The notes beneath the pieces were generated by a model. It did no database searches, was not told the origin of the DNA, and was given only the letters and a program-made list of their open reading frames with translations. A DNA stretch of 43,284 bases from Patescibacteria group bacterium (GTDB lineage: Bacteria > Patescibacteriota > Minisyncoccia > Phycocordibacterales > UBA918), in assembly GCA_019750255.1 (NCBI GenBank), contig JAIEOU010000010.1, positions 1 to 43,284 of the forward strand, given 5' to 3'. Position 1 is the first letter of the stretch. Each line of letters begins with the position of its first letter. The translations under genes were made by a program, and so were the position numbers. Below are positions 1 to 43,284 of the stretch, piece by piece.

Positions 1-69
1 TCTCGCTTTGAGGCTCAAAAGTAATGAAGCGTCGACATGAGGAAAATATAGTCGTAGCTTTGCTACTCC

Positions 70-285
70 TTATTTCTCCTCATCGAACTCTTCTATTGCC
101 TCCGCAACAATCGCTGCTTCCTTTGGGTCGATTAAGCTTTTTTCCAGTTGGACTAAAAGTCCCCGGATTTCCTCAGGCGGGTACCCCTTCGTACGAAGCT
201 TATGCGCAGTAAAAAAAACTTCGTTTACCTCTTCATCGCTCGCCCGCAATGCCTTATCGAGCATCTTCATAAACGGGTGCGCCAT
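70..285 (-). CDS. small hypothetical protein, 71 aa
   Basis: Short acidic protein predicted to be mostly helical, with no signal peptide or membrane segment. The start codon lies 2 nt after the stop of the MgtC-like gene, so the two are probably translated from one leftward transcript. I do not recognise the family. A run of charged residues (residues 15-50) followed by an acidic C-terminus ending EEFDEEK fits a small cytosolic protein. The close coupling to its neighbour is the main reason to believe it is real. Confidence 0.55.
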   Translation of the reverse strand: MAHPFMKMLDKALRASDEEVNEVFFTAHKLRTKGYPPEEIRGLLVQLEKSLIDPKEAAIVAEAIEEFDEEK

Positions 286-287
286 GC

Positions 288-806
288 CTAATCGTCAACC
301 ACTACGCGAGACGATGCTTCCTCAGAGTCTTCGACCGGCTTTGTTGACGGGGTCGAAGGAGAACTTCTTTTGGGGCGGACGTGCGGAATGCGTGGAATGA
401 ATACAGACGCCAGACCAGCTACTATAGCGATTTGGTGATACCCAAAACCAATAGCCATGCCGATGGCGCCCGCAAACCAAATACTCGCTGCGGTTGTTAG
501 ATTTTTTACACTTCCACCATCTTTAAGAATAAGACCCGCCCCGAGAAAGCCAATACCCGACACAATCTGCGCAGCAATGCGCGACTTTGAGGCCGGGTCT
601 ACCGTCATCGACATGAAGGTAAAAAGCATAGCTCCGCTGATAACAAAAATATGCGTGCTGATTCCAGCATCTTTATTGCGCAGTTCACGCTCCCCGCCAA
701 TCAAATACCCAAGTGCAATCGCAAGCGCGGCATCAAAAATAAACGCTATAGTAAGCGGGTCGAGGGCAAACGAGGTAGTAAAAACATCAGACATACGGGG
801 TACCAT
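288..806 (-). CDS. MgtC/SapB family membrane protein
   Basis: About 172 aa with four hydrophobic segments in the first 140 residues. The family hallmarks are visible: an ALGYLIGGERE motif after the first helix, the HIFVISGAMLF segment, and the G-rich GIGFLGAGLILKDG motif followed by LTTAASIWFAGAIG. MgtC/SapB proteins sit in the inner membrane and are linked to Mg2+ limitation and acid survival, by an indirect mechanism in MgtC itself. The C-terminal 40 residues are hydrophilic and Ser/Pro/Glu rich. The reading frame is open up to 911, but homology begins after the Met at 806 (or 794), so I chose 806. The 71-aa gene follows directly. Confidence 0.85.
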   Translation of the reverse strand: MVPRMSDVFTTSFALDPLTIAFIFDAALAIALGYLIGGERELRNKDAGISTHIFVISGAMLFTFMSMTVDPASKSRIAAQIVSGIGFLGAGLILKDGGSVKNLTTAASIWFAGAIGMAIGFGYHQIAIVAGLASVFIPRIPHVRPKRSSPSTPSTKPVEDSEEASSRVVVDD

Positions 807-1021
807 AACGTTTTTTTTAGCTACACGCAAGCCGTGATAGGATAACTTATAGTAACAACCATTACTGTAAAAACATTCGCCCGATATCGCATAATCAGCC
901 AGGCAGAGCATCAGGCGGGCGAAACCAGGGTGTTTTTTCTAGCAGAAGAAACGGCTCCGCCGTTACATAACATTGTCCATTCATCCACGCCGCAAGTGGA
1001 CATGGATTTTTGGACAAACTA

Positions 1022-1252
1022 GTAAGGAATAAGAAATAATACATATGCAAAACTATAAGACAGCGGTGCTCGCGGGTGGATGCTTCTGGGGTGAGAAATG
1101 GGACGGGACCCATTTCGCAAGACCTTATCAGCTACTTTGTGAGTGAAGCGAGACAAAGTAGCTGATAAGGTGTACAGTTCCTGTAAGGAATAAGAAATAA
1201 TACATATGCAAAACTATAAGACAGCGGTGCTCGCGGGTGGATGCTTCTGGGG
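1022..1252 (+). repeat. 70-bp direct repeat of the msrA start flanking a 91-bp hairpin insert
   Basis: Bases 1022-1091 and 1183-1252 are identical over 70 bp. They contain the upstream region, start codon and first 15 codons of msrA including the active-site GCFWG. The 91 bp between them (1092-1182) is unrelated to either flank and folds into two hairpins: 1095-1102 with 1109-1116, and a perfect 19-bp stem 1122-1140/1153-1171 with a 12-nt loop. The rest of the interval 807-1021 holds no gene I can support. Confidence 0.95.
1045..1146 (+). pseudogene. truncated duplicate of msrA 5' end (33 codons)
   Basis: An ATG at 1045 begins the same 15 residues as the intact msrA at 1206, including the catalytic GGCFWG. 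It then runs into the hairpin insert and stops at a TGA at 1144-1146. The peptide cannot form an MsrA fold. It could be an inert duplication scar or a short leader ORF upstream of msrA. Confidence 0.75.
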
Positions 1253-1712
1253 ACTCGAAAACCTCCTGCGAAACCAACCAGGTGTTGTCTCGACCGAAGC
1301 CGGTTACGCCGGTGGAATGAACGATAACCCAACCTACGAATCGCACCCCGGCCACGCTGAAGCTGTCGAAATCACCTATGACCCAAACGTAACGGACTTT
1401 AAGCACCTGCTTGATTTCTTTTTCCAAATTCACAACCCAACTACCGTAAACCAGCAAGGTAATGACCTCGGCACTTCATATCGTTCAACTATTTTCTTCA
1501 CAACTGATGAAGAGAAGGTTGTCGCCCAAGAAATGATCGACATCGTAAACGACAGTGGTCGCTGGCATGATCCGGTCGTGACGACTCTCGAACCCCTTAC
1601 CCGCTTCTGGCCCGCCGAGGACTATCACCAGGACTATCTAGAAAAGAACCCTAGTGGATACACCTGCCACGCTATTTATTTTGATAGCTATCTCTCGGGC
1701 TCCGCTACCTAA
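1206..1712 (+). CDS. msrA: peptide-methionine (S)-S-oxide reductase MsrA
   Basis: Complete 168-aa MsrA, which reduces the S-epimer of methionine sulfoxide in proteins using thioredoxin-type electrons. The active-site GGCFWG is at residues 11-16, followed by GYAGG, the substrate-loop motif [10 protein letters not shown], and [16 protein letters not shown] near the C-terminus. There is no signal peptide, so this copy is cytosolic, unlike the MsrA domain of the exported fusion at 3789-5732. It converges on the FAD reductase gene, and the two overlap by 8 bp at their stops. Its promoter region and first 15 codons are duplicated 161 bp upstream. Confidence 0.96.
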
Positions 1713-3141
1713 ATAGAAATCGAAGCAGCCTCTTGCGCCATGGTGTAAGCTGACGGGCCACATAGGTCCCCGCACTACGCTTGTTAATGCGTGTCGCCGT
1801 CGGATAGGCGTAGGTCTTGCTAAAGAGTGCTGAAAGCGGGAACCCCTTAGCCCGAGCAAGGACCAATTCCTGCATTAGTTCGCCGGCTCCCGGAGCAACC
1901 ATTGTCCCGCCCAGAATCTCTCCCTTCGGACCGATAAAGAGTTTCTGTTTACCGTAGCGATAGTCATCGGTGATGGCACGGTCATCTTCCAAGAAGTCAG
2001 TTACCAATACTTCGTGGACTATCCCCCGCTCTGCTAGTTGTGCGGCCGAGAGTCCGAAGGTCGCTACCTCGGGAGTGGTGTAGGTTACCCAAGAAATATG
2101 ATCCCCTGAAAAGGGCTTTTTTAGTGGCGAGAATAAATTGCGGATAATTGTTCCCGCGTGCATTTCTGCCGCGTGGGTAAATTGAAAATTCCCGGCCACG
2201 TCGCCGCACACGACTACCCGCCGATTGGTGGTACGTAGATACCGGTCCACTACGAGCTTGCCTCTTTCATCAACCTTGATTCCAGCGGCGTCGAGCCCGA
2301 GTCCTTCAGTATTAAGTACTCGCCCAATCGCCACAAACACCGCGTCAAATTCAATCGTCATTTCTTCGCCCGCCTCACTCACCACCACCCCCGTACCAGG
2401 CCCTGTAAACTCTTTAAGGCGATAGCCAAGATGAAACTGCATCCCTTCCGCCTCTAGTTGCTCTTGAACTATCGCAGCCATGTCGCTGCCTTCCTTCCCG
2501 AGAATCTGCTTTCCCGGGTCTACCACTACCACCTGACTTCCTAACTGACCTAGTGCCTGAGCATTCTCAATCCCAATCGGCCCAGCACCGAGAACAAGGA
2601 GACGTCTCGGCAACTCCTCCATGGTAAAGAGCGATTCATTGTTGAGGACCCGCGCCACCCGCTCAATCCCCTGCCCAGTGATCGTGCGGGGCCGCGAACC
2701 GGTAGCAAGCACAATCCGTTTGCCCGTGTATTCATGATCCCCCACGCGCACCGAATTTCGCCCGATAAACGTCGCTTCACCGAGCACTACCGTCATGCCT
2801 TTAGAGCGGAACCAGGCAGCGTTTTCATGCTCGCGAATTAGGGTCTGGGTCTCGAGCACACGGGCCCGGACTCGTTTCCAGTCAACTGCACCAGACACGG
2901 TAATGCCATAGGCCGCCGCTCGGCGTGCGGCCGCCACCTCCCGAGCCACGTGAATAAGCGCCTTAGAGGGTACACAGCCAAAGTTTAAACAATCACCACC
3001 AATGGCGGCGTCATCCTTATCAATAAGCAGTACCGTGAGCCCTACCCGATTAATAAAGGCAGCGATATTTAGACCACCGGAGCCAGCCCCAATAACAATG
3101 ACATCAAATCGTTGCCGGTCTGGTATTAGTGTTTTATCCAT
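1705..3141 (-). CDS. FAD-dependent pyridine nucleotide-disulfide oxidoreductase (mercuric reductase-like)
   Basis: About 478 aa with the class I disulfide-reductase layout: N-terminal FAD motif IGAGSGG, redox-active CysX4Cys in [15 protein letters not shown], central NAD(P)H motif LGAGPIGIE, second FAD motif VVCGDVAG, and a dimerisation domain. The C-terminal acid-base motif that reads HxHPTxxE in dihydrolipoamide dehydrogenase is YAYPTATR here, so the His and Glu are absent and the substrate is probably not lipoamide. The ATG at 3141 overlaps the TVP38 stop (ATGGATAA), indicating translational coupling. The frame continues to a TTG at 3189, which I consider less likely. Context suggests it feeds thiol electrons to the methionine-sulfoxide repair set. 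Confidence 0.9.
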
Positions 3142-3799
3142 AGCGCTTTGATAGATAATGACCCAGTGCTGTAAGCGCAATAATGCCAAGTACTGCCAGC
3201 ACTATCTCAGCCGTTTGCACCATTGAGAGGGCGTCACCAAAATAAGTATAGGCAAATGAGCCGGGAATAATTCCGAGCGCCGTACCAAAAACGTAGTCGC
3301 GCGCTTTAACCCGAGTAAGACCAAGACTATAGTTGAGCACGGTAAACGGAAACACTGGCACGAGCCGCAAGAACAGAACCGTTATAAACCCATGCGAAGC
3401 CATCCGTTCATCATATCTGATGAGCCGCGCTGACAAAGGACCTTCTCCAGAGAGTGGTCGACCGCCGCGCACTATCATCACAAACAAAAATGAAATACTG
3501 GCGCCAATCACCGCGCCCGTTACGGCACAGATGGTGCCAAGAAGCGGGCCAAAGAGGGCGCCGCTCGTAACGGTAAGAACCGAACCCGGTACGACCGCAA
3601 TTGTCGCTACTGCGTAGACAACGATAAATACCAGTGGCGCTAAGGGTCCATACCCCGCGATAAACCCACGCACGCTTTCGGTTGTGATGCCGTCAGTCAC
3701 TCCGCTCACCCTAAGCACCACCACCACGGCCACCAGAACAAGGAGCGCAAGGAGAACCTTAACAGCGCCATGCATTATCTGCCCGCTCTTATTCAACAT
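3134..3799 (-). CDS. TVP38/TMEM64 (DedA-like) membrane protein
   Basis: About 221 aa with five or six hydrophobic segments. The family signature appears as VPGSVLTVTSGALFG and, later, FLRLVPVFPFTVLNYSLG, with the Arg, two Pro, Asn and Gly typical of SNARE-associated/DedA-like proteins, which include phospholipid scramblase or transporter members. It lies between the CcdA-Msr fusion (10-bp overlap) and the FAD reductase (8-bp overlap). TVP38 proteins next to mercuric-reductase-like flavoproteins are a recurrent pair in bacteria. I chose the Met at 3799 because GGAG lies 10 nt upstream; the frame is open to 3817. Confidence 0.87.
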   Translation of the reverse strand: MLNKSGQIMHGAVKVLLALLVLVAVVVVLRVSGVTDGITTESVRGFIAGYGPLAPLVFIVVYAVATIAVVPGSVLTVTSGALFGPLLGTICAVTGAVIGASISFLFVMIVRGGRPLSGEGPLSARLIRYDERMASHGFITVLFLRLVPVFPFTVLNYSLGLTRVKARDYVFGTALGIIPGSFAYTYFGDALSMVQTAEIVLAVLGIIALTALGHYLSKRYG

Positions 3800-5732
3800 A
3801 GACAAGCCACTCCCCATAGCCTTCGGTTTTCATCTGCTCTTTAGCAATAAACCGGAGTGCCGCGCCGTTCATGCAGTACCGCTTTCCTCCCCGATCTGAA
3901 GGCCCATCATCAAACACATGCCCTAGGTGCGAATCAGCGTAGCGTGAGCGCACTTCAGTGCGGGCAGAGAACAGTGTGTTGTCCTCATGCAGCGTCACCA
4001 CCCCTTCTGAAATAGGCCGCACAAATGACGGCCAACCAGTACCGGAGTCATACTTATCGCGTGAAGAAAAAAGTGGTTCTCCTGAAATAATGTCAACATA
4101 GATTCCAGCACCATATTCTTTATCAAGCGGACTGCTGCCGGCACGTTCAGTGCCGTCTTCCCGGGTCACCTTATACGATATGTCGGAGAGCTGTATCCAC
4201 AACACCTCATCACTTGGCCGCACATACGCAGCAAACCGCGCGGGCGACTTTTCAACTACTGGTACTGACGAAGAACCTTCACTACCAGAGTAGGTGAAGC
4301 GTTTAAGATCGTCGCCCCAGGTAGCGGTTATGAAGTTTGTCCGACCCGATGCCGCGCGGTAGTAACCGTACCGAAGCGGATTCTTCACCGCGTAATCTTG
4401 ATGATAGCCTTCTGCCGGATAAAATGCTGTTCTCGGGAGCACAGGCAGGGGCAGCGGTGTATCGAACACCCTCGCACCATCAACGGCTTTAATGACACGC
4501 TCTGCCTCCGCGCGCTCACTTTCGTTTTCAAAGTAAATAGCTGGAGCATATTCTACTCCCCGATCCTTAAATGAACCCCCTGCATCGGATGGATCACCAT
4601 GTTTAATTATGTGTTCAACGAGATTACCGTAACGTACCTGCGAGGCATTATAGGTAACGAGTACCACTTCACGGTGCCCACCCGCAGCATAGTTTTTATA
4701 GTCTGGATTTTCAGTCGTCCCACCCGAGTAACCGGAAACCACATCAATGACACCGCTTACTTCTGCTAGGTCATGCTCAACGCACCAGAAGCAGCCATTG
4801 CCAAACACGGCTGTGCGGACTCTGGGTTCCGCGAGCTCAGATACGTCTGCACTGGACTCCACCTCAGTCAACAGCGCTCCACTCGTTGCTGCTCCAGCTG
4901 AAGCCCCAATAGAAGCAACTGGGGTATCTTGGAGTGCCGCAGTGCTCCCCGCGTCAGCACCACGCTCACCCACTACCGTAGCGGCATCTTCTGATACCGG
5001 TGGAGCAAAACGCTCAATCAGTCCCTCTTCAAAGAAAATCGTGGCTCCATATCCACTATCAAGAATTTTGGACTCGAGCTGCTTGTCCCATCCCGCAATG
5101 ATGGATAGACCAAGTAAAATGAACAACGTTCCCAAAAACCTTTTTATGCTCGTAGCGGTAGTAAGCCGCGCAGACACAAGCGTGATGAGCTGCTGACCAA
5201 AATACGCAATCAATAGTAGGACAGCCGCAAGCCCCAAGACAAACCCCCCGAGGTAGATAAGGCCGGTTACAAATGAAGCAGGCAACACCGTGGCGACAAT
5301 GAAGAGGTACGTTGGGCTACAGGTGGAAAACACGGGACCGAGCGCCGCCCCCATAATGACGTCCCCAACCACACTGCGCTTTTGGTACCCACTCCCAACC
5401 GCTTGATTACCCACCCGGGCCAGCCTTCCTACGAAAGGTATTCGTGCCCAGGCTGCTGGAAAGAGCAGTGTTACACCAAGTATCACCATGACCGATCCAG
5501 AAAACCAAGCCCAAAACGAAGGCGGAATACTAATGAGTAACGTCGTTGCTTTAAGCAACAATGTAAAGAGCACAACAGAGAGTGACAACGAGACGATTAC
5601 CGTGAACGCCCGACGCGAGAGATGTCGAACCCCTGGCTCCCCCGCACCAACCACTACGGGTAGTAGCGGTAAAATGCAGGGCGCCAGCACCGTAAGGGCG
5701 CCCGACAATACAGCAATCAGGAAGAACGCCAT
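3789..5732 (-). CDS. CcdA-MsrA-MsrB fusion: membrane electron transporter joined to both methionine sulfoxide reductases
   Basis: A 647-aa fusion. Residues 1-215 are a CcdA/DsbD-type six-helix domain with its two cysteines in LAPCILPLLP (C19) and FSTCSPTYLF (C138). Residues 220-300 are an Ala/Ser-rich linker. Residues 305-460 are MsrA with GNGCFWCVEH (C314, C317) and FYPAEGYHQDY. Residues 495-647 are MsrB with SGTGWPSF, SHLGHVFDDG and the catalytic Cys620 in RYCMNGAALRF. The structural zinc CxxC pairs of MsrB are absent. The layout predicts that cytosolic electrons cross the membrane and repair both sulfoxide epimers outside. It begins 6 nt after the thioredoxin stop. Neisseria PilB is comparable but carries a thioredoxin domain instead of CcdA. 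Confidence 0.95.
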   Translation of the reverse strand: MAFFLIAVLSGALTVLAPCILPLLPVVVGAGEPGVRHLSRRAFTVIVSLSLSVVLFTLLLKATTLLISIPPSFWAWFSGSVMVILGVTLLFPAAWARIPFVGRLARVGNQAVGSGYQKRSVVGDVIMGAALGPVFSTCSPTYLFIVATVLPASFVTGLIYLGGFVLGLAAVLLLIAYFGQQLITLVSARLTTATSIKRFLGTLFILLGLSIIAGWDKQLESKILDSGYGATIFFEEGLIERFAPPVSEDAATVVGERGADAGSTAALQDTPVASIGASAGAATSGALLTEVESSADVSELAEPRVRTAVFGNGCFWCVEHDLAEVSGVIDVVSGYSGGTTENPDYKNYAAGGHREVVLVTYNASQVRYGNLVEHIIKHGDPSDAGGSFKDRGVEYAPAIYFENESERAEAERVIKAVDGARVFDTPLPLPVLPRTAFYPAEGYHQDYAVKNPLRYGYYRAASGRTNFITATWGDDLKRFTYSGSEGSSSVPVVEKSPARFAAYVRPSDEVLWIQLSDISYKVTREDGTERAGSSPLDKEYGAGIYVDIISGEPLFSSRDKYDSGTGWPSFVRPISEGVVTLHEDNTLFSARTEVRSRYADSHLGHVFDDGPSDRGGKRYCMNGAALRFIAKEQMKTEGYGEWLVYVE

Positions 5733-5738
5733 GATACT

Positions 5739-6320
5739 TTATTGAACCTCTGCGCTAATGCTTGCAAGCGTAGCGCCACCACTCCATTTCTTAAGCAGAG
5801 TGCCCTTTTCATCAACCTGTACAAGCGTGTGTTGAGTCGTCACGCCATACTTCTGCTTAAGTGCAGTCGCGGTATCATAATCAACCTCAAGAATTGTCAG
5901 TCCTGTCGGAATGGTAGTTACCTTGGCCTTAATATCGCTATCGAGTGCTCGACAACTTGGGCACCAGCCGGCCTTAAAGAAGAGAACGACCTTACCTGTC
6001 TGTGCCATTGCGAGCTTTTCTTCTGCGTAGACGAGGTAGTTGCCTGCTTCTGCCTTAGTAGAGGGTTCCATTTCTGCCATAGCTGCTAAATCGCCTTCCA
6101 TTTTTGATTCATCAGCACTCATTGAATTGTCGGTCTCTACACTTGTAAGAGAAGCATCACTCATACCTTCTTTTTGCTCCATCTTTTGTGCACTCGCTAC
6201 AGTTTCGGTCATGGGCGAATCTTGAGCCTCCATGATACTAGCGTCTTTATCACGCAAAAGTACATAACCACCACCCACCACGACCACTCCCACCAAAGCT
6301 GCAACCAGAAAATTGTTCAT
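5739..6320 (-). CDS. membrane-anchored thioredoxin-like protein with Met-rich linker
   Basis: 193 aa. Residues 4-22 form a signal anchor, residues 25-95 a hydrophilic linker with about nine methionines, and residues 95-193 a thioredoxin fold with the redox motif WCPSC (C120, C123) after VVLFFKAG. The cis-Pro loop region is replaced by TTQHTLVQV, without an obvious Pro. It is the first gene of the CcdA-MsrA-MsrB unit and is the natural carrier of reducing power from the CcdA domain to the two Msr domains outside the membrane. It is transcribed from the palindromic promoter at 6356-6394, with a leader of roughly 28 nt. Confidence 0.9.
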   Translation of the reverse strand: MNNFLVAALVGVVVVGGGYVLLRDKDASIMEAQDSPMTETVASAQKMEQKEGMSDASLTSVETDNSMSADESKMEGDLAAMAEMEPSTKAEAGNYLVYAEEKLAMAQTGKVVLFFKAGWCPSCRALDSDIKAKVTTIPTGLTILEVDYDTATALKQKYGVTTQHTLVQVDEKGTLLKKWSGGATLASISAEVQ

Positions 6321-6355
6321 ATGCTGTACTAGCTAAACTACACGAGTATGACAAG

Positions 6356-6396
6356 AGTATAGTCAGCTTTACATGCAATGTAAAGCTGACTATACA
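6356..6396. promoter_or_regulatory. palindromic, two-way symmetrical promoter/operator of the thioredoxin-Msr operon
   Basis: A perfect 17-bp inverted repeat (6358-6374/6378-6394) with a 3-nt centre. On the minus strand it contains TTTACA (6379-6384), a 17-bp spacer and TATACT (6356-6361), reading into the thioredoxin gene. By symmetry the plus strand has TTTACA (6368-6373), a 17-bp spacer and TATACA (6391-6396). No U-tract follows on either side, so a promoter with an operator fits better than a terminator. The XRE regulator two genes upstream is a candidate ligand. Confidence 0.8.
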
Positions 6397-6413
6397 CAGG
6401 CAATCAGTCGTCT

Positions 6414-6767
6414 TCACTCTAAATACAGTCGCGTGAAGTGCTTGACGAGGACCATAGTAGCGATCGCTGCAGGTATCCACGGATCGATGGTATGACTGAG
6501 ACTTTGTGAAATAAGTGCCACCAAAAGAATCGCCAGACCAGCTAAATAGGCTACTCGACCCGACTGAGTTTTAAGCTGCACCTCACGTTCATCGACCGCT
6601 GTTTCGTATAACATAAAACTTGCCCACAGGAGCAACAATACGGTCACACATACAAGAGCGACGAGCTCGCCCATCATGGGCATCCAAAACGGGACCAGGT
6701 CAGCAATTACTAAAAGAAAGAACCCAATCAGTAACGCCACTCCCGTGTGCACAAAAGACTTATTCAT
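6414..6767 (-). CDS. DUF2178-like small membrane protein
   Basis: 117 aa with four hydrophobic segments and a central cytosolic motif TAVDEREVQLKTQSGRVAYL, which matches the DERE pattern of DUF2178-type proteins commonly encoded with small XRE regulators. Its ATG overlaps the XRE stop (ATGAATAA), so it is translationally coupled. The specific function of the family is not known. It may act as a membrane-bound modulator of the adjacent regulator. Confidence 0.7.
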   Translation of the reverse strand: MNKSFVHTGVALLIGFFLLVIADLVPFWMPMMGELVALVCVTVLLLLWASFMLYETAVDEREVQLKTQSGRVAYLAGLAILLVALISQSLSHTIDPWIPAAIATMVLVKHFTRLYLE

Positions 6768-6978
6768 AGGTAATCCAAAAAACTTTCTCGACCGCTACAC
6801 CAAAAAAAGCGGCGATATTAAGCGCTAATATAATTGACGGGGTGTAGTTTTCCTTTTCTATGGAAATCACCGTCTGCCTCGTTACCCCCACCGCTTCAGC
6901 CAGCGCCTCTTGGGTTAGCCCACGAGCCGAGCGGAGTGCATACACGTTATTTTTTACGACCGCTTGTTTTCCCGACAT
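6760..6978 (-). CDS. XRE-family HTH transcriptional regulator
   Basis: A compact regulator of about 72 aa, with helices matching the Cro/CI HTH: RSARGLTQEALAEAVGVTR, then the recognition helix QTVISIEKENYTPS. This is the short YozG-like type that partners with DUF2178 membrane proteins. I chose ATG 6978 because an extended -10 (TGgTATGCT, 6986-6994) ends 7 nt before it; earlier Mets at 6990 and 6981 would overlap or crowd the -10. It is a plausible regulator of the palindrome at 6356-6396. Confidence 0.88.
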   Translation of the reverse strand: MSGKQAVVKNNVYALRSARGLTQEALAEAVGVTRQTVISIEKENYTPSIILALNIAAFFGVAVEKVFWITYE

Positions 6979-6985
6979 CATTCCG

Positions 6986-6994
6986 AGCATACCA
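6986..6994 (-). promoter_or_regulatory. extended -10 of the XRE gene, leaderless type
   Basis: TGgTATGCT on the minus strand, 7 nt before the ATG at 6978. A transcript starting about 7 nt after the hexamer would begin at the start codon. Confidence 0.6.
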
Positions 6995-7032
6995 TATGAG
7001 GCCAGATCTTCGGAAACGCGCCCTTACCCCAC

Positions 7033-7299
7033 TTACTTTTTATTACGACGAAGATAGAGGCGCTCGACCTTCTCGCGTGCCCAGGGAGTTTTGCGTAAAA
7101 ATGTCAGTGAAGAAGCAATACTCGGCTTATCCGTAAAGCACTTAATTTTTATGCGCTTCCCGAGCTCTTCCCAGCCGTAGCGTGCAACCAGTTCCTCAAG
7201 GAGACACTTGAGCGTGATGCCGTGCAGCGGGTTTTTTGGTTGTTCGCTCATATAGTACGAGAATACCACATCGTAAGACGACGGCGGCTCATTCGTCAT
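7033..7299 (-). CDS. VF530 family (DUF2132) protein
   Basis: 88 aa. The core reads [20 protein letters not shown], then [29 protein letters not shown] and KVERLYL. This is essentially the full signature of the VF530/DUF2132 family, a small alpha-helical protein whose members are annotated as DNA-binding on structural grounds. It is a single-domain protein with a short acidic N-terminus and no partner gene in an operon. A TATATA box 8 nt upstream suggests a leaderless start. Confidence 0.88.
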
Positions 7300-7341
7300 C
7301 GCTCACGTATATATCGAATTTTATTTAACTTTATTCTAAGC

Positions 7342-7878
7342 ATGAAAAAAACCGTACTTATTGTTGCCTTGCTCACCTTATTGGCAAGTCCCCTATCTGT
7401 CCATCGCGCTGAAGCCTTAAGCTGCCTCCCTATCGAAGACTACGTTAAAACCACTATTGGTAAGGACGAACTGATCTTTGTCGCCACCTCAGATAAGCGC
7501 ATCGAAGGTACCGGTTACACGGCCGAAGCCCTCACAGTCAACGAATCGAAGCAGGGCTATGTCCCTGCACAGTTGTTTGTCTACCACGAGAGTGACGAAA
7601 CCTGGGGTTACTTCTGCAACAATGGACCAAAAGCCGAAGGCTCTAAAGGTGTCTACATCGCGAGCCTCGACCAATACGGTAAGTACGTAGTGCGCCAGCG
7701 CCTCGAACTCACCGATCCACTCATCAAGACCTTAGATGCCGACCTTAAAAAAGCTGCCGTGGAAGGTGCGGTCACTGAATTTTCACAAACTGATCGGCGC
7801 AATCAAATCATTACCACTCTTGGAGACCTCCTCCGTGAAATTAGTATCTTGCTTAAGGAGTATACCTACTGGAAGTAG
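7342..7878 (+). CDS. secreted hypothetical protein, 178 aa
   Basis: Begins with a clear Sec signal peptide (MKKTVLIVALLTLLASPL, cleavage likely after AEA near residue 25) and continues as a soluble domain of about 150 residues with two cysteines (SCLP and YFCNN) that could form a disulfide. The C-terminal 40 residues look helical. I do not recognise the family; the beta-rich middle (VYIASLDQYGKYVV) resembles a small OB/SH3-like sandwich, but this is only an impression. The frame is open from 7222, and the Met at 7342 is chosen for the signal peptide. A terminator follows. Confidence 0.8.
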   Translation: MKKTVLIVALLTLLASPLSVHRAEALSCLPIEDYVKTTIGKDELIFVATSDKRIEGTGYTAEALTVNESKQGYVPAQLFVYHESDETWGYFCNNGPKAEGSKGVYIASLDQYGKYVVRQRLELTDPLIKTLDADLKKAAVEGAVTEFSQTDRRNQIITTLGDLLREISILLKEYTYWK

Positions 7879-7903
7879 CTACGCATAGCGAAACATAATC
7901 TCA

Positions 7904-7935
7904 CCGCGTCCCTAATGCTGGGTGCGGCGTTTTTT
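7904..7935 (+). terminator. intrinsic terminator after the secreted protein gene
   Basis: An 8-bp G/C-rich stem with two G-U pairs (7904-7911/7920-7927) is followed closely by six T residues (7930-7935). Confidence 0.7.
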
Positions 7936-7977
7936 GCGACCAAACCTATCAGTCTTTGCCCGTGAGAGACTTACACC

Positions 7978-8352
7978 ATGTCTACCGCCACCGTACTCAT
8001 TGTGGAAGACGACGAGAGTCTTCGCGAACTCTACGCTGACGCCTTTGTCATTGCTGGTATAACTGTCATTAAAGCTGACGACGGCGCCAAAGGCGTCACG
8101 CTCGCCCTCAAGCACCATCCCGATGCTATCTTGATGGATATTATGATGCCGGTTATGAACGGCCACGAGGCTGTGGCTAAAATTCGTGAAGATAACTGGG
8201 GCAAAAACGCCGTTATTGTCTTTCTCACCAACATGACCGACGCGGAAAATGTCGTGCACGCGGTCGAGAAGGGCTCAAGTGAATACATTATCAAATCAAA
8301 CGTACCGCCCAAAGAGGTAGTAAACCAAGTTCGGATGGCCATGCGTGCCTAG
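7978..8352 (+). CDS. single-domain response regulator (CheY-like)
   Basis: 124 aa consisting only of a receiver domain. The acidic pocket is E10-D11-D12 (VEDDE), the phosphoacceptor is D54 in ILMDIMMPVMNG, the switch Thr is in FLTNMTD, and the conserved Lys is in YIIKSN. There is no output domain, so it must act through protein contacts, as CheY or Spo0F do. No histidine kinase is adjacent; the PAS protein at 14613 lacks a kinase domain. It ends immediately before the convergent phosphoesterase stop, with no bases between. Confidence 0.95.
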   Translation: MSTATVLIVEDDESLRELYADAFVIAGITVIKADDGAKGVTLALKHHPDAILMDIMMPVMNGHEAVAKIREDNWGKNAVIVFLTNMTDAENVVHAVEKGSSEYIIKSNVPPKEVVNQVRMAMRA

Positions 8353-9423
8353 CTACTCGCTTGGTACTAAAGTGAGTAGTGTAACCTGATTGGTTGAGCC
8401 AAGACGCATCGGTGGACCCCAGGTTCCTGTACCCGGTGATACGTGTAGATACTTACCATCTTTTTTATACAAACCTTTTATCTGCCGGAAAAACAACTTC
8501 ACTAAAAGAGTAAACGGAAAAATCTGTCCATTATGGGTGTGCCCTGAGAGCATAAGGCCAACACCACGAGTGCGCGCCGATAGCCACTCAACGGGCGTGT
8601 GGTACATAAGAATCGTGGGTTTAGTGCCATCGATACTAAGCGACCCCAATATTGAATCGAGTGTCGTACCACGCGGCAAGCTCTGGCGGTCATGTACGCC
8701 CACAATGCGAACACCACGAAAATCCGCAACTGCATTTTCAAGCAAGGTAACATCGAGGCGACTCATCGTTTCGCGCACATGATCAAGTCCTTCATACCCT
8801 TCGTGATTACCGGTAGAAAAGTAAACGGGTGCTACCAAATCATTTAACGGCTGCAACATTGATTCATCTATCAAAACCGAACCATCAAATAAGTCACCGG
8901 TGATAAGCACTACGTCGGGTTTGGTTTCATTGGTCAGACGCACCACTCGCTCGATAAACTTCTTTTGATTAATAGTTCCAACATGGATATCCGTTAAATG
9001 CGCGACACGCATGGGAGACGAGAGTCCTTGGAGCGGAATAGTGTACTCCCTTACCACTAATCGCCGAGCGTTAATCAGTGCGCCAATCGACAAAAGCAGA
9101 GCCAACCCTAGGAGTGAGGCATACAGCATCACTGAATCAGTCGACAGAAAGGGGGTGATAGCTCCATAGACAACAGTGGCCGAGAAAAATAACCACAGCA
9201 CTCCCACCCACGTAGCAGCCGCAAAATAAAATGAATCGGAAATTACCCCTTGCCACCTTCGCGCTGACGCACTAGCAAACAAATACAAAGACGCAACTGC
9301 TGCTATGACCCAGTACTCATATGGCCACGAGAAATCGAATACTCGCGCGGCTGATGCATAGACATACAGGTGCATCAAAAAAGACACCGTGAAGATAATC
9401 GGTATTAATAGCAAGAAGCGCAT
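8353..9423 (-). CDS. membrane-anchored metallophosphoesterase (YaeI-like)
   Basis: About 356 aa. Residues 1-130 hold four hydrophobic segments; the rest is a calcineurin-like phosphoesterase with all metal motifs: LTDIHVG, ITGDLFDG, STGNHEG and LSGHTHNGQ. YaeI-type enzymes of this layout hydrolyse phosphodiester or pyrophosphate bonds in membrane-associated substrates such as UDP-diacylglucosamine, but the substrate here cannot be read from sequence. I chose the second Met (9423) because TGgTATGCT ends 7 nt before it; the frame also allows 9435. Confidence 0.92.
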   Translation of the reverse strand: MRFLLLIPIIFTVSFLMHLYVYASAARVFDFSWPYEYWVIAAVASLYLFASASARRWQGVISDSFYFAAATWVGVLWLFFSATVVYGAITPFLSTDSVMLYASLLGLALLLSIGALINARRLVVREYTIPLQGLSSPMRVAHLTDIHVGTINQKKFIERVVRLTNETKPDVVLITGDLFDGSVLIDESMLQPLNDLVAPVYFSTGNHEGYEGLDHVRETMSRLDVTLLENAVADFRGVRIVGVHDRQSLPRGTTLDSILGSLSIDGTKPTILMYHTPVEWLSARTRGVGLMLSGHTHNGQIFPFTLLVKLFFRQIKGLYKKDGKYLHVSPGTGTWGPPMRLGSTNQVTLLTLVPSE

Positions 9424-9430
9424 TCTGCTC

Positions 9431-9439
9431 AGCATACCA
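9431..9439 (-). promoter_or_regulatory. extended -10 of the phosphoesterase gene, leaderless type
   Basis: TGgTATGCT on the minus strand with 7 nt to the ATG at 9423; identical to the nine bases upstream of the XRE gene. Confidence 0.6.
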
Positions 9440-9484
9440 CGACCCGCTCGTACACATACGCTCCTGCCTTTCTCTAGGGAAATT

Positions 9485-10105
9485 CTAATGGGTCGCTCGT
9501 TTTCCGATACTGTGTAACCAGTTGGTCTGACTGACCCTCTTCATACCATCAGAGACAACTTCTAAGTTAAGTTGTCGGTAATACTCTTTAAGCTCTTCGG
9601 GGGTAAAGTAACTAAAAAAGCGCTCGTACGTATACCCATAGTCGTCTTCTGAGCGCACAGCCTCTTCTTTCCCGTCCTCCCGGACCGCTTTCACGGCAAG
9701 GTAGAGTAGTCCTCCTGGAGCTAGGAGTGTGATTATGTTTTTTAAGAGTGGAAGCACTTCAGCTTTTCTCACATGCAATAGGGTGGCCTGCATAAATATC
9801 CCATCAAATTTTTCTGCTAAAGTATGCGCCTCGTACATGTCCATGACCGCAAACCCGACCTGTGGGTAGCGTGTACGGGCAAGCGCAATCATTTTTTCCG
9901 AAAAATCAATTCCGGTAGCATCAAAACCTCGCTGTGCCATGTAGTTCGTCTTGATACCACCTCCACAACCAATATCTAACACCTTGGCATGAGGCGGGAG
10001 CAGCGAAAGAAAATAATTAGTACCTTCTTGCCACCACGTATCCAGATCGTGATCACGTACCCAGTCTTCCGCAATTCTATTATAGGTGTCTTTAAGGTTC
10101 ACCAT
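9485..10105 (-). CDS. class I SAM-dependent methyltransferase
   Basis: About 206 aa with the Rossmann-type SAM fold. Motif I is VLDIGCGGGIKTNYM, the acidic loop is ATGIDFSEKMI, motif post-II is VMDMYEAH, and motif IV is FDGIFMQATLLHV. The substrate is unknown; the short N-terminus and HHH-free core resemble small-molecule methyltransferases of the ubiE/type 11 group. A TATACT box lies only 3 nt before the ATG at 10105 and 6 nt before the next codon, GTG (10102), so a leaderless GTG start is possible. Confidence 0.9.
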   Translation of the reverse strand: MVNLKDTYNRIAEDWVRDHDLDTWWQEGTNYFLSLLPPHAKVLDIGCGGGIKTNYMAQRGFDATGIDFSEKMIALARTRYPQVGFAVMDMYEAHTLAEKFDGIFMQATLLHVRKAEVLPLLKNIITLLAPGGLLYLAVKAVREDGKEEAVRSEDDYGYTYERFFSYFTPEELKEYYRQLNLEVVSDGMKRVSQTNWLHSIGKRATH

Positions 10106-10142
10106 TACAGTATACCGGAGGGTCATTTACAAGACACTACAC

Positions 10143-10168
10143 AAAAGACCAGCCGGGGCTGGACTTTT
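10143..10168. terminator. bidirectional hairpin terminator
   Basis: The stem is AAAAG-a-CCAGCC / GGCTGG-a-CTTTT (10143-10154/10157-10168) with a 2-nt loop and A/T ends on both sides. It lies between the GlsB-like gene and the downstream methyltransferase on the minus strand. Confidence 0.65.
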
Positions 10169-10232
10169 GACAGCACTTTGCTGCAGCGAGTGGTAGAAAC
10201 TTTGTTCACCAACTCTTTCTCCATCCGCTTCC

Positions 10233-10484
10233 CTACCCAGCCCGTATCAGTCGGACCACCCAAAGTAGCGCCACTGCTCCTACCAGCGCTACGATAAAGC
10301 TGTAGAAATTAAAGCCACTTACTCCCGCCTGCCCGAAAAAGTTCATGATGTAGCCTCCCAGTACCGCTCCGATGATGCCAACGATAACGTTAAGTACAAT
10401 TCCCTGCTCACCGTCAGTACCCATAATCATCGAGCCAACCCATCCCACAAGTCCTCCAAAAATAATCCAGATTAAGATTTCCAT
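10233..10484 (-). CDS. GlsB/YeaQ/YmgE family stress membrane protein
   Basis: 83 aa with three transmembrane segments and the family pattern of Gly-rich helices: IIFGGLVGWVGSMIMGTD, then IVGIIGAVLGGYI and a final FIVALVGAVALLWVVRL. Members are induced by general and envelope stress. It is the last gene of the sigma factor/YggT/GlsB group and is followed by a hairpin terminator. Confidence 0.93.
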   Translation of the reverse strand: MEILIWIIFGGLVGWVGSMIMGTDGEQGIVLNVIVGIIGAVLGGYIMNFFGQAGVSGFNFYSFIVALVGAVALLWVVRLIRAG

Positions 10485-10525
10485 ATAGTGTATTAGTTGT
10501 TAGTGTAAACAATCCCCGGACCGTA

Positions 10526-10864
10526 CTATTCAGCCAGTTTCTGATCTGCTTCGACTGATGATACCGACTTGCTCATAATAAACAGCTTAATAATGGCTAG
10601 CGCCAAGAGCCAGTACACCAACATCGCGAGCAACGTCGTCCATTCAAAGACACTATTCTCTACCCTTAGGTTTTTGAACACTGCCACAAACGGAAGGACA
10701 AAAATGCTCGATAGACTGTAGACGATATCAGTAAACGCAGCTGCTGGGTTAGCTTGGAGTAGCTTGAAGAGAAAGCGCACCCCCAAAAGGGTTTCAACAA
10801 CTGCTAGCGTATACCAAACAATTTGAGTACCTCGATAGAGCGGTCGTGTCGATTCACTAATCAT
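10526..10864 (-). CDS. YggT family membrane protein
   Basis: About 112 aa. The motif TQIVWYTLAVVETLLGVRF, followed by LLQANPAAAF and YSLSSIFVLPF, is typical of YggT proteins, which affect cell shape, osmotic tolerance or envelope assembly. There are two or three hydrophobic segments; the C-terminal tail is short and charged. The frame is open to 10915, but family similarity begins after the Met at 10864. It lies between the ECF sigma factor and the GlsB-like gene, with short gaps, suggesting co-transcription. Confidence 0.8.
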   Translation of the reverse strand: MISESTRPLYRGTQIVWYTLAVVETLLGVRFLFKLLQANPAAAFTDIVYSLSSIFVLPFVAVFKNLRVENSVFEWTTLLAMLVYWLLALAIIKLFIMSKSVSSVEADQKLAE

Positions 10865-10930
10865 ACGAATGTGTGTTGTGTTAGAGATAATGGTAAGGAC
10901 TCGGATTGTGGCCACGGTAACTTCATACAG

Positions 10931-11476
10931 CTATTCACCGATATAGAGCTTTCGCAGCTTTACCAACCCTCGATGGACTTGTACAGCCACGGTATTTTCA
11001 GACTGTCCTGTTAGTAACGCCATCTCTTTTAAGGACAAACTTTTTAGATAGCGCATTTGTATAACCTCAGCATACTTTCGTGGCAGCTGCGGAATAAGGA
11101 AGATTATCTGCTCACCATCAATTATGTTCTCAGTACTTTTAGAATCGTCGAAGCCTGGCTCAAAACCATTCTCGAGCAATGCATCTAGCGATACCGGTTT
11201 TTTCTTGCGATACTCGTCAACGATGAGAGCGTTCAGAATGTGACTTAAGAAGCTTCTCATCATGTCTATCCTCCCTCCCTTACGCAGGTACTGGATGGTT
11301 TTTAAGAACGTAGTCTGAACTAGGTCTTTACTCATTTCATAATCGTTCGTTTTATAGAGTGCTCTCCGTATGAGTGCTCTTTCGTAGTTGTCGCACGCCA
11401 TCGTAATCTCACCTTGGATCTTGTGAGTTTTGCGTTTTGTGACGATAGGCGGTGCTTTTGTGGATGTCTGTCCCAT
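10931..11476 (-). CDS. ECF-type RNA polymerase sigma-70 factor
   Basis: 181 aa. Region 2 covers residues 28-95 (ALYKTNDYEMSKDLVQTTFL, then FLSHILNALIVDEYRKKK), and region 4 covers residues 120-178 (LPRKYAEVIQMRYLKSLSL with the HTH EMALLTGQSENTVAVQVHRG). The first 25 residues are extra and basic, so a Met at 11401 (MACDNYER) is a credible alternative start. No anti-sigma factor is recognisable next to it. The downstream YggT and GlsB genes are likely cargo of an envelope-stress response. Confidence 0.92.
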   Translation of the reverse strand: MGQTSTKAPPIVTKRKTHKIQGEITMACDNYERALIRRALYKTNDYEMSKDLVQTTFLKTIQYLRKGGRIDMMRSFLSHILNALIVDEYRKKKPVSLDALLENGFEPGFDDSKSTENIIDGEQIIFLIPQLPRKYAEVIQMRYLKSLSLKEMALLTGQSENTVAVQVHRGLVKLRKLYIGE

Positions 11477-11890
11477 ACATACTAAGCCGCTCTAAACCGT
11501 AAAATATTACAGCCGCGCATACGATAGATGTAAAAAATGCGACAAAAGCCATATTTCAAGCCATAAAATGCGAGCTATTCTCCAGCACATATTACAGATA
11601 CATTGCAGAAGTGCTCTACATCGCCAGCCAGCCCGAAAATTTTTGCACGTCATTACACCACACACAATAGGGAGTCTTATGTGCAATACATCATTATAGG
11701 TGGCGGCTATAGAGGTTCAGGCTACCGACACGAGCGGTACGTTGGTGCGTGCACATGAGGTTGGACATGCACACACAAACCCCACTAGCTACGCGCAACT
11801 TCACTCATTGTCTCCACAATAGGATTTCCTAACACTGGCAATGAGCCTGCCTGATTAATTAGTTTACTCATTCACTAAATACATATCTCT
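11477..11890. other. 414-bp intergenic region without a supported gene
   Basis: AT-rich near the sigma factor start, with several TATT-type boxes but no convincing -35/-10 pair. It holds a 25-codon GTG ORF (11681-11758) preceded by AGGGAG that I do not accept as a gene. It presumably carries divergent promoters for the sigma factor and the small ORF at 11891. Confidence 0.5.
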
Positions 11891-12037
11891 ATGCCAGACA
11901 ACAAACAAAAAGGTAACAGTAGTAGTAAAAGTGAAAAAGGTCAAAACGGAAAAGGTGGCGGGGGCAAAAATGAAGATGATAAACAATCGTCAAAAACCTC
12001 TTCACAATCAAAGGTCGGCCAAGGCAGTAGAAATTAA
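11891..12037 (+). CDS. 48-aa low-complexity hydrophilic protein
   Basis: ATG at 11891, stop TAA at 12035-12037. The product is almost entirely Lys, Ser, Gly, Gln, Asn and Asp, with a GKGGGGK centre and no hydrophobic residues to form a core, so it should be disordered. The composition recalls small hydrophilin or KGG-type stress peptides, but there is no sequence motif to prove it. A TACATA box sits 5 nt upstream. Its place between an ECF sigma factor and secreted proteins hints at stress expression. Confidence 0.45.
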   Translation: MPDNKQKGNSSSKSEKGQNGKGGGGKNEDDKQSSKTSSQSKVGQGSRN

Positions 12038-12075
12038 CAACCTGCAGTATTACCAATCCTAAACACACTACTCAT

Positions 12076-13398
12076 ATGAAGAATGCCTTAACAAAAACAA
12101 CCACAGTCATTATAGGCACAGCACTGCTTCTCGCCTCGTTTGCGATTGCGCTCGCGACGCCAGCACTCGCTACCAGCCCCACATGGGACACCTCTGGTGA
12201 GTATGTCGTCAGTATGCAATATCTGGGTACCGAATACACCCACGATATCGCGCTCACTCAAGATGAGGACGGAAATTTGAGCGGGAGCGGCGGCAGCCCA
12301 GCCGGTGGCCAGACCTACAAGTGGGTGATTAATTCGGGAAAGGTAGACGGTAATACCATAAATTTTACCGGTAACTACACAGCCACTCCCGATGCCGTCA
12401 CCCCACAGACAACCGTTACCGTCGCTGGCGTAATTGCTAATGACGGAACGATGTCAGGTACGTGGAGTGATAACTATGCCGGAGGCGAACGTACTGGTAC
12501 CTGGTCAACCAAGACGGGTGCCGCTACATCAACACCTAACCAGGATACTGACACAAGCTCATCGACCGTCTCTGTGACGATTGTTAAGTATGTGAATGGC
12601 GAAATGGCCACCGCAAGCTCTAGCAACAGTGCTGACTTCCCTATGATTGCTTACTGGGATGCAGAAAACACGGGTGCAGCCAGTGGTACGTATTCACTGA
12701 GTGAAACAAACACTACTCCATACCTTGCTAAGACCACGCCCATGTCTAAGGGAGCAGACTATGCAACCGAAGAACAACTTGGCGGGAGCTTAGTCGGTGA
12801 AGAATGTTCACAAGGTAAGCCCTATGCACTACAAGGCTACAGTCACGGTAATACCATGGCCAAGGCAGTAGCTGCGACACGAAGCGTGAACGCACCGTCT
12901 TTCGACAACCTCAAACACGATAAATACATTGTCGTGTGGAATGAGGACTGCGCGATGACTGATGGTGACGGGCAAATCAGTGGCGAAGTCGTCGGGACCG
13001 ATGGCGAGCTCCTCGTCACCTCCGTTGACATGATCGACACCACTGCCACAGCTAACGGCTCATTCACTGACGGCTGGGAGTACGTCTTCCATGTCACCAC
13101 TCCAATGAGTGAACCTAACATCGCTATGAAATTTAATGACTGGATGAGAAATGGCGGCGGCGGAACAATTCCGGTCGGTAGCAACATGCGCATCTCTTCG
13201 CTTCAAGCGGACAATGCCGGTGCCACAGTCCTGCTCACTGCTGCTAATACCTACTCTACTCCAGAGCTCACCATGGTAACGGATATTGATCCTGCCACGG
13301 ATGGTCGCCAGGTGAAGATTACGGTTGAGGTAGCTATTCCAAACGGAACGCCGAACGGTGCCTACACAACGTCATATGGTGTACGGTCGAATCCTTAG
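12076..13398 (+). CDS. secreted Ser/Thr-rich multidomain protein, 440 aa
   Basis: A signal peptide covers residues 1-32 (cleavage likely after ALA). Residues 35-150 are a Gly/Thr-rich beta domain of the kind that repeats GTWS (GTMSGTWSDN, GTWSTKTG). A low-complexity STPNQDTDTSSST linker follows. Residues 165-440 are a second beta-rich domain with two cysteines (GEECSQG, NEDCAMT). It probably sits on or outside the cell surface. I do not recognise a named family. The next gene, 20 bp downstream, encodes another secreted protein, and a class F-type sortase gene converges on the pair. Confidence 0.75.
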   Translation: MKNALTKTTTVIIGTALLLASFAIALATPALATSPTWDTSGEYVVSMQYLGTEYTHDIALTQDEDGNLSGSGGSPAGGQTYKWVINSGKVDGNTINFTGNYTATPDAVTPQTTVTVAGVIANDGTMSGTWSDNYAGGERTGTWSTKTGAATSTPNQDTDTSSSTVSVTIVKYVNGEMATASSSNSADFPMIAYWDAENTGAASGTYSLSETNTTPYLAKTTPMSKGADYATEEQLGGSLVGEECSQGKPYALQGYSHGNTMAKAVAATRSVNAPSFDNLKHDKYIVVWNEDCAMTDGDGQISGEVVGTDGELLVTSVDMIDTTATANGSFTDGWEYVFHVTTPMSEPNIAMKFNDWMRNGGGGTIPVGSNMRISSLQADNAGATVLLTAANTYSTPELTMVTDIDPATDGRQVKITVEVAIPNGTPNGAYTTSYGVRSNP

Positions 13399-13417
13399 CT
13401 CGTAAGCCACACCTTCC

Positions 13418-13789
13418 ATGACAGCTACAAAAATTACGTGGTTCACTGCGCTCGTGTGCACACTACTCACTCTGATAACACTTCCAGTTGCACACGCATC
13501 AGAGGTAACCGGCACACTTTCTTCTGATAACGCACAGGCGACAACGTCTGAAAATATCGGCGGCACTGTGTCAAGTGATTCTCGTGATGGCGGAGGGAAT
13601 AATTCTAGGCAGACGGGAACAGGGGGAAGCGGTTCAAACGCACCACAAGGCTCTGTCCTTGGTGCCGCGTCTGAAAGCTCACAAACCCCTGGCTTCCCCA
13701 ATGCTGGTGAACTACCTGCCTTTACGCCAGACTACAAGACCTTCTGGTCTGCGATAGTTAACTTCATCAAAAACCTCACTTCGTCCTAA
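13418..13789 (+). CDS. small secreted protein with sortase-signal-like motif
   Basis: 123 aa. A signal peptide covers residues 1-27 (cleavage near AHA), followed by about 60 disordered Ser/Gly/Asn residues, then GSVLGAASESSQTPGFPNAG and a 28-residue tail containing FWSAIVNFIKNL. The PGFPNAG segment resembles a degenerate LPxTG signal, but the tail is only weakly hydrophobic and has no positive end, so sorting is uncertain. It lies 19 bp after the 440-aa secreted protein gene, and a sortase gene converges from the other side of a terminator. Confidence 0.7.
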   Translation: MTATKITWFTALVCTLLTLITLPVAHASEVTGTLSSDNAQATTSENIGGTVSSDSRDGGGNNSRQTGTGGSGSNAPQGSVLGAASESSQTPGFPNAGELPAFTPDYKTFWSAIVNFIKNLTSS

Positions 13790-13810
13790 CTTCTTTAGAA
13801 ACGACAGTGT

Positions 13811-13851
13811 GGTCACCACAAAACCCGCCAGAGGCGGGTTTTGTGGTGACC
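13811..13851. terminator. perfect 19-bp bidirectional terminator hairpin
   Basis: Arms 13811-13829 and 13833-13851 are perfectly complementary around a 3-nt loop, with AAAA/TTTT inside the stem. It separates the convergent secreted-protein and sortase genes. Confidence 0.85.
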
Positions 13852-13872
13852 GACTCAAATGGATCAATTCTT

Positions 13873-14541
13873 TCACTCTACATCCGTCATCTGTTCGGTA
13901 AATACCACCGTACGTTTATCAAATACTCTTTTATCAGACAGCCACTCCCCGTCGCACGTAATTAAATTTAGCCTGACTTTTCCATCAGTATTCAAAAATA
14001 CCTCCGTTGTAGGCTCATCGTAATTAAAAGTTTCAACACTCACTACGACAAAAATATCTTCGATGCGACCTGCGCTCATGACGATTACCTCGTCACCCGC
14101 GACCAATCGGTGTAAGTCATAAAAGACCCCCTCAGACACATGCTTACCGCTCACATGTCCGGCCATCACTGCACTACCACGCATACCGGGACGCACACCG
14201 GGACTATACCACCCCACATCGCTCACGTTAGTTGGGACATCCATCACTCCGCTCCCATCCGGGGCCAAACCTACCGGCCGCACTAACGCGTCAACCTCAA
14301 TCGCGGGTATAATCAATCGAACCGGAAGCTCTGATACCCAAGCCGATTCGCTAGCGGGTGACGCATGAGCGTGGTCTGTGATATCGACAACCCGAGAGGT
14401 ACCATTGGTCGTGGGCGCTGATGGTAAAGAAAAAGTGCTAAACCCAGACAGAAAAACACAGATAGTGAGGCCTGCTCCCAATAAATGAAGGCGCTTTTGC
14501 CACAGCATGCGCTGCAAAGAATCCATCCTAGTGAGCCGCAT
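13873..14541 (-). CDS. class F-like sortase
   Basis: About 222 aa. One N-terminal transmembrane segment (residues 20-40) is followed by a linker and a sortase beta-barrel: RLIIPAIEVDALVRPVG, GSGVMDVPTNVSDVGWYSPG, the catalytic His in VMAGHVSGK, the catalytic Cys in NLITCDGEW, and an Arg in DKRTVVF. The GW(Y/F) and PG.G motifs match class E/F sortases of actinobacteria and CPR. It would join LPxTG-like proteins to surface acceptors. It converges on the two secreted-protein genes. A Met at 14526 is an alternative start. Confidence 0.92.
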   Translation of the reverse strand: MRLTRMDSLQRMLWQKRLHLLGAGLTICVFLSGFSTFSLPSAPTTNGTSRVVDITDHAHASPASESAWVSELPVRLIIPAIEVDALVRPVGLAPDGSGVMDVPTNVSDVGWYSPGVRPGMRGSAVMAGHVSGKHVSEGVFYDLHRLVAGDEVIVMSAGRIEDIFVVVSVETFNYDEPTTEVFLNTDGKVRLNLITCDGEWLSDKRVFDKRTVVFTEQMTDVE

Positions 14542-14612
14542 GAAGTTGAGAGCAGTGACAATCTAATGTCTTGCCATCTGCAATAAAGTCAGCGGGCACA
14601 CGGCCGATAAGT

Positions 14613-15197
14613 ATGCCCAACATCAAAAAACTATCACGGGGGCCAAAAGCCTCACCACCCCTGGGTGCTCAGTTCTTTGTAGAATTATGGGAGGAAAGCT
14701 GGACCTACATCAGAACCGTTGTGGATGTACTGCGCGAACCTGTACTAATACTCGACAAGAACTGCATGGTACTTGCAGCCAATGAAGCATTCTACCAATT
14801 GTTTCAGGTTGGGCGCGAAGAGACGGAGGGCAAAATTATATACGACTTAGGTAACGGGCAATGGAACAACATTGCCTTGCGTAAACTATTTGAAAAAATT
14901 TTGCCAAAAAACAGCTTCTTTAAAGGGTTTGAGGTTGAGTATGATTTCCCAGGTATCGGAAAACGTACCATTGTACTAAACGCCCGCCACATCTATCCCG
15001 GGGACCGAAGTACATCAGAACTGTTTCCACCCATCATCATGGTAGCTATGGAGGACGTAACACAAGTCGTAAAAAAGGCAAAGAAGCTCGCAGAGTACAC
15101 GGCGGAGCTCGAGCGAACCCTCACCACCCGCACGCGCAAATTGGCGGTAAAAATTGCCATCTTAGAAAAAAAGTTACGCGCTGTTTCGAAACATTAG
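14613..15197 (+). CDS. PAS domain protein with C-terminal coiled coil
   Basis: About 194 aa. A single PAS domain spans roughly residues 35-150, beginning VLREPVLILDKNCMVLAANEAF and containing GNGQWNNIALRKLFEKIL, followed by a charged helix (residues 150-194) likely to form a coiled coil. No histidine kinase, GGDEF or other output domain follows, so it would need a partner. Full-length relatives place this PAS in front of a histidine kinase, so this may be a sensor remnant or an adaptor. The frame is open to a TTG at 14571; the ATG at 14613 is preferred. Confidence 0.8.
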   Translation: MPNIKKLSRGPKASPPLGAQFFVELWEESWTYIRTVVDVLREPVLILDKNCMVLAANEAFYQLFQVGREETEGKIIYDLGNGQWNNIALRKLFEKILPKNSFFKGFEVEYDFPGIGKRTIVLNARHIYPGDRSTSELFPPIIMVAMEDVTQVVKKAKKLAEYTAELERTLTTRTRKLAVKIAILEKKLRAVSKH

Positions 15198-15324
15198 CCG
15201 GGTAGAACGTTTGTAATAGTAACGACCTAAAGACGGCTATGACTATAGAGCAGGTTCTTTGCGTTTGGTGCACATGCATCACGCTGCTATAGCACGCAGT
15301 ATGCGGGGAAATGTAAAACACCTG

Positions 15325-15355
15325 CACAAAAGCCCGGGAGGGTGCTTTTGTGTTG
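15325..15355 (+). terminator. hairpin terminator downstream of the PAS gene
   Basis: A 9-bp stem (15325-15333/15344-15352) with G/C-rich loop flanks and a T-rich 3' side, 130 bp after the PAS stop. Nothing else is recognisable in 15198-15418. Confidence 0.5.
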
Positions 15356-15418
15356 TATCTCCTCTAGTACATACACTTCCGTCTCCCCAGCAATTTGACT
15401 ACACACACAAGCCTCTCC

Positions 15419-15817
15419 CTAATCCAATACGCCTTCGCCAAATTTTTCGTCATTCACATCTGCCTCAGCGTCCTCTTTGGTTGCGTGAACAGTGCCGTCA
15501 CTATGATTGGGAGGTGTATAAACCGTATACACCAAAAGGGGCTCGGACCCTCTGTTAATGAGGTTATGCTCTACGCCTGGAGATACGACAATCAAGTCTC
15601 CGCTGCCAACCTCACTTTCACTCCCGTCGAGAATTACCTGTGCTGTACCGCTCAAAATAAAGATTGACTGTTCGACGTGTGGGTGTATTTCTGTACCGAT
15701 TTCTCCACGTACTGGAATATTCATTACTACTACCTGACTTTTTTGACCTGTCGACAGTACGGTTCGAAAGTTACTATTCTGTTTGGTTTTTCTTATAATA
15801 TTAGTTATGTATGACAT
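15419..15817 (-). CDS. cupin-domain protein
   Basis: About 132 aa forming one small cupin barrel. Cupin motif 1 is GTEIHPHVEQSIFILSG, with His, His and Glu as metal ligands, and motif 2 is GDLIVVSPGVEHNLINRG with the fourth His. Such proteins range from metal-dependent isomerases to sensors; nothing here selects one. The C-terminal 20 residues are acidic. The frame continues upstream to 15982, but family similarity starts after the Met at 15817 (15823 is possible). Confidence 0.88.
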   Translation of the reverse strand: MSYITNIIRKTKQNSNFRTVLSTGQKSQVVVMNIPVRGEIGTEIHPHVEQSIFILSGTAQVILDGSESEVGSGDLIVVSPGVEHNLINRGSEPLLVYTVYTPPNHSDGTVHATKEDAEADVNDEKFGEGVLD

Positions 15818-16235
15818 GTACATGAAGCCGTCTCTATGAGCGGGCGATGACACTACACCTAACCGCATCTTAGTAATTAAAAAAATGTGGTCTACTTTTT
15901 TCCAGCACCTCCACAATACATAGTGTTCAAGCCGAAAGCCCGCGAACGCAACTTTAAAGGTCTTTACCCTCAGACACAACAATATGGGGTGTGACTCAAC
16001 CCGATAGTTATTGCCCCCCCGCTAGAGCCCTTCCACTTCATATTCACAAAAATCTAATGTGCTGAATTGACTGACGATGAAATTGTTGGCGGAGCAAAGG
16101 ATGCGATAATTCGTTGATCTTTCACCACTTCCAGAACTCTTCCACTAACAAAAATACGTCCTCGCGGACGTATTTTGAAATGGTGTAGCTAAAACACGGG
16201 AAGCTACCCTATTGCACGCGTACTGGCCGTTCTGG
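15818..16235. other. 418-bp intergenic region
   Basis: Apart from the terminator hairpin at 16151-16176 and a short C-run near 16013, I see no gene, repeat or convincing promoter pair. Confidence 0.5.
16151..16176. terminator. perfect hairpin terminator of the ferritin-like gene
   Basis: AAAATACGTCC (16151-16161), loop TCGC, and its exact complement (16166-16176). It is A/T-flanked on both strands and lies downstream of the leftward DUF892 gene. Confidence 0.8.
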
Positions 16236-16811
16236 TTATTTGTCTTCTTCCTCGACACTCATGTCACTTGCAGGATCAATTTCAGACTCAAGGTCAATCT
16301 CATCAGACAGCTCAGACTCTGTTTCAGCAGCTATCTCCAGATTGTCTTTGAACGCCTTCTCCAACGTTTCCTCAGCTTCAGTTTCCTCGGCTAGGGATAG
16401 TTCTAGCAAGGCCACGGCATCATCGAGACCAAGACCCTTTGCTTCTTCGATTGCGTTCATATAAACGGCCATTTCGTAATGCTCAACTTCCCTTCCCGCT
16501 CCAGCAATAAGTACATCCCGGAGCTCATCGGGAGCACTGTGTGACGCCACCGTGTCACCATCGGCAATGAGCGCCCGAATCGTTTCTGTCGCCTGCAGTT
16601 CTGGTGGCATTTCGAGCATCCCAAAAATTTGCTCAAGTCGCTGACTCTGCTCTTTCGTTTCTTCGAGATGTGCAAGCAGTCCTGCCTCAAGCTCTGGATT
16701 CGTGGCCGCCTCGGCCATCTTTGGCAGTGCCATTTCAAGCTGCTTCTCAATGTCATAGAGAGTCTTGATGCGCAGATAAAAAGCGCTCGCAGTATCAATT
16801 ATTTTTGCCAT
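16236..16811 (-). CDS. DUF892 (YciE/YciF) ferritin-like protein
   Basis: 191 aa. Residues 8-150 form the four-helix bundle of the DUF892 family: FYLRIKTLYDIEKQLEMALP, HLEETKEQSQRLEQIF, GREVEHYEMAVYMNAIEEA, and LAEETEAEETLEKAF. The carboxylates and His that could bind a di-iron site are present (E in the first two helices, EHYE in the third). Members are induced by stress. An unusual acidic tail of about 35 residues follows. A TATAAA box lies 14 nt before the ATG. Confidence 0.9.
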   Translation of the reverse strand: MAKIIDTASAFYLRIKTLYDIEKQLEMALPKMAEAATNPELEAGLLAHLEETKEQSQRLEQIFGMLEMPPELQATETIRALIADGDTVASHSAPDELRDVLIAGAGREVEHYEMAVYMNAIEEAKGLGLDDAVALLELSLAEETEAEETLEKAFKDNLEIAAETESELSDEIDLESEIDPASDMSVEEEDK

Positions 16812-17035
16812 ATGAGATGCATTATTTTATACCTTAGTAATAAATTACGTTCGCGCACATTGACTCAATTGCTGATTTCTTACGGTATGTGTTCATATAA
16901 AGGCACCGCGTTTCAAAGCGCACGAACCTACCGTATCTCTACAGCCGGTCCTGTGAACCATCTCATTACAACCACACCGGCCTTACGTGTATGGACCACT
17001 TACACAGTGGGCACCATCAGCTGAATTTTATATTT

Positions 17036-17665
17036 TTAATGCCTGCTGCGCTCGAACGCTCTTAATCCACTCGCAAACCGCGTCGCTCCACCATGAGCAG
17101 GATGGCGTATCCTGATCGCCGGTATACCCATGTATCGTAGTGTCCCTTCAGCGATTCGCCCCACAGCTATCACATGCTCAATTTCATAGAGTTCTATGAG
17201 GCGTTGTATAAATTGTCGGCCGATTGACACCTCGACCGGTTTTGGTGCCCGGTTACTATAGATGTTGTCGGGTTTATGCGGATGGAATGGATAGGCCGCC
17301 CATGTGAGTGGGTAAAAATCCAAGCTATCAAATGTTTGCCAGACAATACTCGCACTTGCCTCCGCCCGCGGCGCATAGGAATGTTCGATTCCAAATACAC
17401 TTTTATCAGAAAAAAACGGATGACTAAGTACTAATGTTTCTGAAGCAAATGGTACCCCCACCCTCCCAACTCCACGATATCCGGGAGCCTCACCCACAAG
17501 CAGAACCTTCGGGTTGAGCGTATACATCTTCATAAAATAGCCAAAGAGATTGCCTCGTCTCAGTTTATTCCCAGAACGAGAATAATCCCACGGATTTATA
17601 ACGTATGGGGTAAGCGGTTGCTGCGCTAAATCTTCAATAAATTTCTTTATTTCTGACTCAAACAT
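17036..17665 (-). CDS. uracil-DNA glycosylase family protein
   Basis: About 209 aa. Motif A is VLLVGEAPGYRGVGRVGVPF and motif B is RHPAHGGATRF near the C-terminus, both matching the single-domain family that removes uracil or other deaminated bases from DNA. The water-activating residue of classical UDG is not obvious, so catalytic type is uncertain. Its 8-nt spacing from TGtTACATT (17674-17682) supports the ATG at 17665 over the upstream ATG at 17692. It is a single gene flanked by noncoding DNA (16812-17035 has nothing recognisable). Confidence 0.85.
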   Translation of the reverse strand: MFESEIKKFIEDLAQQPLTPYVINPWDYSRSGNKLRRGNLFGYFMKMYTLNPKVLLVGEAPGYRGVGRVGVPFASETLVLSHPFFSDKSVFGIEHSYAPRAEASASIVWQTFDSLDFYPLTWAAYPFHPHKPDNIYSNRAPKPVEVSIGRQFIQRLIELYEIEHVIAVGRIAEGTLRYMGIPAIRIRHPAHGGATRFASGLRAFERSRH

Positions 17666-17673
17666 ATTTAAAT

Positions 17674-17682
17674 AATGTAACA
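17674..17682 (-). promoter_or_regulatory. extended -10 of the UDG-family gene, leaderless type
   Basis: TGtTACATT on the minus strand, 8 nt before the ATG at 17665. Confidence 0.55.
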
Positions 17683-17846
17683 CTTCAAACATCCTTCATA
17701 GCTTGCCATTATCGCAGCCAGAGAGATATACCACGAAAAACCATGCGCGCCTCTGAATTTCTGCCCGTACTCAACTACTAGAAAAAGCAGGTAGAAGAAA
17801 TTCTCTCATGCATACCTGCCCCAGAGACTTCAGATTCCCGATATCA

Positions 17847-18590
17847 TTACTCAAGGGCAAAAGTAGCCCGAACGGTGACCATCACCTCCTTATTCAGGCT
17901 AACTGTGTCGTATGTCCCATAATCACTAATTTCCACCCCACCGAGCGGCAACACCTGCACTACTCCACCCGTAGCGGCTCTAAGCAGACCAACGGTTCGT
18001 CCCGATTCTGCAGCAATCGCATTCGCGCGGTCAGTTGCGTCGCGGATAGCACGGGAAAGGAGCTTCACTCGCATGTCATCTAATTGAGAATAGGTCAGTT
18101 CGAGACCTCCCGAAGCAACCGTATACCCCGCTCCAGAAAGTGGACTCATATTATTGGCGAGCACGGTCAATTTTTCTAATTTACTACTGCGGACCGTAAC
18201 ACTCCGCACGATAGTAAATCCGGTTTGCACCGGTGGGCTGTTTTGTGGGTAAAAGAAATCTGCATTAACAGTTCCAGCCGGGGTTTCGTACTCTGTTAAC
18301 CCCTCCTCTTTTAAATATGACAGCGCCTTATCCACTGCAGCCGCCATTCGCTCGGTGCCCGCTGTCTGATCCGTCAGATCAGTCTTAGTCTCAAAATTGA
18401 TTACCAGCCGGCCAAAATCAGCCACAACGGCTTCTTTCGCCGAGCCAGTTACCGCAACCGTATCTCGAGACAAGGAGATGTCGTACACCACCCAGGTGGT
18501 ATAGAGGACGATAGCACAGAGCGCTACAATAAATAGCGTGGTAGCGGCTACTAGTGGTTGCGAGTAGTCAAATAATTTTTTAATGTTCAT
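17847..18590 (-). CDS. SIMPL-domain (DUF541) protein
   Basis: About 247 aa. One N-terminal transmembrane helix (residues 14-36) is followed by an extracytoplasmic SIMPL domain: VAVTGSAKEAVVADFGRLVI at its start, the helix TDRANAIAAESGRTVG, and the closing VMVTVRATFAL. The family has been linked to oxidative stress protection (E. coli YggE) and to signalling in eukaryotes. A TATACT box with a TTACAA sequence 16 bp upstream ends 8 nt before the ATG at 18590, supporting that start over the in-frame codon at 18644. Confidence 0.9.
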   Translation of the reverse strand: MNIKKLFDYSQPLVAATTLFIVALCAIVLYTTWVVYDISLSRDTVAVTGSAKEAVVADFGRLVINFETKTDLTDQTAGTERMAAAVDKALSYLKEEGLTEYETPAGTVNADFFYPQNSPPVQTGFTIVRSVTVRSSKLEKLTVLANNMSPLSGAGYTVASGGLELTYSQLDDMRVKLLSRAIRDATDRANAIAAESGRTVGLLRAATGGVVQVLPLGGVEISDYGTYDTVSLNKEVMVTVRATFALE

Positions 18591-18598
18591 ACCTAACA

Positions 18599-18604
18599 AG
18601 TATA
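18599..18604 (-). promoter_or_regulatory. -10 box of the SIMPL gene, leaderless type
   Basis: TATACT on the minus strand, 8 nt before the ATG at 18590, with TTACAA 16 bp further upstream as a possible -35. Confidence 0.6.
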
Positions 18605-18663
18605 CTCCGGTCCAGTATAATTGTAAGTATTCATCTCGCCACACTAAGACAGCGTCTTGGTAC

Positions 18664-18728
18664 TCCTGAAGATAAGCTTCGTAAGCTTCGCCTAGGACTC
18701 TCCTAGGCGAAGCTTACGGCTTCCGGAG
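18664..18728. terminator. long two-part hairpin between GNAT and SIMPL genes
   Basis: An inner perfect 17-bp stem (18681-18697/18701-18717, loop CTC) is enclosed by an outer CTCCtGAAG/CTTCcGGAG stem. It lacks a strong U-tract, so it is a terminator or a structured intergenic repeat downstream of the leftward GNAT gene. Confidence 0.6.
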
Positions 18729-18749
18729 CGCATGTTCTCGAATACCTAG

Positions 18750-19292
18750 CTAACCACCATCGACCGGTCGCACCATTTCAATTACGGAAAGACCCTTATA
18801 GGGCGGCAGTTTGGTATCAGTTTTCTTAAAACCGTATCGTACATAAAAGCCGATAGCAGGGTCGTTAAAAGCAAAAGCTTCCAAACGACATGGCGTATCG
18901 CCATCGGCCCAATTCAGAAATTCCTCCATAAGTTTTCCGCCCACCCCCGAACCTTTGGCTTCATTCAGGAGATAAATTGCTTCGAGCTCGTTATACGATT
19001 CGTTTTTGGTGCCATGAAGAAATCCCACTATTTCTCCTGCGCCATTCTTAACAACACGATACAGTACTACATTTGGGCTCGTAAGAGATTCATTGATTAC
19101 ATTCTTTCGGTATGTCGTATCCGCCAAAAGATGTGCCAGCATCGTATCGATAGACTCTCCTGTGAGTCCAGATTCTGGCACGATATAAGTCTCTTTCCAC
19201 GCCTGGATATGCATTGGCGCCAGGGAAATCTCGTCGCCTTCCTGCGGGACTTTAATGGTAAACGCTCTCTCTCTTTCGAAGTGACTTTCCAT
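18750..19292 (-). CDS. GNAT family N-acetyltransferase
   Basis: 180 aa with the GNAT fold. The acetyl-CoA pyrophosphate loop is EAKGSGVGGKLMEEFLNW (a form of Q/RxxGxG/A), preceded by beta-4 YNELEAIYLL and followed by ACRLEAF-like and GFYVRYGFKKTD segments. The substrate is unknown. TATACT (19299-19304) lies 6 nt before the ATG, so the start is well supported and the message is probably leaderless. It is downstream of, and 14 bp from, the HhH gene. Confidence 0.9.
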   Translation of the reverse strand: MESHFERERAFTIKVPQEGDEISLAPMHIQAWKETYIVPESGLTGESIDTMLAHLLADTTYRKNVINESLTSPNVVLYRVVKNGAGEIVGFLHGTKNESYNELEAIYLLNEAKGSGVGGKLMEEFLNWADGDTPCRLEAFAFNDPAIGFYVRYGFKKTDTKLPPYKGLSVIEMVRPVDGG

Positions 19293-19298
19293 CGGAAA

Positions 19299-19304
19299 AG
19301 TATA
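19299..19304 (-). promoter_or_regulatory. -10 box of the GNAT gene, leaderless type
   Basis: TATACT on the minus strand, 6 nt before the ATG at 19292. Confidence 0.5.
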
Positions 19305-19306
19305 CC

Positions 19307-19591
19307 TTAAAGATTAGGATACTCCTTCTTCCTCGTTTTAGTGTAGCTCCACCACGGACAAGAAGGCGCGCCATTCATAAAATCAATGGCGGCCATATAG
19401 GTATCAAGAACACACGGGTCCTGACGTACGCCTCTTATAGTACACATTTTTTTGTAGAGTTTCAGTGGGTCCTTTAGAACTAAATCCTTTGGGGCTTTCA
19501 AGCCTAAAATAGCAAAATCTCTTGCCATGGCCGGACCTACATTGGGAATATCTTGGAATTTTTTCACTTCATTAGCTGTTTTCGCCTTCAT
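19307..19591 (-). CDS. Cdd1-like helix-hairpin-helix protein
   Basis: 94 aa matching the Pathogenicity locus/Cdd1 family: an HhH motif FQDIPNVGPAMARDFAILG, then DPLKLYKKMCTIRGV, RQDPCVLDTYMAAIDF and GAPSCPWWSYTKTRKKE. The HhH suggests DNA binding, but the family has no settled function; some members are annotated as mitomycin resistance. An extended -10 (TGCTATACT, 19598-19606) ends 6 nt before the ATG. Confidence 0.9.
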   Translation of the reverse strand: MKAKTANEVKKFQDIPNVGPAMARDFAILGLKAPKDLVLKDPLKLYKKMCTIRGVRQDPCVLDTYMAAIDFMNGAPSCPWWSYTKTRKKEYPNL

Positions 19592-19597
19592 AAAGCA

Positions 19598-19606
19598 AGT
19601 ATAGCA
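19598..19606 (-). promoter_or_regulatory. extended -10 of the Cdd1-like gene, leaderless type
   Basis: TGCTATACT on the minus strand, 6 nt before the ATG at 19591. Confidence 0.65.
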
Positions 19607-19653
19607 AAATTCGAAAAATGGCTATCGAGTGCGATGTTTGAACAGTCCCAGCC

Positions 19654-20076
19654 CTAGGTACTGGGGTCAAATTCCACAACCCATTCAATACCATACTTGT
19701 CTCTAAACATTCCGAAAGCAGCGCCTTCTGAACTCACATCAAGTGGTAGCTCCACCTGTCCACCCTCCGAAAGTGCGTTAAAAATTTTCTCTGCTTCATC
19801 TATATCATTTGCCGCTACCTGGATTTTACTACGGTTTTCGTTTTCATTTACCTTCCCCATAAATTCCGGTACATCGTTCCCGACGAGTGTGTTGCCGCCT
19901 ACCGGTAATACAATCTTCATTATTTTGCGCGCGTCTACTTCAGCAACCGGGAATTCGGGCGTAGCGATTTCTTTAAAACGAATTATTTTAGAGAATTCCC
20001 CACCAAATACCGATTGGTAGAAGGTAAACGCTTCTTCAGCATTGCCGTTAAAATTAATCCAAGGATTTATTGTCAT
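19654..20076 (-). CDS. VOC/PhnB-like domain protein
   Basis: About 140 aa: PWINFNGNAEEAFTFYQSVF at the start, VDARKIMKIVLPVGG in the middle and FGMFRDKYGIEWVVEF at the end, the pattern of the PhnB-like glyoxalase/VOC subgroup. The usual metal ligands of VOC enzymes are not all evident, and the substrate is unknown. TATAAT (20084-20089) lies 7 nt before the ATG at 20076; the frame is open to 20130. Confidence 0.88.
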   Translation of the reverse strand: MTINPWINFNGNAEEAFTFYQSVFGGEFSKIIRFKEIATPEFPVAEVDARKIMKIVLPVGGNTLVGNDVPEFMGKVNENENRSKIQVAANDIDEAEKIFNALSEGGQVELPLDVSSEGAAFGMFRDKYGIEWVVEFDPST

Positions 20077-20083
20077 AGAGGTA

Positions 20084-20089
20084 ATTATA
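20084..20089 (-). promoter_or_regulatory. -10 box of the VOC gene, leaderless type
   Basis: Consensus TATAAT on the minus strand, 7 nt before the ATG at 20076. Confidence 0.6.
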
Positions 20090-20170
20090 GCGCTGAAATA
20101 ATTTAGAACTACTGACTCAATCGTGTGCAAGGATAACTTTTATATCTTAACCACCACCCACTCGCCTTCT

Positions 20171-20353
20171 TCAGATGAAATTCATTAATAGTTCTGATAT
20201 CTTAAAGAAATAAGATAGGAGAAAAAACCCAATTAAAGATACGACGAAAAGAATAATAACTGTATTTCTTTTAGGTTCCACCATTGCTAAGTTTCCAATA
20301 ACCAAAAATATCGTCGCAATAAAAGCCATAAGTAACGAATACAGCATATCCAT
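20171..20353 (-). CDS. 60-aa membrane protein
   Basis: Two hydrophobic helices (residues 4-20 and 28-48) separated by EPKRN, ending in a short amphipathic tail. The family is not recognisable. The start at 20353 is fixed by the extended -10 TGTTATAAT (20360-20368), 6 nt upstream; a second Met lies two codons later. The gene ends with TGA. It sits at the edge of the tRNA-fragment region, with a tRNA 3'-end copy (20378-20400) just upstream of its promoter. Confidence 0.6.
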   Translation of the reverse strand: MDMLYSLLMAFIATIFLVIGNLAMVEPKRNTVIILFVVSLIGFFLLSYFFKISELLMNFI

Positions 20354-20359
20354 AAGTGG

Positions 20360-20368
20360 ATTATAACA
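20360..20368 (-). promoter_or_regulatory. extended -10 of the 60-aa membrane protein gene, leaderless type
   Basis: TGTTATAAT on the minus strand, 6 nt before the ATG at 20353. Confidence 0.65.
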
Positions 20369-20377
20369 ATGGTTATT

Positions 20378-20400
20378 TGCTGCCGGACGAGGACTCGAAC
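20378..20400 (-). repeat. tRNA 3'-end fragment, copy A
   Basis: 23 bp identical to 22829-22851. On the minus strand it reads GTTCGAGTCCTCGTCCGGCA then GCA, i.e. T-loop, T-stem 3' strand and acceptor 3' strand of a tRNA, but no tRNA body precedes it. Confidence 0.8.
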
Positions 20401-20489
20401 GGACCGCAGCTAGCACGAGACGCGTTCTATGAATGGCTATATTTCTACTCTTTCAAAAGACCAAGCAATGGCTTTGCTAGCGACAATTT

Positions 20490-21929
20490 CTAGGACTCAA
20501 GGCGAGTAAAAAGATTTTGTGGTTTTTGATTTTTTAAAACTGCTTTCGTAATTATAGTACTGGTTTCTGGAATAATTGGTTGTAATAACATCCCTATGTA
20601 AAAAAGACTACTGACAAGCTCAGAAATAATTTTTTGTGCTGCTGGTTTATCATCTTTAACTAGCTTAAACGGTTCTGTTTCAGTAATTCGCTCATCGAGG
20701 TATTGCACCTTGCTCCAGATAAAGTCGCAGGCTGCTTGAAAGTTATAAGTATTGAGTGCTGTGAGGTATTCCTCTGGAAACTGTTCAATCTGCCGCTTTT
20801 CAATTTTGCCCTCGAGATAGGTTTCTGCCATTTTCATAATCCGAGCAGTAAGGTTACCAAGTCCATTCACTAAGTTTGCCGTATAATACTCATCCATCTT
20901 CTCCCAAGTTAAATCAGAGTCATCAACCGGATGTACGTGACGCAGAAGAATATAGCGAGTCGCATCTGTACCGTATCTCTCAACCATCTCATATGGTGAA
21001 ATGGTGTTGCCGAGACTCTTGCTCATTTTGCGCCCGCCACTGTTGATGAAACCATGATAGAAAATAACATCAGTCTGCTTTAAGCCAGCTGATATGAGCA
21101 TAGCCTGCCAAATAATCGACTGAAAGCGGGGCTGATCCTTGCCAGCCATTTGTAGTACGTCACCATTAATCCAGAACTTTTTGAATTCCCCGCCTTCCTC
21201 AGGCCAACCAAGTGTAGAGATATAGTTAGTCAGTGCATCGAACCATACATACATTACATGCTCACTATCATCAGGTACAGGCACCCCCCAATCCATCCGA
21301 CTTGTGTGCCGTGAAATAGAGAGGTCTTCGAGACCTCCCTTAACAAAATCTAAAGCCCACTTTCGCTGCCAGTCAGGCAGAGTTCGCACCTCATCTTGTA
21401 GATACTCCGTCAATTGAGCTTGATAATTGGAAAGTTTAAAGAAGTAATTTTCTTCTTCCACTTCTTCAACAGGTTTTAAATGAATGGGGCAACACTTATT
21501 TGGATCAAGCTCAGATTCTCTATAGAATAGTTCGCAACCAACACAATAGAGCCCAGTGTATTTTTTTTTATAAATATCACCCTTCGCATCACAACGTCGC
21601 CAAATCTCCTGCGCCGCTGAGATATGCTGTGCGTCTGTAGTACGAATAAAAGCATTATAAGAAAGATTGAGCACTCCCCTAAGCTCATTAAAAGTAGCAG
21701 CATACCGATCAACGTACGTTTGTCGAACTTCTCCAAGCTCATCAGCTTTTTGAGCAATTTTTTGACCATGCTCATCAGTACCAGTACTAAAAAAAACCTC
21801 ATGGCCCATCATGCGCCAATAACGGGCCAATGTATCAGCCTGCACAATCTCTAGTGCAAATCCAATATGGGGCTTATCATTAACATAAGGTAACGTCGTG
21901 GTTATATAACGGTTTTTTTTATTAGACAT
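20490..21929 (-). CDS. metG: methionyl-tRNA synthetase
   Basis: 479 aa class Ia synthetase charging tRNA-Met. The HIGH motif is PHIGFALE (residues 20-27) and the KMSKS motif is at 301-305. The connective-peptide zinc knuckle is CVGC (129-132) with a second half CCPIH (146-150), so the fourth ligand may be His. The anticodon-binding helical domain ends near residue 479; there is no C-terminal EMAP/Trbp111 dimerisation domain, as in many short MetGs. The gene is more AT-rich than most of the window and lies between tRNA 3'-end repeats. Confidence 0.97.
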   Translation of the reverse strand: MSNKKNRYITTTLPYVNDKPHIGFALEIVQADTLARYWRMMGHEVFFSTGTDEHGQKIAQKADELGEVRQTYVDRYAATFNELRGVLNLSYNAFIRTTDAQHISAAQEIWRRCDAKGDIYKKKYTGLYCVGCELFYRESELDPNKCCPIHLKPVEEVEEENYFFKLSNYQAQLTEYLQDEVRTLPDWQRKWALDFVKGGLEDLSISRHTSRMDWGVPVPDDSEHVMYVWFDALTNYISTLGWPEEGGEFKKFWINGDVLQMAGKDQPRFQSIIWQAMLISAGLKQTDVIFYHGFINSGGRKMSKSLGNTISPYEMVERYGTDATRYILLRHVHPVDDSDLTWEKMDEYYTANLVNGLGNLTARIMKMAETYLEGKIEKRQIEQFPEEYLTALNTYNFQAACDFIWSKVQYLDERITETEPFKLVKDDKPAAQKIISELVSSLFYIGMLLQPIIPETSTIITKAVLKNQKPQNLFTRLES

Positions 21930-21951
21930 AGTATTGAAATCACTTTAGCAC

Positions 21952-21988
21952 AAACTAAAAAGAAAATCGCCGACCGAAGCCGGCGATT
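21952..21988 (-). terminator. intrinsic terminator of the GRDP-like gene
   Basis: 8-bp G/C stem (21965-21972/21981-21988); on the minus strand it is followed by TTTTCTTTTT, a classic rho-independent form. Confidence 0.85.
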
Positions 21989-22013
21989 CGAAGTTTGTCA
22001 CCACCTGAGCGTT

Positions 22014-22484
22014 TCAGGTGTCCGTGCAACAGCACATGACCACGCAGCGGTTTTCGTAACCGACTTCGCGGCCGAAGTGCTTCACGTAGAGCTCGCCCGA
22101 ACGCGTGGCGACTTCCTGTGTCGGCATTGCCGGATTGTGGTGAAGGAAGTAGCCGAAGTAGTCCTGACAGTCCTCGGCGTACTGACGGGTGTTGAGGACA
22201 TGCTGATGCCAGACCAGATCGATATCGTGGCAGGGCATGAGCGGGACGCCGCGGTACATCTTCGCCAGAGCGAGGTAGTTGCGGTACTTTCGTACGCAAT
22301 CGTTCACACGCTCTTCGGTGAGAGTGGACTTGCCGGCTTTCTTCTCGTCGAGAAGGATCTGCTCGACCACGTACGACAGGTCAAACGTGGGCAGCGGAAT
22401 CTGGTTGCCGTCATCGTCCAAGACGAAGCTGGTAGACACAGCAGTCGGTGTTGCTCTGACAGTTTGAAGGAACTGATCATTCAT
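22014..22484 (-). CDS. glycine-rich-domain-protein-like (DUF1399/GRDP) family protein, probably acquired
   Basis: About 156 aa containing the family core PCHDIDLVWHQHVLNTRQYA followed by EDCQDYFGYFLHHNP, known from GRDP-like proteins of plants, fungi and bacteria; biochemical role unknown. It ends with a Cys-rich CVVMCCCTDT. It stands out from its surroundings: higher GC and GC-ending codons, a consensus AAAGGAG 7 nt before the ATG, a 5' leader of about 60 nt, and a strong terminator, whereas its neighbours are AT-rich and lack Shine-Dalgarno sites. This suggests horizontal transfer. Confidence 0.8.
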   Translation of the reverse strand: MNDQFLQTVRATPTAVSTSFVLDDDGNQIPLPTFDLSYVVEQILLDEKKAGKSTLTEERVNDCVRKYRNYLALAKMYRGVPLMPCHDIDLVWHQHVLNTRQYAEDCQDYFGYFLHHNPAMPTQEVATRSGELYVKHFGREVGYENRCVVMCCCTDT

Positions 22485-22490
22485 TGGAGA

Positions 22491-22545
22491 TCTCCTTTTC
22501 AAAGGTTTAGTACGACTTGATCAGGGTCGTAATCGCAGTATACAT
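22491..22545 (-). promoter_or_regulatory. ribosome binding site, leader and promoter of the GRDP-like gene
   Basis: AAAGGAG lies 7 nt before the ATG at 22484. Upstream are an inverted repeat TACGAC...GTCGTA (22510-22530) and a TATACT box near 22538-22545, giving a conventional leader unlike the leaderless pattern around it. Confidence 0.6.
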
Positions 22546-22686
22546 TTTATTCTAATTATTTCAATACCATATACGATTTCAGCTGATTTTAAGGACTTAT
22601 TTCAAGCAACTCGTGCTACGCACGTGTTGACTACCCCTCAAAAGGTATCGGGCTTTTTTACTGTATAAACATAAAAACCCCCCCAT

Positions 22687-22851
22687 CTAGGACTCGAACT
22701 AAGATAGTGGCTTAAAATAAGCTTTTTCTAATTTCAGCGAAAAACACAAAAGTTCGAGCCCATGACTCGTTCTGAAACTACATTGCAAAATATAGCGATT
22801 TTAGGAGACACGGTCTGTCTCACATGACTGCTGCCGGACGAGGACTCGAAC
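22687..22851. repeat. diverged intergenic repeat copy 1, ending in tRNA 3'-end fragment B
   Basis: Aligns over its length with 24486-24651. Shared blocks include CTAGGAC, GGCT(T/C)AAAATAA, CGAG(C/T)CCATGACTC, TTGCAAAATATAGC, a GAGAC...GTCTC hairpin and CACATG(A/G)CTGCTGCCG. The last 23 bp (22829-22851) are identical to 20378-20400 and match a tRNA T-arm plus acceptor 3' strand. The rest of 22546-22880 contains no gene. Confidence 0.8.
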
Positions 22852-22880
22852 CCCTCTCGGTCGCCCTTAACTGGTCATAA

Positions 22881-23915
22881 TTAAAATTGAGCAAAGATCC
22901 TTTTATTTAAGCCATCAATTCGTACTTTACCGCCATACGGCATTGGAATCTGTGGGTCTGTATGACCAAAATTCATGTTCTGGATCACTGGAATCTCTGT
23001 ATTGTATTGTCGCACAGCTCGCATCACTGTCTCCTGCTGTTGCTTGAGATACTCTGCTTTCAGCTCAGGTGTGTTCGGTTTATCAAATTCCCACGCTTTA
23101 GCTCGACCTACTAACACTCCTTGTACTCGCGCTAAAATACCTCGCTCACCGAGTGCACGAAATACTCTAAATACATAATCTGCAGATGGTATTTCTTCAG
23201 ATGTTTCGAGCATAAGTACAATGTACTCAAACTGTTCTAAAGTAGGAATCTGTACTCCGTGACGAAGCATTTCATCTACCGATTCGACACACCCACCCCA
23301 CAAATAACCTTCGGTATTTTTATTACCGTTCCAGATAAATCCTTCATTTAACCAATGTTGTCTTTTTGTCTTCAAAAGAGACGCGTCATCCCAATCAAGC
23401 CCTTGGTCGTTATACGTTTCAGATGCAATTAATTCAAACTCATCTTCTTCGAACAATGCATGCTTAATATACTTAACAGTGTACTCATCCATTTCTCCTT
23501 GCATAGCAAATTGCGTAAAGAGTGAACCACCGTAGTATGACGGAATACCATTCAAGAAAAGAAAATTACAAAAATGTGAGTTATCACTGTATCCAAAAAA
23601 CGGCTTAGGATTATTTACAAATGGTTCAGCGGGGAGATTCTTTATGTATGTCACCTGGTCGTCTCCCCCAATCGTGGCGATTACCGCTTTGATTGCAGGA
23701 TCTTGAAATGCAGCAATAAGATCAGCTGAACGTTCTTCTGCTGAAGCACCAAGTTTAGCAGTAGTAGGATACTCAACCGGCACTAAACCGAAGACTGTTT
23801 CTAGTCGCTCGAGTCCAAGTTTGTATACATCGGGAAATCGTCCTGGTGCAGCGAAGCTTGGTGAAAGGACAGCCACCTTATCTCCCTTGACTAACTTAGA
23901 AAATTTCTTATTCAT
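22881..23915 (-). CDS. S66 family peptidase (LD-carboxypeptidase/MccF-like)
   Basis: 344 aa. The Ser nucleophile elbow is FFGYSDNSHF, the catalytic Glu lies in LMLETSEEIPSADYV, and the His is in MNFGHTDPQIPMPYG, the Ser-Glu-His set of the S66 family. The N-terminal KGDKVAVLSPS is also typical. Members are LD-carboxypeptidases recycling murein peptides or MccF-type immunity peptidases against microcin C; the length and insertion pattern favour the MccF-like branch. It begins 7 nt after the NUDIX stop, so the two form a pair. Confidence 0.92.
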   Translation of the reverse strand: MNKKFSKLVKGDKVAVLSPSFAAPGRFPDVYKLGLERLETVFGLVPVEYPTTAKLGASAEERSADLIAAFQDPAIKAVIATIGGDDQVTYIKNLPAEPFVNNPKPFFGYSDNSHFCNFLFLNGIPSYYGGSLFTQFAMQGEMDEYTVKYIKHALFEEDEFELIASETYNDQGLDWDDASLLKTKRQHWLNEGFIWNGNKNTEGYLWGGCVESVDEMLRHGVQIPTLEQFEYIVLMLETSEEIPSADYVFRVFRALGERGILARVQGVLVGRAKAWEFDKPNTPELKAEYLKQQQETVMRAVRQYNTEIPVIQNMNFGHTDPQIPMPYGGKVRIDGLNKRIFAQF

Positions 23916-23922
23916 AAAATAT

Positions 23923-24441
23923 TTAATTACTGGACTTCAAGTACTCCTCCAAAAAACTAATCTCCCTTTTCAAAATAAAGTGTCCTTCAAACTTTCCGGG
24001 TGTATCTGTCTTCATTTTCGCTAACACTTCTTTCGGCGGAAGCCAGAGCGTTTCGTGACCCTCCTCAATCTCCCCTTCTTCTAGTGCAGGTTCTCCAATT
24101 TCACCAATCACTTCAGCAACGTAACAATACGATATATGGAGTAGCTTATATTTATTTCGATATTCGATCGTCATACCAACAGGGCGAATGATGGTACAGT
24201 CACAACCCACCTCTTCTTTTACCTCCCTTTTTAGTGCATCTTCGATAGACTCACCTGCATCAACACCACCACCTGGTAGCTTGTGGTATGTATAGGTCTT
24301 TAGATACTGGGTAGCCATTTGACCATCTTGGTTAAGTAATATTACTCGAGCACTCTTACGGAGCTGATATTCGGATCCAAGTAGTTCAAACTGATCACTT
24401 AACCCAAGTGTACCTTCACTAATTTCAGCAAGTAATTTCAT
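23923..24441 (-). CDS. NUDIX hydrolase
   Basis: About 172 aa with an intact Nudix box, GGGVDAGESIEDALKREVKE followed by EVG, which binds the catalytic metals. It should cleave a nucleoside diphosphate linked to another moiety; the substrate is unknown. The extended -10 TGCTATAAT (24449-24457) ends 7 nt before the ATG at 24441, which selects it over Mets at 24450 and 24477. It is transcribed with the S66 peptidase, a pairing that would fit removal of a toxic nucleotide-peptide, though this is only inference. Confidence 0.92.
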   Translation of the reverse strand: MKLLAEISEGTLGLSDQFELLGSEYQLRKSARVILLNQDGQMATQYLKTYTYHKLPGGGVDAGESIEDALKREVKEEVGCDCTIIRPVGMTIEYRNKYKLLHISYCYVAEVIGEIGEPALEEGEIEEGHETLWLPPKEVLAKMKTDTPGKFEGHFILKREISFLEEYLKSSN

Positions 24442-24448
24442 AATAGTC

Positions 24449-24457
24449 ATTATAGCA
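24449..24457 (-). promoter_or_regulatory. extended -10 of the NUDIX-S66 pair, leaderless type
   Basis: Consensus TGCTATAAT on the minus strand, 7 nt before the ATG at 24441. Confidence 0.7.
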
Positions 24458-24485
24458 AACACAATCTTTTGACACACTTGATGAG

Positions 24486-24651
24486 TCTAGGACATGAAAC
24501 GATTACATGGCTCAAAATAATGCTATTTGATTTTGAGTAGATTTAGCAAAAGCTCGAGTCCATGACTCATCTTTAGAATACGTTGCAAAATATAGCTCGT
24601 TTGGAGACCTAGATAGGTCTCACATGGCTGCTGCCGATCAGGGACTCGAAA
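24486..24651. repeat. diverged intergenic repeat copy 2, ending in tRNA-Gln 3'-end fragment C
   Basis: Homologue of 22687-22851. Its outer part can pair GATGAGTC (just before 24490) with GACTCATC near 24565-24572, and it contains a GAGACC/GGTCTC hairpin (24605-24622). The last 22 bp (24630-24651) are identical to the 3' end of tRNA-Gln (24804-24825). Confidence 0.8.
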
Positions 24652-24754
24652 CTTACAGTTTCAGTATCCTGATTGGATAATTTGTTTCCTATCGTCACAA
24701 ATTATTCTCAATCAGGCTTCGAGTCCGCGCCACGCTTTTCTTTGAAAAGCTGCG

Positions 24755-24817
24755 CCTGATCGGCAGCACGAGAAAAAGCGCACACAGGCGCTTTTAACTC
24801 TCGTGCTGCCGATCAGG
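24755..24817. repeat. inverted copy of tRNA-Gln 3' end forming a hairpin with the tRNA
   Basis: Bases 24755-24773 are the exact reverse complement of 24799-24817, which include the tRNA-Gln acceptor 3' strand and the next bases. The tRNA terminator sits in the loop. Confidence 0.85.
24773..24795 (-). terminator. terminator of tRNA-Gln
   Basis: Minus strand AAAAGCG, 8-nt loop, CGCTTTTT: a 7-bp stem ending in a T-run, about 10 nt after the tRNA. Confidence 0.75.
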
Positions 24818-24876
24818 GACTCGAACCCCAATAGCTGGTACCAGAAACCAGAGTCCTACCATTAGACGAATCGGCA
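24806..24876 (-). tRNA. tRNA-Gln (anticodon CTG)
   Basis: A full cloverleaf: acceptor TGCCGAT/ATCGGCA, D-arm GTCTAATGGTAGGAC, anticodon stem CTGGT/ACCAG with loop TTCTGGT (CUG, reads CAG), T-arm with GTTCGAG. Discriminator is G; CCA is not fully encoded (G-CA). Its 3' end is copied in direct orientation at 24630-24651 and inverted at 24755-24773. Confidence 0.93.
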
Positions 24877-24962
24877 ATGATTCCAAACATTTGTCCGGCC
24901 GTTTCAACCACACCCCACCTCCCTCTTCTGGTGGCACTATAGTGCCAGAAAATAGCAAAAAC

Positions 24963-25595
24963 TCAAGGCTTGAGGTGGGCACTCCGTCCGTGGGAAAGTA
25001 CATTCCATGTGCACTTTCCTTTTCCCTCTTGAGGAGCAAAGCGTAAGTGCGTCACCCCGGTGTTCTTATGGCGCATAATCCGCACGAAGCGCCACAAGGC
25101 TTGGAGTAAACCCATACGCTTCGTACGGCAGCGGTATTCTACAAAAAAGTTTATAAACACCGAATGGGAGACCACTACTACCCGTGCGTCTTTAGGGTAC
25201 GATTCGAGAAATTGGCGCGAGGCCCATAGGCGCTCAATGAACTGGCCGTACGTTTCCCCATCACCGTATGAGGCGCCGTAAAACCAGCCAGTGAGATATT
25301 TAAACGTTTCAAGTCCAATAAAACGGCGTCCGATAATTTCGGTAGGGCGGCGCAATTCTTCAAACAGTGGCGACGTCTCCGGAATGAGACCAGTACTCTC
25401 CGCAATCGCCCGTGCAGTCTCGACCGCACGTAAATTTGTACTTGTCACTAGGTGCGTTGGTTCAATGACCGCCACAGCATCAAGCACCTTAGCTACCTGC
25501 GCTAGACCAACGTCGTTAAGGCGAGTATTGGCGTGCTGATGACGCCAGGCACGGTTACCGTCGGTCTGACCATGTCGAATTAAAAAGATTTCCAT
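24963..25595 (-). CDS. histidine phosphatase family protein (phosphoglycerate mutase-like)
   Basis: 210 aa. The catalytic RHG motif is FLIRHGQTDGN at residues 4-14, the second motif is TSTNLRAVETARAI, and the second catalytic His is in VVVVSHSVFINF. It acts on phosphoesters; the specific substrate cannot be told, and a cofactor-dependent PGM role is unlikely given the divergent middle. It starts 3 nt after the dnaX stop, so it is in the dnaX operon. It ends with TGA. Confidence 0.9.
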   Translation of the reverse strand: MEIFLIRHGQTDGNRAWRHQHANTRLNDVGLAQVAKVLDAVAVIEPTHLVTSTNLRAVETARAIAESTGLIPETSPLFEELRRPTEIIGRRFIGLETFKYLTGWFYGASYGDGETYGQFIERLWASRQFLESYPKDARVVVVSHSVFINFFVEYRCRTKRMGLLQALWRFVRIMRHKNTGVTHLRFAPQEGKGKCTWNVLSHGRSAHLKP

Positions 25596-25598
25596 GAG

Positions 25599-26636
25599 CT
25601 AATTTTTTGCGGTCACATCAATTATCGCAAGCTCGAGCGGTAACGCCGGTATGGGTGATCGTGCTACCTGATCCGCAGCTTCCAGAAAGCGGAGCAAGAG
25701 GTGCGAATTAAGCGGAGACCCGGTTGCTTTTGAAAGCGCGACGATAGTCATGCGGGCTTGTTCGCCAAACGACGCAAGTACGGTGGACTCGTCGTTCGGT
25801 ATGTGACGAAGAAGCAGTACGGCACGAACATGTTCAAGAAATAGCCGCACAAACATTTGCATATCGACGTGTGCTGCCGCTGCGTCGGAAACGGCATCGA
25901 GCGCTTCAGCCGTATTTCTTTCTGCTAGACCTTTCATTAACCGCAAAAGAAGAGCCACCCGAGGCGCACCAATAATCGCCGCTACTTCATCGGCACTTCC
26001 AATCGTATCGCCCGAGGCGAGAATGACCTTTTGAGTAATGCCAAGGGCGTCACGGAATGAGCCGTCAGCAGCAACCGCGATCAGATCAGCGGCATCCGGC
26101 GCAAGGACGAAGCCCTCCTTGCGCGCGATGTCGGTCACCGTTGTAGCGAGGACAGCGCGCGATGGTGAGCGGAAACGGAATACTTGGCAGCGAGACTTGA
26201 TTGTATCAAGAAGCTTTTCTTCTTCGGTGGTGGCGAGAATAAAAATGACATGGGCTGGCGGTTCTTCAAGAGTCTTTAAGAGCGCATTGAAGGCTTCCTT
26301 GGTGAGCATGTGCACCTCATCGATGATATACACCTTGTACTTAGATTCGTACGGTACGGTATGGACAGCTTCGCGTAGTTCACGGATATCGTCGATACCA
26401 CGATTAGACGCAGCGTCGATTTCGTAGAGGTCGAGGTCGCTCGTACCGAGGGCATCAGCAAACAACCGCGCCATAGTGGTCTTACCCGTCCCACGCGTGC
26501 CGGAGAACAGGAGCGCATGGGGAATTTCTTTTTTCTTGAGCGCCCCTTCCAGCACGCGAATAATATGATCTTGATCACGCACCTCTTCAAATGACTGCGG
26601 GCGGTATTTACGATATAGAGCTCCTGGTGATGACAT
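25599..26636 (-). CDS. dnaX: DNA polymerase III gamma-type subunit, zinc module missing
   Basis: 345 aa clamp-loader ATPase. Walker A is GTRGTGKT (46-53), Walker B is IIDEVHM (104-110), and the SRC sensor/Arg-finger motif is at 148-150, followed by the helical collar domain. Only about ten residues separate the Walker A helix from EIDAASNRGIDDIREL, whereas typical DnaX has a 25-30 residue zinc insert with four Cys there; it is absent. There is no tau-like C-terminal extension. TGATATACT (26644-26652) lies 7 nt before the ATG. Confidence 0.95.
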   Translation of the reverse strand: MSSPGALYRKYRPQSFEEVRDQDHIIRVLEGALKKKEIPHALLFSGTRGTGKTTMARLFADALGTSDLDLYEIDAASNRGIDDIRELREAVHTVPYESKYKVYIIDEVHMLTKEAFNALLKTLEEPPAHVIFILATTEEEKLLDTIKSRCQVFRFRSPSRAVLATTVTDIARKEGFVLAPDAADLIAVAADGSFRDALGITQKVILASGDTIGSADEVAAIIGAPRVALLLRLMKGLAERNTAEALDAVSDAAAAHVDMQMFVRLFLEHVRAVLLLRHIPNDESTVLASFGEQARMTIVALSKATGSPLNSHLLLRFLEAADQVARSPIPALPLELAIIDVTAKN

Positions 26637-26643
26637 GCGCAGT

Positions 26644-26652
26644 AGTATATCA
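26644..26652 (-). promoter_or_regulatory. extended -10 of dnaX, leaderless type
   Basis: TGATATACT on the minus strand, 7 nt before the dnaX ATG at 26636, located inside the 18-bp gap to the upstream gene. Confidence 0.65.
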
Positions 26653-26654
26653 AA

Positions 26655-27527
26655 TTATTCAAAACGCACGTTTGCGGCCACAAAAGAACGCAAGGTGGAC
26701 ATGTCTGCCTTCAAATTAGCACTCCCCAAAATGACGTAGCCCAGTTGCCGCCGGCCGGCTACAAACGGCTCATCAAAGAGGGCGACAATCGTCCGGCCGG
26801 CGGCTTCGGTATAACCATGCTTTCCACCCAGATATCCGGACTCACTCGCTACCGGATTATTATTCACCCAACCTGTGTAAGGACCAATGTACTGGGTAAG
26901 GGTTGTAATATCAAAAACAAACGGGTGTTCGGCGTAGAGCCGGGTGGTAATGAGGGCCAGGTCACGAGCAGAAGAAACATTATCTGCAGAAAGTCCTGAA
27001 ACATCCGAAAAGCGGGTTCGGGTAGCCCCGTAGGTCGTTGCCATTTCGTTCATAGCAATAAGAAGAATATTTTCGTACTCACGCTCATAGGCGGCGGCGG
27101 CATCATTTGAAGATTCGAGAAGTAGCGGGAAGAGCAGTTCTCGGTAGGTGTACTCTTGAAAGGGCTCTAGCTTTCCAGCCCGTCCTTCCGCTTCCACATC
27201 ACTCCACGTGAGCGTAGTGGTTGCCTCCAGCGGAACCACAACTTCAGCCAGCGCTGCGGCCGGCAATTTGGTCACCGACGCAATCGGATAGGCCGTGTCC
27301 GCATCGTGCTCGGCCAGAATTGCACCTGTAACCGCATCAAACACCACATACGAACGGGCGGCAGTAAGTTCAGGCGCTGCGGCGTCAATGTGAAAGACTG
27401 GCGAAGGGTGGGCCACTGGACCATAGAGATGGAGTGACGCTACCACTGCATAAGCCGACAGCGCGAGTGCACATAAAACAACCAGGGAGATCTTCCCTAT
27501 AAAAAACCATAATACAACGCGACGCAT
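26655..27527 (-). CDS. D-alanyl-D-alanine carboxypeptidase (peptidase S11)
   Basis: About 290 aa penicillin-binding-type enzyme acting outside the membrane on peptidoglycan stem peptides. An N-terminal hydrophobic segment (residues 5-30) is a signal or anchor. The catalytic motifs are SxxK in YPIASVTKLPAA, SxN in LLESSNDAAAAYE, and a KTG variant, GGKHGYT, in which Thr is replaced by His. It lacks the C-terminal amphipathic anchor of DacA. The ATG at 27527 follows an extended -10-like TGCTACTAT by 13 nt; 27530 is also ATG. Confidence 0.9.
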   Translation of the reverse strand: MRRVVLWFFIGKISLVVLCALALSAYAVVASLHLYGPVAHPSPVFHIDAAAPELTAARSYVVFDAVTGAILAEHDADTAYPIASVTKLPAAALAEVVVPLEATTTLTWSDVEAEGRAGKLEPFQEYTYRELLFPLLLESSNDAAAAYEREYENILLIAMNEMATTYGATRTRFSDVSGLSADNVSSARDLALITTRLYAEHPFVFDITTLTQYIGPYTGWVNNNPVASESGYLGGKHGYTEAAGRTIVALFDEPFVAGRRQLGYVILGSANLKADMSTLRSFVAANVRFE

Positions 27528-27547
27528 CATAGATGCCTACATAGTAG

Positions 27548-27577
27548 CAAAACCCCGCTCAAAAGAGCGGTGTTTTG
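27548..27577 (-). terminator. intrinsic terminator after the Ala/Lys-rich protein gene
   Basis: CAAAACcCCGCTC (27548-27560), loop AAAA, GAGCGG-tGTTTTG (27565-27577); on the minus strand it ends in GGGGTTTTGC. Confidence 0.7.
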
Positions 27578-27597
27578 CTGTGCGCAGTGAGTGCACT

Positions 27598-28140
27598 TTA
27601 GCTTTTTTTGGACACTGACTTCTTTTCTGGTGGAGCTACTTTAGCAATTTTGTCCGCTACTTTCTTGGCAGGAGCTGCTTTAGGAGCAGCTTTCGCTGTT
27701 GCCTTTCTGGCAGTCGCTCCGGCCTTAGCGGCAGACTTTGTAGGGGTTTTACCATTGTCGGGCATCACCCGCTTGGCGGCCGCAGCTCCACTCACCACGT
27801 TTTTAGCAATCACCTTCCAGCCCGCCTTCATCTCCTTCTGGAAGTTAGCGAGGTCGGCCTTCGAAATTTTCTTAATTTCAGCCTGCGCGCGCGCAGCTTT
27901 TTCAATCAGTTCTTTGTAGTCTTCCTCTGTCATATTCTTGGCCTTCTCAATACCCTTCAGTACCTCCTTCTTGGCATCTTCCGCCCACCCAGCCACCTTC
28001 TTTCGATTCTTTTGCGCATCCTTACTGCCGTAAAGGAAGTACGCACCAGCGGCCGCTACAGCGGCAGCAGTTATACCCGCACCAATCCCGACCTTTTCTG
28101 AAGTGCTCATACTGTCGATTTTCTTCTTTGCTGTGGCCAT
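27598..28140 (-). CDS. membrane-anchored protein with histone H1-like Ala/Lys tail
   Basis: 180 aa. One transmembrane helix (residues 17-37), a helical charged middle (residues 45-115, coiled-coil-like, reminiscent of YtxH-type proteins), and a C-terminal 65-residue tail made almost entirely of Ala, Lys and Pro (AAPKAAPAKKVADK), like the H1/HctB class. The tail could bind nucleic acid or another polyanion; no enzyme motif is present. The next gene upstream encodes a small single-helix membrane protein, so both may belong to an envelope set. Confidence 0.7.
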   Translation of the reverse strand: MATAKKKIDSMSTSEKVGIGAGITAAAVAAAGAYFLYGSKDAQKNRKKVAGWAEDAKKEVLKGIEKAKNMTEEDYKELIEKAARAQAEIKKISKADLANFQKEMKAGWKVIAKNVVSGAAAAKRVMPDNGKTPTKSAAKAGATARKATAKAAPKAAPAKKVADKIAKVAPPEKKSVSKKS

Positions 28141-28181
28141 AAGAAATGAGTTAAAAAATAATGTTCACAACTGACTACCCA

Positions 28182-28475
28182 TTATTCATCATCTTCCTCA
28201 GCTGCTGGTGCACCCTTCCTTTTCCGTGAAGAACTGCGCGGAACACCACCAAAAAAACCAAATACACGAGCTACTCCGCCCTGCATAAATGAACGCACTG
28301 AAGCGACGTCTTCGGCGATGTTCACACTGCCCTCTTCGATACGTTCAATTATCTTCCTTAGAGACTGTGTAATCCTATACACATGAAAGAGTATAACGCA
28401 CACGAAGACGCAGAAAACGAGAGTGGCGATACTCGCAATTAAAAAGAAAATATTCGCGTGTAGCACTTCGCTCAT
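28182..28475 (-). CDS. small single-helix membrane protein, 97 aa
   Basis: A long hydrophobic helix (residues 8-32), then an amphipathic stretch (YRITQSLRKIIERIEEG) and a basic-acidic tail (SSSRKRKG, AEEDDE). The layout recalls DUF948-type proteins but the match is weak. TGATACACT (28484-28492) lies 8 nt before the ATG at 28475; the earlier in-frame codon is a GTG at 28478. Confidence 0.65.
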   Translation of the reverse strand: MSEVLHANIFFLIASIATLVFCVFVCVILFHVYRITQSLRKIIERIEEGSVNIAEDVASVRSFMQGGVARVFGFFGGVPRSSSRKRKGAPAAEEDDE

Positions 28476-28483
28476 CACTGTCT

Positions 28484-28492
28484 AGTGTATCA
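28484..28492 (-). promoter_or_regulatory. extended -10 of the 97-aa membrane protein gene, leaderless type
   Basis: TGATACACT on the minus strand, 8 nt before the ATG at 28475. Confidence 0.6.
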
Positions 28493-28537
28493 GGTTATCT
28501 GGCACTGCGTGAGTGCCGGTATACACAAAGCCGCTGG

Positions 28538-29632
28538 TCAGGCGACTTGTGACAAAAAAGCGTTGACAGTCTCTTCAATTTCGACCAATGATTCTTTGGT
28601 CATCAGCTCCGCTCGTAAATCCACAGCTCCCGGAAACCCACCAACGTAAGCCTTGTAGTGCTTTTTCATAACGGCAAAGTTTTTAAATGGTAGCAACTCT
28701 TTAAACAGCCTGGAGTGCTCAACGAGTGCGCGCAGGCGCTCTTCAAGTGTCACGTACTCCACCCCTTCTGCACTGGTATCGTTCGCTATGATGGTGTCCC
28801 GGTTTACCCCGTGCGTCGGAAGTGCAAGCAGGCGAGTCGGCAGACGTTTTGTAGGATGGAAGAACCACGGATTCCCGAAGAGCGCCCGTCCCACCATAGC
28901 CCCATCGGCCCCACTAGCCATGAGCTTTGCTTCCCCATCTTCGCGCGAAAGCACATCCCCATTACCAATGATGCGGGTCGGTACCCCCAGACGATCGCGA
29001 AGTAATACGGCGGCTCTGACCCGCTCCCACCGAGCCGGAACCTTACTCAAATCTTTACGCGTGCGGGCATGAATGGTAAGTGCCGCCGGCGCGTGCGCGA
29101 GGAGATGCGGTATCCAAGTATCGACTTCATCATGGTTGTACCCAAGTCTGGTTTTCACAGAAACGGGAATACCGTCGTCTGCCCCCATCTTCGCGCCACG
29201 TTTCGCAGCTTCAATTATTGCGGCCGCTTTCGCTGGCGATTTAATCATCGCCGCTCCACACCCCTGCTTTTCTATTGACTGGTCCGGACAGCCCATATTG
29301 ATATCCACCCCGTCAAACCCAAGCTCACGACAAAGTGCCGCCGCATACTCCATATGTCCTTCATCGCTACTAAAAAGCTGCGCCACAATCGGCCGCTCTT
29401 CATGCGTGTATATGAGATCAGCCATCAGCTTCTTTTTACCTTCAGGCGTAGCACGAGCAAGGCCGTCGGCCGCTACAAATTCTGTCCACATTACATCCGG
29501 ACCGCCGGTCGTGCCGTCGGTTCGTGTGTGCGCACTATACTTTGCAATCATCCGGCGGAAGGGCGCATCGGTAACATCCGCCATCGGCGCAACAACAAGA
29601 AACGGTGCTGGTAGTTTCTGCCAAAAGTTCAT
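28538..29632 (-). CDS. dus: tRNA-dihydrouridine synthase
   Basis: 364 aa FMN-dependent enzyme reducing uridine in the tRNA D-loop. The TIM-barrel signature begins VVAPMADVTDAPFRRM; the active-site loop is DINMGCPDQSIEKQGCGAAM with the catalytic Cys; further motifs are VKTRLGY, LTIHARTRKD and GNGDVLSREDGE, then GADGAMVGRALFGNPWFF. It is single-copy here, ends with TGA, and has a promoter TTGCTT-16 bp-TACAGT whose -10 lies 6 nt before the ATG. Confidence 0.95.
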   Translation of the reverse strand: MNFWQKLPAPFLVVAPMADVTDAPFRRMIAKYSAHTRTDGTTGGPDVMWTEFVAADGLARATPEGKKKLMADLIYTHEERPIVAQLFSSDEGHMEYAAALCRELGFDGVDINMGCPDQSIEKQGCGAAMIKSPAKAAAIIEAAKRGAKMGADDGIPVSVKTRLGYNHDEVDTWIPHLLAHAPAALTIHARTRKDLSKVPARWERVRAAVLLRDRLGVPTRIIGNGDVLSREDGEAKLMASGADGAMVGRALFGNPWFFHPTKRLPTRLLALPTHGVNRDTIIANDTSAEGVEYVTLEERLRALVEHSRLFKELLPFKNFAVMKKHYKAYVGGFPGAVDLRAELMTKESLVEIEETVNAFLSQVA

Positions 29633-29638
29633 GCTGGT

Positions 29639-29666
29639 ACTGTACGGTGTAAGTGATAAAAAGCAA
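29639..29666 (-). promoter_or_regulatory. promoter of dus, leaderless type
   Basis: Minus strand TTGCTT (29661-29666), 16-bp spacer, TACAGT (29639-29644), then 6 nt to the ATG at 29632. Confidence 0.65.
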
Positions 29667-29696
29667 GCGGTTAGAGGTCCCTATTCAACCCTTTTC

Positions 29697-29725
29697 TCGA
29701 CAGTACCTATAGGGTGTACTATGAT
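29697..29725 (+). promoter_or_regulatory. promoter of the Gmm-like NUDIX gene
   Basis: TCGACA (29697-29702), 17-bp spacer, TATGAT (29720-29725). The ATG is 26 nt further on, so this gene has a short leader, unlike dus on the other side. Confidence 0.55.
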
Positions 29726-29751
29726 GCACCAATCAAATACGCTTTTTAGGC

Positions 29752-30204
29752 ATGGCTTGGATTTCAGACGAAGAGTATACATTTATTTTCAACACAGTCC
29801 CCCGGATCTGCGTTGACATGGTAATTCAAGAGGCACACGGAAAGATGCTTCTCACGAAGCGAAGTATTCCTCCTTACGAACATTTCTGGCACATGCCTGG
29901 AGGCGGGATTCGATTCAAAGAGACAATTGCTGAAGCGGCCAGTAGAATTGCGATTAAAGAACTTGGTGTCGATGTTCGTATTGTTCGCACTATCGGGGCC
30001 TGTGAGATTATGGATGACGACCTTTCCCCAACCGATCCACGTCACAGCATTAGTATAGTACTTGAAGTAGAAATAGTTAGCGGCGAACCCACCACCACTG
30101 ACGAATCAAGCGCCGTCGAATTTTTCGATACACCGCCAGAGATGATGCACCCTAGCCATCAAGCCTTCCTCACTCGCGAAGGTCTTCTAAAGCAACCTTA
30201 CTAA
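29752..30204 (+). CDS. NUDIX hydrolase resembling GDP-mannose mannosyl hydrolase
   Basis: 150 aa. The Nudix region reads PGGGIRFKETIAEAASRIAI then KELGV: the canonical RE and first E of EE are replaced (RI, KE), the same kind of change seen in GDP-mannose mannosyl hydrolases (Gmm), which cleave GDP-hexose at the sugar carbon rather than the pyrophosphate. FWHMPGGGI just before it is also Gmm-like. No polysaccharide genes are adjacent, so the role is open. Confidence 0.82.
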   Translation: MAWISDEEYTFIFNTVPRICVDMVIQEAHGKMLLTKRSIPPYEHFWHMPGGGIRFKETIAEAASRIAIKELGVDVRIVRTIGACEIMDDDLSPTDPRHSISIVLEVEIVSGEPTTTDESSAVEFFDTPPEMMHPSHQAFLTREGLLKQPY

Positions 30205-30257
30205 ATAGCATAAAGCAGATCCGGCGCTCCAGAGCGGATGTTTTTATAGATGTACAT

Positions 30258-31250
30258 TTACTCTGCGATTTCTGTAGCGGTCGGATTGAGCGTTGCCTCT
30301 TCATTCTCTGGTACTCTTTTTGTTGCCATGGTGTCATCCGTAGTAGTGGCTGTACTTGACGCCAGTGCGCTAGCCAATAGATCGGGATTAGTCTCGCTCA
30401 CATAAACTTTATTTCCGAAACGGAGGTCAATATAATAAAACGATTCATCACGCAGGTGAGTAAATTCATCTGACCGTAAAATCGTCCGCAAGTTATCAGC
30501 TACCTGAGCGGCTGGGTCTGCAAGCGCGGCACGTAGCTCACCGCCGGTTGTAAGGCCGTAATACACATCGCTTGCCGCATCGATCTCTACCGATGATACA
30601 TATAATCCATCAAAGGCGAGCAGCTCAGTAAAACTCACCGTATTCCAAAATGAATCAAAGCCCATAACTTCCTTGCCTATTTCTGGCGTTGTGCCGGGAC
30701 TGCGGTAGCGAACAAAACTCCCGCCCTCGAGCTGAGGCGCGTGCGCAAAGGCGTAACCACGTTCGTTGATAAACAAACACGTATCAGTTGTAATCGGAGC
30801 TACTGCTTCATCACACCAGAGCGCAAACGGCATATGCTCACCGTAGCTTATATGCAGACTCGTCTGCGAAGATCGTTGAATGACCACATCACGAATACGC
30901 TCAACCTGACCTACTGCAGCAAGCATGTCGGCTTGTGGGTAAAACCATGAGAAACGCCGAGGAATAATTTTACCGTAGGTACCATCAAGCACCCCTTCGG
31001 CGCGAGAACGGACTTCTTCTGCATCAATTGTTTCGCCTCCGGCGGCGGTAACACTAGCGATGGTCAGCGAGCTCACGCGCGTCCCGTACCAGATTGCAGA
31101 TATGGTCAGCGCCACCACCGAAAGCACTGTAACGCCGATAGCTACATGTCGAACAATCACCTTAGCGTTAGGTGATAACACAAAACGCTTTTTTGGTGGC
31201 TTCTCGAGCGGGCCCAGGCTCGGGCGTTTGTGGGTAGCGACTTTGTTCAT
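30258..31250 (-). CDS. FtsQ-like divisome protein (POTRA)
   Basis: 330 aa. Cytosolic basic N-terminus, one transmembrane helix (residues 35-56), then a POTRA-like domain (VSSLTIASVTAAGGETIDAE, IIPRRFSWFYP, LHISYGEHMPFALWC) and a second beta domain with FYYIDLRFGNKVYV near the end, as in FtsQ/DivIB. The Thr/Ser-rich tail is extra. It is not in a classic dcw cluster here; the neighbour is serS. TGATACCAT (31258-31266) lies 7 nt before the ATG. Confidence 0.82.
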   Translation of the reverse strand: MNKVATHKRPSLGPLEKPPKKRFVLSPNAKVIVRHVAIGVTVLSVVALTISAIWYGTRVSSLTIASVTAAGGETIDAEEVRSRAEGVLDGTYGKIIPRRFSWFYPQADMLAAVGQVERIRDVVIQRSSQTSLHISYGEHMPFALWCDEAVAPITTDTCLFINERGYAFAHAPQLEGGSFVRYRSPGTTPEIGKEVMGFDSFWNTVSFTELLAFDGLYVSSVEIDAASDVYYGLTTGGELRAALADPAAQVADNLRTILRSDEFTHLRDESFYYIDLRFGNKVYVSETNPDLLASALASSTATTTDDTMATKRVPENEEATLNPTATEIAE

Positions 31251-31257
31251 GCGTAGT

Positions 31258-31266
31258 ATGGTATCA
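31258..31266 (-). promoter_or_regulatory. extended -10 of the ftsQ-like gene, leaderless type
   Basis: TGATACCAT on the minus strand, 7 nt before the ATG at 31250. Confidence 0.55.
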
Positions 31267-31329
31267 CGTATAGACGGAAAGCCGCCCCGTACGGCGCGGA
31301 TTTCCTTCCCTAGACCGGTCCCAGGGGAA

Positions 31330-32589
31330 CTACCCCAGTTGGGCCTTGCCGATGTACTTCTGGAGCACCTCTGGCACCCTTACCGTCCCATCCGCCTGCT
31401 GGAAGTTCTCAACGAGCGATACCAAGATACGAGGTGTTGGAATAGCGGTACAGTTAAGCGAGTGCGCGTAGCGCATCTTGCCCCCCTCATCGCGGTAGCG
31501 AATATTAAAGCGGCGCGTCTGGAAGTCGTGGAAATATGAGGCCGAACTAATCTCACGGTACTTCTGTTCACCAGGAACCCACAGTTCAATGTCGTATTTT
31601 TTTACCTGACCTTGGCCGAGATCGCCTCCACAGTTGAGCACTGTACGGTATGGAACACCGAGTGATTCAATGAATTCTTCCGTATTTCTGTTAATAGTCT
31701 CGTGCCACTTTACACTTTCTTCGTGCGAAGCTTCACACAGCACCACCTGCTCAACTTTAAAGAATTCGTGCACGCGAATAAGACCTTTAGTGTCCTTTCC
31801 GTGACTGCCCGCTTCCCGACGGTAGCATGGTGAAAACGCGAGGAACTTAATCGGAAACTGTGAGGCCTCAAGCACCTCGTCAGAGAAAAAGCCCATGGTT
31901 GGCACCTCACTCGTACCTATCAAATAATCGTCGTCCTGGGTGCGGTAGACGTCGTCAGCATCGTTAGGCAAATGACCGGTGCCATAGAGGTTACTCTTGC
32001 GCACAATTGATGGCACGAGGAGCGGATCAAAACCCTTAGCCTGGAAGAATTCATTGGCGTAATTCCAAATGGCCCATGAAAGACGTGCCCCGTCACCCAT
32101 AAGGTAGTAGCCACGGAACCCGTGCACCTTAGTCCCCCGTTCAAAGTCCACCATCTTGTGGCGGGTCATGAGTTCGGTGTGATCGAGTGGTGTAAAGGGA
32201 AATTGCGTCTGCTCGCCCCAGGTCTTGATCTCGATATTATCAGCATCACTGTCGCCGTCTGGAACCGACATATCAGGGATGTTTGGCACCTGAAGCATGA
32301 GTGCATGCCACTCTTCCATAACCCCTTTGAGCTTCTCTTCGTCAGTAGCAATGGTGGCCTTCAGTACCTGCATCTCTGCGATTAACGCCTCACGTCGGGT
32401 CGGGTCGGCATTTTGAATGCCTTCAGAAACCTTATTCTGTTCAGCTTTCTTCCCTTCGGCCGCACCCATGATGGCACGGCGCTCATCATCAACGACCAGC
32501 AGTCGATCAATATCAATTTTTATTTTCTTCTTGCGAGCCGCCTCTTTTACGAGGTCGGCATTTTCGCGGATGAATTTGATATCGAGCAT
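31330..32589 (-). CDS. serS: seryl-tRNA synthetase
   Basis: 419 aa class II synthetase. The N-terminal coiled coil (residues 1-110) begins MLDIKFIRENADLVKEAARK, the arm that contacts the long variable arm of tRNA-Ser. Motif 2 is CYRREAGSHGKDTKGLIRVH and FFKVEQV, and motif 3 is SLNCTAIPTPRILVSLVENF. Complete at both ends. It is divergent from dprA with 84 bp between the start codons; a possible TATTCA box lies 15 nt upstream. Confidence 0.96.
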   Translation of the reverse strand: MLDIKFIRENADLVKEAARKKKIKIDIDRLLVVDDERRAIMGAAEGKKAEQNKVSEGIQNADPTRREALIAEMQVLKATIATDEEKLKGVMEEWHALMLQVPNIPDMSVPDGDSDADNIEIKTWGEQTQFPFTPLDHTELMTRHKMVDFERGTKVHGFRGYYLMGDGARLSWAIWNYANEFFQAKGFDPLLVPSIVRKSNLYGTGHLPNDADDVYRTQDDDYLIGTSEVPTMGFFSDEVLEASQFPIKFLAFSPCYRREAGSHGKDTKGLIRVHEFFKVEQVVLCEASHEESVKWHETINRNTEEFIESLGVPYRTVLNCGGDLGQGQVKKYDIELWVPGEQKYREISSASYFHDFQTRRFNIRYRDEGGKMRYAHSLNCTAIPTPRILVSLVENFQQADGTVRVPEVLQKYIGKAQLG

Positions 32590-32656
32590 GGTACGAAGGG
32601 GTTTTGAATACTAAAAGAGACAGTGAAGATTATACACGAGAAATGAAAACCCTAAA

Positions 32657-32665
32657 TGCTACAAT
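32657..32665 (+). promoter_or_regulatory. extended -10 of dprA, leaderless type
   Basis: TGCTACAAT on the plus strand, 8 nt before the ATG at 32674. It overlaps the alternative ATG at 32656, which would therefore not be in the transcript. Confidence 0.6.
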
Positions 32666-32673
32666 TAAAACTA

Positions 32674-33546
32674 ATGGTCTACTCGACCCCTACCGAGCTT
32701 TTGCCAGCGGCGTTTCCCGCCTCACTCTCTCCTTTGCGGGAGATTCCCCAGCCTCCGAAGTCATTATGGGTAGAAGGAGCCGTGCCCGCAGACGACCTCA
32801 TCCTCCTCACCGTGGTTGGCTCGCGTAATTACAGCACCTACGGCAAGCAAGTAATTGATTACCTTATAAGCGGGCTTTCGGGCTACCCGATTGGTATCGT
32901 CTCAGGACTTGCACTGGGCGTTGACGGACTGGCGCATGAGGCAGCGCTCGCTGCCGGCCTCTATACAATGGCCGTACCGGGGAGCGGTCTTCACAATAAC
33001 GTTATGTATCCAGCCCGCCATCGTACTCTGGCGCGGAAAATCGTTGCAAGTGGCGGCGGGCTTCTTTCCGAATACCCGCCCGATATGGGCGCTGCCCAGT
33101 GGACCTTCCCACAACGTAACCGCATTATGGCCGGCCTCGCACGAGCCACCCTACTGATTGAAGCAAGCGAGAAATCAGGCACTCTTATAACTGCCAGGAT
33201 GGCCGTGGACTACAACCGCGACCTCCTGGTTGTGCCCGGTAATATCTTTTCAAATAACTCCCACGGTGTTCATCAGTTTTTAAAACTGGGCGCTACTCCT
33301 GTTACATCGCCAGAAGACCTCCTCTATGCCCTCGGCTTTACTCCGGAAGAACGGCCGACCACGCTCCGTCTAGACCTCACCCCGACCGAGATGAAAGTCC
33401 TCGAACTCCTCTCGGAGCCCAGGGACCGTGATGAACTCATTCGGCTTCTTGGGCTCCCGACGAGCGAAGCCACCACTCTTCTGATGATGATGGAGATTGC
33501 GGGACACATTACCTGCAATATACATATGTACCGCTCCCTACGCTAA
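32674..33546 (+). CDS. dprA: DNA processing protein DprA
   Basis: About 290 aa. The Rossmann-like DprA core shows LTVVGSRNYSTYGKQVIDYL, IVSGLALGVDGLAHEAAL, TMAVPGSGLHNNVMYPARH, FPQRNRIMAGLA and ASEKSGTLITA. It ends with a winged-helix-like domain (LTPTEMKVLELL onward). DprA loads RecA on incoming single-stranded DNA during natural transformation and also acts in DNA protection. I chose ATG 32674 rather than 32656 because of the -10 position. A SAM domain at the N-terminus is lacking. Confidence 0.94.
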   Translation: MVYSTPTELLPAAFPASLSPLREIPQPPKSLWVEGAVPADDLILLTVVGSRNYSTYGKQVIDYLISGLSGYPIGIVSGLALGVDGLAHEAALAAGLYTMAVPGSGLHNNVMYPARHRTLARKIVASGGGLLSEYPPDMGAAQWTFPQRNRIMAGLARATLLIEASEKSGTLITARMAVDYNRDLLVVPGNIFSNNSHGVHQFLKLGATPVTSPEDLLYALGFTPEERPTTLRLDLTPTEMKVLELLSEPRDRDELIRLLGLPTSEATTLLMMMEIAGHITCNIHMYRSLR

Positions 33547-33641
33547 AACCCTGGATCAGCCCGTCTTGGCTGCGGCTCGCAAAAACGTTTAATTTAGGCA
33601 CTATATTTACCATACGATTACCTCGTTTTTACGGTTATTAT

Positions 33642-33670
33642 TTGACACACTGGGCTAAAGCTAGTATTTG
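33642..33670 (+). promoter_or_regulatory. promoter of topA
   Basis: TTGACA (33642-33647), 17-bp spacer, TATTTG (33665-33670); the ATG is 11 nt further, giving a leader of about 5 nt. Confidence 0.6.
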
Positions 33671-33681
33671 TTACGGAACTT

Positions 33682-36081
33682 ATGGCTACGAGCACAAAGA
33701 AAAATACCCTTGTTATTGTAGAGTCGCCCGCGAAGGCGAAGACGATTGAAAAGTACCTGGGCCCCGGCTACCGGGTAATGTCTTCAATCGGTCACGTCCG
33801 CGACCTCCCCAAGAGCAACAACGACGCCGTCGATGTTGATGGTGGTTTCGTGCCGCGCTACATTGTCTCGCCCGGCAAAGAAAAGGTGATTGCCGGACTG
33901 AAGGCCGCCGCTCGGTCGGCGAGTGAAGTACTCCTCGCATCCGACCCCGACCGCGAAGGAGAAGCCATTGCCTGGCACGTCGCTGAACTCATCAAGGACG
34001 CCAACGATAACCTCAAGCGGGTAGTTTTTAATGAGATCACCGAAGAAGCAGTAACAAAGGCCGTACAGCAGCCCCGTGATCTGGATCTTAATCTTAAAGA
34101 GGCCCAGGAAGCTCGGCGCGTACTGGATCGTCTTGTCGGCTATGACCTCTCGGGTCTGATCTGGAAAAAAGTGCGCTACGGCTTGTCGGCCGGGCGCGTG
34201 CAGTCACCTGCGCTCCGCATTGTAATGGAGCGCGAGCGGCAGATTCGTGAATTTGTTCCCGAAGCATTTTTCGTACTGACCGCTGACACCCTCACGAGCA
34301 AAAGAACTCCACTCCTCTTTACCTGTAGCTTCGAACCAAAAGAGCGCAGCGAAGCTGAACGCATCAAAACCGTGGGAGAAAAGCACGACTGGATTATCCG
34401 AGAAATAAAGGAAACCGAAGCGGCTCGACTCCCCCGCGCCCCGTTTACCACCTCCACCCTCCAGCAGACAGCCTCAACCCGCCTTGGCTTTTCTCCGTCA
34501 CGCACAATGGGTGCCGCCCAAAAACTCTACGAAGCCGGGCACATTACCTACATGCGTACTGACTCAACCACCTTAAGTCAGGTTTCGCAGAAAGATATTA
34601 TTGCGCTCGTGGCTAAAGAATACGGCAAAGACTACGTATCACCTCGACAGTACAAAACTAAGAGCAAGTCTGCCCAAGAAGCCCACGAAGCCATACGCCC
34701 GACCCGTGCATTTACGAAACACGCTGGTGCCACTGGGGACCAGAAGGCCCTCTATGAACTCATCTGGGCACGGACGATTGCCTCACAAATGAGCGAAGCC
34801 CGCCTCAAGCGCACGCGCATTAGTGCGAACGTCACCGGCACCACAGACACCATTCCGGACTTTGAAGTCCACGGCTCACGCGTCATTTATGACGGCTGGC
34901 TCCGGGCCGACCCGCGTGCCCGTGGTGAAGATACCGAAGTTCCCCTTCTCAAAGAGGGTGACGCTCTTTCATTGAAAGCTCTTTCAATTGAAGATAAATT
35001 TACTCAACCACCCGGTCGCTATACGGAAGCTGGGCTAATTAAGGAACTCGAGAAGCGAGGCATCGGTCGTCCGTCCACCTACGCCTCCATCATGAAGACG
35101 ATTACTGACCGAGGCTACGTAGTTAAAGAAGGCCGAACCCTCATTCCTACAGATACCGGGGATGTGGTCTCCTCATTCCTCGAACAGCACTTTGCAGATT
35201 ACATCAGCGACACTTTTACTAGTGAAATGGAAGACCAGCTCGACGGCATAGCCGAAGGCACCCGCACCTACCGTGCCACCCTCACAGAATTTTATGGTCC
35301 CTTCCAAAAGGACGTCGCGAGCAAGGAACATATCGAAAAGCTTACGAACCTAGGAGCTGGTCCAAAGAAATTTCCCTGCCCGAAGTGCGGCAGCACAATG
35401 GTGATTAAACTTGGTCGCAATGGTACTTTCCTTTCCTGTGACCGCTTCCCCGACTGTGACGGGGCCCGACTCATTGACGGGAGCGAATTAAAACCCGAAG
35501 ATCCACTTGGCTTAGATCCGGAAACCGGCCTTCCCATATTTGTGATGAATGGAAAATACGGACCATACCTACAGCTCGGCACCACCCCAGAAAAAATTAA
35601 GAAGGTTAAGGGCGTAAAGTCGCCGAAACAACCAAAAGTAGCCCCACCGAAGCGCGCACCTCTACCACCCGGCATCGACCCATCTTCCATCACCATGGAG
35701 CAAGCTCTCAAGTTCCTCCTCCTTCCCCGCACGCTCGGCGCCCATCCAGAGAGTGGCGAACCAATCGTAGCTAACACGGGAAAGTTTGGCCCCTACCTGG
35801 CACATGCTGGTGACTACCGATCACTCAAGGGTGCCGACAACCCCTATGACGTAACCCTCGAGCGAGCTTTGGCCCTCTATAAAGAACCAAAGAAAATGCG
35901 CAAAGGCGAAGCGCTCCTCAAAGAACTCGGGGTAAACCCAACCACCAAAAAAATGATCAGTGTGTTCGAATCAAAATCCGGCCGCTATTTAAAGAAAGGC
36001 TTCCGTCGCATCAGCATTCCCGACGACATCAAAACTGACGACCTCACGATTGAGGTAGCCATCGCGCTTTTGAAGGGTTAA
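33682..36081 (+). CDS. topA: DNA topoisomerase I
   Basis: 799 aa type IA topoisomerase that relaxes negative supercoils. The TOPRIM domain has LVIVESPAKAKTIEKYL and SDPDREGEAIAWH; the catalytic Tyr is Y290 in HITYMRTDSTTL; the gate region contains GIGRPSTYASIM. One zinc ribbon starts at C566 (CPKC...SCDRFPDC), followed by two GKYGPYL/GKFGPYL-type C-terminal repeats and a Lys-rich end, in place of the multiple ribbons of E. coli TopA. A perfect hairpin follows the stop. Confidence 0.97.
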   Translation: MATSTKKNTLVIVESPAKAKTIEKYLGPGYRVMSSIGHVRDLPKSNNDAVDVDGGFVPRYIVSPGKEKVIAGLKAAARSASEVLLASDPDREGEAIAWHVAELIKDANDNLKRVVFNEITEEAVTKAVQQPRDLDLNLKEAQEARRVLDRLVGYDLSGLIWKKVRYGLSAGRVQSPALRIVMERERQIREFVPEAFFVLTADTLTSKRTPLLFTCSFEPKERSEAERIKTVGEKHDWIIREIKETEAARLPRAPFTTSTLQQTASTRLGFSPSRTMGAAQKLYEAGHITYMRTDSTTLSQVSQKDIIALVAKEYGKDYVSPRQYKTKSKSAQEAHEAIRPTRAFTKHAGATGDQKALYELIWARTIASQMSEARLKRTRISANVTGTTDTIPDFEVHGSRVIYDGWLRADPRARGEDTEVPLLKEGDALSLKALSIEDKFTQPPGRYTEAGLIKELEKRGIGRPSTYASIMKTITDRGYVVKEGRTLIPTDTGDVVSSFLEQHFADYISDTFTSEMEDQLDGIAEGTRTYRATLTEFYGPFQKDVASKEHIEKLTNLGAGPKKFPCPKCGSTMVIKLGRNGTFLSCDRFPDCDGARLIDGSELKPEDPLGLDPETGLPIFVMNGKYGPYLQLGTTPEKIKKVKGVKSPKQPKVAPPKRAPLPPGIDPSSITMEQALKFLLLPRTLGAHPESGEPIVANTGKFGPYLAHAGDYRSLKGADNPYDVTLERALALYKEPKKMRKGEALLKELGVNPTTKKMISVFESKSGRYLKKGFRRISIPDDIKTDDLTIEVAIALLKG

Positions 36082-36105
36082 TCGCCACCCAAACTACTGC
36101 ATTAG

Positions 36106-36143
36106 GTTACGGACGGGACGCGCTGGCGCGTCCCGTCCGTAAC
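36106..36143 (+). terminator. 17-bp perfect hairpin after topA
   Basis: Arms 36106-36122 and 36127-36143 with a 4-nt loop, very G/C-rich. No U-tract follows, so it may stabilise the mRNA end or act as a weak terminator before the rel promoter. Confidence 0.6.
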
Positions 36144-36180
36144 TAGTACCCGCCAATCTATCTTTCTAGCGCGCTCATAC

Positions 36181-36209
36181 TTGCTAATCGCGGCACACCT
36201 CTCTAGAAT
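36181..36209 (+). promoter_or_regulatory. promoter of rel, leaderless type
   Basis: TTGCTA (36181-36186), 17-bp spacer, TAGAAT (36204-36209), then 6 nt to the ATG at 36216. Confidence 0.7.
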
Positions 36210-36215
36210 GAGTAG

Positions 36216-37769
36216 ATGGTTACCGCTAAACAAATTATCGCTCACGTTCACATCGCCTCGCCCGCTGACAGCGAGCTCATTGAACACGCCTACAGCTTCG
36301 CTGAACACGCTCATGAGGGCCACCTGCGGTACTCCGGCGAACCCTACATGGTCCACATTGCAGCAGTAGGTCTAAAGCTTGCAGAAATGGGAATGGCCCC
36401 GCGCACCATTGCGGCCGGTCTCCTTCACGACACCGTTGAAGATACGCAGACCACTGCCGCCGATATCAAAGAGCACTTTGGCGATGAGATACTTTTTCTA
36501 GTCGAGGGTGTGACCAAACTCTCATCTGTACGCTACTACGGCACCGACCGACATAACGAGTCCCTGCGCAAGCTGTTTGTTGCCACCAGTCAGGATATTC
36601 GTGTACTTATCATCAAACTAGTCGATCGTCTTCATAACATGCAGACGCTCGAGCATGTGCCCAAAGAGAAACAAGAACGAATCGCGCGAGAAACACTTGA
36701 AATCTATGTACCGGTAGCGCACCGCCTGGGAATGGGACGTATCCGCAAGGAACTTGAAGACCTTGCCTTTCCACACGTCTACCCCGACGAGCACGCGCGA
36801 GTGGCGAAGCTCTTGGCTCAGAAATTTGGTGTCGGAAACGAAGCTCTCGAGCGGGAACGTAAAATTCTCCAGAAGCGCTTAGCTGATGTGAAACTTCTCG
36901 ACTTTAATACTTCATATCGAGTTAAAGGCTTGTATTCCCTCTACCACAAGCTCAAGCGCAAAGAGTGGGACATCAATGGTGTCTATGACCTCTTGGCCAT
37001 GCGTGTGGTTGTTGCCAGTGTCGAGGACTGTTATCGAACGCTGGGTATCATTCACGAGCTCTGGCGACCACTGCCGGGCCGCGTTAAAGACTACATTGCT
37101 TTTCCAAAACCGAACGGCTACCAGTCTCTCCACACCACCGTTGCCACGCCCCATGGCACGATCATGGAAATTCAGATTCGTACCCGCAAAATGCACCACG
37201 AATCAGAATTCGGTATCGCCTCCCACATAGTGTACAAGCACGATGAGATAGAAGGGGTACAAGCCCCGGCATCACCCTTTAGCGGGCTCATACCAGCGCT
37301 TTTCCGACCGTTTTCGTGGCGAGCGCGGCATCCTGCAGAAATTGAAGCCAGCCGTGAAAAACCCCACCCTCAAAAAATTCCCTTGTGGATTTCACAAATC
37401 GGACAAACCTACCAAAAGGATAAAACCCCTACTGCTGAATTCGTAGAAGACATGCGAAACGACTTCTTCAGTAATCGCATCTTTGTATTTACTCCTACCG
37501 GCGATGTGGTTGACCTACCGGTCGGCGCTACTCCTGTAGACTTTGCGTACGCCATCCATTCAGAAATCGGTAACCACACCGCTGGAGCAATTGTCAACAA
37601 AAAAATGGTGCAGCTTGACTCCGAATTAAAAAATGGCGATATCGTAGAAATTGAAACACGCAAGTCCGGAAAACCGACGGCTAAGTGGCTAACCTTTGCA
37701 AGAACTTCACTCGCCCGACGACGCATCCGCAATGCGCTCGGCGTCGACGAAAGTTACGGGACTAAATAG
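36216..37769 (+). CDS. RelA/SpoT family (p)ppGpp synthetase/hydrolase
   Basis: 517 aa. The HD hydrolase domain covers about residues 20-170, with active-site HD71-72 and ED75-76 in LLHDTVEDT. The synthetase domain covers about 215-335, with RVKDYIAFPKPNGYQSLHTT. A TGS domain spans about 405-470 (IFVFTPTGDVVDLPVGATPV). The zinc-finger and ACT domains of long Rel proteins are absent, so regulation by stalled ribosomes may differ. It converges on parB with an 8-bp overlap of the stops. Confidence 0.95.
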   Translation: MVTAKQIIAHVHIASPADSELIEHAYSFAEHAHEGHLRYSGEPYMVHIAAVGLKLAEMGMAPRTIAAGLLHDTVEDTQTTAADIKEHFGDEILFLVEGVTKLSSVRYYGTDRHNESLRKLFVATSQDIRVLIIKLVDRLHNMQTLEHVPKEKQERIARETLEIYVPVAHRLGMGRIRKELEDLAFPHVYPDEHARVAKLLAQKFGVGNEALERERKILQKRLADVKLLDFNTSYRVKGLYSLYHKLKRKEWDINGVYDLLAMRVVVASVEDCYRTLGIIHELWRPLPGRVKDYIAFPKPNGYQSLHTTVATPHGTIMEIQIRTRKMHHESEFGIASHIVYKHDEIEGVQAPASPFSGLIPALFRPFSWRARHPAEIEASREKPHPQKIPLWISQIGQTYQKDKTPTAEFVEDMRNDFFSNRIFVFTPTGDVVDLPVGATPVDFAYAIHSEIGNHTAGAIVNKKMVQLDSELKNGDIVEIETRKSGKPTAKWLTFARTSLARRRIRNALGVDESYGTK

Positions 37770-38955
37770 TAAAGCGATTGATAGCGTACAGATCACTCTC
37801 ATCAGGCTCCTCGACCGGTGGTAGTGGGGCAACTTCGGGCTCTGGTACCAGTTCCGCTTCTATGTCTGGTGCGGTCTCCATCGCTACTGCGCTCTCCTGC
37901 TCATACAGCTCACCGAGTGACTCAGCCTGAGCAACGTCGTGCGGAACAGGTTCTGGTGTAGCATCTTCGGTAATAATTGGCGCATCGGGTGATGGTGCCG
38001 CAGCCACTGAAAGCGGGACGGCGCTACTAAGGTGCGCCGCACTAGCGGCCGCAGAAGCAGCTTCTTCCTGAGTGCGGATACGAACAAGCATCGCTTCGAG
38101 GTCAGCCGTTGAGAAGTAATCGATGGTCAGACGACCACCAAAGTCAGTCCGCTGAATTTTTACCCGGGTACCCAGCGAGTCCATGAAGCGCTTTTCCATA
38201 TCAATAATGTCGGCGTCTTCTTCAAAGCCCTTCTTACGCACCTTATCGGTTGCAATCGTTCGAGCGATTCTTTCAACCTCACGGACAGACAACTTCTTTA
38301 AAAGAATCTCTTTAAAAACCACTTCCTGCTCCGCCGGATGATTACTCAACATCAAAAGCGTGCGAGCGTGCCCCTCACTCAACTTACCAAGTTGCAGTGC
38401 CTCAAGTATCATCGCCGGCAGGGCGAGTAGGCGAATCGTATTAGAGACATATTCCCGACTGCGCCCCACCTTCACGGCCACCTGTTGGTGTGACAGTCCA
38501 AAGACATTAGCAAGCTGCTGAAATGCAAGCGCGCGATCGACCGCGTTGAGGTCTTCACGTTGAAGATTCTCGATAATCGCAAGCTCAAGCTTTTCTTGTT
38601 CCGTTTGCTCACCGTCACGGATAATGACCGGCACTTGGCTCAGGCCCGCGAGCTTAGACGCGCGCAAACGGCGTTCTCCAGCAATTAGTTCGTATTCCGA
38701 AAAAAATGTACCATCTTCACGCTGAACTTCCTTACGAGTTACGGTAAGGGGCTGGAGGATACCGTACATTCGGATTGATTCTGAAAGCTCCTTGAGCTTT
38801 TGTTCATCAAATTCCCGCCGCGGCTGAAACGGGTTGGGGACGATTTTTTCTACTTCTACCCAATAGATTGAGTCACCTTGAAATGCCATAGGAAAATACA
38901 GTCGATTACCTCCGCACCCTCCGGTACGAATTTCTGCCATTTTATCACGTCCCAT
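37762..38955 (-). CDS. ParB/Spo0J-like partition protein
   Basis: About 397 aa. The CTPase/N-terminal domain has VPNPFQPRREFDEQKL and the arginine patch GERRLRA (near residues 93-99); the HTH region contains LSHQQVAVKVGRSREYVSNTIRLL, followed by SEGHARTLL. The C-terminal 110 residues are Ala/Pro/Glu-rich and disordered, longer than usual. No parA is adjacent and no clear parS palindrome was found by eye. Start is uncertain between 38955 and 38940; the earlier in-frame codon is TTG. Confidence 0.93.
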   Translation of the reverse strand: MGRDKMAEIRTGGCGGNRLYFPMAFQGDSIYWVEVEKIVPNPFQPRREFDEQKLKELSESIRMYGILQPLTVTRKEVQREDGTFFSEYELIAGERRLRASKLAGLSQVPVIIRDGEQTEQEKLELAIIENLQREDLNAVDRALAFQQLANVFGLSHQQVAVKVGRSREYVSNTIRLLALPAMILEALQLGKLSEGHARTLLMLSNHPAEQEVVFKEILLKKLSVREVERIARTIATDKVRKKGFEEDADIIDMEKRFMDSLGTRVKIQRTDFGGRLTIDYFSTADLEAMLVRIRTQEEAASAAASAAHLSSAVPLSVAAAPSPDAPIITEDATPEPVPHDVAQAESLGELYEQESAVAMETAPDIEAELVPEPEVAPLPPVEEPDESDLYAINRFTI

Positions 38956-38970
38956 TACCAACTGATACTG

Positions 38971-38999
38971 TTTATAAGTGTCCCGTTTTCTGCTACACT
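38971..38999 (+). promoter_or_regulatory. promoter of the tRNA-Leu-miaA unit
   Basis: TTTATA (38971-38976), 17-bp spacer, TACACT (38994-38999) with an extended TGC. It lies about 80 bp upstream of tRNA-Leu. Confidence 0.55.
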
Positions 39000-39076
39000 C
39001 GTGGACATTACCGGAGCGCGTGGACTGGTAATACCTAGTCTCTAAGGCTAGTTATCCGTTTTTGAAATCAGTTGAT

Positions 39077-39160
39077 GGGCGTGTGGCGGAATGGTATACG
39101 CTCACGACTCAAAATCGTGCGCCGCAAGGCTTGAGGGTTCGAGTCCCTCCACGCCCACCA
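39077..39160 (+). tRNA. tRNA-Leu (anticodon CAA), CCA encoded
   Basis: Class II tRNA. Acceptor GGGCGTG/CACGCCC, anticodon stem CACGA/TCGTG with loop CTCAAAA (CAA, reads UUG), a long variable arm, T-arm GGGTTCGAGTCCC, discriminator A and encoded CCA. The flanks 39065-39074 and 39159-39168 are reverse complements, which would extend the acceptor stem in the precursor. A37 next to A36 makes it a MiaA substrate type. Confidence 0.95.
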
Positions 39161-39180
39161 ACTGATTTTAAGACAATATA

Positions 39181-40089
39181 GTGGTTACACCCAAAGTCAT
39201 CGCCATCGTTGGCCCTACCGCCTCGGGCAAAAGCTCGCTGGCAATCGAGCTCGCCCTGCGCCTTAATGGCGAGGTGGTTTCAGCTGACTCGAGGCAAGTC
39301 TACCGCGGGATGGATATTGGTACCGGTAAGGTGACTACCGAAGAAATGCGCGGTATCCCCCACCATCTCATAAGTATTGCTAACCCTGCGACCGAAACCT
39401 ACACCGCCACGAACTTTACCGATGATGCAAACGCTGCCATCACGAACATCCTTTCGCGTGGAAAAACGCCCATCATCTGTGGCGGCACTTTCTTTTATCT
39501 TGATATTCTCCGTGGCAAAATGGGCGCTGCCCCAGTACCGCCAAACGAGACCCTTCGGAGGGAACTGGAAGCGCTTTCTACCGACGAGCTTTTAGCACGT
39601 CTCACCAACCTCGACCAAAGAAGAGCCGCCACAATCGATACCAAGAACCCCCGTCGCCTCATGCGCGCTATCGAAATCGCCACAGCCCTCGGTGCCGTGC
39701 CTGAGGTCGTGGAGACCGAATCCCCGTACGAGTGGACAATAATCGGTATCGATATCGAGCCGGAGCTCTTACGCGAGCGCATTGCTCGACGCCTTGAAGA
39801 ACGCCTCGCTAATGGGATGATTGAAGAGGTGGTCGCCCTTCATGAGAGCGGCGTTTCGTGGGAGCGCCTACAAAGCTTTGGACTGGAGTACCGCTATATC
39901 TCAAAGTATATACAAGGAGACATAACTGAAGCCGCTCTGCGCACAGAACTCTTTTACGCGATTTGCGGCTACGCTAAACGCCAACGCACCTGGCTCCGCC
40001 GCGACCACGACATAACCTGGCTCCCTTTTCCGGTGGATAGTATCCAGACCCTCTCCCACCTGCAAAGTAGCGGATTTATGGTAAGATAA
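39181..40089 (+). CDS. miaA: tRNA dimethylallyltransferase
   Basis: 302 aa, GTG start 20 bp after tRNA-Leu. It transfers the isopentenyl group to A37 of tRNAs reading UNN codons. Motifs: P-loop IVGPTASGKSSLA, SADSRQVYRGMDIGT, IPHHLIS, ICGGTFFYLDIL, and a C-terminal KRQRTWLRRD. The neighbouring tRNA-Leu(CAA) is a likely substrate. There is no separate promoter in the 20-bp gap, so the gene is probably read from the tRNA promoter. Confidence 0.95.
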   Translation: MVTPKVIAIVGPTASGKSSLAIELALRLNGEVVSADSRQVYRGMDIGTGKVTTEEMRGIPHHLISIANPATETYTATNFTDDANAAITNILSRGKTPIICGGTFFYLDILRGKMGAAPVPPNETLRRELEALSTDELLARLTNLDQRRAATIDTKNPRRLMRAIEIATALGAVPEVVETESPYEWTIIGIDIEPELLRERIARRLEERLANGMIEEVVALHESGVSWERLQSFGLEYRYISKYIQGDITEAALRTELFYAICGYAKRQRTWLRRDHDITWLPFPVDSIQTLSHLQSSGFMVR

Positions 40090-40130
40090 CGCCCATCACC
40101 AGCCACCAAGGCCAGTGAATGAAGTAGCGA

Positions 40131-40201
40131 GGGCCTATAGTTCAGTGGTAGAATGCCGGTTTCCAAAACCGTTGACCGAGGTTCGAATCCTCGTGGGCCC
40201 G
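40131..40201 (+). tRNA. tRNA-Trp (anticodon CCA)
   Basis: Acceptor GGGCCTA/TGGGCCC, anticodon stem CCGGT/ACCGT-type with loop TTCCAAA (CCA), T-arm GAGGTTCGAATCCTC. Discriminator G followed by CCG, so CCA is not fully encoded. The 3' end runs straight into the structured element at 40201-40283. Confidence 0.93.
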
Positions 40202-40283
40202 CCGAGATAGACGAAAACAACTAGCATAAATATGCTAGTTGTTTTCGTCTAGCAAGCAACCTTCGTTGCTTGCGTATCTCGGC
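40201..40283 (+). other. three-way-junction element at the tRNA-Trp 3' end
   Basis: Outer stem GCCGAGATA/TATCTCGGC (40201-40209/40275-40283) encloses a perfect 20-bp hairpin with a 2-nt loop (40209-40228/40231-40250) and a perfect 9-bp hairpin (40252-40260/40265-40273). Parts recur downstream: 16 bp CTTCGTTGCTTGCGTA at 40669-40684 and GCCGAGATAG near 40688-40697. Confidence 0.85.
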
Positions 40284-40337
40284 GGGAGCCGGAGCGCTGT
40301 AAGGAGCGCGCCAAGCGCGCCAAGCGCGACGAACCGC

Positions 40338-40405
40338 GAGGCGGGGTCGCGGGTACTTAGTTAAATTTATACGAAGTATAAATTTTACTTAGTAACCTGT
40401 GACCG
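40338..40405 (+). repeat. hairpin repeat R1
   Basis: 68 nt: starts GAGGCGGGGTCG, ends GTGACCG. Folds into one long hairpin with a GAA loop, a bulged A on the 3' arm and T-T mismatches. See R2 and R3. Confidence 0.85.
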
Positions 40406-40443
40406 TATGCGGGATCCGGAATGATGTGAGCTTGCGAACAAAT

Positions 40444-40512
40444 GAGGCGGGGTCGCGAACACTTAGTAGATTTGGAACGAAGTGAACAAATATACTTAGT
40501 GATTTGTGACTG
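40444..40512 (+). repeat. hairpin repeat R2
   Basis: 69 nt: starts GAGGCGGGGTCG, ends GTGACTG. Same fold as R1 with the bulged A and central T-T mismatch in the same place; loop GAACGAAGTGAA. Confidence 0.85.
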
Positions 40513-40592
40513 CCGAGCGACCTTCGTCAGGTTCTGGCTCGAGCGGGAGCCGCAGGCATGTTGTTATTTCCGATCTAGAAATAAAAACAGCC

Positions 40593-40662
40593 GAGGCGGA
40601 GTCGACAGCACTTACTACAAATTGGAGCAAAGCGAACAATTTTAGTTAGTGACTGGTGACCG
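40593..40662 (+). repeat. hairpin repeat R3
   Basis: 70 nt: starts GAGGCGGAGTCG, ends GTGACCG. Same fold. A G-C pair of R1/R2 is C-G here, and the distal stem is AAATTG/CAATTT; loop GAGCAAAGCGAA. No gene is recognisable anywhere in 40202-40755. Confidence 0.85.
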
Positions 40663-40755
40663 CAGTAACTTCGTTGCTTGCGTAACCGCCGAGATAGAAG
40701 TACTGCGCTGCGCGTGGTCGCAGAAATTTGTGAAAGGAATAATTTGTGCCCGAAC

Positions 40756-41661
40756 TCACTGATTACAATACAAAGAGAAATGGTTACCGGTTGAACGGGT
40801 CACGCTATGAGGCATGCAGGTATTGGTTGCGCGACCCTGAACATACGTTCCTGCCGGACAAGTTCCTCCCGACGCTGGTTCATACACCGCTCGACAGCCA
40901 TTTGCTTGAGCCGCTGCCTGAAAGGCCGCCACTCGAGTTTCGCTCCACTGGCGATCTCGAAACACGATATCGACACACGTCCCATTACTGTGACACGCAT
41001 TCTGATGCTGCCGGGTTGGCGGATACCCTTCGGTTACCTGCATCGCCTCACCACTCGCCGTAATAGTGGACCGCATGCGCTGTGCGTACGCAGCATCAAT
41101 AGTGCAACTATTAGGATTATTGCAGGCTACGTAAGTACTCATTCGTTCACAGTTCGCACACCCTGCCTGCGGAGTTGGCTGACCGGGAGTTGCCGGATTA
41201 ACCTGACTTGCACTTACCACTGCCGTAGCATCTGGTCTAGGTGCGTGTACATCTGCCTGTGCCCAGCATTCCACCGAAGACCAAGGAAACGGCCCACCCC
41301 GCTGATCGGTCACATTGAGGCCACGCATGAGCGTATCAACCACAATCCAGGCCGCCAAAATAATGAGGAGTCCCACAATCGCATTAACCAGACCATCTTT
41401 GGCAGCAGTAAGGGCTCCGGGATTTCCCCCTGAAGTAACAAGCTTTATCCCTGCAATTGCCGCGAGAACTGCAAACACCATAAATAAGACGCCCACCAGC
41501 CACGTAATCACTCTATTAGCCAAATCGACAACGTTACACGCACTACAATCAACCCCATCACAGGTGAGAAAATTACCAGAATCTACTGCAAAGGTTACAC
41601 TTGGTACTACCAAGAAAAAAAGCACCAAACAGCCTACAATAATTGTTCGGAATAGTGACAT
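40756..41661 (-). CDS. TrbC/VirB2-like pilin fused to an M15-like peptidase domain
   Basis: 301 aa. A signal peptide (residues 1-25), a Cys-rich segment (TCDGVDCSACN), and two hydrophobic helices around SGGNPGALTAAKDGLVNAIV form a TrbC/VirB2-type pilin core common in CPR. After a Pro/Ala linker, residues 165-301 hold a peptidase-like domain: HSNGTCVD matches the M15 zinc motif HxxGxAxD with Ala changed to Cys, and a third His lies in GNHFSLYC. Many Cys suggest disulfides outside the cell. It is the last gene of the 43078-40756 operon. Confidence 0.82.
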   Translation of the reverse strand: MSLFRTIIVGCLVLFFLVVPSVTFAVDSGNFLTCDGVDCSACNVVDLANRVITWLVGVLFMVFAVLAAIAGIKLVTSGGNPGALTAAKDGLVNAIVGLLIILAAWIVVDTLMRGLNVTDQRGGPFPWSSVECWAQADVHAPRPDATAVVSASQVNPATPGQPTPQAGCANCERMSTYVACNNPNSCTIDAAYAQRMRSTITASGEAMQVTEGYPPTRQHQNACHSNGTCVDIVFRDRQWSETRVAAFQAAAQANGCRAVYEPASGGTCPAGTYVQGRATNTCMPHSVTRSTGNHFSLYCNQ

Positions 41662-41668
41662 ACGTATT

Positions 41669-42199
41669 TTACGGAAGCGCTACACTACCAGCGCAAGCAC
41701 TAAATCCCAGCTCCTGACTGGTATACTCGGCGCTAATGTTGGCCGGCACGGAAACCGAGTGACGAAGCTGACACAGATCGGCTGGAGTGATGTTAAGTCG
41801 CTCCGTGAGGTACGCCTCCGCCTCACTGCGAGCCTTCCCGAGCGGCTCCCGAGTCAGCGCCACCGTAAAATCACCCGTCTGCGCAATGTACTGAATGATG
41901 TACGGAGCAGTAGCATTGGTGTCATTTAAATAGTAGAACCCAAGATTGCTCTGATCTGCGGTCACATCAGGATCATTTAGAAAGTTACGCACCTGACGAT
42001 TCCCGTTCATGAGCGGAACAGTCAAGGCCGTTCCGGCCACCACCTCCGCAGGAATCGGCTGTCCAACTGGAAACATTGGTGTGACCGGGGCGGGTGGTGG
42101 TACGGCAGTCGTGTCCGGTCGCATAAGCACCACTACCGCTAGCGAGAAGAGAAACCCCACTCCTACGACAGAACTTATGAATAGTGCGCGTGTAGTCAT
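41669..42199 (-). CDS. anchored extracytoplasmic protein of the pilin operon
   Basis: 176 aa. One N-terminal transmembrane helix (residues 6-26), a Pro-rich spacer and a compact domain of about 120 residues containing FYYLNDTNATAPYIIQYIAQ and EAEAYLTERLNITPADLCQL, with two Cys near the end. I do not recognise a named family. It lies 12 bp after the pilin-lysozyme gene and 7 bp before the pilin-peptidase gene, so it should work with them, perhaps as a pseudopilin-like or docking protein. Confidence 0.7.
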   Translation of the reverse strand: MTTRALFISSVVGVGFLFSLAVVVLMRPDTTAVPPPAPVTPMFPVGQPIPAEVVAGTALTVPLMNGNRQVRNFLNDPDVTADQSNLGFYYLNDTNATAPYIIQYIAQTGDFTVALTREPLGKARSEAEAYLTERLNITPADLCQLRHSVSVPANISAEYTSQELGFSACAGSVALP

Positions 42200-42211
42200 A
42201 ACTATAATGAA

Positions 42212-43078
42212 CTATGGGGTCCCCGAATAACGATCTATACAACCTTGGGCTCGGGTATTGCAGCCAGGACAGGTCCAGTCGCTATACGAAGTACGACTGC
42301 GTTGCACCAACTGCAATGCCATCTGCTGATTACAAGCCGCATCGGTACACTGCGAGAAGCTTTCACATCCAGCCGGTCGGTTGCGGACACTATTCCACGT
42401 AGTTTGGGTGATCTGAAATGTTCCGCACGCCGTCGAGTTTGATCCTGGATTACGCGTATTGAAGGGACCCCACGTAGGAATACCACTACTCTCAGTCATC
42501 GCGATACACGACATGATATTAGCTTGCTGCTCGGTATAACCAGAACTCATAAGCGACGCCACACTGCAGGCAGTGTTGCCCGCCGAACACTGCGCACCAG
42601 TTCCCCGACCGCCTCCAGTTGGCCCAGTATACTGAGTTCCTGGCTGCAAGCCAGCAGCCCGCGGACCATCAAAAACACCAGGTTGGCTGACGCACTGGAT
42701 CTCATTCCACACACCATACACCTGATCAGACAGGAGAGCCTTCATGAGCGTGTCAATCAGCAGCCACCCTGCGAGCAAAATAAAAAAACCAATTAGTATA
42801 TTGGAAAATGTCTCCTTAGCTTGGTTGAGGGCCCCCGGATTGCCACCGCTCGTAAGAAGCCTAAAGCCTGCCACCATGATGAGTAGCGCCGCCACAATAC
42901 TGAGCACGACCATAAGCCAGGCCACGACGCTATTAATCAGCTTGGTTACATCACATGCCTGACACTGCGCTTCACCCCTCCCGCCACACGGAACCAACCC
43001 TGCCGCTTCTACCCCGAGGGGCAAAAATATAAAGACACACACCAGGTAGGCAGGGACGAGTAGCTGGTAGAGCTTCAT
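42212..43078 (-). CDS. TrbC/VirB2-like pilin fused to a lysozyme-like (lytic transglycosylase) domain
   Basis: 288 aa. A signal peptide (residues 1-25), Cys-rich CQACDVTKL, and two hydrophobic helices around SGGNPGALNQAKETFSNIL form the pilin core. Residues 165-288 form a lysozyme-like domain: the catalytic Glu is in IAMTESSGIP, and ACGTFQITQTTW is the GxxQ-type motif of transglycosylases. At least ten Cys follow. It is the first gene of a three-gene operon with a leaderless-type promoter (TGCTAGAAT, 43086-43094) 7 nt upstream. Confidence 0.87.
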   Translation of the reverse strand: MKLYQLLVPAYLVCVFIFLPLGVEAAGLVPCGGRGEAQCQACDVTKLINSVVAWLMVVLSIVAALLIMVAGFRLLTSGGNPGALNQAKETFSNILIGFFILLAGWLLIDTLMKALLSDQVYGVWNEIQCVSQPGVFDGPRAAGLQPGTQYTGPTGGGRGTGAQCSAGNTACSVASLMSSGYTEQQANIMSCIAMTESSGIPTWGPFNTRNPGSNSTACGTFQITQTTWNSVRNRPAGCESFSQCTDAACNQQMALQLVQRSRTSYSDWTCPGCNTRAQGCIDRYSGTP

Positions 43079-43085
43079 TACTCAA

Positions 43086-43094
43086 ATTCTAGCA
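43086..43094 (-). promoter_or_regulatory. extended -10 of the pilin-hydrolase operon, leaderless type
   Basis: TGCTAGAAT on the minus strand, 7 nt before the ATG at 43078. Confidence 0.7.
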
Positions 43095-43155
43095 CGCTGA
43101 CACCCTTCCAAAATTACCCACTGTGTGCTAATTTGTACGGGCTTAAAAAGCATTC

Positions 43156-43238
43156 GCGTCGGTACTCAAGCGGTCAACGAGGGGAGACTGTAAATCTCCT
43201 GGCATCTGCCTACGAAGGTTCGAATCCCTCCCGGCGCA
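43156..43238 (+). tRNA. tRNA-Tyr (anticodon GTA)
   Basis: Class II tRNA with acceptor GCGTCGG/CCGGCGC, anticodon stem GGAGA/TCTCC with loop CTGTAAA (GTA), and a long variable arm. The T-stem GAAGG/CCCTC has one A-C mismatch. Discriminator A is followed by CA; CCA is not encoded. Confidence 0.9.
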
Positions 43239-43284
43239 CAGAGTTGAAAAAGCTAATACCTTTTCACTAGAAAGTCCTTGTTTA

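Follow-up and report, generated by a model that had tools for sequence, protein, structure and literature searches.

We propose that a hairpin (hairpin D) present in three copies behind a tRNA-Trp gene, in a 43,284-nt stretch of a Patescibacteria genome (the window), is probably a module of a lineage-specific, non-autonomous family of mobile palindromic elements that is REP/RPE-like and targets gene 3' ends. The direct evidence comprises the fold and its covariation, the placement of the copies, the repetition of the gene end (T) in direct and inverted orientation, filled and empty sites, and one nested insertion with a 21-nt duplication; the direct-inverted-direct copying of the target is an unusual feature of these arrays. 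The initial annotation recognized the hairpins but missed both their placement behind the 3' ends of tRNA and other genes and the direct and inverted copies of those ends. If our reading is correct, genomes of about 0.6 to 1 Mb that are usually thought to be streamlined carry a dispersed palindromic element for which the 3' ends of essential genes serve as landing sites while the genes remain unharmed, and one may ask which enzyme is responsible for copying a gene end in direct, inverted, and again direct orientation.

Fold, covariation, and distribution of hairpin D

Three direct copies (R1, R2, and R3) are present where they had been described, but their limits need adjustment: the GAGGCGG lead that they were said to share is the 3' arm of the preceding hairpin, module C, and hairpin D proper begins at GGTCG (Table 1). 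The copies lie 142, 248, and 397 nt 3' of tRNA-Trp, on the tRNA's own strand. The long hairpin proposed for all three folds far beyond dinucleotide shuffles, both as DNA (z scores of -5.6, -4.4, and -4.0 for R1, R2, and R3, respectively) and as RNA (-6.3, -4.4, and -3.0), and the compensatory swap from ACTTAG/CTTAGT to ACTTAC/GTTAGT, together with the T-T mismatch and the bulged A of the 3' arm at constant positions, is real. Two larger alignments strongly support the suggestion that such covariation implies selection on the folded form. Among 16 D copies from the window's own genome, two-sided changes are found in 14 of 24 pairs and 91.5% of cells are paired, compared with only 25 to 42% in slid controls. 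Among 118 copies from relatives, in an alignment that was fitted to the covariance model, 94.5% of cells are paired (only 27 to 45% for slid versions of the same alignment), and double-changed cells number 394, against 99 in shuffles, with none of 500 shuffles reaching as high a value. Because 22 of the 24 base pairs in this alignment carry two-sided compensatory changes, we regard the fold of D as conserved. Of 86 apical loops scored, at least 66 are GNA triloops, which are exceptionally stable in DNA, and G.U accounts for 1.9% of D pairs, compared with 4.4% in the tRNA acceptor stems of the same genome, if one conserved wobble at the base of D in the 118-copy alignment is set aside.

In the window's own genome (950 kb, 16 contigs, of which the window is C8), a sequence search found about 10 D copies beyond the three in the window and the covariance model found 18 that score above 50 bits, these own-genome results covering the places searched and selected stretches. 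A search of relatives with the model, as had been advised, recovered D in 45 of the family's 49 genomes, none with more than 23 copies, and in 105 of the 247 genomes of the order; the initial annotation had held that its reading would fail if relatives lacked copies or if pairing was lost, and pairing-preserving copies are abundant in relatives. Of 380 genomes sampled across the phylum, 7 have a match, 6 within the order and 1, which is weak, outside it; the family is lineage specific and nearly absent elsewhere in the phylum. Sequence-similar matches come from records named Candidatus Kaiserbacteria and from other Paceibacterota-type MAGs. Only tRNAs match Rfam 15 within the window, and matches elsewhere are weak, at chance level, and never above the gathering score; searches of viral contigs and plasmids for the repeat gave no match, the only match among phages was to a terminase gene, short and at chance level, and open-licence papers contained nothing relevant on such repeats in Patescibacteria. 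We supply a covariance model for this repeat, which is absent from Rfam, and in Kaiserbacteria the family may serve to mark assembly breaks and to follow strain evolution. Several arrays are no more than about 700 nt away from a contig end (in the window's own genome, at the starts of contigs C3, C6, C15, and C16); it is therefore probable that assemblies break at arrays, and copies may have been undercounted.

Array architecture and placement behind gene 3' ends

A common layout recurs across loci, in which the gene 3' end T is followed by hairpin A, a long perfect hairpin that is often terminator-like, then by the small hairpin B, T in inverted orientation, hairpin C (GCCGCAGCGATG...CCGCGAGGCGG), and hairpin D; T in direct orientation and the native terminator often come next. 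In the window, the C-D pair occurs three times, joined by GCGGGA; the 12-nt T segment is 100% complementary to the inverted repeat at 40275-40286, and CCGCCGAGATAGA of the array end is also found at 40199. T and inverted T close a three-way junction with A and B, and inverted T and the downstream T could form another junction enclosing C and D. At loci of the T-loop type, B is located inside the inverted T copy, at the boundary between T-stem and acceptor. The same slot may be occupied by a second class of module, in which a ACCTTGCC...GACAAGGT or CCCGATTGAG...CAATTGGG stem is followed by GTACTG-nnnn-TGTAA-nnnn; in 23 of 34 matches to this pattern the short stems, of 12 kinds, are fully complementary.

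Table 1. Components of the array in the window and partial tRNA copies at other loci
Feature	Position	Strand	Evidence
miaA-like ORF (tRNA dimethylallyltransferase-type, putative by sequence)	39181..40089	+	ORF list
tRNA-Trp(CCA), array at its 3' end	40131..40203	+	ARAGORN, Rfam RF00005
T segment CCCGCCGAGATA, last tRNA-Trp nt plus spacer; 5' strand of closing stem	40198..40209	+	
Hairpin A, 21-bp perfect, A-rich/T-rich arms, terminator-like	40208..40251	+	Inverted repeat
Hairpin B, GCAAGCAACCTTCGTTGCTTGC	40252..40273	+	Fold; same module type in relatives
Inverted copy of T, TATCTCGGCGGG; 3' strand of closing stem	40275..40286	+	Inverted repeat
Hairpin C copy 1, AGCCGGAGCGCTG ... CCGCGAGGCG	40287..40344	+	Sequence; same module before D in relatives
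Hairpin D copy 1 (R1)	40345..40404	+	Covariance model, 65.5 bits, E 2.3e-11
GCGGGA joint and module C copy 2	40409..40450	+	Direct repeat family, sequence
Hairpin D copy 2 (R2)	40451..40511	+	Covariance model, 82.0 bits, E 3.6e-15
GCGGGA joint and module C copy 3, with GTTATTTC...GAAATAA hairpin	40543..40599	+	Direct repeat family, sequence
Hairpin D copy 3 (R3)	40600..40661	+	Covariance model, 73.1 bits, E 4.0e-13
Array end: direct copy of module B part CTTCGTTGCTTGCGTA plus tRNA-end/spacer CCGCCGAGATAGA	40669..40698	+	Direct repeats
5'-half tRNA copies	L012 1120-1280; L056 and L048 upstream of tRNAs		

A same-strand tRNA lies upstream within 250 nt of 55 of the 97 D copies analysed in relatives and within 500 nt of 62; opposite-strand tRNAs within 500 nt number only 3. 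In the window's own genome, 14 of 18 copies lie no more than 500 nt downstream of a same-strand tRNA, against a baseline in which the 500-nt flanks of its 39 tRNAs make up only about 1% of strands. Most other copies follow tmRNA (L100 and L133), ftsZ, rplB, rplL, or tRNA-like remnants. Direct T copies of at least 12 nt are present at 26% of relatives' loci, compared with 0.5% of mismatched loci, and inverted T copies of at least 10 nt at 14%, compared with 1.3%; in the window's own genome, matches of at least 11 nt to the flank's own tRNA are found in inverted orientation at 9 of 39 tRNAs and in direct orientation at 8 of 39, compared with 0.1% and 0.3%, respectively, for the flanks of other tRNAs. 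Direct T copies begin in the T-loop, at nt 56, and in most cases stop close to the 3' end of the tRNA; at other loci, judged by eye, T comprises only the last few nucleotides of the tRNA (the acceptor-end form). The direct repeat stops at the tRNA end in most tRNA cases, the flanks being unrelated, whereas at the ftsZ and rplL loci the homology between the two copies extends beyond T into the terminator region. A perfect hairpin of at least 9 bp stands between the tRNA and D at 53 of 55 tRNA loci, and a T run is present in 31 of these 53.

Other rearrangements were seen around tRNA genes. Copies of the 5' half of tRNAs (Gln, Ser-gct, and Glu-ctc), with hairpin inserts and ending at the D-loop, lie upstream of the intact tRNA, and at one locus (L185, G033:C42) an intact tRNA-Glu is preceded by truncated copies whose D-loop and 3' part contain hairpins, an arrangement that appears to represent nested insertions inside tRNA duplicates. 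In the window's own genome, about 1.85 kb separates tRNA-Ser(act) from its array (C15, 74258-76435; L070 and L045); this stretch contains apparent ORFs, one of them zf-TFIIB-like and one without assignment, and looks as if cargo entered at the tRNA end.

Mobility and competing explanations

C-termini of miaA-like genes are also found upstream of tRNA-Trp in many relatives and mark orthologous sites. Among 30 genomes in which the tRNA-Trp site, mostly behind miaA, was sorted by eye, the terminator alone is present in about 7, a C-D array in about 14, and the second module class in about 7. The clean insertion case is one locus pair and concerns a second-class module rather than C-D: in G040, a 176-bp insert, composed of 155 bp and of 21 nt that exactly repeat the 3' end of the tRNA, stands between the tRNA and an older array, and once it is subtracted the sequence aligns with that of G028 through the terminator, B, and inverted T, with the junction restored. 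Because orthologous sites can be either filled or empty and 21 nt of target were duplicated in one case, a REP/MITE-like mobile hairpin is the best fit among the three options put forward in the initial annotation. In a nearest-neighbor test, D copies group neither by genome nor by locus and give no signal of vertical or within-genome copying, a result expected for dispersal and equally for a short constrained sequence.

We suggest that insertion would take place at the 3' ends of tRNA, tmRNA, and a few protein genes, on the gene's strand, and that the inserted unit would comprise hairpins A and B, inverted T, C, and D, with direct T copies at both bounds, T being the gene end, either a stretch of about 20 nt that begins in the T-loop and runs to the end of the tRNA or the few nucleotides of the acceptor-end form. 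The target gene would stay functional because a copy of its own 3' end remains in place. We favor the idea that recognition of D takes place on single-stranded DNA, namely the non-template strand of the gene; the GNA triloops, the paucity of G.U pairs, and the terminator-like hairpin between gene and D point to a role in DNA. Insertion might be effected in trans by an enzyme, possibly a host Xer-like recombinase, or by a nick and snap-back repair at the terminator palindrome, and arrays could then grow by repeated insertion at the same site. We know of no normal transposition or site-specific integration that leaves an inverted T within the element, which counts against our reading; the inverted T may arise when a nick at the T boundary is followed by strand displacement through T into the terminator palindrome, and then by snap-back copying that stops where the nicked duplex is reached, the product being joined to C-D. 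The nick and snap-back route predicts terminator homology, which is seen in rplL and ftsZ but not at most tRNA loci, and it is therefore at best a partial explanation.

Surveys of Y1, RVT_1, and PF00589 proteins revealed no mobilizing enzyme. Nearly every genome has one housekeeping-like Xer recombinase, whether or not it carries D, and this enzyme does not track D copy number in the PF00589 survey; the only PF00589 gene of the window's own genome is Xer-like and scores 79 bits with the integron-integrase model, against a cutoff of 265. Reverse transcriptase was found in 12 of 49 genomes in the RVT_1 survey, and its rarity and its absence from G040 and the window's own genome led us to reject a retro-origin; a tRNA-primer-like origin of the T copies was set aside because these continue with gene-encoded bases and have no added CCA.

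It seems unlikely that the arrays act instead as a structured RNA, a 3' trailer or attenuator of tRNA and highly expressed transcripts, with inverted T as the pairing partner of either the gene end or the T copy downstream. The strong covariation of D, its conserved basal G.U, the constant strand and distance from the gene end, and the match of inverted T to each species' own gene end would suit such an RNA, but a terminator-like hairpin intervenes between gene and D at nearly all tRNA loci, G.U intermediates are few, many orthologous loci have no array, and Rfam has no match. Of the options in the initial annotation, a structured RNA, taken as a free-standing molecule, is less likely. Smaller still is the probability that we attach to replication errors alone, whereby snap-back template switching at the terminator palindrome, akin to tandem-inversion duplication, would yield T, palindrome, inverted T, and T, with B, C, and D spread by gene conversion and no dedicated enzyme. 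In favor are the direct-inverted-direct layout, which matches an inverted triplication, the position of the terminator palindrome at the turn, the continuation of copy homology past T into the terminator region at ftsZ and rplL, and the fact that no enzyme tracks the repeats; against this, C and D are conserved in sequence and fold over many families, and most tRNA direct repeats end at the tRNA end, with unrelated flanks. We give equally little weight to a short single-stranded or dumbbell DNA unit (T, A/B, inverted T, and C/D) that would integrate via T, with folded recombination sites and an Xer-like or other single-stranded-DNA enzyme, in the manner of an integron for tRNA 3' ends that can trap genes, the last part being suggested because the 1.85 kb at tRNA-Ser(act) may show trapping.

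Mobilization of REP elements by the genome's RAYT (Y1) transposase is largely refuted and very improbable, and RAYT was rejected as the owner of D: there is one RAYT-like gene in the window's own genome (L060, contig C9, 1100-2800) and the bulged hairpins are similar to long REPs (PMC6006769), but the gene is flanked by its own, different palindromes, CCCGGAGTCCCGGCCTCCGGGAAGCTAA, rather than by the tRNA-linked repeats, the Y1 survey gave no match in G001, G005, G007, G010, and G019, which carry 9 to 16 D copies, and GTAG or GTGG stands at the D foot in only 9 of 97 copies. The RAYT-like gene adjoins a BrnT/CopG-like toxin-antitoxin pair.

Relation to known repeats and integrative elements

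By analogy, D appears to behave like palindromic mobile DNA of the REP/RPE type, with target boundaries resembling those of tRNA-targeting integrative elements. The REP, BIME, and REPIN sequences are short imperfect palindromes with constant bulges or mismatches, intergenic, located at gene 3' ends, lineage specific, and non-coding (PMC3116915, PMC6006769). D is likewise a non-coding imperfect palindrome with constant bulges and mismatches and many intergenic copies, lineage specific, and at gene 3' ends; it differs from REPs of the GTAG superfamily in its 5' foot, which is dominated by GCGG, TCGG, and CCGG (GTGG having been included in the count given above), in having no RAYT linkage and a single orientation for all copies, and in its fixed targets, which are the ends of tRNA and other genes and are copied in both orientations. 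Rickettsia palindromic elements and CGTC-tagged repeats have spread with no recognized dedicated transposase (PMC3733652). D is also palindromic with no such transposase recognized, but the CGTC tag is found at the 5' foot of none of 97 copies, and here the hairpins form modular four-hairpin arrays in which the target 3' end is duplicated and inverted.

Integrative elements that target tRNA genes cross over at the T-loop or the tRNA 3' end and regenerate the gene end as a direct repeat. The T boundaries described here, at the T-loop or the tRNA 3' end, are crossover-like in the same way, but the arrays are only about 150 to 500 bp long, have no integrase gene, contain an inverted target copy, and use many different tRNAs and protein genes as targets. 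An integron attC site, also offered in the initial annotation, shares with D the folded single-stranded hairpin with extrahelical bases; this option is unsupported because R boxes are lacking (RYYYAAC/GTTRRRY in none of 115 D copies) and no integron-type integrase was recognized at the cutoff. We set D apart from REPs, CGTC repeats, and attC sites because the tests that define them (foot, RAYT, boxes, and integrase) failed. TIGR (tandem interspaced guide RNA) arrays are made up of repeated stem-loops in parasitic bacteria and phages (PMC12045711); the arrays described here resemble them in their repeated stem-loops and differ in that no Tas gene was noticed beside them and that their variable parts copy the end of the neighboring gene.
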